This document shows positions 1-64,000 of a stretch of DNA of 64,000 bases, in pieces; positions within the stretch are counted from its first letter, which is position 1, and every line of letters begins with the position of its first letter. Below the pieces are notes generated by a model that had not been told where the DNA came from, did not search any database, and saw only the letters and a list, made by a program, of their open reading frames with translations. Position numbers and translations under genes: made by a program. Source of the stretch: Thiohalobacter thiocyanaticus (GTDB lineage: Bacteria > Pseudomonadota > Gammaproteobacteria > Thiohalobacterales > Thiohalobacteraceae); NCBI RefSeq assembly GCF_002356355.1, contig NZ_AP018052.1, forward strand, positions 1,054,001-1,118,000, in the 5' to 3' direction.

Positions 1-366
1 ATGACCAACACCTACATGCTGCCCGGCAAGTACGATCCCGCCGAGATCATCGCCTCGGTGGACAAGGGCCTGTACGCCGTCAACTTCGGCGGCGGCCAGG
101 TGGACATCACCTCCGGCAAGTTCGTCTTCTCCGCCAGCGAGGCCTACCTGATCGAGAACGGGAAGATCACCGCCCCGGTCAAGGGCGCGACCCTGATCGG
201 CAACGGCCCTGACGTGCTCACCCGCGTGGACATGGTCGGCAACGACCTGGCGCTGGATATGGGCGTGGGCACCTGCGGCAAGGAAGGCCAGAGCGTGCCG
301 GTCGGCGTGGGCCAGCCCACCCTGCGGGTAGCGGGCCTGACCGTGGGCGGGACGAGCGCGTCATGA
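1..366 (+). CDS. tldD: TldD metalloprotease, C-terminal fragment
   Basis: These are the last 121 residues of TldD, the partner of PmbA/TldE in a zinc metalloprotease heterodimer that degrades or matures small peptides in the cytoplasm. The glycine-rich tail ([18 protein letters not shown]) and the block [20 protein letters not shown] are typical of the TldD C-terminus. Full-length family members are about 480 residues, so the zinc-binding helix lies upstream of the window. The ATG at position 1 is an internal methionine, not a start. The partner pmbA lies about 7 kb downstream on the same strand. Confidence 0.93.
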
Positions 367-367
367 G

Positions 368-390
368 GGGTTCCGCCAAGGGTGGAACCC
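368..390 (+). terminator. Hairpin after tldD
   Basis: A 10-bp stem with one G-U pair (GGGTTCCGCC / GGTGGAACCC, loop AAG) begins directly after the tldD stop. No T-run follows, so it is a weak intrinsic terminator at best; it could instead be an mRNA 3' end stabiliser. The rest of 391-612 shows no gene. Confidence 0.35.
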
Positions 391-612
391 TGCATGGACG
401 TTTCGTTTAAAGCCTGTTGCGTCGGGTATCGAGGGTTTGAACGAACCGCTAGTCCATATCCTGGGTTAGGGGGCTATAAGTCGCTGAGACTTGAGAGGGA
501 TTTGTCCTTCGGAAAGGAGCCGAACATCCAACAGGAAACCCCGGCGGATGCGTAGACTCGCCGCTGAATTCAGCGCCAGGCAGCCTGATGCGACTGTCAG
601 AAAAATTTACAT

Positions 613-627
613 CAACTGTGGAAGTTG
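613..627. promoter_or_regulatory. Possible activator site upstream of PEP-CTERM gene
   Basis: A short inverted repeat, CAACT-GTGGA-AGTTG, lies about 37-51 bp upstream of the -24 element of the sigma-54-like promoter. A second small palindrome (TTGA-AAC-TCAA, 640-650) sits between them. An enhancer-binding protein site is expected somewhere upstream of a sigma-54 promoter, but the assignment of this repeat is only inference. Confidence 0.25.
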
Positions 628-663
628 AGATCATAGTTATTGAAACTCAATTAGTTATAATTA

Positions 664-679
664 TGGTATTATTTTTGCG
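664..679 (+). promoter_or_regulatory. Sigma-54 (RpoN) -24/-12 promoter candidate
   Basis: TGGTATTATTTTTGCG matches the RpoN consensus TGGCAC-N5-TTGCW at the invariant GG and GC, with the required 12-bp register between them, and has TT before the GC. The transcript would start near 690, about 38 nt before the PEP-CTERM start codon. PEP-CTERM genes in other proteobacteria are known to depend on RpoN with the PrsK/PrsR two-component pair, which supports the call. rpoN itself is in this window. Confidence 0.55.
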
Positions 680-693
680 TGAATCGTGATTCA
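680..693. promoter_or_regulatory. Palindrome at the predicted transcription start
   Basis: TGAATC-GT-GATTCA is a perfect 6-2-6 inverted repeat immediately downstream of the -12 element. Its position would suit a repressor site or a 5' mRNA hairpin. No known binding consensus is assigned. Confidence 0.3.
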
Positions 694-728
694 GCATTTC
701 AAAATCAAGTAAAAAAAGGAAACTTATA

Positions 729-1214
729 ATGAAAAATATCATGGCTTTTCTGGGGCTTTTTGTTTCTGGTTTCGCCAACGCAGGCTTGATTCAAATAACT
801 GCTGAATCAATCAGCTCAGGTGAATTAGGGTGGTTCGTCGTTGACGATGCTGTATTGGCTGCCGACACAAGCTTGGTGGCATCACAGTTCTATGATTATG
901 GTTGGCATGATCCGCTCAGCGGTATTTCAATTACTCCTGCGGATGTTATAGGTGACACAGGTGTCACTTATTTCGGGCTGATTGGAGGTGATTGGACGGT
1001 CACAGGGGGTGGCGGTGATTCGCTTACAACGGCGACAAGTGCATTATGGGTTGCCGATACTTACTATGTGCAGTTCACCGGTTACAGCGATTACCGTGAT
1101 GTTACCTGGAGCACTACCGACTACACTGCTACGGTATCAGAGCCTGCGAGTATTGCGCTCTTGGCTCTCGGCCTGGCAGGTCTCGGCCTCTCCAGGAGAA
1201 AGAAATTGGTTTAA
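729..1214 (+). CDS. PEP-CTERM sorting domain protein
   Basis: This is a 161-residue secreted protein. It has an N-terminal signal peptide (about 1-18, cleavage after GFANA), a mature part rich in Gly, Thr, Asp and Tyr, and a C-terminal sorting signal: SEPAS (about 137-141), a 14-residue hydrophobic segment and the basic tail RRKK. In this family the signal is recognised by exosortase (EpsH/XrtA), which is not in the window, and the proteins end up in the extracellular matrix. The central region resembles nothing I recognise. Codon use is clearly more AT-rich than the neighbours, suggesting acquisition. AAGGA upstream of the ATG is a good ribosome site. The gene has its own sigma-54-like promoter and intrinsic terminator, so it is a stand-alone unit. 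Confidence 0.88.
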   Translation: MKNIMAFLGLFVSGFANAGLIQITAESISSGELGWFVVDDAVLAADTSLVASQFYDYGWHDPLSGISITPADVIGDTGVTYFGLIGGDWTVTGGGGDSLTTATSALWVADTYYVQFTGYSDYRDVTWSTTDYTATVSEPASIALLALGLAGLGLSRRKKLV

Positions 1215-1239
1215 TCAACCATGTTGCATGGTTGCGAGA

Positions 1240-1267
1240 AGCCTCGGTGTGAATCGGGGCTTTTTTT
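1240..1267 (+). terminator. Intrinsic terminator of the PEP-CTERM gene
   Basis: A 7-bp stem AGCCTCG / CGGGGCT with one G-U pair and an 8-nt loop is followed by seven T residues. A second perfect hairpin (CAACCATG-TTG-CATGGTTG, 1216-1234) sits between the stop codon and the terminator. Confidence 0.85.
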
Positions 1268-1469
1268 ATGCCTGACATAAGGTTGCGGCAGATCTTCAGG
1301 GGTGAGCCTGGTGTTGCAGAATCGTCGAAATCGATACGATCTCCGGAGCCGGAGAATATTTACTGCTAATATTCTGACTGATGGCCTGTCTCGCGCCAGT
1401 ACGTGTGAGAGCTTCCCGGGTCTCCGGGGTGATTCCATCCCGACCCATCGCCGGAGTCGTCATACCGCC

Positions 1470-1802
1470 ATGAAAAAATGCAGGACATGTAATGCCGAAT
1501 TGAGTTGCATCGGTAAAATTGAGCCGGACACGTTATGGCTGTCGACAAAGCGGCCTTCTCTGAGCCCTTTTGCCGGGATCGGGTATTTTGCCGTTTTTCT
1601 TCTGGGCGGTTTGCTGATTGCGCAACCGCTCTGGGAATCTCATCTGATCTGGGCGGGTCTGATCGTCGCTGTCTGCGGTGGTCTCGGTGCCTACCTTTGG
1701 AAACGGCCGCGCAACTACTATCGATGCACTCAATGCGGTTCGGAATTCTACGACGACATAGTGTTGCGGCGAAAAACCGGCTCAGGGTGCAGTTGCCGCT
1801 GA
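1470..1802 (+). CDS. Small zinc-ribbon membrane protein
   Basis: This 110-residue protein has an N-terminal CxxC (KCRTCNAE), a hydrophobic hairpin of two membrane segments (about residues 35-75), then a second CxxC (YRCTQCGSEF) and a Cys-rich end (GCSCR). The paired CxxC knuckles suggest metal binding on the cytoplasmic face. An in-frame upstream extension exists, but it is Arg/Ser-rich and unlike a protein, so the ATG at MKKCRTC is preferred. I do not recognise the family. It lies in the accessory block between tldD and yjgA. Confidence 0.6.
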   Translation: MKKCRTCNAELSCIGKIEPDTLWLSTKRPSLSPFAGIGYFAVFLLGGLLIAQPLWESHLIWAGLIVAVCGGLGAYLWKRPRNYYRCTQCGSEFYDDIVLRRKTGSGCSCR

Positions 1803-1843
1803 TATTGAGCCTGTTGATTTCATAACCCTGATGTGTGCAGGTC

Positions 1844-2248
1844 ATGATGCTTGGTATCCCCGGCAGGGCGTTGGTGATCTGGATGGGAATCCTCGTCCTG
1901 GCGGTTTTTAATGGCCTGCTGCGCGAAGCCGTCCTTCTCCCGATGCTGGACCAGCCCCTGGCGCTCATCCTCAGCGGTATTCTGCTCTCCGTTCTGATCC
2001 TTGCGGTTGCATACCTTTCGCTGCCCTGGCTGGGGCGGTTGCCGGCGACAGCTTATATCGCCATCGGCCTGGGCTGGCTCTGCCTGACCCTGGTCTTCGA
2101 GTTCGCGTTCGGGCGTCTCATCCAGAGCCGGCCCTGGCCGGAACTGCTCGACGCCTACACCTTCAGGGACGGCAATCTCTGGCCTCTTGTGCTGCTGGTC
2201 ACGGCAGCGGCGCCGTATGCGGGGGCCAGGCTCCGGCGCTGGGTGTGA
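1844..2248 (+). CDS. Hypothetical four-helix membrane protein
   Basis: About 134 residues, almost entirely hydrophobic, with four predicted membrane helices (roughly 5-25, 33-55, 62-85 and 105-122) and an Arg-rich C-terminus. An Arg/Glu pair in the first loop (GLLREAV) and a Phe/Arg motif (FAFGRLIQSRPWPELL) before the last helix are the only polar features. No family is recognised. The start is uncertain: GTG at 1835 or ATG at 1844 or 1847. It follows the zinc-ribbon gene by about 40 bp and may be cotranscribed with it. Confidence 0.6.
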   Translation: MMLGIPGRALVIWMGILVLAVFNGLLREAVLLPMLDQPLALILSGILLSVLILAVAYLSLPWLGRLPATAYIAIGLGWLCLTLVFEFAFGRLIQSRPWPELLDAYTFRDGNLWPLVLLVTAAAPYAGARLRRWV

Positions 2249-2325
2249 GTTATTCCCGGATGCTTTTCTTCCCTGCGGTCTCTGCTATAGAACTCTGTAC
2301 TCATTCTGGCTGACGGGAGTGTTGC

Positions 2326-2844
2326 ATGAGCCTGAAGCAGAGGCAGACCCGGCTGCGCCGGTTCGTCAGGGATGTCGTCGTTCATACGCCATTGATCAGG
2401 ATGGTGCTTCTTCTGGTGCTGCTGTGGCTGCTGTTCTCCGCCGGGGTGTACCTGGCGGAGCAGGGGGTGCGCGGCTCGCCCATCGGTTCGTTCGGCGAGG
2501 CGCTGTACTGGGGCGTGGCGGCCTTTTCCACCGCCGGGATTGCCGATACGCCTGCCTCCGGCGCGGCGCAGCTCATCGGCGGGATCTGGATCGTCATCGG
2601 GTCGGTGCTGTTCTTCGGCGCCATCGTGGCGACGGTGACCAGCTACTTCATGCGTCCCATGCAGCGGCCGCACCGGAAGATCATCGACGCCATCGAGTAC
2701 AACCTGGAGCAGCTGAACGATCTGTCGCTGGACGAGCTCGATCTGCTCAAGGAAACCGTCGACAGCCTGATCGGTCATGTCGAACGGCTGAAGGAAAAAT
2801 ACATCGGGTCGGCGGAACCCGCCAACGCAGACGAGCAGAAATAG
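2326..2844 (+). CDS. Two-helix potassium-channel-like protein
   Basis: A 172-residue protein with the Ion_trans_2 layout: basic N-terminus, TM1 (about 22-45), pore helix and loop (57-76), TM2 (82-107) and a C-terminal helix likely to form a coiled coil (115-160). The filter position reads FSTAGIAD (67-74) where K+ channels have TVGYGD, so the shape is conserved but the two filter residues V and Y are changed. Ion selectivity is therefore uncertain; it may be a non-selective or non-conducting member. No RCK/TrkA domain is present. The gene stands alone on its strand, after the membrane protein by 77 bp. Confidence 0.75.
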   Translation: MSLKQRQTRLRRFVRDVVVHTPLIRMVLLLVLLWLLFSAGVYLAEQGVRGSPIGSFGEALYWGVAAFSTAGIADTPASGAAQLIGGIWIVIGSVLFFGAIVATVTSYFMRPMQRPHRKIIDAIEYNLEQLNDLSLDELDLLKETVDSLIGHVERLKEKYIGSAEPANADEQK

Positions 2845-2869
2845 GGGTTCCTGCCCACGCTGCCCGTAC

Positions 2870-2875
2870 TATACT
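2870..2875 (+). promoter_or_regulatory. -10 candidate for the cytochrome P460 gene
   Basis: TATACT lies 48 nt upstream of the P460 start codon; no convincing -35 is seen. It would give a short leader containing the GAGGT ribosome site and supports the start chosen for the gene. Confidence 0.3.
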
Positions 2876-2922
2876 CGATGTCCGGTCCCGCAACGAAACT
2901 GACCCATATGCGAGGTGCGCTT

Positions 2923-3426
2923 ATGAAATACACGGCACGGTTGTTGGTCCCCGCGCTGGTCATGACGCTGCCGGGGCTGTCCCCGGCCGGCGATATTCCC
3001 GGGCCTTCGCACGGCATCGCCTACCCGGAAGGCTGGCAGGAATGGTCGACCATCGCGGTTTCGCATCGCACCGACAACAACACCCTGCGGGTGATCCTGG
3101 GCAACGCGGCGGCGGTGCAGGCGGCGCGTGCGGGGCAGACCGATCCCTGGCCTGACGGCGCCGTTCTGGGCAAGGTGGTGTGGAAGGATGTCCAACTCGA
3201 GAACTGGGAGGCGGCGACCGCACCCGGTGAGTTCGTCCATGCCGAGTTCATGTTCCGGGACAGCGGGCAATACGCCGACACCCATGGCTGGGGCTGGGCG
3301 CGCTGGGTGGGGCTGGAGCAGAAGCCCTTCGACGGCGGCATGCAGGTCTGCATCTCATGCCATACTCCGGTGAAGGAGCGTAACTGGGTATTCACGGATC
3401 CGGCGCCGTTTCCACCGCTCAGGTAA
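2923..3426 (+). CDS. Cytochrome P460 family c-type haem protein
   Basis: This 167-residue periplasmic protein has a signal peptide (about 1-22, LLVPALVMTLPGLSPAG) and a P460-type fold that ends in the haem-binding motif CISCH (143-147). Cytochromes P460 carry a haem cross-linked to a lysine and oxidise hydroxylamine or NO-related substrates; many relatives of unknown substrate exist. The typical opening (YPEGWQEWSTIAVSHRTDNN) is present. The ATG at MKYTARLL was chosen because GAGGT lies 6 bp upstream and the signal peptide starts there. Activity cannot be read from the sequence. Confidence 0.82.
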   Translation: MKYTARLLVPALVMTLPGLSPAGDIPGPSHGIAYPEGWQEWSTIAVSHRTDNNTLRVILGNAAAVQAARAGQTDPWPDGAVLGKVVWKDVQLENWEAATAPGEFVHAEFMFRDSGQYADTHGWGWARWVGLEQKPFDGGMQVCISCHTPVKERNWVFTDPAPFPPLR

Positions 3427-3488
3427 GCGAACATTCCAGGCCTTGAGTAACAGGGGCCGGATGCGCCAGATACAAACCGCCAGTTACT

Positions 3489-3533
3489 GTCATTCCGGTA
3501 CCGGCCTACGCCGGCACAGGCACCAGCCGGGAT
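3489..3533. repeat. Degenerate dRS3-like palindromic repeat
   Basis: The block GTCATTCCGG...GCCGG...GGGATCC resembles the GTCATTCC(N)GGGAATCC repeats found elsewhere in this window but is more diverged. It lies between the P460 and ATPase genes. Confidence 0.4.
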
Positions 3534-3594
3534 CCATATGCCACGGCGGCTTCAGGATTTCAGCCGGAGCCGGTGTCGGTGCCACGTTTTTTTT
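3513..3594 (+). terminator. Possible terminator after the P460 gene
   Basis: Distant arms GGCACAGGCACC and GGTGTCGGTGCC pair at 10 of 12 positions around an inner GC-rich hairpin, and eight T residues follow at 3587-3594. It may be built from the dRS3-like repeat it overlaps. Confidence 0.4.
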
Positions 3595-3671
3595 CGCCCC
3601 CCGGACTGCCTCCTGATCGCGACGGGTGTATGCTTCAGCTACACCTGATGTGAGCCTGGAATGCCCCCATC

Positions 3672-6386
3672 ATGAACGATGCCCCGCCGGACACACCTGC
3701 CTGGCACAGCCTGCAACGCGATGAAGCCCTGGCCCGGCTCGACGCCACGGAGCAGGGCCTGTTGGACACACAGGTGCGCGCGCGCCTGGAGCGCTACGGT
3801 TACAACCGTCTCCCGGCCCCGGAGCGCACCGGCCCGCTCAGACGCTTCCTGCTGCAGTTCCACAATGTACTCATCTACGTGCTGATCGCCGCCGCGGTCG
3901 GCACCGCCTTCCTGCGCCACTGGGTGGACACCGGGGTGATCCTGGGCGTGGTGTTCATCAACGCCATCATCGGCTTCATCCAGGAGGGCAGGGCGGAGCA
4001 GGCGCTGGACGCGATCCGCGGCATGCTCTCGCCCCGGGCCCTGGTGCTGCGCGACGGTCAGCGGCGCACCGTGCCTGCCGAGGAACTGGTGCCCGGCGAC
4101 CTGGTGTTCCTGCAGGCGGGCGACAAGGTGCCCGCCGATCTGCGCCTGCTGCGGACGCACAACCTGCGCATCGACGAAGCGCTGCTCACCGGCGAATCGG
4201 TGGCCGTGGACAAGCAGACCGCAGCGGTCGGGGCGGAGGCGGATCTGGGCGATCGCAGCTGCATGGCGTTCTCCGGCACCCTGGTCGCCTTCGGCCAGGG
4301 GCGGGGGCTGGTGGTCGGCACCGGTGCAGACACCCAGATCGGGCGCATCTCCACCCTGCTCGAGGAGGTGGAGACCCTCACCACGCCGCTGCTGCGCGAC
4401 ATCGGCGTATTCGGACGCTGGCTGTCCTTGGCCATCCTGGTGCTGGCCGGCTTCACCTTCGCCTTCGGCTACTGGGTGCGGGACTACGCGTTCCTGGACA
4501 CCTTTCTCGCGGCGGTGAGCCTGGCGGTGGCCGCCATCCCCGAGGGGCTGCCCGCCATCATGACCATTACCCTGGCCATCGGCGTGCAGCGCATGGCCGC
4601 GCGCAATGCCATCATCCGGCGCCTGCCGGCGGTGGAGACGCTGGGCTCGGTCGCCACCATCTGCACCGACAAGACCGGCACGCTCACCCGCAACGAGATG
4701 ACCGTCAAGACCATTGTCACCGCCGAGGATACCTTCGAGGTCAGCGGTGTGGGCTACGAGCCCCACGGCGGCTTCAACCGGGACGGCCATGACGTGGACC
4801 CCGAGGATCACCCGGTGCTGGCCGAGACGCTGCGCGGCATTCTGCTGTGCAACGATGCCGAACTGCATCAGCGCGACGGCGTGTGGGAGCTGGAGGGCGA
4901 CCCGACGGAAGGCGCGCTGGTCACCGCGGCGCGCAAGGGCGGTCTGGATCCCGTCGAGACCGGCGAACGCTACCCCCGCGACGACGTGATCCCCTTCGAA
5001 TCCGCCTACAAGTTCATGGTCACCCTGCATCACCGCCATTACGGGGACCAGCGCGGCTTTATTCTGCTCAAGGGCGCGCCCGAACGCGTGCTGGCCGTGT
5101 GCGAGCGGGAACGCACCCGTGCCGGCGACCGGACCGTTGAGCGTGACCGCTGGGAGCAGCGCATGAACGCCATCGCCGCCCGCGGCCAGCGTCTGCTGGC
5201 GCTGGCGGTACGGGAGGTGGACGCGGACAAGCGCACGCTGGAGTTTTCGGATATTGAGAACGGCGGCCTGACCCTGGTGGCCGTGTGCGGCATCATCGAC
5301 CCGCCCCGGGCCGAGGCCATCGAGGCGGTCAGGCAGTGTCAGGAGGCCGGCATCCGGGTGAAGATGATCACCGGCGATCATGCGGTCACCGCCCGGGCCA
5401 TCGCCGACGAGCTCGGCATCCGCACCGGCGGCGGGGTCATGCCGGGGCATGAACTGGAACCGCTCTCCGATGCCCGGCTGACGCAGACGGTGCGGGAGGT
5501 GGACGTGTTCGCCCGCGCCACTCCGGAACACAAGCTGCGGCTGGTGCGCGCCATCCAGGCCAACGGCCAGGTGGTGGCCATGACCGGCGACGGGGTCAAC
5601 GACGCCCCGGCGCTCAAGCGTGCCGATGTGGGGGTGGCCATGGGCATCAAGGGCTCCGAAGCCGCCCGCGAGGCCGCCGAGATGGTGCTCGCCGACGACA
5701 ACTTCGCCTCCATCGCTCATGCCGTGGAGGAGGGCCGCACCGTCTACGACAACCTGCGCAAGGCCATCCTGTTCCTGCTGCCCACCAGCGGCGGCGAGGG
5801 CTTCACCATCATGGCCGCGGTGCTGCTGGGGATGACCCTGCCGCTCATGCCGGCGCAGGTGCTGTGGGTGAACATGGTCACCGCCGTCACCCTGGGACTC
5901 GCGCTGGCCTTCGAGCCCACCGAGCCCGGGGTCATGCGCCGCCCGCCGCGGCCGCCCGGTACGCCGGTGCTGTCGGGTTTCCTGATCTGGCGCGTGGTCT
6001 TCGTCTCGGCGCTGCTGCTGGCGGGGACCTTCGGCCACTTCCTGTGGCTGGAGTGGCAGGGCGCGGCGGTGGAGGTGGCGCGGACCGTGGCCATCAACAC
6101 CCTGGTCATGGGCGAGCTGGTCTACCTGTTCAACAGCCGCTACATCCTGGAGCCGGTGTTCAACCGCACCGGCCTGCTGGGCAGCCGCGCCGTGCTCATC
6201 GCCGTGGGCGTTCTGGTCATCCTGCAGGGCCTGTTCACCTATGCCCCGCCGCTGCAGTTCCTGTTCGGGACCGCCGCCCTGGGCTGGGGGGAATGGGGCA
6301 TCATCCTGGCCTTCGGGGCGGTGCTGTTCGCGCTGGTGGAACTGGAGAAGGCCGTTTTCCGGCGGCTGCGGCGCCGGGTGCCGTGA
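3672..6386 (+). CDS. Cation-transporting P-type ATPase (type II, Ca2+/Na+ class)
   Basis: A 904-residue membrane pump with all P2-type ATPase landmarks in order: N-terminal cation-ATPase domain, TM1-2, actuator domain with TGES (173-176), TM4 with the cation-binding PEGLP (290-294), phosphorylation site DKTGTLT (Asp333), nucleotide domain, hinge MTGDGVNDAP (637-646) and six C-terminal helices. PEGLP instead of CPC/CPX excludes a heavy-metal pump; the Ca2+/Mn2+ or Na+ class (PacL/PMR1-like) fits best, but the ion cannot be assigned from these motifs. The protein is full length. The following gene encodes an EF-hand protein, which is compatible with, but does not prove, a role in calcium handling. 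Confidence 0.9.
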   Translation: MNDAPPDTPAWHSLQRDEALARLDATEQGLLDTQVRARLERYGYNRLPAPERTGPLRRFLLQFHNVLIYVLIAAAVGTAFLRHWVDTGVILGVVFINAIIGFIQEGRAEQALDAIRGMLSPRALVLRDGQRRTVPAEELVPGDLVFLQAGDKVPADLRLLRTHNLRIDEALLTGESVAVDKQTAAVGAEADLGDRSCMAFSGTLVAFGQGRGLVVGTGADTQIGRISTLLEEVETLTTPLLRDIGVFGRWLSLAILVLAGFTFAFGYWVRDYAFLDTFLAAVSLAVAAIPEGLPAIMTITLAIGVQRMAARNAIIRRLPAVETLGSVATICTDKTGTLTRNEMTVKTIVTAEDTFEVSGVGYEPHGGFNRDGHDVDPEDHPVLAETLRGILLCNDAELHQRDGVWELEGDPTEGALVTAARKGGLDPVETGERYPRDDVIPFESAYKFMVTLHHRHYGDQRGFILLKGAPERVLAVCERERTRAGDRTVERDRWEQRMNAIAARGQRLLALAVREVDADKRTLEFSDIENGGLTLVAVCGIIDPPRAEAIEAVRQCQEAGIRVKMITGDHAVTARAIADELGIRTGGGVMPGHELEPLSDARLTQTVREVDVFARATPEHKLRLVRAIQANGQVVAMTGDGVNDAPALKRADVGVAMGIKGSEAAREAAEMVLADDNFASIAHAVEEGRTVYDNLRKAILFLLPTSGGEGFTIMAAVLLGMTLPLMPAQVLWVNMVTAVTLGLALAFEPTEPGVMRRPPRPPGTPVLSGFLIWRVVFVSALLLAGTFGHFLWLEWQGAAVEVARTVAINTLVMGELVYLFNSRYILEPVFNRTGLLGSRAVLIAVGVLVILQGLFTYAPPLQFLFGTAALGWGEWGIILAFGAVLFALVELEKAVFRRLRRRVP

Positions 6387-6534
6387 CGGCTGCCGGCAGG
6401 CCGCGCCGGTTGATTTATATCAGCTTCCGGCGATTCTCCGCCCGCCGGCCCCGTTCCCGCCCGGCAGGCTTGCAGCGGCCGGCTATACTTCCTTCGTGCA
6501 AGACCTTGGCAACCCAATAACAGGGAGAAAGGCA

Positions 6535-6867
6535 ATGTCCAGATACACGATGATCTCCGGGCTGGCAGCCGCGCTGCTGGTGCTGGGTGGAACCGCTTCC
6601 GCCGGCGAGAAGGCGATGATGTCGGATGAGAACGAAATGGGTGCGATGACCTTCGAGACCCTGGATCGCGACGGTGACGGCTACATCAGTGCCGAGGAGG
6701 CCGGCGCGCACAAGGGTCTGGAGGCCAACTGGGACAAGGCGGATGCCAACCAGGACGGTCATCTCGACAGCAGTGAGTTCAGCGCCTTCGAAGGCGAGGG
6801 CCGGCTGTCGCCGCCGGAGGAGAGCGAAATCTCCGAGCCCGGTGCCGCACCCTACAGTCGCGACTGA
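6535..6867 (+). CDS. Secreted EF-hand protein
   Basis: A 110-residue protein with a signal peptide (about 1-23, ending GTASAG), a Met-rich linker and two EF-hand loops: DRDGDGYISAEE (44-55) and DANQDGHLDSSE (70-81), both with acidic residues at positions 1, 3, 5 and 12. It should bind calcium in the periplasm. The C-terminus is acidic and low in complexity. GGGAGAAAGG precedes the ATG. The neighbouring P-type ATPase may share the ion, which is inference. Confidence 0.82.
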   Translation: MSRYTMISGLAAALLVLGGTASAGEKAMMSDENEMGAMTFETLDRDGDGYISAEEAGAHKGLEANWDKADANQDGHLDSSEFSAFEGEGRLSPPEESEISEPGAAPYSRD

Positions 6868-6892
6868 ATCTGATTCTCCAGCTGTCCCTTCG

Positions 6893-6915
6893 CCCTCTCC
6901 CGCCCTGGGAGAGGG
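6893..6915. terminator. Hairpin at the EF-hand/yjgA convergent junction
   Basis: Perfect 9-bp stem CCCTCTCCC / GGGAGAGGG with a 5-nt loop between two convergent genes. There is no T-run on either side. It resembles short dispersed palindromes common in GC-rich proteobacteria. Confidence 0.4.
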
Positions 6916-6919
6916 TAAT

Positions 6920-7453
6920 TCAGGGTTCGTCCGCGGTGTGTGATGCCGCCACCTCACGCAGAAACCGGAACAGCGCGCGCGGTCCCTTTGTTCTGTTTTC
7001 CCTGTAGTCCTTCTGTGCCTGGCGGATCAGCTGACGCAGGTGCTGGCGATCGCTATCGGGATACTGCGCCAGCCAGTCGCCCACCGCGTCGTCGCCCTCG
7101 TGAATGAAACGTTCGCGCCAGTCCTCGAGCTGGTGGAAGGCGCGTGCGGCGCGTCGGTCTTCCTGCTGGATGGCCGCCAGGGCATCGATCACGGGTTGGG
7201 GGTCGCCGTTGCGCAGCAGCTTGCCGATGTACTGGATCTGACGCTTGCGCCCGCTGCGGGCGTGGATGCGGCGGGCAAGCTGGACCGCGTCGCGCAGTTT
7301 GTCGTCCAGCGGCAGGGCGGCCAGCCGCCCTTCCGGCAGTTCGACCAGGGTGCGGCCCAGTTCCAGCAGGGCATGGGCCTCACGCTTGAGCTGGGATTTG
7401 CTGGGGCCCTCGTCGTTTTCCTGCTCTGGGGCCGGGTCCGGTTGCTTGTGCAT
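6920..7453 (-). CDS. darP: YjgA/DarP ribosome maturation factor
   Basis: A 177-residue DUF615 protein (E. coli YjgA, renamed DarP). DarP binds the pre-50S subunit and helps maturation of the peptidyl-transferase centre. The sequence is highly charged and helical, with the family blocks SKSQLKREAHALLELG, DAVQLARRIHARSGRKRQIQ and RQLIRQAQKDY. The start at MHKQPDP gives the usual length; a long upstream in-frame extension overlaps pmbA and was discarded. It is divergent from pmbA, as in E. coli. Confidence 0.92.
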   Translation of the reverse strand: MHKQPDPAPEQENDEGPSKSQLKREAHALLELGRTLVELPEGRLAALPLDDKLRDAVQLARRIHARSGRKRQIQYIGKLLRNGDPQPVIDALAAIQQEDRRAARAFHQLEDWRERFIHEGDDAVGDWLAQYPDSDRQHLRQLIRQAQKDYRENRTKGPRALFRFLREVAASHTADEP

Positions 7454-7591
7454 GGGGGCGGGCGGGTTGCGGTACAGGGATGGATTCAAGATAGCATACC
7501 CGGCACGCTGCAGGGTATGCCACGGCCGGTCTTGGGCGGGGACGGACATTCCTTTACCATGGCCGTCTGGTGAATCCGTAGAGAGTCCTTC

Positions 7592-8956
7592 ATGAGCAAG
7601 CAGAATCCCGAGCCCGCGACCCACGATACCACCCTGCCTGATATCGGCCGTCTGGAACGGATGGTGGGGGAGATCCTGGAACAGGCCGGTGCCGCCGGCG
7701 CCTGCGCGGCCGAGGCGGCCGTGTCCATGGATGTCGGCCTGGGCGTGACGGTGCGCAAGGGCGAGGTCGAGACGCTGGAGTTCCACCGCGACCGCGGCCT
7801 GGGCCTGACCGTCTACTTCGGTCAGCGCAAGGGCTCGGCCAGCACCTCGGACTTCCGCCCCGAGACCATCCGCGAGACGGTGCAGGCGGCCTGCGACATC
7901 GCCCGCTATACCAGCGAGGACACCGCCGCCGGCCTGGCCCCGGCCGAGCGCATGGCGCGCGAAGTGCCGGACCTGGACCTCTACCATCCCTGGGATCTGT
8001 CCGCGGATGAGGCCATCGACATCGCCCGCGAGTGCGAGCGCGCCGGTCTGGACACCGACCCGCGCATCACCAATTCCGAGGGGGCGACGGTCAACAGCCA
8101 TCAGGGTCTGCGGGTCTACGGCAACAGCCACGGTTTTCTCGGCGGCTACCCCAGCAGCCGTCACAGCCTGAGTTGCGCGCTGATCGGCGAACAGGGCGGG
8201 CACATGCAGCGCGACTACTGGTATACGGTCTCGCGCCTGAGCGGGGAGCTGGAGGACGCCGACGCCGTGGGCCGCATGGCCGCCGAGCGCACCGTGCGGC
8301 GGCTGGACGGCCGTCGTCTGGGCACCCGCCAGGTGCCGGTGATCTTTGCCGCTGAGGTGGCCACCGGCCTGTTGCGCAACTTCACCGGTGCGATCCGCGG
8401 CGGCAACCTGTATCGCAAGTCCAGCTTTCTGCTCGATCACCTGGGCAAACAGGTGTTCCCCGACTTCATGCATGTCTACGAGCAGCCCCACCTGCCGCGG
8501 GCGCTGGGCAGCGCGCCCTTCGACAACGAGGGCGTGGCGACGCTGGCGCGCGACCTGGTCGCCGACGGCGTGCTGCAGGGCTATATCCTGGACAGCTATT
8601 CGGCGCGCAAGCTCGGCATGGAGACCACCGGCAATGCCGGCGGCGTGCATAACCTGAGCGTGGATACCAGCGATAAGGACATCCACGACCTGATCCGGGA
8701 GATGGGCACCGGCCTGCTGGTGACCGAACTGATGGGGCAGGGCGTGAACCTGGTCACCGGCGACTACTCGCGCGGCGCGGCCGGCTTCTGGGTGGAGAAC
8801 GGCCGGATCCAGTACCCGGTGGAGGAGATCACCGTGGCCGGCAATCTCAAGCAGATGTTGATGAATATCGTCGCCATCGGCAACGACCTGGAAACCCGCG
8901 GCAACATCCGCACCGGCTCGATCCTGATCGAGTCCATGACCGTGGCGGGCGAGTGA
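7592..8956 (+). CDS. pmbA: PmbA/TldE metalloprotease subunit
   Basis: A 454-residue TldD/PmbA family protein, the non-metal-binding partner of TldD in the heterodimeric protease that matures microcin B17 in E. coli and degrades unfolded small proteins. The N-terminal domain (VTVRKGEVETLEFHRDRGL), central domain (VPVIFAAEVATGLLRNF) and C-terminal barrel (GAAGFWVENGRIQYPVEEIT) are complete. It is divergent from darP. Its stop overlaps the GTG start of the next gene (GTGA), so the two are translationally coupled. Confidence 0.95.
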   Translation: MSKQNPEPATHDTTLPDIGRLERMVGEILEQAGAAGACAAEAAVSMDVGLGVTVRKGEVETLEFHRDRGLGLTVYFGQRKGSASTSDFRPETIRETVQAACDIARYTSEDTAAGLAPAERMAREVPDLDLYHPWDLSADEAIDIARECERAGLDTDPRITNSEGATVNSHQGLRVYGNSHGFLGGYPSSRHSLSCALIGEQGGHMQRDYWYTVSRLSGELEDADAVGRMAAERTVRRLDGRRLGTRQVPVIFAAEVATGLLRNFTGAIRGGNLYRKSSFLLDHLGKQVFPDFMHVYEQPHLPRALGSAPFDNEGVATLARDLVADGVLQGYILDSYSARKLGMETTGNAGGVHNLSVDTSDKDIHDLIREMGTGLLVTELMGQGVNLVTGDYSRGAAGFWVENGRIQYPVEEITVAGNLKQMLMNIVAIGNDLETRGNIRTGSILIESMTVAGE

Positions 8957-9279
8957 AGCCGCGGCTGACCGCCAGCCTGGCGGCCTGGGGTCGGACGGAC
9001 TTTGCCGAGGTATTGAAGGATGAACTGAGCGCCCTGGGGCCGGATTCCCTCCCCCTCGTTACGGATACAGGGCACGCCGATACCCGGGGGCTGACGCTGA
9101 CCCTGATCCGGCAGGCGGAAGCGGACGCTGCCCTGCGTCTGCGGGTGGGTGTGTTCTTCCAGCAGATCCTGGCCGGCTGCAGCTGCGGCGATGACCCGGC
9201 GAGTGAGCCCGCCTATTGCGAGCTTGAACTCGTAATCGACAGGTCCGACGGGAAAGCCGAGATCCTTTCTGTCTCCTGA
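8953..9279 (+). CDS. Hypothetical protein coupled to pmbA
   Basis: A 108-residue protein starting with GTG inside the pmbA stop (GTGA overlap). It has no signal peptide or membrane segment. The only striking feature is a Cys cluster, CSCGDDP, at about residues 75-81, followed by a beta-rich acidic end. The tight coupling suggests a role with TldD/PmbA, but I recognise no family and assign no function. Confidence 0.65.
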   Translation: MKPRLTASLAAWGRTDFAEVLKDELSALGPDSLPLVTDTGHADTRGLTLTLIRQAEADAALRLRVGVFFQQILAGCSCGDDPASEPAYCELELVIDRSDGKAEILSVS

Positions 9280-9297
9280 ATTCTTCGATCGATCTCG

Positions 9298-9379
9298 TAG
9301 GTCGGGTTAGCCCGAAAGGGCGTAACCCGACAATGGCCCGCGTTTGTGTCGGGTTACGCTGCGGCTGACCCGACCTGCA
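9298..9379. repeat. GGTCGGGTT palindromic repeat, copy 1
   Basis: Long imperfect palindrome: TAGGTCGGGTTAGCCC at the left is mirrored by GGCTGACCCGACCTGCA at the right, with an internal CGTAACCCGAC/GTCGGGTTACG pair. It lies between the convergent pmbA-linked gene and trpB2. Seven further copies are listed below. Confidence 0.85.
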
Positions 9380-9413
9380 TGGATCATGTGTCCATGTCAG
9401 GCTTCGGGGCGTT

Positions 9414-10763
9414 TTAACCCACCTTCGGCAGCCGCTCCAGTGCGGCGTTGATCTGCTCTTCCGGATATTCGTAGTCCTCCAGTTCGCCGCTGAAGTAGCG
9501 GTCGTAGGAGGCCATGTCGAAGTGGCCGTGACCGGACAGATTGAAGAAGATCGCCTTCGCCTCGCCGCTCTCCCTGCACTTCAACGCCTCGTCGATGGCG
9601 GCGCGGATGGCGTGGTTGGACTCCGGCGCGGGGATGATGCCCTCGGCGCGGGCGAACTGCACCCCGGCCTCGAAGGTGGCCAGCTGTTTCACCGCCACCG
9701 CCTCGATCAGACCCTCGTGGTAGAGCTGCGAGACCAGGGCCGAGTCGCCGTGGTAGCGCAGACCGCCGGCGTGGATGCCGGGCGGGACGAAGTCGTGGCC
9801 CAGGGTGTACATCTTCATCAGCGGGGTGTGGCCCACGGTGTCGCCGAAGTCGTAGGCATAGTGGCCGCGGGTGAGCGTGGGGCAGGAGGCCGGTTCCACC
9901 GCCACCAGCCGCACCTGCTTGCCGGCGGCCTTGTCGGCCAGGAAGGGGAAGGCCGCGCCGCCGAAGTTGGAGCCGCCGCCGCAGGGGGCCAGCACCACGT
10001 CGGGATAGTCGTTGACCTGCTCGAACTGCTTCTTGGCTTCCAGGCCGATCACGGTCTGGTGCAGCAGCACATGGTTGAGCACCGAGCCCAGGGCATAGTT
10101 GGTGTCCTCGCGCGAGGCGGCTTCTTCCACCGCCTCGGAGATGGCGATGCCGAGCGAGCCGGGCGAGTCGGGGTCCGCCGCCAGGATCTGGCGGCCGGAC
10201 TCGGTCCGGTCGGTGGGGCTGGCCAGCACCTCGGCGCCCCAGGTCTGCATCATGGAGCGGCGGAAGGGTTTCTGCTCGTAACTCACCTTGACCATGTAGA
10301 CCCGGATGTCGAGACCGAACATCTGCCCGGCCAGGGCCAGCGAGGAGCCCCACTGACCGGCACCGGTCTCGGTGGCCAGGCGCTTGATGCCAGCCTGTTT
10401 GTTGTACCAGGCCTGGGCCACGGCGGTGTTGGGCTTGTGCGAGCCGGCAGGACTGACGCCCTCGTACTTGTAATAGATGCGCGCCGGTGTGCCCAGCGCC
10501 GCCTCCAGCCGGTGGGCGCGGCACAGGGGTGACGGCCGCCACAGCTGATAGATCTCGCGCACCGGCTCGGGGATCTCGATCCAGCGTTTGTCGCTGACCT
10601 CCTGCTCGACCAGGGCCTCGGGGAAGATGGCCAGCAACGCCTCCGGCGGCACCGGACTCCCGTCCGGCGCCAGTACCGGGGCCGGGGGGTTGGGCATGTC
10701 GGCGATGACGTTGTACCAGTGGGTGGGGATGTCTTTCTCGTCGAGCAGGATCTTGGTCTGCAT
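9414..10763 (-). CDS. TrpB2-type tryptophan synthase beta-like protein
   Basis: A 449-residue PLP enzyme of the TrpB2 subfamily (longer than TrpB1, about 400 aa). PLP lysine is K110 in GSHKPNTA, and the phosphate-binding loop is CGGGSNFGG. TrpB2 enzymes condense indole or serine-derived intermediates to tryptophan without needing TrpA; some act as salvage enzymes. No trpA is nearby. The ATG at MQTKILL was chosen because AGGGAG lies about 8 bp upstream. It is divergent from the persulfide dioxygenase gene. Confidence 0.9.
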
Positions 10764-10884
10764 GGCGGCTTCTCCCTGAATATCCGGTGGCAATTAAAGC
10801 GCCCGGGCGCCGGGCACGGAATGACCCGGGTCAAGCCGGGACTTGCTGCACTTGTTATTAACCGCTTGTTTATTGTGGTGAAGC

Positions 10885-10913
10885 TTGTATTTTACGGCCA
10901 TTCCCCTTATAGA
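10885..10913 (+). promoter_or_regulatory. Sigma-70 promoter candidate for persulfide dioxygenase
   Basis: TTGTAT and TATAGA are separated by exactly 17 bp and lie 41 bp upstream of the start codon. Each hexamer matches consensus at four positions. The 190-bp divergent region presumably also holds the trpB2 promoter, which I could not place. Confidence 0.4.
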
Positions 10914-10953
10914 CGCCAGTAGAGTCCACGTAATCACCCCGAAAGGAGGCTGC

Positions 10954-11706
10954 ATGCTGTTTCGCCAGATGATCGAACCGGATTCATCCACCTATACCTA
11001 TCTCGTGCACTGCCCGGATACGGGCAGGACCGCCCTGATCGATCCGGTACTGGACACGGTGGAGCGGGACCTGTCCGTGCTGCAGGAATTGGGACTGAAA
11101 CTGGATTTCACCCTGGATACCCATATCCACGCCGATCACCTGACCGGGGCCAGAAGGCTGAAGGAGCTGACCGGCAGCCACATCGTCGGCCCGGCGGTGG
11201 ATCAGCTGCCCTGCACCGATATCGGGGTACGCGAGGGCGAGCCCTTCCGGGTGGGCAATATCGAAATCCACCCCCTGTTCACGCCGGGGCACACCGACCA
11301 TCATCATGCCTACCTGATCGACAGCGGCACCCACAAAATGCTGTTCAGCGGCGACGCCCTGCTGATCGAGGCCTGCGGGCGCACCGATTTCCAGTCCGGC
11401 GATGCCGCCACCCTCTACCGCAGCATCCATGACAAGTTCTTCACCCTGCCCGACGAGACCCTGGTCTATCCCTGCCACGACTACGAGGGTCGCCAGATCA
11501 CCACCATCGGTCAGGAGAAGAACCGCAATCCTCGTCTGGGCAATGGCAAGACGCTGGAGGAGTTCGTCGAGATCATGGACAACATGGACCTGCCCTATCC
11601 CCGCAAGATCGACTTCGCCGTGCCCGGCAACCAGCAATGCGGCGCCTGTCCGGCGAACGTGCCGGAGGAGTACCGGGCGCCCTGTGTACGCCACGACCAG
11701 GGCTGA
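10954..11706 (+). CDS. Persulfide dioxygenase (ETHE1-like, MBL fold)
   Basis: A 250-residue metallo-beta-lactamase-fold protein of the ETHE1 class, which oxidises glutathione persulfide to sulfite with a mononuclear iron. The motif THIHADHLTGA (H57, H59, D61) opens the metal site, followed by TPGHTDHHHAYL and FSGDALLIEACGRTDFQ, both typical of ETHE1 rather than glyoxalase II. The Cys-containing end QQCGACPANVP is common in bacterial members. AAAGGAGG precedes the ATG. It fits sulfur oxidation or sulfide detoxification, and a DUF302 gene follows. Confidence 0.9.
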   Translation: MLFRQMIEPDSSTYTYLVHCPDTGRTALIDPVLDTVERDLSVLQELGLKLDFTLDTHIHADHLTGARRLKELTGSHIVGPAVDQLPCTDIGVREGEPFRVGNIEIHPLFTPGHTDHHHAYLIDSGTHKMLFSGDALLIEACGRTDFQSGDAATLYRSIHDKFFTLPDETLVYPCHDYEGRQITTIGQEKNRNPRLGNGKTLEEFVEIMDNMDLPYPRKIDFAVPGNQQCGACPANVPEEYRAPCVRHDQG

Positions 11707-11788
11707 TGCAGTGTCCGCGCTGCGCGCTGTTGCGCATCCGCCGGGATCAACTAAGATCGATCCATAACCATTCCGACAAGGAGCCGAG

Positions 11789-12295
11789 ATGAGACATCTG
11801 TTGACTGGCCTGTTGCTGACGCTGGGCCTGGCGTTTTCCGCTCACGCCGAGGAGGCCGCCGACAACGGCATCCAGCGTTTCGATATTTCCCAGACCGTGG
11901 TGAAGATGCCGCTGGAGGAAGGGGTCAGCGTCGATGACGCCATGGACTTCATGCGTTCCAAGGCGGCCGAACTGAACATGAAGATTGTTGCGCATCAGCC
12001 GGTGTCCGAGGAACTGAAGGCCCGGGGCGTGGATTCGGGGCCGCTGCACATCATGCAGTTCTGCAATCCCGGCGATGCCCATCGCATGGTCATGCACAAC
12101 GCCATCTTCGCCGCCTACATGCCCTGCCGCATCGCCCTGGTGGAGGACTCGGAAGGTAAGACCTGGCTGATGATGCTGGACCTGAACCTGCTCATCGACA
12201 ACACCCCGCTGCCGCCTGACATGGAGGAAATGGCCCGGGGCATCAACGACAAGCTGTTGCGGATCATGGAGGCGGGGGCGAAGGGGGCGTTCTAG
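11789..12295 (+). CDS. DUF302 periplasmic protein
   Basis: A 168-residue protein with a signal peptide (about 1-20, ending SAHA) and a DUF302 domain (KMPLEEGVSVDDAMDFMRSK, QFCNPGDAHRMV). The biochemical role of DUF302 is unknown; the genes often occur near sulfur-oxidation loci. It follows the persulfide dioxygenase by 82 bp on the same strand and may be cotranscribed. A GGAG site precedes the ATG. Confidence 0.82.
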   Translation: MRHLLTGLLLTLGLAFSAHAEEAADNGIQRFDISQTVVKMPLEEGVSVDDAMDFMRSKAAELNMKIVAHQPVSEELKARGVDSGPLHIMQFCNPGDAHRMVMHNAIFAAYMPCRIALVEDSEGKTWLMMLDLNLLIDNTPLPPDMEEMARGINDKLLRIMEAGAKGAF

Positions 12296-12312
12296 CGAAC
12301 CCTTGATTTCTC

Positions 12313-12399
12313 TGTCATTGCGAGGCGTGAAACGCCGTGGCAACCTCCAACCGATCGCCTCTGCATTACGAGATTGCCACGCTTGCGCTCGCAATGACA
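12313..12399. repeat. CATTGCGAG palindromic repeat, copy 1
   Basis: TGTCATTGCGAG at the left end is matched by CTCGCAATGACA at the right, enclosing CCGTGGCAA and GAGATTGCCACG blocks. Two more copies lie at 23004 and 30496. It directly follows the DUF302 gene. Confidence 0.85.
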
Positions 12400-12407
12400 A
12401 ACCATTG

Positions 12408-12440
12408 TAGGTTGGGCTTCGCGTGGCTCAGCCCAACCTG
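12408..12440. repeat. GGTTGGG palindromic repeat, copy 2
   Basis: A compact version of the GGTCGGGTT family: TAGGTTGGGCT and AGCCCAACCTG form an 11-bp arm pair around TCGCGTGGCTC. With the adjacent CATTGCGAG element it fills the convergent junction between the DUF302 gene and mgtE. Confidence 0.8.
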
Positions 12441-12448
12441 TGTGGAAA

Positions 12449-13810
12449 TCACAGCAGGAACACCGTCCCCAGTCCCAGAAAGGCCATGAAGCCGATCACG
12501 TCGGTGACGGTGGTCAGCAGCACGCTGCCGGCCAGCGCCGGGTCGATGCCCATGCGCTGCAGCACCAGCGGAATGCTGAAGCCGGCCAGCGCCGCGACGG
12601 CCAGGTTGATGATGATGGCCGCACCGATGATGATGCCCACCTGTGCGCTCTGAAACCAGAGCGCGGCGATCACCGCGACCACGACCGACCACAATATCCC
12701 GTTGAGCGCGCCCACGGCCAGCTCCTTGGTCATCAACAGCCGTGAGTTGGATTTGCCGATCTGGTTCAGCGCCAGGCCGCGAATGACGATGGTCAGGGTC
12801 TGGCTGCCGGCGATGCCGCCCATGCTGGCAACGATGGGCATCAGCACGGCAAGTGCGACGATCTGCTGCAGGGTGGCCTCGAACAGGCCGATCACCCAGG
12901 AGGCGAGAAAGGCGGTCATCAGGTTGATGCCGAGCCAGATGGAGCGGCGCCGGGTGCTGGAGAAGACCGGGGCGAAGATGTCGCCTTCCTCGTTCAGGCC
13001 GGCCATGCTCATCAGTGAGTGGTCGGCCTCGTCGCGGATGACGTCGACCACGTCGTCGATGGTGATGCGGCCCACCAGCCGGCCGTTCTGGTCGATGACA
13101 GGGGCGGAAATCAGGTCGCGGTCCTCGAACAGCTTGGCCACCTGCACCGCCGTGGTCTCGGCCTGGATGCCCTCGACGTCGCGCACCATCACCTCGGCCA
13201 CGCTCAGTTCCGGGTCCATGGTCAGCAGGGTGGACAGCGGCAGCAGGCCGAGATAGCGATCGTTGCGGTCGACCACCATCAGGCTGTCGGTCAGGTCCGG
13301 CAGGTTGCCGCGCAGGCGCAGATAGCGCAGCACCACGTCCAGGCTGACATCGGCCCGGACCGTGATGGTATCCACGTTCATCAGGCCGCCGGCGGTGTCC
13401 TCGGAATAGGACAGGACCGATTCCAGCCGATGGCGGTTCTGCAGGTCCATGGACCGCAGCACTTCGTGGATGACGGTGCCCGGCAGGTCCTGCAGCAGGT
13501 CGGCCAGGTCGTCGGTGTCGAGGTTCTCGGTCAGCGCGACCAGTTCGCCGGCCTCCATCTCCTTGATCAGGCCGGAACGGACCTCGTCGCCCACATGCAG
13601 CAGCACCTCGCCGCGGTCATCGGGATCGACCAGTTCCCACAGGATGATGCGGGGGTCCTTGGGGATGGACTCGAGGACGTGGGCGATTTCCGCCGGGCGG
13701 AGGTTGTGGATCAGCCGCCGCACCCGGCTGGCCGCGCCCGAGGCCAGCGCGTCCGAGACCTTGTGCAGATGGTCCTGGGCCTGGGCGGTTTCCTTGTGGC
13801 TGTCAGCCAT
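12449..13810 (-). CDS. mgtE: MgtE magnesium transporter
   Basis: A 453-residue Mg2+ channel/transporter. It has an N-terminal superhelical domain (about 20-120), two CBS domains (about 130-255, LVGRITIDDVVDVIRDEA) and five C-terminal membrane helices with the pore signature PIVASMGGIAGSQTL. The cytosolic domains gate the channel by sensing Mg2+. The protein is complete. It follows the PTS genes on the same strand after 98 bp, so it may be the last gene of the large minus-strand cluster or have its own promoter. Confidence 0.94.
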   Translation of the reverse strand: MADSHKETAQAQDHLHKVSDALASGAASRVRRLIHNLRPAEIAHVLESIPKDPRIILWELVDPDDRGEVLLHVGDEVRSGLIKEMEAGELVALTENLDTDDLADLLQDLPGTVIHEVLRSMDLQNRHRLESVLSYSEDTAGGLMNVDTITVRADVSLDVVLRYLRLRGNLPDLTDSLMVVDRNDRYLGLLPLSTLLTMDPELSVAEVMVRDVEGIQAETTAVQVAKLFEDRDLISAPVIDQNGRLVGRITIDDVVDVIRDEADHSLMSMAGLNEEGDIFAPVFSSTRRRSIWLGINLMTAFLASWVIGLFEATLQQIVALAVLMPIVASMGGIAGSQTLTIVIRGLALNQIGKSNSRLLMTKELAVGALNGILWSVVVAVIAALWFQSAQVGIIIGAAIIINLAVAALAGFSIPLVLQRMGIDPALAGSVLLTTVTDVIGFMAFLGLGTVFLL

Positions 13811-13908
13811 GCGGCGGGATCCTTGGGGGGCAAGACTTTGATTCCGCCGCAGTTTAGCAGGGTCGGTCGGCGGGCGTCATCCTGTCGCAGGTTTTTTCAC
13901 GGCCGGTA

Positions 13909-15651
13909 TCACGTGCATAGGAGGTTCCTGATCTGCTCGAGCAGTTCGGCCCGCCGGTCCGGGTCCCAGGTGTGCATCAGGGTCTCCACCGGTTCCGTGA
14001 TCCGGTCCAGCCGGGTATGGCGAATCAGGTCCTTGACCTCGAGCAGAGAGGAGGCCTGCATGCTGAAGCTGTTCAGTCCCAGGCCCAGCAGCAGCCGGCT
14101 GTACAGGGGGTCGCCGGCCATTTCGCCGCACATGGACACGGGCACCTGATGGCGGACACCGGCCTGGATGATGTGCCGGATCAGGTACAGCACCGCCGGA
14201 TGACTGGGGTCGTAGAGATAATTCACCTCGTCGTCGACCCGGTCGATGGCCAGGGTATACTGAATCAGATCGTTGGTCCCAATGGACAAAAAATCCAGTT
14301 CGGCGGCGAACATGTCCGCTGCCAGTGCGGCCGCGGGCACCTCGATCATGCCGCCGACCGGCATGGCCGGATCGAATGCTTTGCCCTCGACGGTCAGTTC
14401 ATGTTTGACCTCATCGATCAGGGCCAGGGTCTGGCGCAGTTCGCCCAGGCTGGAGAGCATGGGCAGCATCATCTGAACCGGGCCCAGGGCCGCAGCCCGC
14501 AGCACCGCCTTCAGCTGGGGACGGAACAGCCCCGGGTCGTGCAGACACAGGCGGATGGCGCGCAGGCCGAGGGCGGGATTGGTGCAGTGATGGGCAGCCT
14601 CGGTGTCGAGTGCCTTGTCGGCGCCCAGGTCCAGGGTGCGGATGGTCAGCGGCCGACCCTGCATCTGCTCGATGACTTCCCGGTAGTGTTCGAGTTGCTC
14701 GTCCTCGTCCGGTGTGTCCTCGCGGTTCATGTACAGGAACTCGGTACGGTAAAGGCCCACCCCTTCGGCACCGGCATCCAGAATCTCTTCGACGTCCTCT
14801 GTCAGTTCGATGTTGCCGAACAGCCGCACGCAGACCCCGTCCAGCGTGCAGGCCGGCTCCAGGCGGGTCTTGACCAGGGTATGGGCACGCTCCTGGTCCT
14901 GGTGCTGGCGCTGCCGGTAGTGTTCGAGCATGAGGGCATCGGCGCCGGCCAGCACCATGCCCTCCTGTCCGTCCAGGACCAGGGTCTCGCCGTCCTGGAT
15001 GTAGCGGTGAATATTGTGCACGCCGACGATGGTGGGGATGCGCAGGCTGCGGGCGACGATGGCGGTGTGGGAGAGCGGCCCGCCGTACTCGGTGACAAAG
15101 CCGGCTACACCCTGGTGATAGAGCAGTACGACGTCGGCCGGCGTCAGTTCGTCGGCCAGCACGATGGTGCCCCTGAGGTGATCGATGGCGCTGAGGTCCT
15201 GGACGTTCTCGTCGTGTACGAGCAGGCGCTGGATACGGCTGACTACATGGTCGATGTCGTCCTTGCGGGTACGCAGGTAGGCGTCGTCCATGGCTTCGAA
15301 CACCTGCACCAGGGCGTCGCGCTGCTGCTTGAGCGCCCACTCGGCGTTGATGCCCTGCTTGCGGATGAGCAGCTCCGGGGCAACCGTGAGGGTGGAGTCC
15401 TCCAGCATCAGCAGGTGTGTATCGATGAACTCGACGATATCGGCGCTGGTGTCGGGCGGGATACGGCCGCGGATGCCGCGCAGCTGTTCGCGGGCGCCGC
15501 CCAGCGCGCGGCGGAAGCGCTCGACCTCGGCGTCGATCAGGTCAGCGTTGATACGGTATTCGGTGACGTCGAGGTGATCGCGTTCGAGCAGATGGGCCTT
15601 GCCGATGGCAATGCCGCGGGAGACGCCGATGCCGGAAAGCTGCACCGTCAC
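13909..15651 (-). CDS. ptsI: PTS enzyme I (phosphoenolpyruvate-protein phosphotransferase)
   Basis: A 580-residue enzyme I, which autophosphorylates with PEP and passes the phosphate to HPr. The active His195 lies in GGPLSHTAIVARS; the PEP-binding C-terminal domain carries SIGTNDLIQYTLAIDR and the catalytic Cys region VSMCGEMAGDP. No N-terminal GAF domain is present, so it is the EI type rather than the nitrogen-PTS PtsP form. HPr and a mannose-type EIIA are immediately upstream. No EIIB/EIIC gene is in the window, which points to a regulatory PTS. Confidence 0.94.
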   Translation of the reverse strand: MTVQLSGIGVSRGIAIGKAHLLERDHLDVTEYRINADLIDAEVERFRRALGGAREQLRGIRGRIPPDTSADIVEFIDTHLLMLEDSTLTVAPELLIRKQGINAEWALKQQRDALVQVFEAMDDAYLRTRKDDIDHVVSRIQRLLVHDENVQDLSAIDHLRGTIVLADELTPADVVLLYHQGVAGFVTEYGGPLSHTAIVARSLRIPTIVGVHNIHRYIQDGETLVLDGQEGMVLAGADALMLEHYRQRQHQDQERAHTLVKTRLEPACTLDGVCVRLFGNIELTEDVEEILDAGAEGVGLYRTEFLYMNREDTPDEDEQLEHYREVIEQMQGRPLTIRTLDLGADKALDTEAAHHCTNPALGLRAIRLCLHDPGLFRPQLKAVLRAAALGPVQMMLPMLSSLGELRQTLALIDEVKHELTVEGKAFDPAMPVGGMIEVPAAALAADMFAAELDFLSIGTNDLIQYTLAIDRVDDEVNYLYDPSHPAVLYLIRHIIQAGVRHQVPVSMCGEMAGDPLYSRLLLGLGLNSFSMQASSLLEVKDLIRHTRLDRITEPVETLMHTWDPDRRAELLEQIRNLLCT

Positions 15652-15664
15652 CTGTCAGCCACCT

Positions 15665-15934
15665 TTATTCCGATTCATGGAAACGCTCCCCGATCAACTT
15701 CTCGATGGCCGCCATGGCCTCGGTCTCATCGCTGCCCTCGGCGCTCACCTCCAGGGTGGTGCCCTTGGAAGCGGCCAGCATCATGATGCCCATGATGCTC
15801 TTGCCGTTGACCTGCTGGCCGTTGCGGGCGATCTGGATGTTGCTGTCGAACTCCGAGGCCAGGGTAACCAGCTTGGCCGCGGCACGTGCGTGCAGCCCCA
15901 GCTTGTTGATGATGGTGAGTTCTTTTTTCTGCAT
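15665..15934 (-). CDS. ptsH: HPr phosphocarrier protein
   Basis: An 89-residue HPr. His15 in LGLHARAAAKL receives phosphate from enzyme I; Ser46 in NGKSIMGIMM is the site used by HPr kinase/phosphorylase. Having both sites matches the presence of hprK four genes upstream. It is 13 bp from ptsI and 15 bp from the EIIA gene, so it is part of one operon. It passes phosphate to the EIIA proteins encoded here (PtsN and the mannose-type EIIA). Confidence 0.95.
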   Translation of the reverse strand: MQKKELTIINKLGLHARAAAKLVTLASEFDSNIQIARNGQQVNGKSIMGIMMLAASKGTTLEVSAEGSDETEAMAAIEKLIGERFHESE

Positions 15935-15949
15935 TGCATCATCCTGGGG

Positions 15950-16348
15950 TCAGTGTTCCTGCGGGTGGCACAGCAGCACGCCGTCGCGCCCGCCTGACAA
16001 GGCCTTCTCTTCCAACTCCGGAAGGCTCAGGCGCGGGTAGTTCAGCACCCGCACCAGCATGGGCAGGTTGATGCCGGACACCACACTGGCGCTGACGTGT
16101 TCCTGCACCCGGGTGGCGATGTTGCTGGGGGTGGAGCCGTACATGTCGGTGAGGATCAGTACGCCCATGCCGGTGTCGAGTTCGCGGCCGGATTCGATGG
16201 CGCTGGCAAGTATCGCGTCGGGGTCGCAGTCGAAGCTCGCCTTCAGTGCGCGTGTCTCCAGCGGGCACACGCCGAGCATGTGGGTGGCGGTATGCAGCAG
16301 CATTTTGCCGATTTCGCCGTGGGTGATGATCAGCAGACCGACGCTCAT
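15950..16348 (-). CDS. Mannose-type PTS EIIA component
   Basis: A 132-residue EIIA of the mannose/fructose (PTS_EIIA-man) fold, with the phosphorylated His10 in LLIITHGEIG and the typical LTDMYGSTPSNIA segment. No partner IIB, IIC or IID is visible, so it probably works as a signal protein, as in the HprK-linked PTS of beta- and alphaproteobacteria. Its start overlaps the rapZ stop (ATGA). Confidence 0.92.
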   Translation of the reverse strand: MSVGLLIITHGEIGKMLLHTATHMLGVCPLETRALKASFDCDPDAILASAIESGRELDTGMGVLILTDMYGSTPSNIATRVQEHVSASVVSGINLPMLVRVLNYPRLSLPELEEKALSGGRDGVLLCHPQEH

Positions 16349-17193
16349 GACAGCTCCCGGTGACGGACCAGCACGGAAGGATATCGGCCGGCGAAGTGTT
16401 TGCCCAGCCTTTCCGCCATGTATACCGAGCGGTGCTGGCCGCCGGTGCAGCCGAGGGCGACGGTCAGGTAGCGCCGGTTCTCCTTCTCGAAGGCCGGCAG
16501 CCAGTCGTCGAGGAAGCGGCAAAGTTCCTGGAACATGGCATCCACCGGCGGCTGATCCTCAAGGTAGGCGATTACCGCCTGGTCGCGGCCGGTGAGCGGC
16601 CGCAGGCCCTGGACCCAGTGCGGGTTGGGCAGGCAGCGTACGTCGAAGACGAAGTCGGCATCGTCGGGCAGTCCGTGCTTGTAGCCGAAGGATTTGAACA
16701 GCAGCGACAGCGCGTCGGGCCGGGTGTCGGAGAGCCGCTCCTGCACCAGATCGCGCAGCTGGTGCAGATTGGTATGGGTGGTGTCGATGTGCAGCGTGGC
16801 GCTGCTCGCGATCGGTTCGAGCAGGTTGCGCTCGCCGCGGATGGCGTCGGCCAGGGTGGTGTCAGTGCTGGTCAGCGGGTGCTTGCGGCGGGTTTCGCTG
16901 AAACGCTTGAGCAGGGTCTCGTCCGTGGCCTGCAGGAAGACGATCTCGACCTGGATATCCTGGGTCTCGAGCCCGGCGAGGATGTCGCGGAAGCGGGACA
17001 GGTCCTGGCGGTGGTTGCGGGCGTCGATGCCCACGGCGGCCCGCGTCTGGCGAGCGGCGGTCAACTCCCGGGCCAGCGGTTCCAGCAGCGCCACCGGCAG
17101 GTTGTCCACGCAGTAGTAGCCCAGGTCTTCCAGGGTGTTCAGGGCCACGCTCTTGCCCGAGCCCGACAGCCCGCTGACGATGATCAGTTTCAA
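16345..17193 (-). CDS. rapZ: RapZ nucleotide-binding RNase adapter
   Basis: A 282-residue RapZ/YvcJ protein. Walker A is GLSGSGKS (8-15), and the C-terminal domain has the RNA/metabolite-binding blocks FKSFGYKHGLP and CTGGQHRSVYMAERL. In E. coli RapZ binds glucosamine-6-phosphate and delivers the sRNA GlmZ to RNase E, controlling glmS and so envelope precursor supply. The gene overlaps both neighbours by 4 bp (ATGA), in the conserved ptsN-rapZ-HPr order with hprK inserted between ptsN and rapZ. Confidence 0.95.
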   Translation of the reverse strand: MKLIIVSGLSGSGKSVALNTLEDLGYYCVDNLPVALLEPLARELTAARQTRAAVGIDARNHRQDLSRFRDILAGLETQDIQVEIVFLQATDETLLKRFSETRRKHPLTSTDTTLADAIRGERNLLEPIASSATLHIDTTHTNLHQLRDLVQERLSDTRPDALSLLFKSFGYKHGLPDDADFVFDVRCLPNPHWVQGLRPLTGRDQAVIAYLEDQPPVDAMFQELCRFLDDWLPAFEKENRRYLTVALGCTGGQHRSVYMAERLGKHFAGRYPSVLVRHRELS

Positions 17194-18122
17194 GGCTGCA
17201 TCTGTTCCCGCTGTCGTTGTATCAGTTCCTCGCCGGCGTCGTGGCCGCGCATGGTCAGGATATGCTTGCGGGTGGCGGCCTCGACCAGCACTGCCAGGTT
17301 GCGGCCCGGCGCCACCGGCAGGGTGATCTCGGGTACCTCCACCTCGAGGATGCGCCGGGTGTGATAGCTGCCGCGCAGGCGGTCGATCTGGCGCAGTTCG
17401 TCGTCGCTCATCTGCTGCAGGTGGATGATGAGGCGCAGGTACTTGCTGTATTTGATCGCGCTCTCGCCGTACATGGCGCGGATGTTGAGGATACCAAGGC
17501 CGCGCACCTCCAGGAAGTCACGCAGCACCGGCGGACAGTTGCCGCTGAGGATATCCGGGGCGACCTGGGCGAACTCGGGGCTGTCGTCGGCGATCAGGCG
17601 GTGGCCGCGGCTGATCAGCTCCAGCGCCAGCTCGCTCTTGCCGATGGCGGCGTCGCCGGTGATCAGCAGGCCGATGCCCATCACTTCCATGAACACCCCG
17701 TGGATCACCAGCTTGGTGGAGTGGTAATGGGTGTAGTAGTACTCGATGTGATTGATCAGTTCCGGCCCGTGCTGGGTGGAGGTGAGCAGGGGAGTGCCGC
17801 TGGCCGCTGCAGCCTTGCGCAGGTCGGCCGGCGGTGCCTCGTGGGCGAGGATGACGGCGTCGGTCACCGGGCTGAACAGGTGAGCCAGTGCCTCGCGCCG
17901 GCGGTCGGGCTCCAGATCGTCCAGATAGGCCAGCTCGATCCGGTCGATGATCTGGATGCAATGGTTGTGGATGAAATTAAGATGTCCGACCAGGGAGCCG
18001 GTCTGGGCGTCGTCGGTGCTGTCGAAGTGCAGGGGGCGTTCGCGGTCACCGCTGACCCAGGCCAGACCGAGGCGCCGCTGCAGGGCATCGAACAGCTCGC
18101 CCACGGTCAGATGCCTGCTCAT
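17190..18122 (-). CDS. hprK: HPr kinase/phosphorylase
   Basis: A 310-residue bifunctional enzyme that phosphorylates or dephosphorylates HPr on Ser46. The N-terminal HprK_N domain (1-125) precedes the catalytic domain with the P-loop GDAAIGKS and the HprK signature LEVRGLGILNIRAMYG. Enterobacteria lack it, but many other proteobacteria carry it beside ptsN/rapZ. It overlaps rapZ and ptsN by 4 bp. Together with Ser46 in HPr it suggests the PTS here is controlled by energy state (ATP, phosphate). Confidence 0.95.
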   Translation of the reverse strand: MSRHLTVGELFDALQRRLGLAWVSGDRERPLHFDSTDDAQTGSLVGHLNFIHNHCIQIIDRIELAYLDDLEPDRRREALAHLFSPVTDAVILAHEAPPADLRKAAAASGTPLLTSTQHGPELINHIEYYYTHYHSTKLVIHGVFMEVMGIGLLITGDAAIGKSELALELISRGHRLIADDSPEFAQVAPDILSGNCPPVLRDFLEVRGLGILNIRAMYGESAIKYSKYLRLIIHLQQMSDDELRQIDRLRGSYHTRRILEVEVPEITLPVAPGRNLAVLVEAATRKHILTMRGHDAGEELIQRQREQMQP

Positions 18123-18592
18123 GCCGATTCGCGCTGCCGGGCGTCCTGGGTCAGAAAGCGCTGGTACAACTCCTCGCCGGTGGCGGCGCGGCGCAGATCG
18201 TCGGTGAAGGTCTTGTCGCTGAAACGCCGGGCCAGGTCAGCCAGGATCTGCAGGTGTTCGTCGGTGGATTCTGCCGGCACCAGCAGCGCGAACATCAGAT
18301 CCACCGGCTGGTGATCGATGGCATCGAAATCGATGGCCGGGTCCAGGCTGGCAAAGGCGCCGACCGGCTCGCTGAGGCCGGCCAGACGGCCGTGGGGCAG
18401 GGCCACGCCCTGGCCCAGCCCGGTGCTGCCCAGGCGTTCGCGCCCGATCAGGCTGTCGAAGATCTCCTCCGGAGTCAGGCTGGGCGCGTGGCCGGCGAGC
18501 AGTTCGGCCAGTTGTTCCAGCGCGCGTTTCTTGCTGGTGGTGCCGAGCCCGGCGACGACCCGCTGCGGGCTGATGAGTTCGGTGATGTTCAT
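18119..18592 (-). CDS. ptsN: PTS EIIA-Ntr (PtsN)
   Basis: A 157-residue EIIA of the nitrogen PTS, with the phospho-acceptor His67 in GVALPHGRL. In other bacteria PtsN controls potassium transport, sigma-54 promoters and stress pathways through protein contacts. The ATG at MNITELI was chosen: GGAG lies just upstream and PtsN proteins begin with this segment. The stop overlaps hprK (ATGA), and hpf is 47 bp upstream. Confidence 0.93.
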   Translation of the reverse strand: MNITELISPQRVVAGLGTTSKKRALEQLAELLAGHAPSLTPEEIFDSLIGRERLGSTGLGQGVALPHGRLAGLSEPVGAFASLDPAIDFDAIDHQPVDLMFALLVPAESTDEHLQILADLARRFSDKTFTDDLRRAATGEELYQRFLTQDARQRESA

Positions 18593-18639
18593 GGTCTCCG
18601 CTGTGTCCTCCTGCCGGGCGCTGACGCCCGGCGCCGGGT

Positions 18640-18969
18640 TCATTCCGCGGTGGATGTCTTGACGTTGTTGCCTTCGGCGCGGTGATGATCCTTGAGCTTT
18701 TCCTTGTGCTTGACCACCTGCCGGTCGAGCTTGTCGACCAGGGCATCGATGGCCGCATACATATCCTCGTCGGTACTGTCGGCGAAGATCTTGCCGCCGT
18801 TGACGTTGATGGTGGCTTCGGCGTTCTGGCGCAGCTTCTCCACGCTCAGTACGACATGGACATCGGTCACGCTGTCGAAGTGCCGTTCCAGGCGCTCCAT
18901 TTTGCTGTTGACGTAGTCGCGCAGGGCGTCGGTGATGTCAACGTGGTGACCGGTGAGGATGATTTGCAT
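18640..18969 (-). CDS. hpf: Hibernation-promoting factor (short form)
   Basis: A 109-residue protein of the HPF/YfiA family, which binds between the tRNA sites of idle ribosomes and promotes dimerisation. The opening MQIILTGHHVDITDALRDYV and the charged C-terminus (QVVKHKEKLKDHH) are typical. AAGGAG is 7 bp upstream of the ATG. A long in-frame upstream extension runs over rpoN and is not real. It lies between rpoN and ptsN, the standard order. Confidence 0.94.
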   Translation of the reverse strand: MQIILTGHHVDITDALRDYVNSKMERLERHFDSVTDVHVVLSVEKLRQNAEATINVNGGKIFADSTDEDMYAAIDALVDKLDRQVVKHKEKLKDHHRAEGNNVKTSTAE

Positions 18970-19007
18970 GGTGCCACTCCTTAAGTGCGGATGATGTGTA
19001 TATGGGT

Positions 19008-20528
19008 TCAGGCGAGGCGCTTGCGCTCGTTGGATGGCGGAATGGCCATCGCCTCGCGGTATTTGGCGATCGTGCGCCGCGCGACGTTGATACCTTCCTC
19101 GGACAGCAGATCGGCGATCTTGCTGTCGCTCAGGGGTTTGGCGGGGTTTTCCCCCGCGACCAGCTTCTTGATCATGGCCCGTATGGCGGTGGCGGAACAT
19201 TCGCCGCCGTCGGCGGTGCCGACATGGCTGGAGAAGAAATACTTGAACTCGTAGATACCGCGCGGGGTATGCATGTACTTCTGGGTGGTCACCCGCGAGA
19301 TGGTCGACTCGTGCATCTCCACCGCCTCGGCCACGTCGCGCAGCACCAGCGGCTTCATCGCCTCTTCTCCATAATCGAAGAATGCGCGCTGCCGCTCGAC
19401 AATGCAACGGCCCACCTTCAGCAGGGTCTCGTTGCGGCTCTGCAGGCTCTTGATGAACCAGCGGGCCTCCTGCAGGTGGTTGCGCAGGTAATTGTTGTCG
19501 GCGCTGTTGTCGGCCCGTTTCACCATCCCGGCGTACTGGGAATTGATGCGCAGCTTGGGTACGGCGTCCGGGTTGAGTTCCACCCGCCACTGCCCCTTCT
19601 TGTCCTTGTGGACGAAGACATCGGGGATGACGTACTCGGCGGTGGCGGTGGAGATGGCCGAGCCCGGCCGCGGGTTGAGTGTCTGGATCAGGCCGATGAC
19701 CTGCTGCAGCTGCTCCTGGCTGAGCTTGAGGCGGCGCATCAGTTGCTGGTAGTCGCGCCCGCCCAGCAGATCCAGGTGCTGCTGGATCAGTTTCAATGCG
19801 GTATCGCGCCAGGGCGTGTCGGGATCGAGTTGCTTGAGTTGGATCTCCAGGCATTCGCCGGGCGAGCGGGCGCCGACCCCGATGGGGTCGAAGTGCTGGA
19901 TGCGGTGCAGTACCGCCTCGACCTCGTCGAGCTCGAGTTCCGGATGGCTTTCCAGCAGGCCCTGGTGGATGTCTTCCAGCGGCATGCCGAGGTAGCCGTC
20001 GTCATTGATGGAGTCGATGATGGCGGTGGCGATGGCCTGGTCGGTGTCGGTGAAAGGCGACATCTCCATCTGCCAGGTGAGGTGCTCCTGCAGGCTCTCG
20101 CTGCCGCTGTTGTGGGTTTCCAGGTAGTCGCGGTCATCGTCGCCGGCCGGGGCGCTGTAGCTGGTCGCGCCGGAGTCGTAGATGTCGTCCCAGCCGGTGT
20201 CCACCGGCAGGTCTTCGGGGATGTCGGTGGCGGTGGTGCCCAGGTCGGAATCGGCCTGGCTGTACTCGGTTTCGGCGCTGGTTTCGGCTGCCTCCGTGGC
20301 GGTTTCGGCGGCGGTTTCGGCTTCGGCCTCGCTGCGGCTGTCCTCGGTGTCGGTCTGGGTCTCCGGCTCGGTGCCGTCGACGGCCTCGAGCATCAGATTG
20401 GAGTCCAGCGCCTGCTGGATTTCCATCTGCAGTTCCAGGGTCGACAGCTGCAGCAGGCGTATGGCCTGCTGCAGCTGGGGTGTCATGGTGAGATGCTGGC
20501 CAAGACGAAGCTGTATCGACTGTTTCAT
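19008..20528 (-). CDS. rpoN: RNA polymerase sigma-54 factor
   Basis: A 506-residue sigma-54. Region I is Gln/Leu-rich ([20 protein letters not shown]), region II is an acidic low-complexity stretch rich in Glu, Ala and Thr (about 50-105), and region III holds the core-binding and helix-turn-helix domains and ends with the RpoN box [10 protein letters not shown], which reads the -24 element. The protein is complete. A sigma-54-like promoter lies in the 94-bp gap between lptB and rpoN, so the gene may control itself. Another candidate target is the PEP-CTERM gene at 729. Confidence 0.96.
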
Positions 20529-20588
20529 ATAGTTGTGTGTCGGGACTCGCGTGGCGGCATTGGCGGAATGGCGGAGTCTACCCTAACA

Positions 20589-20604
20589 AGCATTAATTGT
20601 GCCA
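20589..20604 (-). promoter_or_regulatory. Sigma-54 promoter candidate upstream of rpoN
   Basis: On the minus strand TGGCACAATTAATGCT has a perfect TGGCAC -24 element and a TGC -12 element, with the invariant GG and GC in the correct 12-bp register. It lies after the lptB stop and about 60 bp before the rpoN start, so transcripts would have a leader of about 50 nt. Confidence 0.55.
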
Positions 20605-20622
20605 CTGATCGGCCGGGATTGG

Positions 20623-21348
20623 CTAGAGCCTGAAATTTTCGCCAAGATAACAAGTTCTTACCTGTGCGTTGGCCAGCACCTCGGTCGGGCTGCCGGCCGC
20701 AATCTCGGCGCCTTCATTGAGAATATAGGCCCGATCGCAGATTCCTAAAGTCTCGCGCACGTTGTGGTCGGTGATCAGCACCCCGATGTCGCGGTCGCAC
20801 AGGTGTTTGACGATCTGCTGGATATCGCCGACCGAGATGGGGTCGACCCCGGCGAAGGGTTCGTCCAGCAGGATGAAGCGTGGCTCGGCGGCCAGCGCCC
20901 GGGCAATCTCCACCCGCCGCCGTTCGCCGCCGGACAGGCTGATGCCGGGTTGTTCGGCCAGGTGGCTGATATGCAGTTCGGCGAGCAGGGCCTGCAGGCG
21001 CTCCTCGCGGCCGGCACGGTCCAGCCCCTTGCGCGTCTCCAGGATCGCGAGCAGGTTCTCGCGCACGCTGAGCTTGCGGAACACGGAGGCTTCCTGCGGC
21101 AGATAGCCCACGCCGTGGCGGGCGCGCACATGCATGGGGGCCGCGGTCAGGTCCTGGCCGTCGAGTTCGATCCGCCCGCCGTCACAGGGAATCAGGCCGA
21201 CGATCATGTAGAAGCAGGTGGTCTTGCCGGCGCCGTTGGGCCCGAGCAGGCCGACCACCTCGCCGCTGGCGACCTCGACCGAGACCCGGTCGACGACGGT
21301 ACGGGACTTGAAGCGTTTGACCAGGTCGGTGGCGATCAGGCGCGGCAT
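20623..21348 (-). CDS. lptB: LptB, LPS export ABC ATPase
   Basis: A 241-residue ABC ATPase that powers LPS extraction by LptFG and transport over the LptC-LptA bridge. Walker [10 protein letters not shown] (36-44), signature LSGGERRR and Walker [14 protein letters not shown] are intact. lptA is 5 bp upstream, so the two are coupled. lptF and lptG are not in the window, as in most gammaproteobacteria. Confidence 0.95.
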
Positions 21349-21353
21349 GCGGT

Positions 21354-21863
21354 CTACTCTTCCCCTGAGTTGCGCGGCTGCAGGATGATGCGTACCCGGT
21401 CGCCCTTGCCTTCGCCGGCATTGACGACGTCGCGGGCCACGTCGTAGACGATGCGTTGGCTGCGGAAGACGTCGCCGGCCTGGGTGATTTCGGCCTGTTC
21501 GATCAGCACGATGCGCTCGTCCCCGGCGTAGTATTCCATGCGCAGGGACTCCGCGAAGACGTCCTCATCCTTGTTGTCCGGGCGTTGCTTGTAGGTGGCG
21601 GGCTCGCCCAGGGCGACGCCCTCGACGATCTCGCCAGCCTCGATCTGCAGGGTCAGGTGGTCGGCGGTCAACCGCATGCTGCCCTGGGTGACCACCACGT
21701 TGCCGGTGTAGACATGCACGCCGGTCTGGTCGTTGATGTCGGCATGGTCGGCTTCGATGTGCATGGGTTGATCGCGGTCGCTGGACAGTGCCTGGACGGG
21801 CGTGTTCATCGCGCATCCAAGCACGAGCAGGGACAGGGTAAGGCGGTACAGCCGGCTGAACAT
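21354..21863 (-). CDS. lptA: LptA, periplasmic LPS bridge protein
   Basis: A 169-residue periplasmic protein with a signal sequence ([20 protein letters not shown]) and an OstA/LptA beta-jellyroll domain ([20 protein letters not shown] to [12 protein letters not shown]). It polymerises into the bridge carrying LPS from LptC to LptD. Two in-frame starts are possible; the ATG at 21863 has AGGA 8 bp upstream, while the one at 21872 (MTTMF) has no clear ribosome site. The lptC stop is about 10 bp away. Confidence 0.92.
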
Positions 21864-21873
21864 GGTCGTCATC

Positions 21874-22452
21874 CTATCGGGTGGTCCGGGCCGGGGTGTG
21901 TACGCCCCGGACGCCGGAGAGCAGTTCCAGTTCCCCGGTGTCGAGCCGGGCACGCATGCCCACGGCCTCGACCCGCAGGTCGTCGCTGATATAGGTGATC
22001 TTATCATCGGTGGCGGCGTAGTCGCGCCCCGGCCACAGGTCGAGGCTGTCGGACCAGGCCGTCACCGGCCGGTTGGCCGGCGAGCCGTCGCGCTGTATCT
22101 CGACCTCGCCGCGCAGGCGGATCTCCTCGCCCTGGCTGGCGACCCAGCCGTGATGGGCGCTGATGCGCCAGGGTGGAGCGTCGATGCGGTACAACTCGGC
22201 ATAGGGCCGCTGCAGTTCGGTGCTGTCGTCACCGGGAAAGTGCTCCATGCGCTCGGCCCACAACCGATACTCCAGCCGCCCGTCGGGGGTATAACCCGAC
22301 AGGCGCGCGCGTGTGGCGTAGGCATCCGGGTGGCGGACTGTCGGCGCCGTCTCCGGGGAGACAGGCTGGGTGGCCTGGCGATAGACCCACCCGCTCAAGG
22401 CGGCGAGCAGCGCCAGCAGGAGCATGACCGGCCAGTGTCGCTGACGGATCAA
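21874..22452 (-). CDS. lptC: LptC, inner-membrane LPS transport protein
   Basis: A 192-residue bitopic protein with one N-terminal membrane helix (HWPVMLLLALLAALSGWVY) and a periplasmic LptC jellyroll (GYTPDGRLEYRLWAERMEHF, RGEVEIQRDG). It takes LPS from LptBFG and hands it to LptA. A TTG start overlapping the kdsC stop (TTGA) gives a length close to E. coli LptC (191 aa) with basic residues before the helix. An internal ATG at 22425 would cut the helix short. Confidence 0.88.
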   Translation of the reverse strand: MIRQRHWPVMLLLALLAALSGWVYRQATQPVSPETAPTVRHPDAYATRARLSGYTPDGRLEYRLWAERMEHFPGDDSTELQRPYAELYRIDAPPWRISAHHGWVASQGEEIRLRGEVEIQRDGSPANRPVTAWSDSLDLWPGRDYAATDDKITYISDDLRVEAVGMRARLDTGELELLSGVRGVHTPARTTR

Positions 22453-22970
22453 AGATAGCTTTCCAGTTCCCGGTCGAGCACGCCGCGCGCCTCCATCAGC
22501 AGTTCGCACACATCGCGCGCCGCGCCGCGTCCGCCGCCGCTGGGGGTGATCCAGTGGGCGTGCTTCTTGACGAAGGGATGGGCGTCCTGCACCGCGATGG
22601 CCAGGCCCACCCGGGTCATGATGGGCAGGTCCACCACGTCGTCGCCGACATAGGCGCATTGTTCCGGCGTTATCCCGAGGTGCTGGCTCAACTCCTCGAA
22701 GGCCGGCAGCTTGTCCAGCTGGCCCTGGTAGACATGGGTGATGCCCAGGTTGCGCACCCGGTGCTCGACCACCTGCGAGGTGCGCCCGGTGATGATGCCG
22801 ATCTCGACGTCGTGTTTCTTCAGCATCTTGATGCCGTGGCCGTCGCGGGAGTTGAAGGCCTTGTACTCCTGGCCGTCGTCGCCGTAGAACAGCGAGCCGT
22901 CGGTGAGTACGCCGTCGACGTCGAAGATGACCAGTTTGATGTTGGCGGCTTTGGCGATGATGTCCTGCAT
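22449..22970 (-). CDS. kdsC: KdsC, Kdo-8-phosphate phosphatase
   Basis: A 173-residue HAD phosphatase that makes Kdo from Kdo-8-phosphate for LPS synthesis. HAD motif I is DVDGVLTDG, motif II ITGRTS and motif IV GDDVVDLPIM; it is of the cap-less KdsC type. The ATG at MQDIIAKAAN fits the family start. An upstream ATG (23009) would put the N-terminus inside a dispersed repeat that separates kdsC from kdsD, and is less likely. Confidence 0.92.
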   Translation of the reverse strand: MQDIIAKAANIKLVIFDVDGVLTDGSLFYGDDGQEYKAFNSRDGHGIKMLKKHDVEIGIITGRTSQVVEHRVRNLGITHVYQGQLDKLPAFEELSQHLGITPEQCAYVGDDVVDLPIMTRVGLAIAVQDAHPFVKKHAHWITPSGGGRGAARDVCELLMEARGVLDRELESYL

Positions 22971-23003
22971 GATGTCGGTCTTCTGATCCGTTAATGAAAT
23001 CGT

Positions 23004-23146
23004 CGTCATTGCGAGCCGCGTAAGCGGCGCGGCAATCTCGTAATGCTCAGGAAGCCTTGTGAGATTGCTTCGTTACTGCTCCCGCAGGATCCATTCGGGC
23101 TTCACCATGGGTACCCCATCCTGCGGGTATGGACATCGAAATGACG
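23004..23146. repeat. CATTGCGAG palindromic repeat, copy 2
   Basis: It begins CGTCATTGCGAG and ends with a diverged ATCGAAATGACG; inside are GGCAATCTCG and GTGAGATTGC arms plus a CCCGCAGGAT/ATCCTGCGGG pair. At 143 bp it is the longest copy and separates kdsD from kdsC, which are normally adjacent. Confidence 0.8.
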
Positions 23147-23189
23147 CGGAATTGATAAAAGGGCCCAACGCCAGGGGCGCTGCGTCCGG

Positions 23190-24161
23190 CTATACCACCC
23201 CCGCCCGCAGCAGGTCGTGCATGCCCAGGGCGCCGACCAGGCGCTGTTCCTCGTCGACCACCAGCAGGGCGTTGATCTTGCGGCTGTCCATGATGGCCAG
23301 CGCCTCGGCCGCGAGCAGGCCGGGGCGGACGGTGATGCAGTCGGGCGTCATCAGCGAGGCCACGTCGGTGTTGTGCAGGTCCACGTTGTGGTCCACCGCC
23401 CGGCGCAGGTCGCCGTCGGTGAAGATGCCGATGACCCGGTCCTGGTCGTCCAGCACCGCGGTCATGCCCAGCCCCTTGCGGGTCATTTCGTGCAGGGTCT
23501 CGGTGATGGGGGCGTGACTGCGCACCTGCGGGATGGTCTCGCCGGTATGCATGATGTCGTCGATGCGCAGCAGCAGGCGCCGGCCCAGGCTGCCGCCGGG
23601 GTGCGACAGGGCGAAGTCCTCGGCGGTGAAGCCGCGCACCTCCAGCATGGCGATGGCCAGCGCGTCGCCCATGGCGAGCGTTGCGGTGGTGCTGGAGGTC
23701 GGCGCCAGCCCCAGCGGACAGGCCTCGCGATCCACACCCACGTCGACGTGGGTGTTGGCCGCGCGCGCCAGGGTGGAGGCGGGATTGCCGGTCAGGGCGA
23801 TCAGCGGCACCTCCAGGCGCTTGATGATGGGCAGGAGGGTGAGCAGTTCCTGGGTCTCGCCCGAGTTGGAGATGGCCAGCACCACGTCCCGGGGCGTGAT
23901 CATGCCCAGGTCGCCGTGGCTGGCCTCGCCGGGGTGGACGAAGAAGGCCGGGGTGCCGGTGCTGGCGAGCGTGGCGGCGATCTTGCCGCCGATGTGCCCG
24001 GACTTGCCCATGCCCAGCACCACCACGCGGCCGTGGCACTCCAGCATCAACCGGCAGGCGGCGACGAAGTGCTCGTCGATGCGTGCGCGCAGGGCGTCGA
24101 GCGCGGCCGTCTCGGTCTCGATGACGGCCAGCCCCAGGGCCTTCAGTTTCGCCGCGTCCAT
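23190..24161 (-). CDS. kdsD: KdsD, arabinose-5-phosphate isomerase
   Basis: A 323-residue enzyme that converts ribulose-5-phosphate to arabinose-5-phosphate, the first step of Kdo synthesis. It has an N-terminal SIS domain (VVVLGMGKSGHIGGKIAATL, SNSGETQE) and two C-terminal CBS domains (about 205-323). It is complete. Its start overlaps the stop of the upstream heavy-metal-domain gene by 1 bp, and a repeat separates it from kdsC. Confidence 0.95.
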   Translation of the reverse strand: MDAAKLKALGLAVIETETAALDALRARIDEHFVAACRLMLECHGRVVVLGMGKSGHIGGKIAATLASTGTPAFFVHPGEASHGDLGMITPRDVVLAISNSGETQELLTLLPIIKRLEVPLIALTGNPASTLARAANTHVDVGVDREACPLGLAPTSSTTATLAMGDALAIAMLEVRGFTAEDFALSHPGGSLGRRLLLRIDDIMHTGETIPQVRSHAPITETLHEMTRKGLGMTAVLDDQDRVIGIFTDGDLRRAVDHNVDLHNTDVASLMTPDCITVRPGLLAAEALAIMDSRKINALLVVDEEQRLVGALGMHDLLRAGVV

Positions 24162-24355
24162 CAGGCTTCCGGATAGCCGAGCTCGGCCAGCCGGGCGGCC
24201 AGGGCGGCGCGGTCGAGATCGCTGCCGCTGACCTTCACGCTGCCGTCCAGGCCGGCCTGGACCGACTCGACCCCGGGCTCATTGCGCAGGCCATCCTCGA
24301 TGGTCTTCACGCAGCCGTTGCACTTGACGTTGCTGACGCTGAATTCGATTTCCAT
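24161..24355 (-). CDS. Small heavy-metal-associated (HMA) domain protein
   Basis: A 64-residue stand-alone HMA domain with the ferredoxin-like pattern and a CxxC metal site (KCNGCVKTIEDGL, Cys14 and Cys17). The usual MxCxxC methionine is replaced (VKCNGC). Such proteins are copper or other soft-metal chaperones (CopZ-like). No copper ATPase is nearby. It lies between caxA and kdsD, 12 bp and -1 bp away, so it is cotranscribed with an LPS/calcium cluster, an unusual place. Confidence 0.88.
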   Translation of the reverse strand: MEIEFSVSNVKCNGCVKTIEDGLRNEPGVESVQAGLDGSVKVSGSDLDRAALAARLAELGYPEA

Positions 24356-24367
24356 GATTTCGATGCC

Positions 24368-25357
24368 TTATATCTGCTGAGGCGCGAGGCTCCAGTATAA
24401 CAGGCCGATGTAGCCGAGATAGACCAGCAGCAGCACGCCGCCCTCGATACGGTTCACATGCCGCGCCCGGCGCCGGTAGCTGTAGGCGAAAAACAGCAGC
24501 AGGACGGTCAGGCCGGCCATGACGGAAAAGTCTCGGCTGAGCATCTCGGGCTCCACCGCGCTGGGGTGGATCAGGCCCGGCAGGCCCAGTACGCCGAGCA
24601 GGTTGAACATGTTGGAGCCGATGACATTGCCCAGGGCGATGTCGTGCTCGCCCTTGAGCGCGCTCATGATGGAGGCCGCCAACTCCGGCAGGCTGGTGCC
24701 AAGCGCGACCAGGGTCAGGCCGATGATCAGGTCCGACACCCCCATCGCCTCGGCGATGCCGACCGCCCCCCAGATCAGCACCCGGGAACTGACCAGCAGC
24801 ACCACCAGACCCAGGGCCAGCCAGCCCAGCGCCGCCGGCATGGCCATGCCGACCGGAATCTCCTCGGTGTATTCGGCCAGCAGTGGATCGACGCCGTCGC
24901 CGCGGCTGTTGAGGCCGAGCCAGACCAGCCACACCAGCATCAGGCCCATGCCCAGCAGTAACAGGCCGCCGTCGAGACGGTTGAGGTCGCCGTCGGCGAC
25001 CAGGATAAAGGCCACCAGCATGATGCCCAGCAGCACCGGAAACTCGCGCCGCAGGGTGATGGAGGAGACCTGCAGCGGCACGATCAGGGCGGTCAGCCCG
25101 AGGATCAGGCCGACGTTGGCGATGTTGGAGCCGATGGCGTTGCCCATGCCCAGGCCGGGATTGCCGTCCCAGGCGGCCATGGCCGAGACCAGCATCTCCG
25201 GGGCCGAGGTGCCCATGCCGACGATGGTCAGGCCGATGATCAGCGGCGCCACGCCCAGGTTGCGAGCGGTGGCGGCGGCGCCGACCACGAAGCGATCGGC
25301 GCCCCAGACCAGCAGCGCGAAGCCGCCGATCACGGCCAGGAGGAACTGCCACATCAT
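24368..25357 (-). CDS. CaxA/YrbG calcium/sodium antiporter
   Basis: A 329-residue CaCA-family antiporter with ten membrane helices in two inverted halves. Each half holds an alpha repeat: GTSAPEMLV with GNAIGSNIANVGLILG, and GTSLPELAASI with GNVIGSNMFNLLGVLG. It exchanges Na+ or H+ for Ca2+. It opens the conserved yrbG-kdsD-kdsC-lptCAB-rpoN cluster. The product is complete. Confidence 0.93.
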   Translation of the reverse strand: MMWQFLLAVIGGFALLVWGADRFVVGAAATARNLGVAPLIIGLTIVGMGTSAPEMLVSAMAAWDGNPGLGMGNAIGSNIANVGLILGLTALIVPLQVSSITLRREFPVLLGIMLVAFILVADGDLNRLDGGLLLLGMGLMLVWLVWLGLNSRGDGVDPLLAEYTEEIPVGMAMPAALGWLALGLVVLLVSSRVLIWGAVGIAEAMGVSDLIIGLTLVALGTSLPELAASIMSALKGEHDIALGNVIGSNMFNLLGVLGLPGLIHPSAVEPEMLSRDFSVMAGLTVLLLFFAYSYRRRARHVNRIEGGVLLLVYLGYIGLLYWSLAPQQI

Positions 25358-25396
25358 TGTCTACGCAACCTCATTGAGTCTGCGGATTGTCCCGGT

Positions 25397-25582
25397 TCAG
25401 CGGGCTTCGGTCCGGGTGGCGCCGCAGCGCACGCAGCGATAACGCGTGACCAGCCGCCCGCTGTCGACGTCGAAGGGCGTCCCCTTGACCGGCTCCCACT
25501 TGTGAAAGCCGCGTCGGCACAGGGTATTGCCCTTGTGTTTCTCGGCGGCCTTCGGGCGCTTGAACTGTACGATGTTGGACAT
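25397..25582 (-). CDS. Small zinc-ribbon protein
   Basis: A 61-residue basic protein with Cys pairs spaced as a treble zinc ribbon: LCRRGFHKWEP then YRCVRCGATR. The CxxGxHxW pattern recurs in small phage- and plasmid-borne zinc-ribbon proteins; function is unknown. The ATG at MSNIVQF is taken because the nine residues before it look like leader. It is divergent from mlaF and 39 bp upstream of caxA. Confidence 0.65.
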   Translation of the reverse strand: MSNIVQFKRPKAAEKHKGNTLCRRGFHKWEPVKGTPFDVDSGRLVTRYRCVRCGATRTEAR

Positions 25583-25670
25583 GCAACCATCCCGCGTAAT
25601 GGCGGTCAATCATACCTGAAGCGCAGTGCTCGGGGCAGCGGAGGCGACAGCGAGCGGCCGGCGTGGTAGA

Positions 25671-25698
25671 TTCGCCAGCGAATTTCTGCTGGTACAAT
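25671..25698 (+). promoter_or_regulatory. Promoter candidate for the mla-murA operon
   Basis: TTCGCC, a 16-bp spacer and TACAAT (5 of 6 matches to -10) lie 48 bp upstream of the GTG chosen for mlaF. This argues against the longer upstream start of that gene. Confidence 0.4.
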
Positions 25699-25745
25699 CC
25701 GCAATTGCGTCTGACTTGACGACATCAACAGGGCTGCCACAACCC

Positions 25746-26579
25746 GTGAGCGAAACACAAGAACAACAGCAGACAACCGCCGCCAGCCTGGTCGAGGTCC
25801 GCGGTCTGCGGTTTGCGCGCGGACGACGCTGGATCTTCGACGGTATCGATCTCGATATTCCGCGCGGCAGGGTCACCGCCATCATGGGACCCAGCGGGAC
25901 CGGCAAGACCACCCTGCTGCGGCTGATCGGCGGCCAGCTCAAGCCCCATGCCGGCAGCATCCGGGTCGACGGCCGGGAAGTCCCGAAGCTGGGGCACACC
26001 GCACTGTATGAGCTGCGCAAGCGTATGGGCATGCTGTTCCAGAGCGGGGCCCTGCTCACCGACATGTCGGTGTACGACAATGTCGCCTTCCCGCTGCGTG
26101 AGCATACCGCGCTGGATGAGCGGCTGATCCGCGACCTGGTGCTGATGAAGCTGCAGGCCGTGGGCCTGCGCGGTGCCCGCGAGCTGATGCCCAACGAACT
26201 CTCCGGCGGCATGGCCCGGCGCGTGGCCCTGGCCCGCGCCATTGCGCTGGATCCGATGATGATCATGTACGACGAACCCTTCACCGGCCAGGATCCCATT
26301 TCCATGGGCGCACTGGTGCAGCTGATCCGGCTGCTCAACGATGCCCTCGGTCTGACCTCGATCATCGTCTCCCATGACGTGCAGGAGACCGCCTCGATCG
26401 CCGATTACATCTATGTCGTCTCCGACGGCAAGGTGGTCGAGCACGGCCCGCCGGAGGCGCTCAACCGCTCCGACTCGCCCTGGGTGAACCAGTTCATGCG
26501 CGGCCTGCCCGACGGGCCGGTGCCCTTTCATTATCCGGGGCGCGACTACCTCGACGATCTGCTGGACGAGGCCGGCTGA
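25746..26579 (+). CDS. mlaF: MlaF, phospholipid transport ABC ATPase
   Basis: A 277-residue ABC ATPase of the Mla system, which moves phospholipids between outer and inner membrane to keep the outer leaflet asymmetric. Walker [10 protein letters not shown], signature [14 protein letters not shown] and Walker [15 protein letters not shown] are intact. The GTG start follows a promoter candidate; an earlier in-frame ATG at 25626 lies upstream of that promoter. mlaE begins 1 bp after the stop. Confidence 0.93.
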
Positions 26580-26580
26580 G

Positions 26581-27375
26581 GTGTTCACGCGACTGCTCGA
26601 TGCCCTGCAGCGGCTGGGCCGCGTCTGGCTGGACTTCTTCGGCCGGCTCGGCCGCGGCAACCTGTTCCTGCTGCATGTACTGGCCGGATTGCCCAGCCTG
26701 CTGCCGCGGCTGCGGCTGCTGGTCCAGCAGATCTACTCCGTCGGCGTGCTGTCGCTGCTGATCATCCTGGTCTCGGGGCTGTTCGTGGGCATGGTGCTGG
26801 GACTGCAGGGCTACCGTACCCTGGTGGATTACGGCGCCGAGGAATCGCTCGGGGTGATGGTGGCCCTGTCGCTGGTGCGCGAACTGGGGCCGGTGGTCAC
26901 GGCGCTGCTGTTCGCCGGCCGCGCCGGTTCGGCGCTCACCGCCGAGATCGGCCTGATGAAGGCCACCGAGCAGCTCTCCGGCATGGAGATGATGGCGGTG
27001 GATCCGGTCAAGCGCGTGATCGCGCCGCGCTTCCTGGCCGGCTTCATCTCCATGCCGCTGCTGGCCGCCATCTTCAGCGCGGTGGGCGTCTACGGCGGCT
27101 ATCTGGTCGGGGTGAACCTGCTGGGGGTGGATGAAGGCGCCTTCTGGTCGCAGATGCAGTCGGCCGTGGAGTTGGAGAAGGATATCTACAACGGCGTCAT
27201 CAAGAGCATCGTGTTCGGCTTCGTGGTGACCTGGATCGCGGTGTTCGAAGGCTATGATACGGTACCCACCTCGGAGGGGGTGAGCCGGGCCACCACCCGC
27301 ACGGTGGTGCACTCGGCGCTGGCGGTGCTGGGGCTGGATTTTGTTCTCACGGCATTGATGTTCGGGGAAGTCTGA
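26581..27375 (+). CDS. mlaE: MlaE, phospholipid transport permease
   Basis: A 264-residue integral membrane permease of the MlaE/YrbE family with five or six helices and the signature blocks [20 protein letters not shown] and [18 protein letters not shown]. It forms the membrane core with MlaF, MlaD and MlaB. GTG start. mlaD follows after 1 bp. Confidence 0.95.
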
Positions 27376-27376
27376 T

Positions 27377-27853
27377 ATGGATCGTACACGTGTGCTGGAA
27401 ATCTGGGTCGGCCTGTTCGTGGCCCTGGGCCTGGCGGCCCTGTTCATGCTGGCCATGCAGGTCAGCAACCTCAGTACCCTGGGCCAGGGCAACGGCACCT
27501 ATACCCTGGAGGCCCGGTTCGACAATGTCGGCGGACTGAAGGTGCGCGCGCCGGTCTCGGTGGCCGGGGTGCGGGTGGGCCGGGTCACCGGCATCGAGTA
27601 CGACACCACCAGCTTCGAGGCGGTGGTCCAGCTGGCCATCGATGAGAACTACGCCGAGTTCCCCGACGATACCTCGGCCCAGATCTTCACCGCCGGCCTG
27701 CTGGGCGAGCAGTACGTGGCGCTCGAGCCCGGCGGGGCGATGGAGGTGCTGGAGGACGGTGACGAGATCCGCCTGACCCAGTCGGCGCTGGTGCTGGAGC
27801 AGATCATCGGCCAGTTCCTCTACAGCCAGGCCAGCGGAGGCGCTGAGAAGTGA
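27377..27853 (+). CDS. mlaD: MlaD, MCE-domain phospholipid-binding protein
   Basis: A 158-residue MCE protein: one N-terminal membrane helix (IWVGLFVALGLAALFMLAMQ), then a periplasmic MCE domain (YTLEARFDNVGGLKVRAPVSVAGVRVGRVTGI) and a short hydrophobic tail. It forms the hexameric ring through which lipids pass. Its stop overlaps the GTG start of the STAS gene (GTGA), so mlaC, which normally sits here, is absent from the locus. Confidence 0.95.
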   Translation: MDRTRVLEIWVGLFVALGLAALFMLAMQVSNLSTLGQGNGTYTLEARFDNVGGLKVRAPVSVAGVRVGRVTGIEYDTTSFEAVVQLAIDENYAEFPDDTSAQIFTAGLLGEQYVALEPGGAMEVLEDGDEIRLTQSALVLEQIIGQFLYSQASGGAEK

Positions 27854-28155
27854 GTCAGGCGCGCATCCGTCCCGAGGGCGACGCCCGGCTGCGGGTGGAG
27901 GGCGATCTGAGCTTTTACTCCGTGCCGGCGCTGCAGCAACAGGCCGCGCCGCTGTTCGCCTCGGCCGGCACACTGGATGTGGATCTGAGCGGGGTGGAGC
28001 GGGCCGACAGCGCCGGCCTGGCCCTGCTCATCGAGTGGATGCGCGAGGCCAGGCGGCTGGACAAGGCACTGCGCCTGCTCAACATGCCGGCCCAGATGCT
28101 GGACATCGCCCGGGTCAGCAGCCTGGACGAGATCCTGCCGCTGGCGCGGGACTGA
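27850..28155 (+). CDS. mlaB: MlaB, STAS-domain protein
   Basis: A 101-residue STAS-domain protein. The anti-sigma-antagonist-like loop reads VDLSGVERADSAGLALLIEW, with the conserved DSAGL. In the Mla complex MlaB binds MlaF and is needed for ATPase activity. The gene overlaps mlaD by 4 bp without mlaC between them. Confidence 0.9.
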   Translation: MSQARIRPEGDARLRVEGDLSFYSVPALQQQAAPLFASAGTLDVDLSGVERADSAGLALLIEWMREARRLDKALRLLNMPAQMLDIARVSSLDEILPLARD

Positions 28156-28243
28156 ACCGGCCGGGGATCCCCGGTGCCATTACCTTCACCTTCAAAAGCC
28201 GTTATCATGGCCCGCCTTGTACCAGCAAAGCGGAGCCAACGTC

Positions 28244-28489
28244 ATGCAAGCCGAGGAAGTCAAACAATTGATCGAAAAGGGCCTGCCGGATGCCGAGGTT
28301 ATTGTCACCGGTGACGGTGACCACTTCGAGGCGACCGTGATCAGCCCCGGTTTCGCCGACCTGAACATGGTCAAGCAGCACCAGGCCGTCTACAAAACCC
28401 TGGGCGACGGCTTCCAGGGCGCGATCCATGCCCTGGCGCTGAAGACCTACACCCCCGAGCAGTGGGCCGAGAAGCAGTCAGCGCAGTAA
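28244..28489 (+). CDS. ibaG: BolA-family protein IbaG
   Basis: An 81-residue BolA-like protein (PDAEVIVTGDGDHFEATVIS, HQAVYKTLGD, IHALALKTYTPEQW). IbaG-type proteins bind [2Fe-2S] with monothiol glutaredoxins and respond to acid stress. The ATG at MQAEEVK has GGAG upstream. It lies between mlaB and murA (6 bp), the standard order in gammaproteobacteria. Confidence 0.92.
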   Translation: MQAEEVKQLIEKGLPDAEVIVTGDGDHFEATVISPGFADLNMVKQHQAVYKTLGDGFQGAIHALALKTYTPEQWAEKQSAQ

Positions 28490-29802
<1,313 letters not shown>

Positions 29803-29843
29803 GGAATCAGCCCGATCCATATAGTGAAACAGAGTCTGACGCA

Positions 29844-30485
29844 ATGACCGAACCACTGACCATCGCCGTCTCCAAGGGCCGCATCTTCAAGGATTCGCTG
29901 CCGCTGCTGGCGCATGCCGGCATCGAACTGATCGACGATCCGGAGACCAGCCGCAAGCTGATCCTCGATACCACCCGGCCCGAGGTCAAGATCGTCATCA
30001 TCCGCACCATCGACGTGCCGACCTACGTCCAGTACGGCGCCGCGGACCTGGGTATTGCCGGCAAGGACATCCTGCTCGAACACGGCGGCCAGGGGCTGTA
30101 CGAGCCGCTGGATCTGAGGATCGCCCGCTGCCGGCTCATGGTGGCGGGCCGGCCGGGCGGCGACCAGACCACCGGCCGCCTGCGCATCGCCACCAAGTAC
30201 GTGCAGAGCGCGCGCAACCACTATGCCAGCAAGGGCCGGCAGGTGGAGGTGATCAAGCTCTACGGCTCCATGGAACTGGCGCCGCTGGTCGGGCTGTCGG
30301 ACCTGATCGTGGACCTGGTCGATACCGGCAATACCCTCAAGGCCAACGGACTGGTCCCGCTGGAGCATATCGCCGACATCAGTTCCCGCCTGGTGGTGAA
30401 CAAGGCGGCGATGAAGATGAAGCACGCCGCCGTCAACGACTTCATCGGACTGATGCGCGAGGCCGTGGAACAACGCAACAGCTGA
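29844..30485 (+). CDS. hisG: HisG, ATP phosphoribosyltransferase (short form)
   Basis: A 213-residue HisG lacking the C-terminal regulatory domain of the long form (about 300 aa). It catalyses the first step of histidine synthesis and needs HisZ as regulatory partner; hisZ is not in the window. Motifs ISKGRIF-like start (AVSKGRIF), [20 protein letters not shown] and [18 protein letters not shown] are present. It lies 88 bp after murA, and a repeat separates it from hisD. Confidence 0.95.
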
Positions 30486-30495
30486 GGGTCATTCC

Positions 30496-30633
30496 CGTCA
30501 TTGCGATGCCCTGACCCGAAGGGTAGGGTAGCCATGATGAAGCCCGAAGGGGTTCTATGGCGCGCAGCGACGTGGCAATCTCCAACCGGTTGATTCTGCA
30601 TTACGAGATTGCCACGCTTTGCTCGCAATGACG
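30496..30633. repeat. CATTGCGAG palindromic repeat, copy 3
   Basis: CGTCATTGCGATGCC at the left and GCTCGCAATGACG at the right enclose GTGGCAATCTCCAACCG and GAGATTGCCACG, nearly identical to the inner part of copy 1. It lies between hisG and hisD, which are usually adjacent. Confidence 0.85.
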
Positions 30634-30681
30634 GGTATTTTGTAATTAATCAGAGGTTCCCTAACTTTCGAGTCAACCGCT

Positions 30682-31983
30682 ATGGTCGAGATCAAGCAGC
30701 TTTCCACGCAGGACGCCGACTTCTGGCCGCAGCTCGATGCCCTGCTGGCCTGGGAAGGCGTGTCCGACGACGCGGTCAACACCACCGTGCGCGGGATCCT
30801 GCGGGATGTGCGTCAGCGCGGTGATGCCGCCCTGGTCGAGTACACCAACCGCTTCGACCGCATGCAGGCCGCGGGCATGGCCGAACTGGAACTGCCCTCC
30901 GACGCGCTGCAGGCCGCGCTCGAGCGCATCCCCGCCGAGCGCCGCGCCGCGCTGGAGACGGCGGCCGGGCGCATCCGCGCCTATGCCGAACATCAGAAGC
31001 TGGAATCCTGGTCCTATACCGAGGCCGACGGCACCGTGCTGGGCCAGAAGGTCACGCCCATGGACCGGGTCGGGTTGTATGTGCCCGGCGGCAAGGCGGC
31101 CTATCCCTCCTCGGTGCTGATGAATGCGATTCCGGCCAAGGTCGCCGGCGTGCGCGAACTGATCATGGTGGTGCCGACACCGGCCGGCGAGCGCAACGAC
31201 CTGGTGCTGGCCGCCGCCGCCATCGCCGGGGTGGACCGGGTGTTCACCCTGGGCGGCGCCCAGGCCGTGGCTGCGCTGGCCTTCGGGACCGAGACGGTGC
31301 CGCAGGTGGACAAGATCGTCGGCCCGGGCAATATCTATGTCGCCACCGCCAAGGGCATGGTGTTCGGCGCGGTCGGCATCGACATGATCGCCGGCCCCTC
31401 CGAGATCCTGGTCATCTGCGACGGCCAGACCGATCCCGACTGGATCGCCATGGATCTGTTCTCCCAGGCCGAGCATGACGAGGACGCGCAGGCCATCCTC
31501 ATCAGCCCGGACGCGGACTTTCTGGAACGGGTGCGCGAGAGTATCGCGAAACTGCTGCCGGAGATGGGCCGCGCCGACATCATCCGCACCTCGCTGGGCA
31601 GCCGCGGGGCATTGATCCAGGTCCGGGACCTGGACGAAGCCGCACGAGTGGCCGATTACATCGCCCCCGAGCATCTGGAGTTGTCGGTGGCGGATCCGCA
31701 GGCGCTGGCGGAGAACATCCACCATGCCGGGGCCATCTTCATGGGCCGTTACACAGCCGAGGCCCTGGGCGACTACTGCGCCGGGCCCAACCATGTGCTG
31801 CCGACCTCGCGCACGGCGCGCTTTTCCTCGCCGCTGGGGGTGTACGACTTCCAGAAGCGCTCCAGCATCATCTACTGTTCGGCCGAGGGGGCCTCGGCGC
31901 TGGGGCAGACCGCGGCCGAACTGGCCGCCGGCGAGGGACTGAGCGCCCATGCCCGCTCGGCCGCGTACCGGGTGAAGAAGTAG
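30682..31983 (+). CDS. hisD: HisD, histidinol dehydrogenase
   Basis: A 433-residue Zn-dependent NAD+ enzyme making histidine from histidinol. Signature region [17 protein letters not shown], active-site APEHLEL and GPNHVLPTS blocks are intact. The nearest upstream ATG follows 48 bp after the repeat. hisC follows by 11 bp. Confidence 0.96.
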
Positions 31984-31994
31984 CGGACCGGCGT

Positions 31995-33086
31995 ATGAGC
32001 GAGGAGCTTTCACAACAGGTTGAGCGGCTCATCCGCCCCGGGATCCGGGCGCTGTCCGCCTATCACGTGCCGGATCCGGGCAACTGCATCAAACTGGACG
32101 CGATGGAAAACCCCTATCCCTGGCCGCCGGAGATGATCGGTGCCTGGCTGGAACGGCTGCGCCACGTCAGTCTCAACCGCTACCCCGATCCGGCCGCCGC
32201 CAGCCTCAGACAGCGCCTGCTGGCCGAGATGGAGGTGCCTGCGGGCATGGACCTGCTGCTGGGCAACGGCTCCGATGAACTGATCCAGATGCTGGCGCTG
32301 GCCGTTGCCGGCCCCGACCGGGTCGTCATGGCGCCGGAGCCGACCTTCGTGATGTACCGCATGATCGCCGAGGTGGCGGGCCTGCGTTTCGCCGGCGTGC
32401 CGCTGCAGGCGGATTTCTCACTCGATACCCCGGCCATGTTGAGCGCAATCGAGGCGCAGCAGCCGGCGCTGGTGTTCCTGGCCTATCCCAACAATCCCAC
32501 CGGCAACCTGTTCGCCGCCGGGGATATCCACCGTATCATCCAGGCCGCCCCGGGGCTGGTGGTGCTGGACGAGGCCTACGCCGCCTTCGCCAGCGACAGC
32601 TTCATGGCCGCGCTGGCCGATTATGACAACCTGCTGGTGATGCGTACCGTCTCCAAGATGGGGCTGGCCGGTCTGCGTCTGGGGCTGCTGGCCGGACGCG
32701 CCGAATGGCTGGGCGAGATCGACAAGACCCGACTGCCCTACAACATCAATGTCCTGACCCAGGCCAGTGCCGAATTCGCCCTCGATCACCGCCAGGTACT
32801 GGACGAGCAGACCGGGCAGATCCGCGCCGACCGCGCACAGCTGCATGACGCCCTGGCCGCCATGCCCAGCCTGACGATCTATCCCTCGGAGGCCAACTTC
32901 ATCCTGTTCCGCACCGCCGCCGGCGAGGCCGACGCCATCTTCGCCGGTCTGCGCGAGCGCAACATCCTGATCAAGAACCTCAGTCACGCCGGCGGCATGC
33001 TCAGCGACTGCCTGCGGGTGACGGTGGGCACGCCGGAGGAGAACGCCGCCTTCATCGCGGCGATGCAGGAGATTCTGGATCTGTAG
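31995..33086 (+). CDS. hisC: HisC, histidinol-phosphate aminotransferase
   Basis: A 363-residue fold-type I PLP aminotransferase. The conserved FLAYPNNPTGNLF loop, VLDEAYAAF and the PLP lysine in RTVSKMGLAGLRLG are present. It converts imidazole-acetol phosphate to histidinol phosphate. The G-D-C group is separate from the rest of the his operon. The stop codon TAG is immediately followed by a GGTCAGGGATCAGGAATC repeat. Confidence 0.95.
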   Translation: MSEELSQQVERLIRPGIRALSAYHVPDPGNCIKLDAMENPYPWPPEMIGAWLERLRHVSLNRYPDPAAASLRQRLLAEMEVPAGMDLLLGNGSDELIQMLALAVAGPDRVVMAPEPTFVMYRMIAEVAGLRFAGVPLQADFSLDTPAMLSAIEAQQPALVFLAYPNNPTGNLFAAGDIHRIIQAAPGLVVLDEAYAAFASDSFMAALADYDNLLVMRTVSKMGLAGLRLGLLAGRAEWLGEIDKTRLPYNINVLTQASAEFALDHRQVLDEQTGQIRADRAQLHDALAAMPSLTIYPSEANFILFRTAAGEADAIFAGLRERNILIKNLSHAGGMLSDCLRVTVGTPEENAAFIAAMQEILDL

Positions 33087-33132
33087 GGTCAGGGATCAGG
33101 AATCCGGAATGTATGGTACTTGCTTCGGCTCC

Positions 33133-33159
33133 GTCATCCCCGCGAAGGCGGGGATCCAG
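33133..33159. repeat. dRS3-like palindromic repeat at hisC/DUF3108 junction
   Basis: GTCATCCCCGCG-AAGG-CGGGGATCC: an inverted repeat with CCCCGC/GCGGGG arms, a relative of the Neisseria dRS3 element ATTCCC(N8)GGGAAT. It lies between convergent genes. Confidence 0.75.
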
Positions 33160-33174
33160 TGTACACAGACCTGA

Positions 33175-33972
33175 CTAGGGCTCTTTAGCCTTATCCTGCC
33201 CCCTGACCCCTGATTCCTGTTCATCCGGCAACAGATCCCGCGTCAGCAGCCGACTCAGATATTCCGTCCCATCCTCCTGGTCGATCTGTTTGATCTGCAC
33301 CGGCAGGTAATCCAGTTCGGGCGCGACCCACAGGTAGGTGGTACGGTCCTGGTCTGCGCGCAATCGTTCCAGTTTCAGCGTATGGAATCTGCCCGCCGGC
33401 GTGTGCAGCCCTTCCTGCCTGCGCAGCTGGTAGCGGAAGGTCTTCAGATGGCCGCCGTCGGCGATGGCATACTCCAGTTCCCGCTTGCCCCGCTGCAGAT
33501 CCAGCAGCAGCGCAAGCTGTACCACCAACTTGTCCAGGGCGCCGTCGGGCACCTCCATCCGCCAGCCTTCCCCCTGCACCTCATTGACCACCTGATTCGC
33601 TTCCCAGTCGAAGCTGATGCGGACATGCCGTTCGTGGTCGCGGCGATGATGATGGTATTCGTATTCCCGCGGCCGGATGCCTCCCCGATCATAGCTGAAG
33701 CGACTCAGTTCGCGCAGCGAATCGTCGCGCAGAAAGGCCGCGATCCCGATGGAATCGGTCTTGGCGCTGTAGCGATAGCCGCTGTCGGGGTCTGCCACCA
33801 GCGTGATTTCCTGGTGGCCGATGGCGATGCCGTTGACATAGAGCCGATACAGGGCGGTGAAGGCGGGGTAGGGCAGTTCATCCGCGGTCGCGGTCGGCGG
33901 GAGCAGCAGCGCAAGCCACAACCACAGCGGCAGGCAGGCACGGGAAAGGCTGTGACGTGGACGCGGCTTCAT
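33175..33972 (-). CDS. DUF3108 periplasmic protein
   Basis: A 265-residue secreted protein with a Leu-rich signal peptide (about 9-31, ending TATA) and a DUF3108 domain (ALYRLYVNGIAIGHQEITL, KLERLRADQDRTTYLWVAPELDYLPVQI). The family has an all-beta fold and unknown function; members often lie next to purN/purM, as here. The last 15 residues or so (EQESGVRGQDKAKEP) are encoded by a copy of a GGAATCAGGGGTCAGGG repeat rather than by the conserved domain. Confidence 0.88.
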   Translation of the reverse strand: MKPRPRHSLSRACLPLWLWLALLLPPTATADELPYPAFTALYRLYVNGIAIGHQEITLVADPDSGYRYSAKTDSIGIAAFLRDDSLRELSRFSYDRGGIRPREYEYHHHRRDHERHVRISFDWEANQVVNEVQGEGWRMEVPDGALDKLVVQLALLLDLQRGKRELEYAIADGGHLKTFRYQLRRQEGLHTPAGRFHTLKLERLRADQDRTTYLWVAPELDYLPVQIKQIDQEDGTEYLSRLLTRDLLPDEQESGVRGQDKAKEP

Positions 33973-34079
33973 TCGCCTGAGTGTATGCGGCCCGTCGGGT
34001 TTTGTCAGGTTGCGCTCGGGGCGGGCTCAAGAGCGCCACGGAAAGCACGGAAAAATGATGATTCGATGTGGATAAACCG

Positions 34080-34116
34080 CAGGTCGGATCAGCCCGCAGG
34101 GTGTAATCCGACATTG
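34080..34116. repeat. GGTCGGGTT palindromic repeat, copy 3 (half)
   Basis: GCAGGTCGGATCAGCCC followed by GTGTAATCCGAC: arms GTCGGAT and ATCCGAC. It is a shortened member nested in the composite element. Confidence 0.7.
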
Positions 34117-34137
34117 ATGCCGGACCACCTGTTGGGA

Positions 34138-34215
34138 CGTCATCCCCGCGAAGGCGGGGATCCAGCGCCTTTCTGCCCGCCCCGTTCCGGATTCCCGCCT
34201 CCGTGGGAATGACGG
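34138..34215. repeat. dRS3-like palindrome pair
   Basis: CGTCATCCCCGCGAAGGCG at the left is mirrored at the right end by CCGTGGGAATGACGG, with GGGGATCC and GGATTCCC internal arms. The whole forms one 78-bp imperfect palindrome. Confidence 0.75.
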
Positions 34216-34240
34216 GATGGCTGAAACCCGATTCAGATTT

Positions 34241-34274
34241 GCAGGTCGGGTTGACGCAGCGTAACCCGACCTGC
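34241..34274. repeat. GGTCGGGTT palindromic repeat, copy 4
   Basis: A perfect 12-bp inverted repeat GCAGGTCGGGTT / AACCCGACCTGC with a 10-nt loop, followed about 10 bp later by a run of T residues. On the plus strand it has the shape of a terminator. Confidence 0.8.
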
Positions 34275-34343
34275 GTTCCCGGCATTTTTTTAGTCCGTGC
34301 TTTCCGTGTATTCCGTGGCGCTCTTTGGTTCTGGCCGATATGC

Positions 34344-35000
34344 CTATGGCTGCAGCTGCACCGGTTCGGTCAGCGGCCGGCCGTCCAGGTGCACCTGTTC
34401 GTCGTCGAAGTCGATCCTGCCTGCGGCGAACCAGCGGATGGCCTCGGGGTAGAGGCGATGCTCCTGTTCCAGTACCCGGGCAGCGAGGGTGTCGGGATCG
34501 TCGCCGGGATGCACCGGCACCCGCGCCTGGATCAGCACCGGTCCGCCGTCGAGTTCCTCGGTGACCAGGTGCACGCTGGCGCCGTGTTCCGCATCGCCTT
34601 CCTCCAGCGCCCGGGCATGGGTGTTCAGCCCGCGGTGGCGCGGCAGCAGGGAGGGGTGGATGTTGAGCAGCCGCCGGGCGTAATGGCGGACGAAGGCCGG
34701 GGTCAGGATGCGCATGAAGCCGGCCAGCACCACCAGTCCGGGGGCATAGCCGTCGATCAACTCGATCAGGGCGCGGTCATAGGCTTCGCGGTCGGCGAAG
34801 CCCTTGTGGGACAGCACCTGCGTTTCGATCCCGGCCTGGCGGGCGCGCTCCAGACCATAGGCGCCGGGGACATTGCTGATCACAGCGCGGATTTCGATCG
34901 GCAGGGTGCCGCCGGCGGCCTGGTCGAGGATGGCCTGCAGGTTGCTGCCACGGCCGGAAATCAGAATGACCACAGGCAGCTTGTCGGTCCGGACAGGCAT
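34344..35000 (-). CDS. purN: PurN, phosphoribosylglycinamide formyltransferase
   Basis: A 218-residue formyltetrahydrofolate-dependent enzyme of purine synthesis. The start VVILISGRGSNLQAILD, the folate-binding GFMRILTPAFV, the active-site NIHPSLLPRHRGLNTH and the Asp in LVTEELDGGPVL are all present. It follows purM by 15 bp on the same strand, the usual purMN operon. Confidence 0.96.
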   Translation of the reverse strand: MPVRTDKLPVVILISGRGSNLQAILDQAAGGTLPIEIRAVISNVPGAYGLERARQAGIETQVLSHKGFADREAYDRALIELIDGYAPGLVVLAGFMRILTPAFVRHYARRLLNIHPSLLPRHRGLNTHARALEEGDAEHGASVHLVTEELDGGPVLIQARVPVHPGDDPDTLAARVLEQEHRLYPEAIRWFAAGRIDFDDEQVHLDGRPLTEPVQLQP

Positions 35001-35015
35001 GGGGATACGACCGGC

Positions 35016-36065
35016 TCAGCGGCTGAATTCGACCGCGGCCGCGCCCTCGCCGGCGACGATCCCGCCCAGGCGCCAGGCCTGTTCGCCCGTCCCGGCCAGC
35101 AGCGTCAATGCGGTGTCGACCTGGTCAGCGGGGACGACGAGCACCATGCCTACACCGCAATTGAAGGTGCGGTACATCTCGGCCTCGGCCACGTTGCCGC
35201 CGTCCTGCAGCCAGTGGAATACCTCTGGCCAGTCCCAGCTGCCGGCATCCAGCACGGCCCGGCAGCCGGCCGGCAGCACCCGCGGCAGATTCTCCGGCAG
35301 GCCGCCGCCGGTGATGTGCGCCAGGGCCTTCACCTGCACCTGTTCCAGCAGGGCCAGAAGGGATTTGACATAGATGCGGGTCGGAGCAAGCAGGGCCTCG
35401 CCCAGGGTGCCGGCACCCAGCGGCTGCGTCAGGTCGGCGCCGGTGCGTTCGAGGATGCGGCGGATGAGCGAATAGCCGTTGGAGTGCGGGCCGCTGGCCC
35501 CCAGTGCCAGCAGCGCGTCGCCCGGCTGGACGGTCTCGCCGGTGATGATGCGATCCTTCTCCACGATACCGACCGCAAAGCCGGCCAGATCATAGTCGCC
35601 CTCAGTGTACATGCCGGGCATCTCGGCGGTTTCGCCGCCGATCAGGGCCGCCCCGGCCTGGCGGCAGCCCTCGGCGATGCCCGCCACCACGGTTGCGCCG
35701 GTATCGACATCCAGATGGCCGGTGGCGTAATAGTCGAGAAAGAACAGCGGCTCGGCCCCGGTGACCACGATGTCATTGACGCACATGGCCACCAGGTCGA
35801 TGCCGATGCCGTCATGCCGGTTGGTCTGGATGGCCAGCTTGAGCTTGGTGCCTACGCCGTCGGTGCCGGAGACCAGCACCGGGTTGCGGTACCTGTCCCA
35901 GGGCAGTTCGAACAGGCCGCCGAAACCGCCGAGCCCGCCGAGCACGCCCTCGCGGTGGGTGGCCCTGACGGCGGGCTTGATGCGTTCGACCAGGGCGTTG
36001 CCGGCGTCGATGTCCACGCCCGCGTCCTTGTAGCTGAGCGGGCCTTCGGGGGAACGGGAACTCAC
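35016..36065 (-). CDS. purM: PurM, AIR synthetase
   Basis: A 349-residue enzyme closing the imidazole ring to 5-aminoimidazole ribotide. Conserved [40 protein letters not shown] and [12 protein letters not shown] blocks are intact. A GTG start gives the standard N-terminus. A run of nine G residues (36103-36111 on the plus strand) lies about 40 bp upstream, in the divergent region shared with the DUF2066 gene. Confidence 0.95.
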
Positions 36066-36182
36066 TGCGGCGATCTCCAAGTACGGGTATGCGCGGCCTG
36101 CCGGGGGGGGGCGGGCGGCGAATGCATTTGTGCTATTGTACCGCGCAATCGCACCGCAATACGAGACGATAGATACAACACC

Positions 36183-37235
36183 ATGAGCGGATACCGTCTG
36201 ATGTGTGGCTGCCGCCGGCTGCTGGCGCTGGGCCTGATCGCCTTCCTGCTGGCCGGCGCGGCCGGCGCCGCCGAGCGCATGTACGCGGTCCAGGTCCCGG
36301 TGGCGGATCGTTCCTCGCCGGCCCGGGCCGAGGCGCTGCGCCAGGCCATGCAGCAGCTGCTGGTCCGGGTGACCGGTGAGCGCGATGCCGCCCGCCTGGT
36401 CGGGATCGAGCCGCTGCTGGCGCAGCCGGAACAGTATGTTCAGCAGTTCCGTTATCTGGACGCGGCACCGGCAGCGGACGCCGCACTGGAACTGAATGTG
36501 CATTTCGACGGTACCGCCGTGGAACGGGTACTGCGGGCCAACGGCCTGCCGGTCTGGGGGCGGGAGCGGCCGCCGCTGTTGCTGTGGCTGGCCGTGGGCG
36601 GTGATCAGCGCCGTCTGATCGGCGCCGACAGCGACCATCCGCTGTATGCGGCGGCCATGGGCGTGGCGCGCGAGCGCGGCCTGACGCTGCTGTTCCCGCT
36701 GCTGGATCTGGAGGATCAGGCCCGGGTCGGTTACGCCGACGTCTGGGGCGGTTTCGAGGAGACCGTGCTCGCCGCCTCGCAGCGCTACCGCTCCCAACTG
36801 GTATTGCAGGGCCGGCTGCAGGCCGGCGCCGGCGGCTGGCGCGGGCGCTGGACCCTGCACATGGGCCGGGACCGGCTGGACTGGGACAGTGTCGGTGACA
36901 CGGCCGCAGCGGCCCTGGCCCAGGGACTGCATCTGGCCGCCGACCGCCTGGCCCTGCGCCTGGCCGTGCGGGCACTGGGCACGGCCGAGCAGGTCGAACG
37001 CATCCGCATCCGCGGCGTGGCCACGCTCGAGGATTATGCCCGCACCCTGGACTACCTGGCCCAACTCACGCCGGTGCGCGATGTGGAGGTGCTGGCGGTG
37101 GATGGCGATGCGATCGATCTGCTGCTGGCCCTGGACGGTGACCGCCAGACGCTGGAACGGCTGCTGGATATCGGCCGGGTACTGACGCGCGACCCCGCTG
37201 CCCCGGAACCCGCCTACCGGCTGACTGCGCCCTGA
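36183..37235 (+). CDS. DUF2066 periplasmic protein
   Basis: A 350-residue protein with a signal sequence (about 12-29, [18 protein letters not shown]) and a DUF2066 domain ([36 protein letters not shown]). Its function is unknown; the gene is conserved next to purM and hda in many gammaproteobacteria. The much longer upstream open frame over the purMN region is spurious. The next gene starts 8 bp after the stop. Confidence 0.88.
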
Positions 37236-37243
37236 GGCAAGCG

Positions 37244-37807
37244 ATGCGGCTCAGCCTGATTCCCAATCTGATCACGGTGTTCCGGTTCCTGCTGGTGCCG
37301 CCCATCGTGCTGCTGCTGCTGCGCGGGCAGTTCGGGCCGGCGCTGCTGCTGTTTCTGCTGGCCGGGTTCTCCGATGGGCTGGACGGCTTCCTGGCCAAGC
37401 GCTATGGCTGGACCACGCGTCTCGGCGGGCTGCTCGATCCACTGGCCGACAAGCTGCTGCTGGTGTCCTGCTATATCACCCTGGGCGGGCTGGGCGTGAT
37501 CCCGGTATGGCTGGTCGCCGTGGTGGTGGCGCGGGACCTGATCATTCTCGCCGGGGCGGCGGTCTATCACGTGCGCATTGCCGCGCTCGAGGCCGAGCCT
37601 TCGGTGATCAGCAAGATCAACACCCTGGCCCAGATCCTGCTGGTGCTGATCGCGCTGGGCGGTCAGATCGGCCTGGTGCCGGCGGCTTGGCTGGGCTATC
37701 TGGTCTACACGGTGCTGGCGACCACCGTGCTCAGCGGGGCGGACTATATCTGGATCTGGGGCTGGCGCGCCTGGAACAGCAAACACGGCACGGGGCGCTT
37801 CCCATGA
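37244..37807 (+). CDS. CDP-alcohol phosphatidyltransferase (PgsA-like)
   Basis: A 187-residue membrane enzyme with the CDP-alcohol signature in the form [18 protein letters not shown], then [10 protein letters not shown] (usual D-x2-DG-x2-AR-x8-G-x3-D-x3-D; the R of AR is replaced by K with R next). Four or more helices follow. It probably makes phosphatidylglycerophosphate or a related phospholipid head-group transfer. Its stop overlaps the perM start (ATGA). Confidence 0.88.
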
Positions 37808-38859
37808 GGCACGAACGCGTCTGGCTGCTGCTGGCACTGGCACTGCTCGGGGCGGGGCTGATCTACCTGCTCGGCCCGGTGCTCACGCCCTTCCTGAGCG
37901 CGGCGCTGCTGGCCTATCTGGGCAATCCGCTGGTCAACCGCCTGGCGGGGCGGCTCTCGCGCCCCCTGGCCGTCAGCCTGGTGTTCGTGCTGCTGTTCGG
38001 GGCGCTGATCCTGGCCATTCTGATCCTGGTCCCGGTGCTGGAATCCCAGATCCGGGCCTTTGTCCAGCGCCTGCCGGGCTATCTGGACTGGGGCCAGCGC
38101 CATCTGCTGCCGCTGGTGGCCGGGCTGGTCGACAGCGAGCCTGGCGGCGGGCTGGATATCCAGCGCCTGCGCGAGGCGCTGGCCGCGCACTGGCAGCAGG
38201 CGGGCGGACTCGCCGCCGGGCTGTTCAAGGCGTTGTCCAGTTCCGGCCTGGTGATCTTCGGGGTACTGGCCAACCTGGTGCTGATCCCGGTCGTGACCTT
38301 CTACCTGCTGCGGGACTGGAACCGACTGGTCGCCGGCATTCATGAGCTGCTGCCCCGTCCCCTGGAGCCGCGCATCGCCCATCTGGCGCGGGAGGCGGAC
38401 AGCACCCTCTCGGCCTTCCTGCGCGGCCAGCTGCTGGTGATGCTGGCGCTGGGTACGGTCTATGCCATCGGTCTGTACTGGGTCGGGCTGGATCTGGCGC
38501 TGCTGTTCGGCATGATCGCCGGGCTGGTCAGCTTCGTCCCCTACCTGGGTGTGATCGTGGGCGTGCTGCTGGCCGGCGGGGCGGCCCTGGTACAGTTCCA
38601 GGAACTGCTGCCGCTGATCGGGGTGCTGGCCGTGTTCGGCGTCGGCCAGCTGCTGGAATCCTTCCTGCTCACGCCCTATCTGGTGGGGGATCGCATCGGT
38701 CTGCACCCGGTGGCGGTGATCTTCGCCGTGATGGCCGGCGGGGCCCTGTTCGGTTTCGTCGGGGTGCTGCTGGCCCTGCCGGTCGCCGCGGTCATCATGG
38801 TGGGGGTGCGCGAACTGCGCGCGCACTACCTGGACAGCGACCTGTACCGGGAAGCCTGA
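37804..38859 (+). CDS. AI-2E/PerM family membrane protein
   Basis: A 351-residue polytopic protein of the PerM (DUF20, AI-2E transporter) family: paired N-terminal helices, a periplasmic segment (about 70-140), and C-terminal helices with LVSFVPYLGVIVGVLLAGG and the family motif LTPYLVGDRIGLHPVAVI. The transported substrate is unknown. It overlaps the phosphatidyltransferase and hda genes, so pgsA-like, perM and hda form one transcript. Confidence 0.9.
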   Translation: MRHERVWLLLALALLGAGLIYLLGPVLTPFLSAALLAYLGNPLVNRLAGRLSRPLAVSLVFVLLFGALILAILILVPVLESQIRAFVQRLPGYLDWGQRHLLPLVAGLVDSEPGGGLDIQRLREALAAHWQQAGGLAAGLFKALSSSGLVIFGVLANLVLIPVVTFYLLRDWNRLVAGIHELLPRPLEPRIAHLAREADSTLSAFLRGQLLVMLALGTVYAIGLYWVGLDLALLFGMIAGLVSFVPYLGVIVGVLLAGGAALVQFQELLPLIGVLAVFGVGQLLESFLLTPYLVGDRIGLHPVAVIFAVMAGGALFGFVGVLLALPVAAVIMVGVRELRAHYLDSDLYREA

Positions 38860-39569
38860 TGGCCACCACCCTGAAGCAACTCGCCCTGCAGCTGCGGCTG
38901 CCGGACCGCGCCCGCTTTGCGAATTTTCATCCCGGACCCAACACCGAGCCGGTGCAGCAGCTGCAGGCCTTCGTCGAGCAGGCGGCCGCCGGCAGCTTCT
39001 TTCTCTGGGGCCGGGCGGGCGAGGGCAGGTCGCATCTGCTGATGGCCGCCGCCCAGCGGGTCAACGAGGCGGGCGGACAGGCCTTCTACCTGTCGCTGGC
39101 CGGGCCGGGACTGCCGTCGCCGCAGCTGCTGGCCGAAGGGCTGGAAGACGTGGATCTGCTGGCGCTGGACGACATTGACCGCGTGGCCGCGCAGCAGGAC
39201 TGGGAGGAGGCCCTGTTCACCCTCTATAACCGGGTGCAGCAGCAGGGCGGCCGCCTGCTGCTGGCCGCGTGCGCCCGTCCGGACCAGTGTGGCTTCGTCC
39301 TGCCCGACCTGGTCTCGCGCCTGCAGTGGGGGCTGGTGTTCGGCCTGCGGCCACTGGCCGATGCCGACCGCGTGCAGGTCCTGCAGCTGCGCGCCCGCCA
39401 GCGCGGCCTGGAACTGCCGGAGGAGGTCGCCGGCTACCTGATCAAACGTTATCCGCGCGATCTCGCCAGCCTGTGCGCACTGCTGGAGCGGCTGGATACA
39501 GTGTCATTGCAGGCTCAGCGGCGCCTGACCATTCCGTTCATCAAGCAGGTGCTGGGGCGTGAGACGTGA
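38859..39569 (+). CDS. hda: Hda, DnaA inactivator
   Basis: A 236-residue AAA+ protein that with the sliding clamp stimulates ATP hydrolysis on DnaA and prevents re-initiation. The N-terminal clamp-binding segment LKQLALQLRLPD is present. The P-loop reads WGRAGEGRSHLL, with Arg in place of Lys as in other Hda proteins. Walker B is LLALDDIDRVA. It starts within the perM stop (TGATG). Confidence 0.94.
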   Translation: MATTLKQLALQLRLPDRARFANFHPGPNTEPVQQLQAFVEQAAAGSFFLWGRAGEGRSHLLMAAAQRVNEAGGQAFYLSLAGPGLPSPQLLAEGLEDVDLLALDDIDRVAAQQDWEEALFTLYNRVQQQGGRLLLAACARPDQCGFVLPDLVSRLQWGLVFGLRPLADADRVQVLQLRARQRGLELPEEVAGYLIKRYPRDLASLCALLERLDTVSLQAQRRLTIPFIKQVLGRET

Positions 39570-39573
39570 GGTG

Positions 39574-39668
39574 TAGGATGGGTGCAGCGCAGCGTAACCC
39601 ATCATTGCCCGATTCGCAGCGGTGAAGTACGCAGGTCGGGTTACGCCTTACAGGCTGACCCGACCTGC
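39574..39668. repeat. GGTCGGGTT palindromic repeat, copy 5 (two-part)
   Basis: A GTAGGATGGGTGCAGCGCAG / CGTAACCCATC half is followed by a GCAGGTCGGGTTACGCC / GGCTGACCCGACCTGC half. It occupies the whole junction between convergent hda and the DUF2069 gene. Confidence 0.8.
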
Positions 39669-39669
39669 G

Positions 39670-40017
39670 TTATAGCTCGTCCCTGGTGGCTCTTATATAT
39701 CCGATCCCGGCCACGAACCAGGTCAGGGTGGTCACCAGTTCGATCCCGGCATACAGCCGGTCATCGGGGCTGCTGTAGAGTTCGACCAGGGCGTGGGCGC
39801 AATAGGCGATGGCCAGGAACAGGCTCCAGGCCGCGGTATAGCGGCGGCCGTGCAGCAGGCCACGCAGGGGCAGCAACAGCGGCACCCCCAGCACCAGCAG
39901 CACCAGCGCGGTCGGCAGCTGCGGCGAGGGCGACAGCCAGCCGTACCAGGCCACCAGTACGGCCAGGGTGCCGAGGTGCCCGGCCAGCAGCAGCCGGTGC
40001 CACAGGGCGGGCGTCAT
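39670..40017 (-). CDS. DUF2069 membrane protein
   Basis: A 115-residue protein with four membrane helices and the DUF2069 pattern (AWSLFLAIAYCAHALVELYSSPDDRLYAGIE). The family has no known function and regularly follows wrbA. The ATG at MTPALWH was chosen; it is 2 bp after the wrbA stop. Confidence 0.85.
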   Translation of the reverse strand: MTPALWHRLLLAGHLGTLAVLVAWYGWLSPSPQLPTALVLLVLGVPLLLPLRGLLHGRRYTAAWSLFLAIAYCAHALVELYSSPDDRLYAGIELVTTLTWFVAGIGYIRATRDEL

Positions 40018-40019
40018 GC

Positions 40020-41490
<1,471 letters not shown>

Positions 41491-41568
41491 AACCGGTTGT
41501 CTCATCCGTCTCGACAGGGAACGGACTTCTGCGTCAGTGCATGGAATCCGCCGGCCGTTTGGGCTAGA

Positions 41569-41597
41569 TTGACATTCATGTCGAGCACGCGTAACTT
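41569..41597 (+). promoter_or_regulatory. Promoter candidate for the LysM lipoprotein
   Basis: A perfect TTGACA, a 17-bp spacer and TAACTT (3 of 6) lie 72 bp upstream of the start codon. Confidence 0.45.
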
Positions 41598-41668
41598 CAT
41601 TCGGCAGTGATTTCGTCAATGGAATCAATCACCAATAAATCCAAACCCAGTTTCTGGAGATGTCAGTT

Positions 41669-42412
41669 ATGAGACTCATGCTCCCCGCCAAGTACCTGTC
41701 CATATCCCTGCTCGCTGTCGGCCTGATTGCCGGTTGCGCCACCCAGCCCAAGCAGGAGCCGACCGGCCCGAGTGCGGCTGTCACCCAGGCGCTGGATGCC
41801 GCCAGCGCCGCCATGGACAACGCCAAGGCGCTCGACTGGATCTGGCGCGATACGGAAGACTTCTATGCCGCTGCCGAGAAGGCCGCGAAGGAAGGCGATG
41901 ACGCCACCGCCATCAAGCTGGCCAACAAGGCGCGTGAGCAGGCCGAGGACGCCGTCAACCAGTATTACCTGGAAAAGGCCAAGCCGATGCTGACCGAGCT
42001 GCGGCGCTACAGCCTGAGCGGTGATCAGAAGCAGCGCATGGACACTGGCGCGACCGCCATCACCCAGGGTGAGGGCAAGCGTGCCTATGACATCCTCAGC
42101 GCCCTGCTGGCCGAGGTGCGTTCGGCCAATATCCAGTACACGGTGGTCCGCGGGGACAGCCTGTGGGGCATTTCCTCCAGGCCGGAGATCTACAACAACC
42201 CGTACCAGTGGCCGCTGATCTACAAGGCCAACAGCGACAAGATCCACGATGCCGATCTGATCTATCCCGGCCAGGCCTTCTCGATCGATCGCAATCCCTC
42301 CGCCGCCGAAGTGGATGCCGCGGTCAACCATGCCAAGACCCGTGGTACCTGGTCGATCGGCGAGGTGGAAGCCTCCGATCGTGACTACCTCGGGGGGTTG
42401 CGCGTCCGGTAA
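41669..42412 (+). CDS. Lipoprotein with DUF4398-like helices and a LysM domain
   Basis: A 247-residue lipoprotein: signal peptide with lipobox LIAGC (Cys about 23), a helical DUF4398-like region (about 35-140) and a LysM domain (about 149-200, YTVVRGDSLWGISSRPEIYNN) that binds peptidoglycan. It would link the outer membrane to the cell wall. The second ATG was preferred because GGAG lies 9 bp upstream, overlapping the first ATG. A strong terminator follows. Confidence 0.87.
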   Translation: MRLMLPAKYLSISLLAVGLIAGCATQPKQEPTGPSAAVTQALDAASAAMDNAKALDWIWRDTEDFYAAAEKAAKEGDDATAIKLANKAREQAEDAVNQYYLEKAKPMLTELRRYSLSGDQKQRMDTGATAITQGEGKRAYDILSALLAEVRSANIQYTVVRGDSLWGISSRPEIYNNPYQWPLIYKANSDKIHDADLIYPGQAFSIDRNPSAAEVDAAVNHAKTRGTWSIGEVEASDRDYLGGLRVR

Positions 42413-42437
42413 TGCCGGCGTTGCGATCAACTCGCAG

Positions 42438-42463
42438 ACGGGGCCGCAAGGCCCCGTTTTTTT
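42438..42463 (+). terminator. Intrinsic terminator of the LysM lipoprotein gene
   Basis: Perfect 8-bp stem ACGGGGCC / GGCCCCGT with a GCAA tetraloop followed by seven T residues. It lies at the convergent junction with the PilZ-like gene and overlaps that gene's stop codon. Confidence 0.9.
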
Positions 42464-44060
42464 ATGCGATGGTGTAACGGAAACGCTCGTACAGTCCGGT
42501 CGATTCCACCAGTTGGGTGCACTCGATCTGCTGTCGCTGCGAGCCACGCAGCAGTTCCAGTCTGCGCTGCGGACGGTACAGGCCCCGGGCGGCGATCAAC
42601 AGCTGGTAACGGGTATCCTGGTGGACGATGCTGGTCTCCAGTGCCGGTTGCGGCGGCAACCGGCCTTCCCGTTCCAGGCGCAGGGCGCAAGGGGTGATCT
42701 CCCGCGCGATATATTGCAATCCGAGTTCGCGCTGCCGGGGCTGACGGACCAGCCATCTGACCGTGGCGATCAGCCACTGCGGATCGCCGGCGTCGCTGTC
42801 GGCGAGACTGACCGCCAGCAGTTCCCCGACCCGGATCCGGGGCGGGCCGTCACCGGGTAGTTCCACGGCCAGGCCGCCTGCGCTGCGATTCAGTACATTG
42901 CAGCGATAGGCCTGGAGGCTGTCGGACCCCGCCATCGGGTAGGTGCCGGGCGCCTGCCCGATGTCGATCGCGTCCTCGTCCTCGGGTTCGAGATAATCGC
43001 GCGGGTCGAAGGATACCCCGCGGTTATGCAGATAAAAGCAGGCCTCCAGCCCCACTGCCAGCTGGACGGTCTGCCCGGACTCGAAACGCTCCAGCCGACG
43101 CTGCGGCGGGTCCCGGAACTGGATCTGCAGCCGTTGCAGCAGATGCCTGGCGTCCTGACGGCCGATGGCCTCGGACAGGCCGAGTTGGGCCGGCGTTGTG
43201 CCCTGCTCCAGGGCCAGGCTGCCTGACTGGATGGCTGCCAGCAGCGGCGACGGGTCCAGCCAATACCAGCGGGCGGGGTCGGCATCCGGGGGGGGCGTCT
43301 GGCGCCACTCGGCCGGTTCACAGTCGATGCACACGGCCCGTGCCTGCGGGCTGTCAGGGGGTTCAGGGTGGGCCTGCAGGCCGCAGCGCCGGATCTGGGC
43401 GGCCAGGAAGCCGAAGCAGTCCCAGAGCGTACCGTGCGGCAGACGGAAGGGGTCGCTCAGGCGCATGAAGGCCATCAGGGCGTAGCTGGCGGCGGCGTCC
43501 AGCCGGTGTTCGGCAAATGGCAGAGGGCTGGCCAGCGGCTGCGCACCGAGTGCGTGTTCCCGGGAGTAATGCAGCAGGGTGCCTGCCTCGCGCCAGAGTT
43601 GGGTGTCGGTGGGCAGGTAGCTCTGGTAGCGGGTGGCCAGCAGCAGGGCGATCAGGTGCATGGCCAGGGGCACGGACTGGTGGAGGTGTCTGGGCCTGCG
43701 CAGCAGGCGCCGTTCCTGCTGGGCATCGTTGATGACGTATTTGTACCCGATCAACAACTCCTCGGTGAGGCGGTCGAGGCTGTGCAGCCGCGAGGCAGCC
43801 AGCGGGTCCTCCGTGGTGGCCGGCAGCGGCCGGCGCAAAGGTTCATGCAGACGCTGAAATGCCTCCAGGAAACACTGCAGGAGTTCGTGGCGGTGGGCGG
43901 CCTCGAGTGGCTGATGGTGCAGATCGCGCAGCCGGGTGATGAGTTGGTGGGCGGTATCGAGGGAGTTGGTGTAGGGGAGTTGATCGATCCATTTGCGGAC
44001 CGCGCCGGCACGGGTGTCGACACCCGGCAGCGGGGATTGCGGCGGCACAGTCAGGAACAT
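42462..44060 (-). CDS. Large protein with C-terminal PilZ-like domain
   Basis: A 532-residue soluble protein. The N-terminal 370 residues are helical and unrecognised. The C-terminal part contains a PilZ-like core with YRCNVLNRSAGGLAVEL (N-x-S-x2-G motif about 395-401) and a following beta-barrel (RIRVGELLAVSLADS, ATVRWLVRQPRQRELGLQYI). PilZ domains bind cyclic di-GMP, but the leading RxxxR is not obvious, so ligand binding is uncertain. It is alone on its strand between the lipoproteins and the thioredoxin operon. Confidence 0.72.
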   Translation of the reverse strand: MFLTVPPQSPLPGVDTRAGAVRKWIDQLPYTNSLDTAHQLITRLRDLHHQPLEAAHRHELLQCFLEAFQRLHEPLRRPLPATTEDPLAASRLHSLDRLTEELLIGYKYVINDAQQERRLLRRPRHLHQSVPLAMHLIALLLATRYQSYLPTDTQLWREAGTLLHYSREHALGAQPLASPLPFAEHRLDAAASYALMAFMRLSDPFRLPHGTLWDCFGFLAAQIRRCGLQAHPEPPDSPQARAVCIDCEPAEWRQTPPPDADPARWYWLDPSPLLAAIQSGSLALEQGTTPAQLGLSEAIGRQDARHLLQRLQIQFRDPPQRRLERFESGQTVQLAVGLEACFYLHNRGVSFDPRDYLEPEDEDAIDIGQAPGTYPMAGSDSLQAYRCNVLNRSAGGLAVELPGDGPPRIRVGELLAVSLADSDAGDPQWLIATVRWLVRQPRQRELGLQYIAREITPCALRLEREGRLPPQPALETSIVHQDTRYQLLIAARGLYRPQRRLELLRGSQRQQIECTQLVESTGLYERFRYTIA

Positions 44061-44242
44061 GGGATCTCCGAGGGTAATTTGATGAATTATTCAGTATTTG
44101 TCGGTAGCCTTTCAAGCGTGTGCGGGGTATAAGTCAGCCCGGCCGGCAGAAAAATGGAAACTTTTGCCGCTCTGGTGCGTCTTTTCAGGGAGATGGCGCG
44201 GCAGGCGCGTCGATCCCGAGCAACTGTCAGGATGATTTGGAT

Positions 44243-44749
44243 ATGCGATTTGTATCAGGATTGTTGGCGATACTGGGATTGCTGATGACGGCGCCGGCCG
44301 TCGCAGACGGCCCGGTCGATTTTTCGCTGCAGGATCTGGACGGCAATGCCCGCACCCTGTCGGAGTTCCGCGGCAAGTGGGTGGTGGTCAATTACTGGGC
44401 GACCTGGTGTCCGCCCTGCCTGGAGGAGATCCCGGATCTGGTGGACTTCCATGCCCGCCATCATGCCACTGACGCAGTGGTCATCGGCATCAATTACGAG
44501 GATATTCCGGCGCCGCAGCTGCGTGCCTTCGCCGAGGAGTACTTCATCAATTACCCGATCCTTCAGGCCGAGGACATGCGGCCGGCACACGAGCGCCTGG
44601 ATGTGGGCGGACTGCCCACCACCTACATCATCTCGCCGGAAGGCGAGCCGGTCGCGCGTCAGGTCGGCGGGATCACCGACGAGGTGCTTGAAGACTACAT
44701 CAAACGCAAGCAGGCCGAGCGGGCTTCCGCGCGGCTGGAAACACAATAA
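44243..44749 (+). CDS. TlpA-like periplasmic thioredoxin
   Basis: A 168-residue secreted TlpA/ResA-type protein: signal peptide (about 1-21, TAPAVA), AhpC/TSA-like start (DFSLQDLDGNARTLSEFRG) and redox site WCPPC (Cys56, Cys59), then the cis-proline segment GGLPTTYII. It reduces disulfides in the periplasm, for instance during cytochrome c maturation. It opens a five-gene operon; the next thioredoxin gene begins 11 bp downstream. Confidence 0.9.
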   Translation: MRFVSGLLAILGLLMTAPAVADGPVDFSLQDLDGNARTLSEFRGKWVVVNYWATWCPPCLEEIPDLVDFHARHHATDAVVIGINYEDIPAPQLRAFAEEYFINYPILQAEDMRPAHERLDVGGLPTTYIISPEGEPVARQVGGITDEVLEDYIKRKQAERASARLETQ

Positions 44750-44760
44750 GGGATGAGGCA

Positions 44761-45318
44761 ATGCTGAAGCTGTACTGGTTGAGATCGCTGTCTTTCGCCA
44801 TCGCGCTGTTGCTGGCGCCGGCTCTGTCGAGTGCGAATGAACAGCTGCGCGATCCCGGTGAGTATTTTTTCGATCAGACATTCGGTGACTTTCAAGAGGA
44901 ACTGCAACTGGCCCGGGATCAGGGCAAGTCCGGCATCCTGCTGTTCTTCGAAATGGATGAATGCCCCTTCTGTCATCGCATGAAGGAGATGGTGCTCAAC
45001 CGGACGTCGGTGCAGGATTACTACAAGGAACACTTTCTGATCTTCCCGGTCGACATCGAGGGCGATATAAAGATCCGCAGCTTCGACGGCCGCGAGATGG
45101 CGATGAAGGACTTCGCCTTTGAAGAGTATCGGGTCCGGGCCACGCCGGTGTTTGTCTTCTTCGACCTCGAAGGCAAACCGGTGGCCCGCTATACCGGCGC
45201 GACCCGCGATGCCCGGGAGTTCATGTGGCTGGGCGAGTACGTGATCGAAGGCGTCTATGAGGAAATGCCCTTCACCCGCTACAAACGCGAACGCCGCAGC
45301 GAGGCGCGTGGCGGCTGA
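44761..45318 (+). CDS. Periplasmic thioredoxin-fold protein (SoxW-like)
   Basis: A 185-residue secreted thioredoxin-like protein with a signal peptide (about 8-25) and the redox motif CPFC (Cys68, Cys71) in FFEMDECPFCHRMK, followed by VRATPVFVFFDLEGKPVARY containing the cis-proline. The layout matches thioredoxin_2/SoxW-type proteins linked to sulfur oxidation, but specificity is unknown. It is the second thioredoxin in tandem and precedes the TolC-like gene. Confidence 0.85.
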   Translation: MLKLYWLRSLSFAIALLLAPALSSANEQLRDPGEYFFDQTFGDFQEELQLARDQGKSGILLFFEMDECPFCHRMKEMVLNRTSVQDYYKEHFLIFPVDIEGDIKIRSFDGREMAMKDFAFEEYRVRATPVFVFFDLEGKPVARYTGATRDAREFMWLGEYVIEGVYEEMPFTRYKRERRSEARGG

Positions 45319-45412
45319 TACGCATGCCCGCGGTGTTTGCGCTGCCCGGGCATACATGCCAGCATAAGCCGCATTGAAACCACCAGTGAACTGCCTGTTG
45401 GATCCTTTTCGC

Positions 45413-46744
45413 GTGTACCTGTCCCGTCCCCTGCTGGGGCTGCTGCTGATGGCGCTCGTCGAGCCGGCGTGGACCGGCGAGAGCGAGGTCGATGCCCTGC
45501 CGCCCCTGCCTGCACCGCTTACCCTGCAGGCCGCCCTGGCGGCGGCCCACCCCGGACATCCCGATCTGCAACTGGCCGAGGCCGAACGCGAACTCGCCCT
45601 GGCCGAGCGGGAGGCGGCACAGGCGGTGACCGGCCTGCGGGCTTCGGCCTTTGCCGAAGGCCGCTATGTCGAGCCTTCGCCGCTGGCGCCCGAGCCCGGC
45701 AGCAACGATTCCCGCGCCAGCGTGCTGTTGAGCAAGCGGCTCTATGACTTCGGTCGCACCGGCTCCGCCGTGGCGGCCGCCGCGGCCGGTCACGCCGGCC
45801 GCGAACTGGCCTACCTGGATGCCACCTACCAGCAGCGATTGGAGATCATTGCCCGCTATTTCGATGTGCTGCTGGCCGATCTTGCCTTCCTGGTGGAGAA
45901 CGAGGCCATGGCCATCGTCTATGTGAATCTGGACGAGGTACGCGACCGTCACGAGCTGGGTCAGGTCTCCGATGTCGAGCTGCTGGAGCAGGAGACCCGC
46001 TACCAGGAGGTGCGCATCCGGCGTTACCGCGCCCAGGCCGAACAGCGCACCGCCCGGGTACGGCTGGCGGAGGCCATGGGGCGGCCCGGGCAGCTGGCAG
46101 GTGACCTGACGCCGCCGCCGCTGGATGCAATCGAGCGCGAGCTGCCCGAACTGCAGGCGCTGCAGACCCGGGTGCTGGACAGCAACCCCGCCATCCGGGC
46201 CGCGCGTGCCGAGGTCGAGGCCGGCCTGGAGCAACTCGAGGCCGCGCGTGCCGGGCGCCGGCCAATCCTCACCGGTGAGGTCGAGGCCGCTGAGTATGCC
46301 AAGGATTTCGGTTCCCGTGACGAGTGGCGCGCCTCGGTGATCCTCGAGGTCCCGCTGCTCACGGGAGGAACGGTCAAGGCCGAGGTCTCACGCGCCCGGG
46401 GTGAGTTGGCACAGGCCCGGGCGGTACTGGCCCGGCGTCAACTCGAATTGCGCCAGCGTCTGGTCGAACTGTATGAACACATCCGGGTGCTGCAGGCCCA
46501 ACGTGACGAGGCCTGGACCCGCCAGGATTACCGCGACCTGTATCTGGATCGCAGCCGCTCGCTTTACGAACTGGAGGTCGAGACCGATCTGGGGGATGCC
46601 ATGGTCGAGTCGACCCGGGCCCGGCTGCTGGCGGCGCAGGTGGATTATCAATTGTTGTTGGCCTGGGCCGAATTGGATGCCCTGCGGGGGCAGGAACCCA
46701 TGTCTGCGCAGGGCCGCGCGCCCGGGGAGGAGAGCGGAGAGTGA
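45413..46744 (+). CDS. TolC-family outer membrane channel protein
   Basis: A protein of about 443 residues with a signal peptide and two OEP (outer membrane efflux) repeats rich in long alpha-helices (LAEAERELALAEREAAQAVTG, NPAIRAARAEVEAGLEQLEA) and beta-strand parts for the outer-membrane barrel. The start is uncertain: GTG at 45413 gives the better signal peptide, while TTG at 45374 would add 13 residues. It overlaps the adaptor gene (GTGA). No inner-membrane pump gene is adjacent. Confidence 0.87.
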   Translation: MYLSRPLLGLLLMALVEPAWTGESEVDALPPLPAPLTLQAALAAAHPGHPDLQLAEAERELALAEREAAQAVTGLRASAFAEGRYVEPSPLAPEPGSNDSRASVLLSKRLYDFGRTGSAVAAAAAGHAGRELAYLDATYQQRLEIIARYFDVLLADLAFLVENEAMAIVYVNLDEVRDRHELGQVSDVELLEQETRYQEVRIRRYRAQAEQRTARVRLAEAMGRPGQLAGDLTPPPLDAIERELPELQALQTRVLDSNPAIRAARAEVEAGLEQLEAARAGRRPILTGEVEAAEYAKDFGSRDEWRASVILEVPLLTGGTVKAEVSRARGELAQARAVLARRQLELRQRLVELYEHIRVLQAQRDEAWTRQDYRDLYLDRSRSLYELEVETDLGDAMVESTRARLLAAQVDYQLLLAWAELDALRGQEPMSAQGRAPGEESGE

Positions 46745-46746
46745 GT

Positions 46747-47472
46747 ATGAAGCTTTACCGTTGGATGATTATTCCGGTCGCGCTGCTGACGGCGCCCGGC
46801 GCAGGGGCACAGGAACTCGAAGGCCGGCTCGAGCCGGGGCCGGCGCAGGTGCTCAGTCTGCCTGTCTCCGGTGTGGTCGAGAGTGTGCATGTGAGCGTGG
46901 GCGATCAGGTCGAGGCCGGCGCCCGGCTGCTGGCGCTGGATGATCGCGTCTTCCGCGCCGAACTGCGCCGCGCCGAGGCGGTCCTGGCCGAGCAGCAGGA
47001 GGTGCGCGCCGAGGCGCTGCGCGAATGGGAGCGGGCCCAGGAACTGTATGACCGTACCGTGATGTCGGAACGCGATCTGCAATTGGCGAAAAACGCCATG
47101 CTGGCCGCCGAGGCGGCCCATGCCGAGGCCCAGGCAGTGCGTACCCGGGCGGCCTGGGAACTGGAGCGCAGCGTACTCAAGGCCCCGTCGGCCGGGCGCG
47201 TGCTGAGCCTGCATGCCTATCCCGGCCAGGTGGTCGTGAGCCGCGATCGGGCGCCGTCGCTGCTGGAGTTGCAGCCGGCGGGCCGCTGGCAGGTGCGTGC
47301 CCCGGCCGACAGCCGCTACCGGCCGGGCGAGCCTGTGCGCGTGCAGGTCGGTGACGCCGGCTACGATGGCCGGGTCATCCGGGCCGATACGGACACGGTG
47401 CTGGTCGGGATCAGCGCGGCGCAGGATGCCGGCCTGCAGCCGGGCCAGTCGGCACGGGTGAACCGGCCATGA
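46747..47472 (+). CDS. HlyD/RND-type periplasmic adaptor protein
   Basis: A 241-residue membrane fusion protein with a signal peptide (about 1-22, PGAGA), a lipoyl half-motif (LPVSGVVESVHVSVGDQVEAG), a coiled-coil hairpin (about 75-135) and a second lipoyl half (LKAPSAGRVLSLHAYPGQVV). It is short, lacking much of the beta-barrel and membrane-proximal domain of AcrA (about 400 aa). ATG at 46747 has GGAG 8 bp upstream; GTG at 46741 is possible. Partner pump not visible. Confidence 0.85.
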   Translation: MKLYRWMIIPVALLTAPGAGAQELEGRLEPGPAQVLSLPVSGVVESVHVSVGDQVEAGARLLALDDRVFRAELRRAEAVLAEQQEVRAEALREWERAQELYDRTVMSERDLQLAKNAMLAAEAAHAEAQAVRTRAAWELERSVLKAPSAGRVLSLHAYPGQVVVSRDRAPSLLELQPAGRWQVRAPADSRYRPGEPVRVQVGDAGYDGRVIRADTDTVLVGISAAQDAGLQPGQSARVNRP

Positions 47473-47738
47473 TGATTGCACGGCGCTGCTATGTCAGTGG
47501 CCGTGTGCAAGGCGTGTTCTTTCGCGCTACCACGCAACGCCGGGCGCGCGAACTCGGACTCAGCGGTCATGCCTGCAACCTGCCCGATGGCCGGGTGGAG
47601 GTGCTGGTCAGCGGCCCGGTCGATGCGGTGCGAGTCCTGGTGGAGTGGCTGTGGGAGGGGCCGGCCGGCGCCCGGGTCACGGCGGTGGAATGCGATGAGG
47701 TCGAGCCCTTGGAGCAGGAGGGGTTCAGAACAGGGTAG
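47469..47738 (+). CDS. acyP: Acylphosphatase
   Basis: An 89-residue acylphosphatase that hydrolyses acyl phosphates. The catalytic Arg19 lies in GRVQGVFFR and Asn37 in CNLPDGRVEV. The ATG start overlaps the adaptor stop (ATGA). The stop codon TAG is the first part of a dispersed palindrome (GTAGGGTGGGTG), so the repeat defines the 3' end of the gene. Confidence 0.93.
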   Translation: MMIARRCYVSGRVQGVFFRATTQRRARELGLSGHACNLPDGRVEVLVSGPVDAVRVLVEWLWEGPAGARVTAVECDEVEPLEQEGFRTG

Positions 47739-47814
47739 GGTGGGTGAAGCGCAGCGTAACCCATCGCGCATGGTCTTCGATGGGTTGCGGCGCAGGCGCC
47801 TTCACCCATCCTAC
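47735..47814. repeat. GGTCGGGTT-family palindrome, copy 6 (GGTGGGTG variant)
   Basis: GTAGGGTGGGTGAAGCGCAG at the left is mirrored by GCGCCTTCACCCATCCTAC at the right, with a TAACCCATCG/CGATGGGTT pair inside. It lies between convergent acyP and nadB and contains both their TAG stops, one at each end. Confidence 0.88.
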
Positions 47815-49445
47815 AGTCGCACCCCCGCCAGGCGGGAATCCGGCTGCGGCTCCGGCGTGAGTACCGTATCGTGCGGCGGACGGCGGGTGTCGGTCTCCGG
47901 ATAGTCCAGGGTGTAGTGCAGGCCGCGGGATTCCTTGCGCGCCTGGGCCGAGCGGATGATCAGTTCGGCGACCTGCACCAGGTTGCGCAGTTCGATCAGG
48001 TCATTGGAGACCCGGAAGTTGCTGTAGTACTCATGGATTTCATGCTGCAGCAGTTCCACCCGCCGGCGCGCCCGCTGCAGGCGCTTGTTGGTGCGCACGA
48101 TGCCGACATAGTCCCACATGAAGTGGCGCAGTTCGTCCCAGTTGTGGCTGACCACCACCTCCTCGTCCGAATCCGTCACCCGGGACTCGTCCCAGGGCGG
48201 CAGCCGCTCCGGCGGCGGGTTCTGTGCCAGCCGGCGGCGGATGTCCGCGCCGGCCGCCTGCGCGAATACCAGGCATTCCAGCAGCGAGTTGCTGGCCATG
48301 CGATTGGCCCCGTGCAGGCCGGTGTGGGTGGTTTCGCCGATGGCGTAGAGGCATTCCACATCGGTATGACCGTCGCGATCGGTCATCACCCCGCCGCAGG
48401 TGTAATGCGCGGCCGGCACCACCGGCAGCGGCTCGCGGGTCATGTCGAAACCGAATTCCAGGCAGCGGGCATGCACGGTCGGGAAGTGCTCGCGGATGAA
48501 GGCCGCCGGCTTGTGGCTGATGTCGAGCAGCACGTGATCGACGCCCAGACGCTTCATCTCGTGGTCGATGGCGCGGGCGACGATGTCGCGCGGGGCCAGT
48601 TCGCCGCGCGGGTCGAAACGCTGCATGAAGGATTCGCCGTCGGGAAGCAGCAGCCGTCCGCCCTCGCCGCGCACCGCTTCCGTGATCAGGAACGACTTGG
48701 CGTGCGGGTGATACAGGCAGGTCGGGTGGAACTGGTTGAACTCCAGGTTCGCCACCCGGCAGCCGGCGCGCCAGGCCATGGCGATGCCGTCGCCGGTGGC
48801 GGTGTCGGGGTTGCTGGTGTAGCGGTAGACCTTGCTCGCCCCGCCGGTGGCCAGCACCACGCAGCGGGCGGCGAACAGTTCCACCCGCTGGGCGTCGCGG
48901 TTGAGCACATAGGCGCCCAGGCAGCGATTGGCCCCGCCCCGGCCCAGCTTGCGGGTGGTGATCAGATCCACGGCGATGTGGCGTTCCAGCAGCGCGATCC
49001 CGGCATGTTCCCGCGCCCGCGCCACCAGCGAGGTTTCGATGGCCCGGCCGGTGGCGTCGGCGGCATGGATGACTCGACGGTGGCTGTGGCCGCCCTCGCG
49101 GGTAAGGTGATACGCGTTGTCGCCGCCCGGGTAACGGGTGAAGTCCACGCCATGGTCGATCAGCCACTGGATGGCGGCCGGCGCCCGCTCCACCGTGAAG
49201 CGCACCACCTCGGGGTGGCACAGCCCAGCTCCGGCGTTCAGGGTGTCCTGGATGTGGCTGTCGAAGCTGTCGCTGGGGTCAAGCACGGCCGAGACCCCGC
49301 CCTGGGCGTAATAGGTACTGCCCTCGGTGATGCTGCCCTTGGCCAGCACCGCGACCCGGGCCTCGTCGGCCAGTTCCAGGGCCAGGCGCAGCCCGGCCGC
49401 CCCGCTGCCGACGATCAGCACGTCATAGTCGTATTGTTGCTGCAT
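47811..49445 (-). CDS. nadB: NadB, L-aspartate oxidase
   Basis: A 544-residue FAD enzyme giving iminoaspartate for NAD synthesis. The N-terminal FAD loop is [15 protein letters not shown]; the substrate-binding region [17 protein letters not shown] and [16 protein letters not shown] are conserved. The C-terminal helical domain is complete. Its TAG stop lies in a dispersed palindrome. Divergent from rpoE, the standard gammaproteobacterial arrangement. Confidence 0.95.
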
Positions 49446-49562
49446 GCGTCTTTGATTATCGCCTGAAATCGGGTAAGGTGGCTCGGGTTTGACGCCCCTT
49501 CACAGACCCCGGCTGTTGCATCATCCAATCCGCTAAACATAACCTAAACTACTGCCGCAAGC

Positions 49563-49589
49563 GAACTTTTCTTGATTCTTCCTGTCCAC
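49563..49589 (+). promoter_or_regulatory. Sigma-E-type promoter candidate for rpoE
   Basis: GAACTT followed after 16 bp by TCCAC resembles the RpoE consensus GAACTT-N16-TCTRA. The -35 is perfect, the -10 weak. It lies about 40 bp before the rpoE start and would give autoregulation, as known for rpoE in other gammaproteobacteria. Confidence 0.45.
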
Positions 49590-49629
49590 AAGCCCCGGTG
49601 GGGCAAGGCCCGGCGGTAAAGGAGCCCGG

Positions 49630-50205
49630 ATGACGGCACAGAACGGGGATCAGTTACTGGTCGAGCGCGTCCAGCGCGGCGACAAGCAGGCCTTCGATCT
49701 CCTGGTCCGCAAATACCAGCATAAACTGGTGCAGCTGATCGGCCGCTACGTCTCCAATCCGGCGGATGCCACCGATATCGCCCAGGAGGCCTTCATCAAG
49801 GCCTACCGGGCGCTGCCGTCATTCCGGGGTGACAGCGCCTTCTATACCTGGCTCTACCGGATCGCCATCAATACGGCCAAGAACCACCTGCTGGCCCAGA
49901 GCCGGCGTCCGCCCAGCGGTGATATCGATGCCGGAGATGCGGAACAATTTGCCGGTGACTCGGGTCTGAAGGAATACGCCACCCCGGAGCGGATGCTGCT
50001 CAGGGACGAGATCCAGGCCACCATCAATGACGCCATCGAGGCGCTGCCCGAGGATCTGAAGACGGCGATTATTCTGCGCGAGCTCGAGGGATTGAGCTAT
50101 GAGGACATCGCCCGGGCGATGGACTGCCCGATCGGTACCGTCCGCTCCCGGATCTTCCGGGCCCGGGAGGCGATTGAGAAACGCCTGCAGCCCCTGCTGG
50201 GCTGA
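49630..50205 (+). CDS. rpoE: RpoE, extracytoplasmic function sigma factor
   Basis: A 191-residue ECF sigma factor (AlgU/RpoE). Region 2 (DLLVRKYQHKLVQLIGRYV, FYTWLYRIAINTAKNHLL) and region 4 helix-turn-helix (LSYEDIARAMDCPIGTVRSR) are intact. It directs the envelope-stress response. The anti-sigma gene rseA follows after 19 bp, then rseB, rseC and degP. Confidence 0.96.
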   Translation: MTAQNGDQLLVERVQRGDKQAFDLLVRKYQHKLVQLIGRYVSNPADATDIAQEAFIKAYRALPSFRGDSAFYTWLYRIAINTAKNHLLAQSRRPPSGDIDAGDAEQFAGDSGLKEYATPERMLLRDEIQATINDAIEALPEDLKTAIILRELEGLSYEDIARAMDCPIGTVRSRIFRAREAIEKRLQPLLG

Positions 50206-50224
50206 AGGCAGGAGAGGTAACACC

Positions 50225-50782
50225 ATGACAGACCAGGTTAAGGAACAGATCTCTGCGCTGGTGGACGACGCCCTGCCGCCGCAGGAACGCTCGCTGCTGC
50301 TGGCGCGCATGGTCAGCGATCCCGCCCTGCGCGAGACGTGGAGCCGCTACACGCTGATCCAGGACGCCCTGCGCAATCACCTGCCCGAGCAGGTGGAGCC
50401 CGACCTGAGTGATCGGGTGATGGCGGCGCTGGAACCCGAGTCCGCGCATGATCGTGGCGCCGCCCGGCCGCGGCTGGCGGGCTGGACCCGGCCGCTCGCC
50501 GGCCTGGCCGTGGCCGCCTCGGTGGCGGTGCTGGCCGTGGTCATGTTCCAGCCTGACGCGCCCACGCCCGGCGGCGGCGTCCAGGTGGCCGATGCCGGCT
50601 CGGCGCCGGTCGCGGAAGACTATCGCCGGGTCGACACCAGCCAGTGGCAGGGACAGCAGGCCATGGTGAGCGAGCGTCTCAATCAGTACCTGGTCAATCA
50701 CAATGAATTCGCCGCCCGCAACGGCATGCCGGTGGTCGCCCCGCATGTGCGCATTGTGGGCTATGACCGGGAGCAGCACTGA
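50225..50782 (+). CDS. rseA: RseA/MucA anti-sigma factor
   Basis: A 185-residue membrane protein with a cytoplasmic RseA_N domain (ISALVDDALPPQERSLLLARM), one membrane helix (about 94-110, AGLAVAASVAVLAVVMF) and a periplasmic tail ending with SERLNQYLVNHNEFAARNGM, the RseB-binding region. It holds RpoE inactive until proteolysis. GAGAGGT is upstream of the ATG. Confidence 0.93.
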   Translation: MTDQVKEQISALVDDALPPQERSLLLARMVSDPALRETWSRYTLIQDALRNHLPEQVEPDLSDRVMAALEPESAHDRGAARPRLAGWTRPLAGLAVAASVAVLAVVMFQPDAPTPGGGVQVADAGSAPVAEDYRRVDTSQWQGQQAMVSERLNQYLVNHNEFAARNGMPVVAPHVRIVGYDREQH

Positions 50783-50785
50783 CGC

Positions 50786-51790
50786 ATGCTCCGCTTCTCC
50801 CGCGTCCCGTCCATCGCCAGGGCGCGCGCCGCGCGGCTGCTGCCCCTGGCCCTGCTGGCAACGGCGCTGTTCAGTCCGCCAGCGGCGGCCGGTGAGGCAT
50901 TCGCCTGGCTGGACCGGATGTCGAATGCCATCCAGGATCTGAACTATCGCGGTACCTTCGTCTACCAGCACAACGGCAAGCTGGATGCCATGCGCATCAT
51001 GCATCGCGGCGGCGAGGACAGCCGCCAGAGGCTGTTCGCCCTCAGCGGGGCGGCGCGCGAGGTCATCCGCGACCAGGAGGGTGTGACCTGCATCCTCTCC
51101 GACAGCAAGGCCGTCATGGTGGACCGCAGTCTGCCGCGCGGCCCCTTCGCGGCCCTGCCGCGCGATCTGGAACAACTCAGCCGACATTACCGCTTCAGCC
51201 TTGGGGACAGCGACCGTATGCTGCAGCGCCGCAGCCAGGTGGTGGTGATCGAGCCGCGCGACGATTATCGTTATGGTTACCGCTTCTGGCTCGACAGTGA
51301 GCATGCCCTGCCGCTGCGCTCGGAACTGGTCACGGCTTCCGGTGCCGCCCTGGAACAGATGATGTTCACCCGGCTGGAGGTGGTGAAACAGATCGATGAT
51401 GCCGACCTGCGCCCGGAGCTCGGCGGCGAGCATTTCACCCGTTACGAAGGACCGGCGGCCGCGGCGCAGGAGATTCCGGCGGATGCCGACAGCGGCTGGG
51501 AATTCGCCTGGCTCCCGCCCGGCTTCGAACTGCGCGGCCACAACTGGCACGGCATGCCGGTCAGCGGCCAAAGGGTCGAGCACTGGGTCTTCGGCGATGG
51601 TCTGGCCACGGTCTCGGTCTACATCGAGGCGCGCGATGAGAATACCCCACCCGGGCTGCAGGGCCTGTCGAACATGGGCGCGGTCAACGCCATGGGCCGG
51701 GCCCTGGAGGGTTATCATGTCATCGTGGTGGGCGAGGTGCCGGCGGTGACGGCCGAGCGCCTGGCGCTGGGAGTGCGACGCAGTGAGTGA
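50786..51790 (+). CDS. rseB: RseB/MucB periplasmic regulator
   Basis: A 334-residue periplasmic protein with signal peptide (ending AAAGEA) and the LolA-like lipid-sensing N-domain (WLDRMSNAIQDLNYRGTFVY) plus C-domain (GFELRGHNWHGM, VSVYIEARDE). It protects RseA from DegS and senses mislocalised LPS. The start is 3 bp after the rseA stop. Confidence 0.93.
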   Translation: MLRFSRVPSIARARAARLLPLALLATALFSPPAAAGEAFAWLDRMSNAIQDLNYRGTFVYQHNGKLDAMRIMHRGGEDSRQRLFALSGAAREVIRDQEGVTCILSDSKAVMVDRSLPRGPFAALPRDLEQLSRHYRFSLGDSDRMLQRRSQVVVIEPRDDYRYGYRFWLDSEHALPLRSELVTASGAALEQMMFTRLEVVKQIDDADLRPELGGEHFTRYEGPAAAAQEIPADADSGWEFAWLPPGFELRGHNWHGMPVSGQRVEHWVFGDGLATVSVYIEARDENTPPGLQGLSNMGAVNAMGRALEGYHVIVVGEVPAVTAERLALGVRRSE

Positions 51791-51808
51791 AGCAGCGGGA
51801 CAGCGGCC

Positions 51809-52312
51809 ATGATCGAGGAACAGGGACTGGTGCTCGAGGTCGCCGACGGTGTGGCCTGGGTCGAGACCCGGCGCCAGTCGGTATGCGGGCAGTGCGCGGT
51901 CAACAAGGGCTGCGGCACCTCGGTGCTGGCGCAGGTACTGGGCAATCGACGCAGCCGGGTACGGGCCATCGACCCCGTGGGGGTGCGGCCCGGACAATCA
52001 GTGCGTATCGGCATCGAGGAGGGTGCCTTCCTGCGCGGGTCCCTGGCGCTCTATCTGCTGCCGCTGCTGTGCCTGTTCCTGGGCGGGCTGCTGGGCGAGG
52101 TGCTGGCCGCGCGTCTGGGCATCCTGCAGGAATGGCCGGCGCTGCTGGGCGCGCTGGCCGGCGGCGGGCTGGGTTTCTACTGGTTGCGCCGGTTTTCCTG
52201 CAGAATACGCGATGACCGGCGCTATCAGCCGGTCATACTCGGTGTGGTTGGCACCGGGATCGATACGGTGTCGGCCGTGTCCCGGTCCGGCTCGCATCCA
52301 ACGCCCGGTTGA
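51809..52312 (+). CDS. rseC: RseC/MucC, SoxR-reducing system protein
   Basis: A 167-residue membrane protein with an N-terminal Cys cluster (SVCGQCAVNKGCG) and two helices (about 73-90 and 98-118). In E. coli RseC takes part in reduction of SoxR and modulates RpoE. It follows rseB by 18 bp. The C-terminus after the second helix is longer than usual and low in conservation. Confidence 0.9.
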   Translation: MIEEQGLVLEVADGVAWVETRRQSVCGQCAVNKGCGTSVLAQVLGNRRSRVRAIDPVGVRPGQSVRIGIEEGAFLRGSLALYLLPLLCLFLGGLLGEVLAARLGILQEWPALLGALAGGGLGFYWLRRFSCRIRDDRRYQPVILGVVGTGIDTVSAVSRSGSHPTPG

Positions 52313-52394
52313 ACACTGTTCAGCCCGGCTTCAGGCCGGGCGATGTAGATTGATGTCATATAACGAGAGTGATGATTCCATTACGGGAGTGGGT

Positions 52395-53828
52395 ATGAAA
52401 TACAAGATTGCATCCTGGCTGAATGGCCTGGCGCTGCTCGGATTGATGGGACTGACCCAGGCCGCCGCGGCGCCCTGGTCGTCATCACTGCCGGATTTTT
52501 CCGGACTGGTCGAACAGAACAGCCCGGTGGTGGTCAACATCAGCACCACCCAGGTGGTGAAGGAACCGCGCATGCAGCTGCCGCCGGGTATGGAGATGCC
52601 CGACCTGCCGGAAGACAGCCCCTTCGGTGACCTGTTCCGCCACTTCTTCGAGGGCGAAGGCGGCGAGCCGCGTGAGCACGAGGCCAAGTCGCTCGGCTCC
52701 GGCTTCATCATCTCTGAAGACGGCTACATCCTCACCAACAACCATGTGGTCCAGGACGCCAAGGAGATCATCGTCCGTTTCAACAACCGCGACGAGATGG
52801 TTGCCGAGGTGGTGGGGACCGATCCCCGCAGCGATGTGGCCCTGCTCAAGGTCGAGGCGCAGGGGCTGCCCGTGGCTGAACTGGGCAAGTCCGAGGAACT
52901 CAAGGTCGGCGAGTGGGTGCTGGCCATCGGCTCGCCCTTCGGCTTCGAGCGTTCGGCCACCGCCGGCATCGTCAGCGCCAAGGGCCGGGCCCTGCCGAGT
53001 GAGAACTATGTGCCCTTCATCCAGACCGACGTGGCCATCAACCCCGGCAACTCCGGTGGGCCGCTGTTCAACATGGACGGTGAGGTCGTGGGCGTGAACT
53101 CCCAGATCTTCAGCCGCACCGGCGGCTACATGGGCCTGTCCTTCGCCATTCCGATCGAGGTCGCCATGGATGTCGCCGAACAGCTCAAGACCCGGGGCCG
53201 GGTCAGCCGGGGCTGGCTGGGCGTGCTGATCCAGGAGGTGACCCGCGAACTGGCCCAGTCCTTCGGGCTGGACAAGCCGCAGGGCGCGCTGGTGTCCAAG
53301 GTGGTCCCGGACAGTCCGGCGGCCAAGGCCGGGCTGCAGGTCGGCGACATCATTCTGGAGTTCAACGGCAGACCCGTGATCCGTTCCAGCAGTCTGCCGC
53401 ACATCGTCGGCAGTACGCCGGTGGGCGAGCAGGCCGAGATGAAGATCATGCGTGAGGGCAAGCGCCGCACCCTGCAGGTGACCCTGGGCGAGCTCGAGGA
53501 CGATCAGCAGGCCGCGGCCGAACCGGCCGCGAGCCAGACCGGCAAGAGCGACCGTCTGGGCCTGGTGGTGGCCGCGGTCCCGGCCGAGTTGCGTGAGCAG
53601 CTGGAGCTGGGCGAGGGCGGCGTGATGATCAAGGAGCTCAAGTCCGGGGTGGCCTCACGCGCCGGCGTGCGCGAAGGCGACATCGTCGTGCGTTTCAATA
53701 ATGAGACGGTCAAGGGTGTCGATCACTTCAATCAGCTGGTCAAGGACATGGATAAGGGCAGTTCGGTGCCGGTGCTGATTCAGCGCCGCAGCGGTCCCCT
53801 GTTCCTGGCCATCCGCATTCCGGAGTAA
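52395..53828 (+). CDS. mucD: DegP/MucD periplasmic serine protease
   Basis: A 477-residue HtrA protease with signal peptide (about 1-26), trypsin-like domain with the triad His117 (NNHVV), Asp147 (RSDVALLK) and Ser220 (GNSGGPLF), and two PDZ domains (about 260-350 and 375-470). It degrades misfolded envelope proteins. It is 82 bp after rseC, the usual place in the rpoE cluster. Long upstream in-frame reading over rseC is spurious. Confidence 0.95.
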   Translation: MKYKIASWLNGLALLGLMGLTQAAAAPWSSSLPDFSGLVEQNSPVVVNISTTQVVKEPRMQLPPGMEMPDLPEDSPFGDLFRHFFEGEGGEPREHEAKSLGSGFIISEDGYILTNNHVVQDAKEIIVRFNNRDEMVAEVVGTDPRSDVALLKVEAQGLPVAELGKSEELKVGEWVLAIGSPFGFERSATAGIVSAKGRALPSENYVPFIQTDVAINPGNSGGPLFNMDGEVVGVNSQIFSRTGGYMGLSFAIPIEVAMDVAEQLKTRGRVSRGWLGVLIQEVTRELAQSFGLDKPQGALVSKVVPDSPAAKAGLQVGDIILEFNGRPVIRSSSLPHIVGSTPVGEQAEMKIMREGKRRTLQVTLGELEDDQQAAAEPAASQTGKSDRLGLVVAAVPAELREQLELGEGGVMIKELKSGVASRAGVREGDIVVRFNNETVKGVDHFNQLVKDMDKGSSVPVLIQRRSGPLFLAIRIPE

Positions 53829-53880
53829 GCCGCCGCCGGTGCGGTCCCGGTTCGCCCCGGGGCCGCACCGGGTTTCGGCC

Positions 53881-54132
53881 ATGACCCGTCTGATCCTCTA
53901 TGCCCGCCCCGAGTGCGGCCTGTGCCAGGACCTGGAGCAGGAACTGCGCGTCCTGCAGCCGGACTTGGGATTCGAGCTCAGAGTGATCGATATCGACCGG
54001 GATCCCGCCCTGGTCGAGCGCTGGGGCACGCGCGTCCCGGTTCTGACCACGGCTGACGACCGGCTCATCTGCGAGTATTTTCTCGATCCGGCGGCGCTGC
54101 GCGCTATCTGCCGCCCGGATGAATGTGTATAA
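53881..54132 (+). CDS. Glutaredoxin family protein
   Basis: An 83-residue thioredoxin-fold protein with CxxC at the N-terminus (RPECGLCQDL, Cys12 and Cys15) and the cis-proline TRVPVLT. Belongs to the DUF836/GlrX-like group; small proteins of this kind often lie between mucD and lepA. Redox role probable, partner unknown. Confidence 0.88.
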   Translation: MTRLILYARPECGLCQDLEQELRVLQPDLGFELRVIDIDRDPALVERWGTRVPVLTTADDRLICEYFLDPAALRAICRPDECV

Positions 54133-54133
54133 T
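54128..54133 (+). promoter_or_regulatory. -10 candidate for lepA
   Basis: A perfect TATAAT overlaps the end of the glutaredoxin gene, 95 bp upstream of the lepA GTG. The -35 position (TATCTG) is weak. Confidence 0.35.
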
Positions 54134-54228
54134 CCCGCGACTTCAAATGCTTATATGAACTGGCCGGTCCGTCCGGCTGCCGGCAATGTCCCTGTGCCCG
54201 TCCGGCGGGCATATGCATCGAGAACCCC

Positions 54229-56034
54229 GTGGCAGATCTGAGTCATATCCGCAATTTTTCCATCATCGCCCATATCGACCATGGCAAGTCGACCCTGGCC
54301 GACCGTTTCATTCAGGTCTGCGGTGGCCTGACCGAACGTGAAATGGCCGAGCAGGTGCTCGATTCCATGGACCTGGAGCGCGAGCGCGGCATCACCATCA
54401 AGGCCCAGAGCGTAAGCCTGGACTACACCGCCCGCGACGGCCGGATCTACCGGCTCAATTTCATCGATACCCCGGGGCATGTGGATTTCTCCTACGAGGT
54501 TTCGCGCTCGCTGGCCGCCTGCGAGGGCGCCCTGCTGGTGGTCGATGCCGCCCAGGGCGTGGAGGCGCAGAGCGTGGCCAACTGCTACACCGCCATCGAT
54601 CAGGGCCTGGAGGTGGTGCCGGTGCTGAACAAGATCGACCTGCCCTCAGCCGAGCCCGAGCTCGTGGCTCAGGAGATCGAGGACATCATCGGCATCGAGG
54701 CCCACGACGCCGTGCATGTCAGCGCCAAGACCGGTGTCGGCGTCGAGGACGTGCTGGAGACCATCGTCGCCCGCATTCCGCCGCCCCAGGGCGATGTCGA
54801 GGCGCCGCTCAAGGCCCTGATCATCGACTCCTGGTTCGACAACTATGTCGGCGTGATCTCGCTGGTGCGGGTCAAGCAGGGCACCCTGCGCCCGCGGCAG
54901 AAGATCACGGTGATGTCCACGGGACGCAGCCACCAGGTCGACAATGTCGGCATCTTCACTCCCAAGCGCAAGGATACCGACCACCTCAGCGCCGGGGATG
55001 TGGGCTATGTCATCGCCGGCATCAAGGACATCGACGGTGCGCCGGTGGGCGATACCCTGACCCTGACCGACAACCCCGCCGCCGAACCGGTGCCGGGCTT
55101 CCAGTACATGCAGCCGCGGGTCTTCGCCGGACTGTACCCGGTCAGCTCCGATGATTATGAGGACCTGCGCGATGCCCTGGAGAAGCTGCGCCTGAACGAT
55201 GCCGCCCTGCAGTACGATCCGGAGAACTCCCAGGCCCTGGGGTTCGGTTTCCGCTGCGGTTTTCTCGGCATGCTGCACATGGAGATCGTGCAGGAGCGGC
55301 TGGAGCGTGAGTACGATCTGGACCTGATCACCACTGCCCCGACCGTGATCTACGAAGTCCTGACCACCCGCGGCGAGACCCTGCAGGTGGACAATCCGGC
55401 GGAGCTGCCGCCGCCCAACGAGATCGAGGAGATCCGCGAACCCATCATCCTCGCCAATATCCTGGTACCCCAGGATTACCTGGGCGCGGTGATCACCCTG
55501 TGCGTGGAGAAGCGCGGGGTGCAGAAGAACATGCAGTATCTGGGCAAGCAGGTGTCGCTGAATTTCGAGATGCCGCTGAGCGAGGTGGTGCTGGACTTCT
55601 TCGACCGGCTGAAATCAGTCAGCCGCGGCTATGCCTCCTTCGACTACCATCACCTGCGCTTCCAGGCCGCCAAGCTGGTCAAGCTGGACATCCTCATCAA
55701 CGGTGAGCGGGTGGATGCCCTGTCGCTGATCGTCCATCATGACAATGCCCCCTACAAGGGCCGCGAACTGGCCGATGCGATGAAGGAACTGATTCCGCGG
55801 CAGATGTTCGATGTGGCCATCCAGGCCGCCATCGGCAACCAGATCATTGCCCGTACCACGGTCAAGGCACTGCGCAAGAACGTGACCGCCAAGTGCTACG
55901 GCGGCGACGTCAGCCGCAAGCGCAAGCTGCTGGAAAAGCAGAAGGCCGGCAAACGCCGCATGAAGCAGTTCGGCAAGGTCGAGGTCCCGCAGGAGGCCTT
56001 CCTGGCAGTGCTGCATGTGGGCAAGAAGGGTTGA
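54229..56034 (+). CDS. lepA: LepA (EF4), ribosomal translocation GTPase
   Basis: A 601-residue translational GTPase. G1 is [10 protein letters not shown]3 DTPGH and G4 NKID; the EF-G-like domains and the LepA-specific C-terminal domain ([20 protein letters not shown]) are complete. GTG start. It is followed by lepB, but a 232-bp repeat-filled gap separates the two, which are usually tightly coupled. Confidence 0.96.
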
Positions 56035-56044
56035 AGAAAACCTC

Positions 56045-56217
56045 AACGCGGAGGCGCAGAGTGCACAGCGTCATTCCCGCGCAGGCGGGAATCCATAAAC
56101 CGCCGCGGGTGCTGGATCCCCACCTGCGCGGGGATGACGGCGTTTCTGGTCTTATAGCCAATATTTCCGACCACTGTGTAAAATCAAAAAACTCTGCGGT
56201 CCCTGCGCCTTTGCGTT
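56045..56217. repeat. Composite nested repeat between lepA and lepB
   Basis: Outer imperfect arms AACGCGGAGGCGCAGAG (56045) and CTGCGCCTTTGCGTT (56203-56217) match over 18 of 24 bp when extended. Between them lies a dRS3-like palindrome (56069-56139). No coding frame is credible in the 232-bp gap. Confidence 0.75.
56069..56139. repeat. dRS3-like palindromic repeat
   Basis: CGTCATTCCCGCGCAGGCG at the left, GGGAATCC next, then GGATCCCCACCTGCGCGGGG and ATGACG at the right. The left core ATTCCCGCGCAGGCGGGAAT is the Neisseria dRS3 pattern ATTCCC(N8)GGGAAT. Confidence 0.85.
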
Positions 56218-56266
56218 GTAAAGCTTTTGGACGTAACAACCAGAAATACAAACATGAGTCATTGTC

Positions 56267-57076
56267 ATGAGTTTTAATTTTCCGCTGATCCTGGTGCTGG
56301 CCACCTTCATTACCGGTCTGATCTGGCTGCTCGATGCCTGGCTGTGGAGGCCGAAGCGCAGACAGGCCGCCGAGGCCGTCGCGGAGCCGGAGCGCCGCGA
56401 GGCGGTGCTCAAGGAGCCGGTGCTGGTGGAATACTCCCGCGCCTTCTTTCCCGTGATCCTGGTCGTGCTGCTGCTGCGCTCCTTCCTGGCCGAACCCTTC
56501 CGCATCCCCAGCGGTTCCATGATGCCCACCCTGCTGGTGGGTGACTTCATCCTGGTCAACAAGTTCGCCTACGGTCTGCGCCTGCCGGTGGTCAATACCC
56601 GATTCCTGGACCTGGGAGAACCGGAGCGGGGCGACGTAGTGGTGTTCCGCTACCCCGACAACCCTTCCGTGGACTACATCAAGCGCGTGGTCGGGCTGCC
56701 CGGGGACCGGGTTGCCTATCGGGATAAAATCCTATATATCAATGGCGAAAGGATGCCGCAGCAGGTCCTGGGCACCTATATCGCGGAAGGTGCAGGACTG
56801 GCCAGCACCGGTGCCAGCGAGCGGCTGGAGCGGCTCAACGAGGTGGAGCACCGCATCCTGGTGCGGCCGGGCTATCCCAACATCGAGGGCGAATGGATGA
56901 TCCCCGAAGGGCATTACTTTATGATGGGAGACAACCGCGACAACAGCAAGGACAGCCGCTACTTCGGTCTGGTGCCGGAGGAGAATCTGGTCGGCAAGGC
57001 CTTCATTATCTGGATGAGTTGGGATGGCGTGAACAACCGCGTCACCTGGAGCCGCATCGGCGATTCCATTCATTGA
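56267..57076 (+). CDS. lepB: LepB, signal peptidase I
   Basis: A 269-residue inner-membrane protease that removes signal peptides. Two N-terminal helices (about 5-23 and 60-75) precede the periplasmic domain with catalytic Ser84 (PSGSMMPTL) and Lys139 (DYIKRVVGLPGD); the GDNRDNSKDSR box is present. It is shorter than E. coli LepB (324 aa) but complete. It precedes the DUF4845 gene by 21 bp. Confidence 0.95.
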   Translation: MSFNFPLILVLATFITGLIWLLDAWLWRPKRRQAAEAVAEPERREAVLKEPVLVEYSRAFFPVILVVLLLRSFLAEPFRIPSGSMMPTLLVGDFILVNKFAYGLRLPVVNTRFLDLGEPERGDVVVFRYPDNPSVDYIKRVVGLPGDRVAYRDKILYINGERMPQQVLGTYIAEGAGLASTGASERLERLNEVEHRILVRPGYPNIEGEWMIPEGHYFMMGDNRDNSKDSRYFGLVPEENLVGKAFIIWMSWDGVNNRVTWSRIGDSIH

Positions 57077-57097
57077 CAAGGGGCGAGGGGGAGTAAT

Positions 57098-57472
57098 ATG
57101 CATTATCCGCAACGACAGCAGGGCATGACGCTGCTGGGCTGGATCATCGTACTGGGACTGATCGCGTTCTTCGTGTTGCTGACACTGCGGTTGCTGCCCA
57201 ACTATCTGGAGAACTTCAAGGTCGCCGAGACCCTGGCCTCGCTCAAGAACGAGCCCGATATTACCCGCAAGTCCCCGGCTGAAATCCGCAAGCTGATTGA
57301 CCGGCGTTTCATCATCAACGATGTCACCCGCATCGAGGCCCGGGATGTGACGGTTACCAACGACAAGGGCCGGGTGACGGTACGCGCCCAGTATGAAATC
57401 AGGGTGCCGGTGCTGGGTAACGTGGATGCCGTGACCAAATTCGACGAAAGCGTGGAGCTGATTCGCAATTGA
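57098..57472 (+). CDS. DUF4845 membrane-anchored protein
   Basis: A 124-residue protein with a pilin-like N-terminal helix (QQGMTLLGWIIVLGLIAFFVLLTLRLLPNYLE) and a beta-rich domain (DVTVTNDKGRVTVRAQYEI). The start GMTLLGW resembles a type IV prepilin but lacks the standard E5. Function unknown; conserved between lepB and rnc. Its stop overlaps the rnc start (TTGA). Confidence 0.88.
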   Translation: MHYPQRQQGMTLLGWIIVLGLIAFFVLLTLRLLPNYLENFKVAETLASLKNEPDITRKSPAEIRKLIDRRFIINDVTRIEARDVTVTNDKGRVTVRAQYEIRVPVLGNVDAVTKFDESVELIRN

Positions 57473-58170
57473 CGCCGCCACTGGAAGCACTGGCCCGGCG
57501 GCTGTGTCATGAATTCACCACCCCGGCCCTGTTGCAACAGGCGCTCACCCATCGCAGCGCCGGCAATCTCAACAATGAACGACTGGAATTCCTCGGGGAT
57601 GCGGTGCTCGGTATGGTCATCGCCGATGCCCTCTACGCGCGCTATCCCAAAGCCAGTGAAGGTGACCTGAGCCGGCTGCGCGCGACCCTGGTGAAGAAAC
57701 CCACCCTGGCCGGCATCGCCCGTGAACTGGAACTGGGGGAGTATCTGCAACTGGGCTCGGGCGAACTGAAGAGCGGCGGCTTCCGGCGTGATTCCATCCT
57801 GGCCGACGCCCTGGAAGCGATTCTCGGTGCCGTCTATCTGGACGCCGGTTTCGATACCGCTGCCGCACTGGTGCTGCAGCTCTATCAGCCGCGACTGCAG
57901 TCGCTGCCGGAGGCCGCCGCGCTCAAGGATCCGAAGACCCGCCTGCAGGAATACCTCCAGTCCCGCCACATCGAACTGCCCGAATATCAGGTGATCCAGG
58001 TCTCCGGCAAGGCGCACGCCCAGACCTTCGAGGTCGAATGCCGGATCGCCGGGCTGGACCGCAGCAGCCGCGGACGCGGCTCCAGCCGGCGCAAGGCCGA
58101 ACAGGCCGCCGCCGCCGGCATGCTGCAGGCGCTGGGCGTGGAGACCGAGGTGCAGGAGTCGGATGCATGA
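57469..58170 (+). CDS. rnc: RNase III
   Basis: A 233-residue endonuclease for dsRNA. The signature ERLEFLGDAVLG holds metal ligands of the RNase III domain (about 1-155), and a dsRNA-binding domain follows (about 160-230, SRRKAEQAAAAGMLQAL). TTG start inside the DUF4845 stop. era follows by 16 bp, the conserved rnc-era operon. Confidence 0.95.
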   Translation: MTPPLEALARRLCHEFTTPALLQQALTHRSAGNLNNERLEFLGDAVLGMVIADALYARYPKASEGDLSRLRATLVKKPTLAGIARELELGEYLQLGSGELKSGGFRRDSILADALEAILGAVYLDAGFDTAAALVLQLYQPRLQSLPEAAALKDPKTRLQEYLQSRHIELPEYQVIQVSGKAHAQTFEVECRIAGLDRSSRGRGSSRRKAEQAAAAGMLQALGVETEVQESDA

Positions 58171-58186
58171 TGAGGGCGCGGCAGGC

Positions 58187-59089
58187 ATGAATACGGATTC
58201 CGGCGATTTCCGCTGCGGCCTGGTGGCGCTGGTCGGGCGGCCGAACGTGGGCAAGTCGACCCTGCTCAACCGCATACTCGGACAGAAAATAAGCATAACC
58301 TCGGATAAGCCGCAGACGACCCGGCACCGTATTCTCGGCATCAAGACCACGTCGCAGGCCCAGGTGGTCTATATCGATACCCCGGGCCTGCATCGCGGCG
58401 GCAAGCGCGCGCTCAACCGGGCGCTCAACCGCGCCGCCAGCGATGCCATCGCTGACGTGGACCTGGCCGTATTCCTGATCGAGGCCGGACGCTGGACCGA
58501 CGAGGACGAACTGGTGCTGCGGCGTCTGCGTCAGGCCGGCGTTCCGATACTGCTGGCGGTCAACAAGATCGACCGGGTGGCGGATCGCGCTCAACTGCTG
58601 CCGGAGTTGCAGACGCTGGCGGGCAGGCATGATTTCGCCGAAATCCTGCCCCTGTCAGCCGCGCGCGGGGAGAATCTGGAGCGACTGGAACAGTGCGTGA
58701 TCGCGCGCCTGCCCGCAGGGCCGCCCTATTTCCCCGAGGAGCAGATCACCGATCGCAGCGAGCGTTTTCTCGCGGCCGAGTTGATTCGCGAGAAGCTGTT
58801 CCGTCGCCTGGGTCAGGAGCTGCCCTACGGTCTGACTGTGCAGATCGAACAGTTCAAGGACGACGACGGTCTGCTGCGCATCCATGGACTGGTATGGGTG
58901 GAGCGCGATTCGCAGAAGGCCATCGTGATCGGCAAGGGCGGCGCCATGCTCAAGCAGATCGGCCGCGAGGCGCGACTGGACATGGAGCGGCTGTTCGGCA
59001 GCAAGGTATTCCTGCAGCTGTGGGTCAAGGTCAAGGGCGGCTGGGCGGATGATGAGCGTGCCCTGCGCAGCCTTGGCATCGATGAATGA
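58187..59089 (+). CDS. era: Era, ribosome-assembly GTPase
   Basis: A 300-residue GTPase that binds the 3' end of 16S rRNA. G1 is GRPNVGKST, G3 DTPG, G4 NKID; the KH domain (IVIGKGGAMLKQIGREARLDME) is complete. The ATG at MNTDSGD gives the E. coli length (301 aa); an ATG at 58163 overlapping rnc is an alternative. Confidence 0.96.
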   Translation: MNTDSGDFRCGLVALVGRPNVGKSTLLNRILGQKISITSDKPQTTRHRILGIKTTSQAQVVYIDTPGLHRGGKRALNRALNRAASDAIADVDLAVFLIEAGRWTDEDELVLRRLRQAGVPILLAVNKIDRVADRAQLLPELQTLAGRHDFAEILPLSAARGENLERLEQCVIARLPAGPPYFPEEQITDRSERFLAAELIREKLFRRLGQELPYGLTVQIEQFKDDDGLLRIHGLVWVERDSQKAIVIGKGGAMLKQIGREARLDMERLFGSKVFLQLWVKVKGGWADDERALRSLGIDE

Positions 59090-59096
59090 AACAGGA

Positions 59097-59264
59097 TAGC
59101 CACGGAAAACACGGAAAGCACGGATACAATACAATTTCGTAACCTTCGCGGGTTGGGTTGGCCCGTAGGGCATAACCCAACATCCAGGCCGTATGCGTTG
59201 GGTTAAGGTGCCGTCGCGCCTAACCCAGCCGGCAATGCCTCATATATCTTATTTTCCGTGGCTA
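59097..59264. repeat. Composite nested repeat between era and recO
   Basis: A perfect 13-bp inverted pair, TAGCCACGGAAAA (59097-59109) and TTTTCCGTGGCTA (59252-59264), with CACGGAAAGCACGGA next to the left arm, encloses a GGGTTGG palindrome (59149-59230). Both ends carry TA. It separates era from recO, which are normally adjacent. Confidence 0.82.
59149..59230. repeat. GGTCGGGTT-family palindrome, copy 7 (GGGTTGG variant)
   Basis: GGGTTGGGTTGGCCCGTAGG with CATAACCCAAC, then GCGTTGGGTTAAGG with CGCCTAACCC. Two inverted pairs in tandem, nested within the CCACGGAAAA arms. Confidence 0.75.
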
Positions 59265-59289
59265 ATTATATTTTCGGGGTGACTCCGCC

Positions 59290-60008
59290 ATGGCCGTCGA
59301 CAGCGTCGAGCTGCAGCCCGCCTATATCCTGCATCACCGGGCCTGGCGTGATACCAGTGCGCTGTTGGAGCTCATTACGCCCGGGTATGGACGCATCGGC
59401 GTGGTCGCGCGTGGTGCGCGCAGCGCGCGCTCGCCGCTGCGCGGCCTGCTGCGTCCCTTCCTGCCGCTGCTGTGTTCCTGGGGGGGCGCGGAGAGTTGTT
59501 CAGCCTGCGCCGGATGGAGGTGGCCGGGCGCTCGCCCGAGCTTCGTGGCCAGGCCCTGTTCGCGGCCTATTATCTCAATGAGCTCCTGCTGCGACTGCTG
59601 CAGCGTCAGGATCCGCATCCCGAGGTCTTCGATGCCTACGTTCAGGCGCTCGGCAGCTTCGCGCTCCAGCCCCTGGAGGCGGTACTGCGGGTGTTCGAGA
59701 AGCGACTGCTGGAGGCCCTGGGGTATGCGCTGGTACTGGAGTCGGACGTGTCCGGTGAGCCGATCGAGGCCCGCTGCCGCTACCGCTACCTTCCCGAGCA
59801 GGGGCTGGAACGGATGCAGGGGCAGGGCGGGATCAGCGGCCGGGCCCTGCTGGCACTGGCGGCCGAGGCCTGTGACAATGCGCAGGATCTGCGTGAAATC
59901 AAGCCGCTGCTGCGCCAGGTGCTGGGACAGTATCTGGGCGAGCGGCCGCTGAAGACACGCGAATTTCTCATCGATCTGGAAGGACAGGGGCGGAGCGGAC
60001 ATGATTGA
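59290..60008 (+). pseudogene. recO: RecO recombination mediator, frameshifted at a G7 tract
   Basis: RecO loads RecA with RecR onto SSB-coated DNA. The N-terminal OB-fold part (MAVDSVELQPAYILHHRAWR to LLRPFLPLLCSW) is in the first frame, and the C-terminal part (GRGELFSLRRMEVAG onward to [13 protein letters not shown]) is in the -1 frame. The switch falls at seven G residues, 59480-59486; one extra G would give the normal WxGRGEL junction and a product of about 239 residues (E. coli 242). Either a sequencing indel, a true mutation, or slippage. The end overlaps pdxJ by 8 bp. Confidence 0.88.
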
Positions 60009-60741
60009 ACATCCCAAGGATATTCTGCTGGGCGTGAATATCGATCACGTGGCCACCCTGCGCCAGGCCCGCGGTACCCGGTTTCCCGACCCGGTGCAGG
60101 CGGCGATCGAGGCCGAGCAGGCCGGCGCCGATGGCATCACCCTGCACTTGCGCGAGGATCGCCGCCACATCCAGGAACGCGATGTGGAGATGCTGGCCGG
60201 CATCCTGCAGACGCGCATGAACCTGGAGATGGCAGTGACCGAGGAGATGCTCGCCATCGCCGAGCGCATCCGGCCGCAGGACTGCTGCCTGGTGCCGGAA
60301 CGGCGCGAGGAACTGACCACCGAGGGCGGGCTGGACGTCGCCGGCCAGCCGCAGCGAATCCGGGAGGCCTGTGCCCGGCTGGCCGCCGCCGGGGTACGGG
60401 TGTCGCTGTTCATCGATGCCGAACCGGCCCAGATCGAGGCCGCGGCGGCGGCCGGCGCACCCTGCATCGAGATCCATACCGGTCATTACGCCGATGCCGC
60501 CGGGGCGGCGCAGCAGAGCGAATACGAACGCATCCGCACGGCGGTCGATGCCGGCGTGCGGGCCGGGTTGCAGGTCAACGCCGGCCACGGACTGCACTAT
60601 CACAATGTACAGCCGATCGCGGCGTTGCCGGCCGTTCGCGAACTCAACATCGGTCATGCCATCGTGGCCCGGGCCGTCTTCACCGGCCTGCAGGAGGCGG
60701 TGCGCGAGATGAAGCGGCTGATGGTCGCGGCGCGGCGCTGA
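60001..60741 (+). CDS. pdxJ: PdxJ, pyridoxine 5'-phosphate synthase
   Basis: A 246-residue TIM-barrel enzyme making pyridoxine phosphate from deoxyxylulose phosphate and an amino ketone. [31 protein letters not shown] and [11 protein letters not shown] are family marks. It overlaps recO by 8 bp and precedes acpS by 5 bp (conserved recO-pdxJ-acpS order). Confidence 0.96.
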
Positions 60742-60746
60742 ACCCG

Positions 60747-61139
60747 ATGGCTCTGATCTATGGCATCGGCACCGATATCGTCAGTATCGCCCGCATGGAG
60801 CAGGCGCTGACGCGTTTCGGCCGGCGCTTCGCCGAGCGCATACTCAGCGCGGCGGAACTGCAGGAGTTCGACGCCTGCGCGCGGCCGGCGGCCCTGCTGG
60901 CCAAGCGCTTTGCCGTCAAGGAGGCGGTGGCCAAGGCCTTTGGTACCGGCTTCCGGGACGGGCTCAGGCTGCAGGATATCCAGGTCGGTCATGACTCCAG
61001 GGGGCGGCCGGAACTGCATTACCGGGGCGCGGCCCAGGCGCTGGCTCGTACCAATGCCGTGACGGCCAGCCATGTCTCCATCGCCGACGAGCGCGATTAT
61101 GCCATCGCCTATGTGATTTTGCTGGCGGACGGGAAATAG
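60747..61139 (+). CDS. acpS: AcpS, holo-ACP synthase
   Basis: A 130-residue phosphopantetheinyl transferase for acyl carrier protein. Mg2+ ligands are in YGIGTDIVSIARME and FAVKEAVAKAFGTG. Complete. A dispersed palindrome follows 5 bp after the stop. Confidence 0.96.
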   Translation: MALIYGIGTDIVSIARMEQALTRFGRRFAERILSAAELQEFDACARPAALLAKRFAVKEAVAKAFGTGFRDGLRLQDIQVGHDSRGRPELHYRGAAQALARTNAVTASHVSIADERDYAIAYVILLADGK

Positions 61140-61144
61140 CAGAC

Positions 61145-61224
61145 AGGATGGGTGAAGGCGCACAGCGCCGTACTCCATCACCCGGCCGCCGGACGGCGAT
61201 GGGTTGCGCTGTGCTCCACCCATC

Positions 61225-61228
<4 letters not shown>
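61145..61228. repeat. GGTCGGGTT-family palindrome, copy 8 (GGATGGGTG variant)
   Basis: AGGATGGGTGAAGGCGCAC at the left and GCTGTGCTCCACCCATCCT at the right form the outer arms; inside are CCATCACCC and GCGATGGGTT. It lies between convergent acpS and the hybrid kinase gene; the kinase TAG stop is inside its right end. Confidence 0.85.
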
Positions 61229-63908
<2,680 letters not shown>

Positions 63909-63912
<4 letters not shown>

Positions 63913-64000
63913 CGGGTTCCCGCCTCCATGTCGCGAAGCTGATCGTGCAGCCGCGCCTCCGGCGGCAGAACCAGGCTCAGTGTCTGGGCCACCCTGTAAT
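63909..64000 (-). CDS. C-terminal fragment of an unidentified gene
   Basis: Reading in from the right edge gives about 29 codons ending [13 protein letters not shown] and TGA, with the stop overlapping the barA start (ATGA), so the two genes are coupled. The fragment is too short to identify. Genes upstream of barA in this setting often encode periplasmic substrate-binding proteins, but nothing here proves that. Confidence 0.55.

Follow-up and report, generated by a model that had tools for sequence, protein, structure and literature searches.

A conserved sigma-54 site between lptB and rpoN in Thiohalobacter thiocyanaticus and its possible role in limiting RpoN production

Sigma-54 competes with sigma-70 for core polymerase, and the control of its level has been little studied outside a few models. 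In the stretch of Thiohalobacter thiocyanaticus DNA that we analysed (64,000 nucleotides, hereafter the window), a sequence resembling a sigma-54 promoter lies directly ahead of rpoN, the gene for sigma-54 itself. We asked whether this sequence is a genuine sigma-54 site, and whether it would raise or lower the production of RpoN.

The site in the lptB-rpoN gap

The window carries a minus-strand cluster in the order lptA-lptB-rpoN-hpf, arranged like the E. coli order lptC-lptA-lptB-rpoN-hpf-ptsN. The features that concern us first are these:

20623..21348, minus strand: lptB, LPS-transport ABC ATPase, 241 aa (PF00005)
20589..20604, minus strand: sigma-54 -24/-12 element, TGGCAC, spacer AATTAA and TGCT, with GG at 20603-20602 and GC at 20591-20590; conserved in family and class
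20578, minus strand: predicted sigma-54 transcription start, placed purely by geometry at 12 nt beyond the C of GC
19008..20528, minus strand: rpoN, sigma-54 factor, 506 aa (PF00309, PF04963 and PF04552: activator-interacting, core-binding and DNA-binding domains)

The element, TGGCACAATTAATGCT, runs from 20604 to 20589 on the minus strand inside the 94-nt gap between the two genes, with 18 nt separating it from the lptB stop at 20623 and 60 nt from the rpoN ATG at 20528. A preliminary description had placed a sigma-54-type site with a perfect -24 element and correct spacing at this position, and we agree on all of these points: the -24 half, TGGCAC, is a perfect match, and GG and GC are 10 nt apart, the spacing required by sigma-54. 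The transcription start proposed there, near 20578, also fits the geometry and would give rpoN a 50-nt leader. The same description left unmentioned that the -12 half, ATGCT, has one mismatch to TTGCT/TTGCW, at -15. Both ATGCT and ATGCA forms are present among confirmed E. coli sigma-54 promoters; an ATGC -12 is carried by hycA (TTGGCACAAAAAATGCT) and hyfA (ATGGCATCCTTTATGCA), which are marked as experimentally confirmed. One might guess that ATGC marks a site for binding only, a guess to be set against its presence in hycA and hyfA.

By composition alone the site is not beyond chance in the window. TGGCACN6TGCW has two matches against 0.61 expected, a count reached in 9 of 100 shuffles, and the looser TGGN9TGC has 109. 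At the level of the organism, RpoN is intact with all three domains, the sigma-54 activator domain has 23 matches in the genome, 19 being strong, and TGGCAYN6TGCW sites number 52, compared with 14 for the reversed pattern. Among 30 of these 52 matches that were listed, eight are intergenic and stand ahead of an ORF of more than 150 codons; none of the eight has A at -15. One ORF behind such an intergenic site resembles fliL by sequence appearance.

Little else was found in the vicinity. A terminator scan of 20400-21000 found none, Rfam returned no RNA family over the window, and the repeats in the lptB-rpoN gap look like chance. The stretch just ahead of the rpoN ATG (20529-20545, minus strand; ACACACAACTATATG) is without a Shine-Dalgarno-like sequence, so translation of rpoN may be weak or coupled. 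On the plus strand, a mechanical ORF of 545 codons (18996-20633) runs antisense to rpoN and spans the gap; it is probably an artefact of high GC content.

Conservation of the site in relatives

We compared the gap in the window's family, where 11 genomes had an rpoN match; one (G008) was cut at a contig end, leaving 10 loci including the window's own. TGGCAC-N6-TGCW is present in the gap of all ten. In their alignment TGGCAC and ATGC are invariant while the rest drifts, and little else is kept. The preliminary description had taken failure to conserve the GG and GC positions as part of what would count against it; both are kept in 10/10 family loci, so that half of the objection falls away.

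For the class Gammaproteobacteria we pooled 227 loci (30 from the first rpoN matches, 80 named loci, and 117 usable of 120 fetched regions, with L151, L157 and L199 left out when the right rpoN start was not located). Removal of 12 duplicates and of 10 loci with a gap containing N, or with no lptB end within 500 nt, left 205 unique lptB-rpoN gaps. This sample favours that half of the rpoN genes which is closest to the window's (about 150 places, of 309 genomes with a match). TGGCAY-N6-TGC is found in 65 of the 205 gaps; in dinucleotide-preserving shuffles the mean was 0.26 and the highest count 2. With any other spacer (N0 to N13) between TGGCAY and TGC the count is 0-2 loci, and the reverse-strand pattern occurs in four. 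Because the loci were selected on TGGCA and TGC, the information content of these positions is predetermined, and we excluded it from the evidence. Despite its chance-level composition, the conservation of the rpoN-gap element in family and class identifies it, as judged by comparison of sequences, as a genuine and conserved sigma-54 site, and sigma-54 would be expected to bind it in T. thiocyanaticus.

The site is far from ubiquitous. Even the relaxed form [TC]GGCAY-N6-TGC is missing from 136 of the 205 gaps, so any feedback through it is not universal. The strict site is absent before rpoN in E. coli K-12, one Klebsiella aerogenes and one Aeromonas caviae, and the DNA of the window's gap has no match in E. 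coli genomes. On a tree of 101 RpoN proteins built by a quick method, presence of the site needs five changes. One group of 46 rows contains nearly all sites of the ATGC/GTGC type (41), together with one TTGC-type site and four rows without the motif; three further sites of the T/C type sit on scattered branches.

Some loci depart from the pattern. Three members of the 46-row group (L082, L089 and L090) keep AAATGCAGTAGAAT, and their upstream TGGCC stands 12 nt, not 10, from GC; these are natural losses of the sigma-54 spacing with the -10 retained. In an Acinetobacter baumannii locus (L264) the stretch just ahead of the rpoN ATG contains a near form, AGGCATGATTTTTGCT, with A at -26, which the strict pattern misses. 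In three others (L237, L255 and L216) a glmY-like form (TGGCACAGTTACTGC in L255) stands a long way upstream of rpoN, and a second -10-like stretch lies downstream of it.

A -10-type box beside the site

Most site-bearing loci have a second element at the site. TANNNT starts exactly 2 nt after TGC in 42 of the 65 gaps with the site; the strict site with TANNNT at this offset is thus present in 42/205 gaps, and in none of the shuffles. Outside the window's family the figure is 42 of 55 site-bearing loci, and any other offset is seen in at most two. L074 (TGGCATACTTAGTGCTaTATAATta) and L155 (TGGCACGAATGTTGCGcTAGAATat) are examples of the composite.

The box is also present where the sigma-54 motif is not. 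Counting six -10 hexamers (TATAAT, TAGAAT, TAAAAT, TATACT, TAGACT and TAAACT), we found one on the sense strand in 100 of the 136 site-less gaps and on the antisense strand in 18; the hexamers read backwards gave 39. Where the -24/-12 motif is missing, 35 of 134 gaps still have TGC-N2-TANNNT, against 3.3 expected from shuffles and 2-9 at other offsets. Together these counts suggest that a sigma-70-type promoter is general at this place, and the abundance of -10 hexamers in gaps without a sigma-54 motif argues against the -10 being a by-product of sigma-54. To judge from these motifs, then, a sigma-54 site overlies a sigma-70-type promoter in about a third of the gaps.

Loci of the window's family depart from this arrangement. 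TANNNT stands at offset 2 in none of its ten loci and at 8 or 9 in nine of them, as TAAATT, TAAAGT, TAGAGT, TAGACT or TAGATT (family form TAAAKT); the tenth (L003) reads TAAATC. In the window the corresponding features are:

20600..20605, minus strand: possible -35 box GTGGCA, lying within the -24 element at 19 nt from TAGACT
20575..20580, minus strand: candidate sigma-70 -10 box TAGACT, 9 nt after TGC, matching the consensus at 4/6 positions

By geometry, a sigma-70 start from TAGACT would be expected near 20568. The distance from the possible -35, xTGGCA, to the -10 box is about 18 nt in most relatives and 19 in the window, and a sigma-70 consensus scan of 20400-21000 limited to spacers of 16-18 nt reported no promoter. 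With a 4/6 match and a possible -35 at 19 nt, the sigma-70 promoter is weakest and least certain in the window itself; the -10-like box would presumably be used by sigma-70.

How the site may act on rpoN

Overlapping promoters of this kind have precedents. At glmY a sigma-54 complex represses an overlapping sigma-70 promoter unless the activator is on (PMC6075780, excerpt); sigma-54 and sigma-70 compete at glmY and glmZ, and glmZ transcription goes up in an rpoN mutant (PMC3844500, excerpt). PMC4591121 states more generally that sigma-54 represses where its site overlaps another promoter. The sigma-54 and sigma-70 promoters of glmY and glmZ in Enterobacteriaceae overlap, at glmY perfectly, with -24/-12 over a -10-type box as in the rpoN composite; the E. 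coli glmY promoter reads TTGGCACAGTTACTGCATAATAG. They differ from the rpoN loci in several respects. The glmY -10, which we read as CATAAT, starts some 3 nt closer to GC than the box of most rpoN loci does; its sigma-54 start is driven by the activator QseF/GlrR with three UASs and IHF, and no such sites were found at the rpoN locus; and the target in the window is the sigma factor's own gene. Binding of RpoN upstream of rpoN, as we propose for the window, has been seen by ChIP-seq in P. aeruginosa, with self-regulation stated on the authority of Kohler 1994 (PMC8855297); the available portion of that text gives neither the sequence of the site nor the sign of regulation.

The closed complex of the sigma-54 holoenzyme cannot open without an activator, and in P. 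putida the autoregulation of rpoN is negative. We think it probable that the sigma-54 site is overlaid on a sigma-70 promoter of rpoN and that the RpoN holoenzyme exerts negative autogenous control. When RpoN is abundant, the holoenzyme would occupy the site as a closed complex which, unable to melt DNA without an enhancer-binding protein, would keep sigma-70 polymerase off, and rpoN expression would drop to read-through from lptB. With little RpoN present, the sigma-70 promoter would be free, so that the net effect would be an RpoN level set through negative feedback. As at glmY, an activator could make this complex work as a sigma-54 promoter; none is indicated here. Autoregulation of rpoN by RpoN is likely, and taken together the glmY/glmZ, PMC4591121 and P. 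aeruginosa precedents favour negative control, making a negative or dual sign, by analogy, more likely than a simply positive one. Several points speak against this reading: a -10-type box that, throughout the window's family, is off its class position, at a variable 8-9 nt from TGC; the weakness of the candidate sigma-70 promoter in the window; and the lack of the site in many gaps and in the E. coli, Klebsiella and Aeromonas loci named above.

The preliminary description saw in the site a sigma-54-type promoter giving rpoN an autoregulated transcript from near 20578, which would make it an activated promoter with positive autoregulation. The conserved site does make rpoN a likely target of RpoN, and that part of the proposal stands. 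A good site with the right geometry and leader, the confirmed ATGC promoters of E. coli and the 19 strong activators of the genome would all suit such a promoter, as would a report that in several classes, the gamma class among them, rpoN is enriched downstream of predicted sigma-54 promoters, from which autoregulation is implied (PMC12316311). That study reads the rpoN case as sigma-54 transcription, and in its text 'repress' and 'overlap' each turn up once, in neither case for the rpoN promoter. A transcript driven mainly by sigma-54 nevertheless fits poorly with a -10-type box that overlaps or abuts the site in most site-bearing loci, with an A at -15 unlike the eight intergenic sites described above, and with the upstream sequence. 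Four dyad types (NtrC-type, TGTN10ACA and TGTN12ACA among them) searched in the 300 nt upstream at the ten family loci gave one TGTN12ACA, at one locus, and across 8 family rows and 29 further ones the 3' end of lptB bore no extra synonymous constraint that might point to an enhancer. With four dyad types covered, the missing dyads are weak evidence against activation. On balance we regard this promoter as unlikely, and a sigma-54-driven rpoN transcript as less likely than promoter occlusion.

If sigma-70 alone read the gap, with TGGCA as -35 and TANNNT as -10, the resemblance to sigma-54 would be incidental. The spacing of about 18 nt between xTGGCA and TAAAKT in the window's family would be usable by sigma-70, and the TGC-N2-TANNNT retained in gaps without the -24/-12 motif is in keeping with this. 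Outside the family, however, the offset-2 -10 stands 12 nt from TGGCA, too near for a -35/-10 pair, so TGGCAY needs another reader; loci there nonetheless retain TGGCAY at 6 nt from TGC. The -10 shifts between clades while the sigma-54 spacing stays constant, which is a good reason to believe that different proteins read the two elements, and we consider sigma-70 alone a very improbable explanation. Most A-type sites lie in one clade, so the loci are not independent, which would suit the site of some other regulator, or chance with shared ancestry. Against this, spacing and bases fit sigma-54 exactly, the site outlasts the surrounding gap in the family, TTGC forms are present on other tree branches and in the wider class sample, and the count is out of reach of shuffles; we give such an origin hardly any credence.

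A broader and more tentative picture we offer as possible but doubtful. In many Gammaproteobacteria the rpoN promoter may be composite, with a single TGC acting as the sigma-54 -12 and also bordering the sigma-70 -10 on its upstream side, so that gain or loss of TGGCAY 10 nt upstream would switch negative feedback on or off. The A fixed at -15 in the window's clade may make the site a trap for holoenzyme rather than a promoter, and in the family the -10 may have moved by 6-7 nt, with TGGCA doubling as -35. Self-regulation of rpoN is already known in Pseudomonas and implied for several classes, and overlapping sigma-54/sigma-70 promoters are known at glmY. Our literature search, many results of which were unrelated, did not find a composite of fixed geometry at rpoN, an ATGC form shared across a clade or the shifted -10 of the family, and we make no wider claim that these are unpublished. 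If true, a class-wide and geometrically fixed sigma-54/sigma-70 composite at rpoN would offer a simple, testable answer to how the level of sigma-54 is set, and some predicted sigma-54 promoters would serve as repressor sites for sigma-70.

Farther along the minus strand, an ORF at 17190-18122 resembles HPr kinase/phosphorylase by sequence appearance, with the Walker-type GDAAIGKSEL. It sits between ptsN-like and rapZ-like ORFs; in E. coli, rapZ directly follows ptsN.

Follow-up and report, generated by a model that had tools for sequence, protein, structure and literature searches.

Inverted iteron arms framing exchangeable palindromes at operon junctions of Thiohalobacter thiocyanaticus, and their presence around GxxExxY genes

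The element at the purN junction

The analysed window, a stretch of 64,000 nucleotides from the 3.23 Mb genome of Thiohalobacter thiocyanaticus (G000:C1:1054001-1118000; coordinates without a prefix refer to it), contains at 34029-34325 a framed element of 297 bp, located at an operon junction. Both neighbouring genes are on the minus strand: the upstream one (34344-35000) is taken, by sequence recognition and not from a family search, to be purN-like, and its stop codon lies 18 bp from the right arm of the element; the downstream one (33175-33972), presumably a DUF3108-like gene on the same grounds, begins at a distance of 56 bp from the left arm. The element starts with AAGAGCGCCACGGAAAGCACGGAAA and ends with TTTCCGTGTATTCCGTGGCGCTCTT; it is framed by the arms AAGAGCGCCACGGAA...TTCCGTGGCGCTCTT, whose building block is a 9-bp iteron, CACGGAANN. 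The left arm (34029-34053, plus strand) is composed of an outer AAGAGC, followed by GCCACGGAAAGCACGGAAA, and features two iterons, one below the family standard. The right arm (34294-34325, minus strand) has an outer AAGAGC, followed by GCCACGGAATACACGGAAAGCACGGA, and the standard three iterons, at 34294-34317. As the left arm is one iteron short, CACGGAAAGCACGGA pairs additionally with 34294-34308. The arms are complementary at 92% over 25 bp (34029-34053 against 34301-34325) and perfectly so in the outer 15 bp, confirming the perfect inverted pair noticed in a previous, sequence-only reading of this DNA.

The interior consists of a dimer of CGTC-type REPs, flanked by two GTAG-type hairpins. 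The first hairpin (34079-34112, plus strand, GCAGGTCGGATC...GTAATCCGAC) is a degenerate member of a class described in PMC3733652; the second one (GCAGGTCGGGTTGACGCAGCGTAACCCGACCTGC) is found at 34241-34274, on the same strand. The dimer is formed by a unit at 34138-34165 (plus strand, CGTCATCCCCGCGAAGGCGGGGATCCAG) and by an inverted second half at 34189-34214 (minus strand, GGATTCCCGCCTCCGTGGGAATGACG), recognized by direct reading of the sequence. Three repeat copies of two families had been counted within this frame: the families are indeed two, but the copies are four, two for each type. REP units of the same families also occur in the window at 33132-33159 (a further copy of the CGTC unit), 56069-56137, 9297-9378 and 39631-39668, with no CACGGAA frame around them; frames are thus not the sole location of such REPs.

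The interior features a tag, a stem-loop and, in the genome, a RAYT-like gene flanked by the same repeat, as do REPs and REPINs of the GTAG type. The frame itself is different: its arms carry no GTAG tag, and the 20-40-bp palindrome, the tag and the RAYT link which define REPs and REPINs are not found in it. High copy number, terminal inverted repeats, intergenic position and absence of a transposase ORF are those of a MITE. No GxxExxY-type ORF is contained in the element. S23 has no match anywhere in the genome, and the element sits outside 23S rRNA genes. No Rfam cis-regulatory RNA scored above gathering, the best values being 17-20 bits against gathering scores of 100-197.

A genome-wide family of frames

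When searched genome-wide with up to 2 mismatches, CACGGAAANCACGGA gave 353 matches, against 11 for the reversed-pattern control; a strict triple-iteron pattern gave 156 arms (80 forward, 76 reverse), against none for the control. Chance is thereby excluded as the origin of the arms, and frames may be estimated at roughly 80-120 in the genome. Complete arm pairs were recovered for 65 elements, ranging in length from 73 to 539 bp (median 176); they are a hit-driven sample, taken from the stretches around pattern matches, and not a census. Their interiors are mutually non-homologous. At least five palindrome families are represented, with one or several in most frames, and REP-like palindromes of five kinds are found inside about 60 of the 65. 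This, together with the nesting of frames, fits the earlier suggestion of an element collecting palindromes. In this sample one frame only encloses a GxxExxY gene, another one a different small gene along with a nested frame with CACGAAA iterons, and one, of 73 bp (L022:2900-2972), is empty.

Arm outer ends are of two types genome-wide, AAGAGC and AT[AG]. Among the 54 elements with both arms typed, 29 are AAGAGC/AAGAGC, 17 AT/AT and 8 mixed: left and right types agree in 46 cases (odds ratio 33, Fisher p=4e-7), bearing out the previous indication that arms are kept as a pair. No further significant pairing of arm variants was found inside the AAGAGC type. The second element of the window (59096-59264) has AT[AG]-type outer ends, a decayed right arm and an inner GTAG-like dimer, a GTTGGGTT variant; as already observed in the sequence-only reading, it shares the core, not the outer bases, with the element at the purN junction. 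It is located 6 bp past era (58163-59089) and ahead of recO (from 59290). The latter gene (59290-60008) is apparently split by a frameshift at a G run (ORFs 59290-59952 and 59472-60008), which appears to be a sequencing error, a pseudogene or a phase-variable tract.

A second family of frames, with CCACGAAA TCCACGAAA iterons, was observed at L047:15484-16022 and in L187, nested in CACGGAA frames and containing the same palindromes. Inside one frame (L035:11638-11960), a truncated CGTC REP (GTCATTCCCGCGCAGTCTTTC) is repeated six times, nearly in tandem. Solo, one-sided iteron arrays were also found, with 7 copies at L045:8799-8867 and about 14 at G078:C55:17054-17185, in an unrelated family of the class. 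Strict CACGGAA arms are 64 in G003, from the other genus of the host family in the sample, which has the corresponding GxxExxY clade; they are absent from 139 of 141 other genomes of the class.

The abundance of REP-like units within frames may be explained by a REP/RAYT mosaic, where a RAYT inserts GTAG REPs into a pre-existing palindrome and the frame is simply a preferred single-strand hairpin target. A potential source is present: a RAYT-like Y1 gene (L218:1501-1854), whose bit score is just under the Pfam cut-off, features GTAG-type REP dimers (GTAGGTCGGGTT) on both sides, and is a candidate driver of the GTAG guests. A precedent is provided by some REP dimers of Anabaena variabilis and H. 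neapolitanus, found inside larger palindromes (PMC3733652). The frame itself is not accounted for, only its guests. REP-free frames exist, namely the empty one and the GxxExxY cassette; frames nest, and vary in iteron class at one same site, neither of which is expected from a RAYT. CACGGAA arms are missing around all 3 Y1_Tnp loci, and no RAYT gene was found in the congener G001 (78% complete). Moreover, to our knowledge, CGTC REPs have no transposase. A mosaic of this kind is, on the whole, improbable as an explanation of the elements.

Genomic localization

Frames tend to lie just behind genes: the median gap is 7 bp from the frame to the stop codon (n=75) and 36 bp to the start codon (n=52), genes having been called by a simple codon-usage caller, crude enough to miss purN, so that individual gaps are approximate. 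Flanking genes are oriented ++ in 28 cases, -- in 14, convergent in 15 and divergent in 5. In the flagellar cluster L035, six frames occur within 13 kb, each immediately behind a gene. When folding is predicted for the 65 elements, the two arms are paired with each other in 64.

Such features are also those anticipated by the main rival explanation, in which frames are intercistronic 3' stem-loops, maintained by the host as mRNA stabilisers or as RNase III or terminator sites; passive, RecA-dependent conversion between arms of about 25-30 bp would exchange their contents, and GxxExxY genes would be occasional passengers. The short distance from stop codons, the mostly co-directional or convergent junctions and the pairing of the arms all speak for it, and so does the conservation of sites throughout the comparisons within the genus, reported below.

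Comparison between congeners

The genome was compared with those of two congeners, G001 and G002 (flanks 84-94% identical), at 20 sites, for 36 comparisons. The CACGGAA frame is kept at the same site in 34 of them. Both exceptions are at L047_3393, where the frame is CACGGAA in G000, CGCAAAG-like in G002 and CGCAGAG-like in G001. Interiors are non-alignable in 21 of the 36 comparisons, and the set of palindrome classes differs in 25. Unrelated orthologous loci with no clean boundary had been indicated as an argument against a mobile element: interiors are in fact often unrelated, but frame and site are conserved.

In G002 the frame at the window site, of AAGAGC type, encloses nothing but a GTAG dimer. 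The linker next to its arm corresponds to the other end of the element in G000 (score 38 versus 10-11), indicating an inversion; the CGTC dimer was either gained in G000 or lost in G002. At L047_590 the G002 interior is the G000 interior, inverted, and the content of G001 is that of the G000 site 3393 (82%). Interior and linkers are common, at 84%, to L025_8292 and L030_1188, about 186 kb apart. In G001, at both L025_8292 and L025_3099, an AT-type frame is nested within an AAGAGC frame. At L047_18611, finally, two frames with a small gene between them are found in G001 and G002, whereas G000 has one frame and no gene; from the sequences, deletion in G000 by recombination between frames is the likely cause. 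The small gene at this site (L047:18611-18821; orthologs L075 and L078) codes for a membrane-like product of about 66 aa.

No empty counterpart was found within the genus: each of the 31 frames mapped in G001 and G002 is matched by one in G000. No duplicated bases, moreover, are separable from the palindromic AT or AAGAGC ends as a target duplication. Recent insertion is therefore unproven, and ordinary homologous recombination could explain the turnover.

Presence and absence in other genera

The junction occupied by the window element is tight and frame-free in G006, G007, G008 and G010, where the genes are nearly abutting (only 3 bp separate the purN stop from the following ATG in G008); no iterons are found at this junction in G003, G004 and G009. 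At a second junction, between genes which are taken from their sequence to be accB and accC, the GxxExxY cassette is present in G000-G003 and G009, ORF-less nested frames are found in G008, and the site is empty in G010 and G006. In G003 and G008 a third one, presumably purH-purD, is occupied by frames whose iterons are of other classes. Empty junctions thus exist in other genera, where flanks are too diverged to fix the exact boundary or a duplication.

The search for empty sites suggested by the sequence-only reading is therefore positive among genera and negative within the genus (31 mapped elements). Its interpretation of the window element, as a miniature mobile element that served as an insertion target, is partly supported: congeners carry a frame at this site and other genera do not, but no target duplication can be demonstrated. 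What goes beyond that interpretation is that the same arms frame the gene of a predicted nuclease, GxxExxY, and that this rule extends across phyla.

Relation to GxxExxY genes

The GxxExxY cassette of the genome (L025:1258-1717) has on both sides arms of the form AAGAGCGCCACGGAATACACGGAA(A/G)GCACGGAA, identical in type to the right arm of the window element; its ORF (L025:1315-1677) belongs to TIGR04256 (E 2e-41). Having the arms and not the ORF, the window element could only be a non-autonomous member of such a family. Within the order, 15 PF13366 genes were found in 11 genomes: all of the 14 with both flanks available feature inverted iteron arms, with CACGGAA, CGCAAAG, CGCAGAG or CGCCAAG iterons.

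A scan of named genomes yielded 80 GxxExxY loci, from many phyla and from archaea; since they are the top matches to the query alignment, a biased sample, the proportions given here are not population estimates. The flanking inverted repeat exceeds all 60 dinucleotide shuffles in 54 of 78 loci, against 3 of 143 displaced windows; the remaining 24 loci have no significant arms. The null was built on these shuffles and displaced controls. An all-against-all null of mismatched pairs was discarded, because real iterons common to different loci inflate it. Where arms are significant (57 loci), their period mostly peaks at 9 or 10 (46 loci).

Iterons and proteins tend to diversify together. On a protein tree of 113 columns only, with few starred branches, the iteron class of the 47 loci with a clear class changes 11 times, against a mean of 28.5 after shuffling, and none of 200 shuffles is as low. 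CACGGAA and ACAGGAT are each confined to one side of a branch; CGCxxAG-type iterons are scattered (7 changes). Clades with the same iteron mix phyla, one of them joining an archaeon with Brocadiaceae. Co-diversification of this kind would follow from a protein which recognizes the iteron and moves along with the arms. Host-maintained stem-loops, in contrast, leave unexplained this agreement across phyla, the arms around GxxExxY genes in many phyla and the empty junctions of sister genera. Passive recombination between selected RNA structures may thus explain turnover and location, not the protein link; it is compatible with the action of a nuclease, and is unlikely to be the whole explanation.

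GxxExxY proteins share an invariant D, E and K, those of the PD-(D/E)XK core, and further invariant G, E and Y positions. In the AlphaFold model (pLDDT 95.9) a compact PD-(D/E)XK core is predicted. Among known folds it most resembles SSO0001, a Cas4-type nuclease (Foldseek E 1e-4; Z 10.9), followed by lambda-exonuclease, restriction enzymes and the archaeal Hjc. As the matches span Cas4, lambda-exonuclease, restriction-type and Hjc cores, the predicted nuclease may be of any of several biochemical types. A sequence search of the PDB with GxxExxY gave nothing relevant. In the G002 copy (L088, G002:C1:1132978-1133319) the catalytic aspartate is replaced by glycine (YLAGILVE), in an intact frame and reading frame.

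The loss of a catalytic residue in a coding copy, the lack of empty sites within the genus and the presence of decayed arms, for example at 59262, might indicate dead remnants: an old transposon family, active in the ancestor of the host family, whose copies now decay or recombine with no function. Intact GxxExxY copies exist, however, arms are near-identical among copies despite their different interiors, and the three congeners differ in iteron class at L047_3393; that the whole family is dead is accordingly doubtful, and ranks as a quite unlikely alternative.

Proposed mechanism

The preferred reading, with a probability of about 0.6, is that the window element is a non-autonomous member of a family of mobile elements based on the GxxExxY nuclease, acting as a cassette frame. 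Coding members would consist of a small PD-(D/E)XK gene (GxxExxY, TIGR04256/PF13366), located between two inverted arrays of 9-10-bp iterons. The predicted nuclease would recognize its own iterons at the arms, and nick or cut there, possibly within an extruded cruciform. Repair of the break from another copy would then bring the whole cassette into a new intergenic site or, more often, into an existing frame. REPs, both the GTAG ones mobilised by a RAYT and the CGTC ones, may be seen as guests that landed in frames and were later copied along. The arms, once transcribed, would form a long 3' stem-loop in the mRNA, which may explain why such elements are tolerated between the genes of an operon. 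Frames may owe their spread to the nuclease, and most of their present shuffling to recombination by the host.

A broader proposal is more tentative, and somewhat less probable than its opposite: that GxxExxY nucleases drive a distinct class of cassettes, each nuclease having its own code of 9-10-bp iterons in the inverted arms and copying the enclosed content to intergenic positions or other frames, which would spread over bacteria and archaea by nuclease and repair with no conventional transposase, and paralleled by a class based on S23 and 7-bp iterons. The frames suggest a kind of mobile element that is widespread and, apparently, undescribed. In the open-access literature searched (subscription papers being outside its scope), no function is reported for GxxExxY (TIGR04256), a widespread family, the framing of its genes is not described, and six arm sequences, when looked for, had no match in the papers. 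The link with the repeats gives the family a directly testable function, as candidate nuclease of a mobile element, and would explain large classes of unnamed intergenic repeats (CACAGATGAA, CGCAAAG, CGCCAAG, ACAGGAT and similar). The co-variation of protein and iteron offers a natural set of candidate nuclease-target pairs. Moreover, the 3' structures of operon junctions are exchanged like cassettes among close species, and at least one gene loss resembles recombination between frames: if the proposed mechanism is true, frames reshuffle operon junctions via a nuclease-and-repair route.

Comparison with known systems

The window palindromes belong to the GTAG and CGTC families, both described REP superfamilies (PMC3733652; for REP, BIME and REPIN see also PMC3116915), and frames share with REPs the position after coding regions. 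They differ in having no GTAG or CGTC tag and no link to a RAYT, and in not being hairpin units themselves. In A. variabilis and H. neapolitanus, where REP dimers occur inside larger palindromes (PMC3733652), each REP family has a palindrome of its own; here a single family of frames holds at least 5 palindrome families, an ORF or nothing. TIRtrons, or TIRYT, where a Y1 transposase is found between TIRs (PMC3733652), are similar for the ORF between terminal inverted repeats and for the dispersed TIR families; the enzyme superfamily is different, and no CACGGAA frame surrounds the Y1 genes detected in this analysis.

The 23S rRNA intervening sequence (IVS) of Coxiella contains an S23 ORF, 28-bp terminal inverted repeats and heptamer repeats, GACAGAT (PMC4990558). 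The likeness lies in a small ORF between TIRs with short tandem repeats, and in the long RNA stem to be expected; GxxExxY frames, in contrast, are outside rRNA genes, GxxExxY is not S23, and iterons are of 9-10 and not 7 bp. S23 genes of the host family (PF05635 over cut-off, L096-L102) are free-standing, and all 7 testable ones lie between inverted arrays of 7-bp iterons (GGCAGTC, GGGAGCT, AGAATTC, GGAGTGA, ATACAAG). S23 and GxxExxY thus look like parallel classes, and the Coxiella IVS, with its 28-bp repeats and heptamers, fits the S23 pattern of inverted iterons.

Bacterial MITEs, such as RUP, NEMIS/Correia, Nezha and ERIC, are like frames in being short, high-copy, ORF-less, intergenic, bounded by TIRs and co-transcribed with their neighbours. 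The partner of MITEs is a DDE or HUH transposase, the candidate partner of the frames a PD-(D/E)XK protein, GxxExxY; frame arms are arrays of 9-bp iterons, interiors are exchangeable, unrelated palindromes, and no target duplication is resolved. Frames may therefore be regarded as inverted-repeat elements similar to MITEs or to IVSs, and there is a fair chance that they form a separate class.
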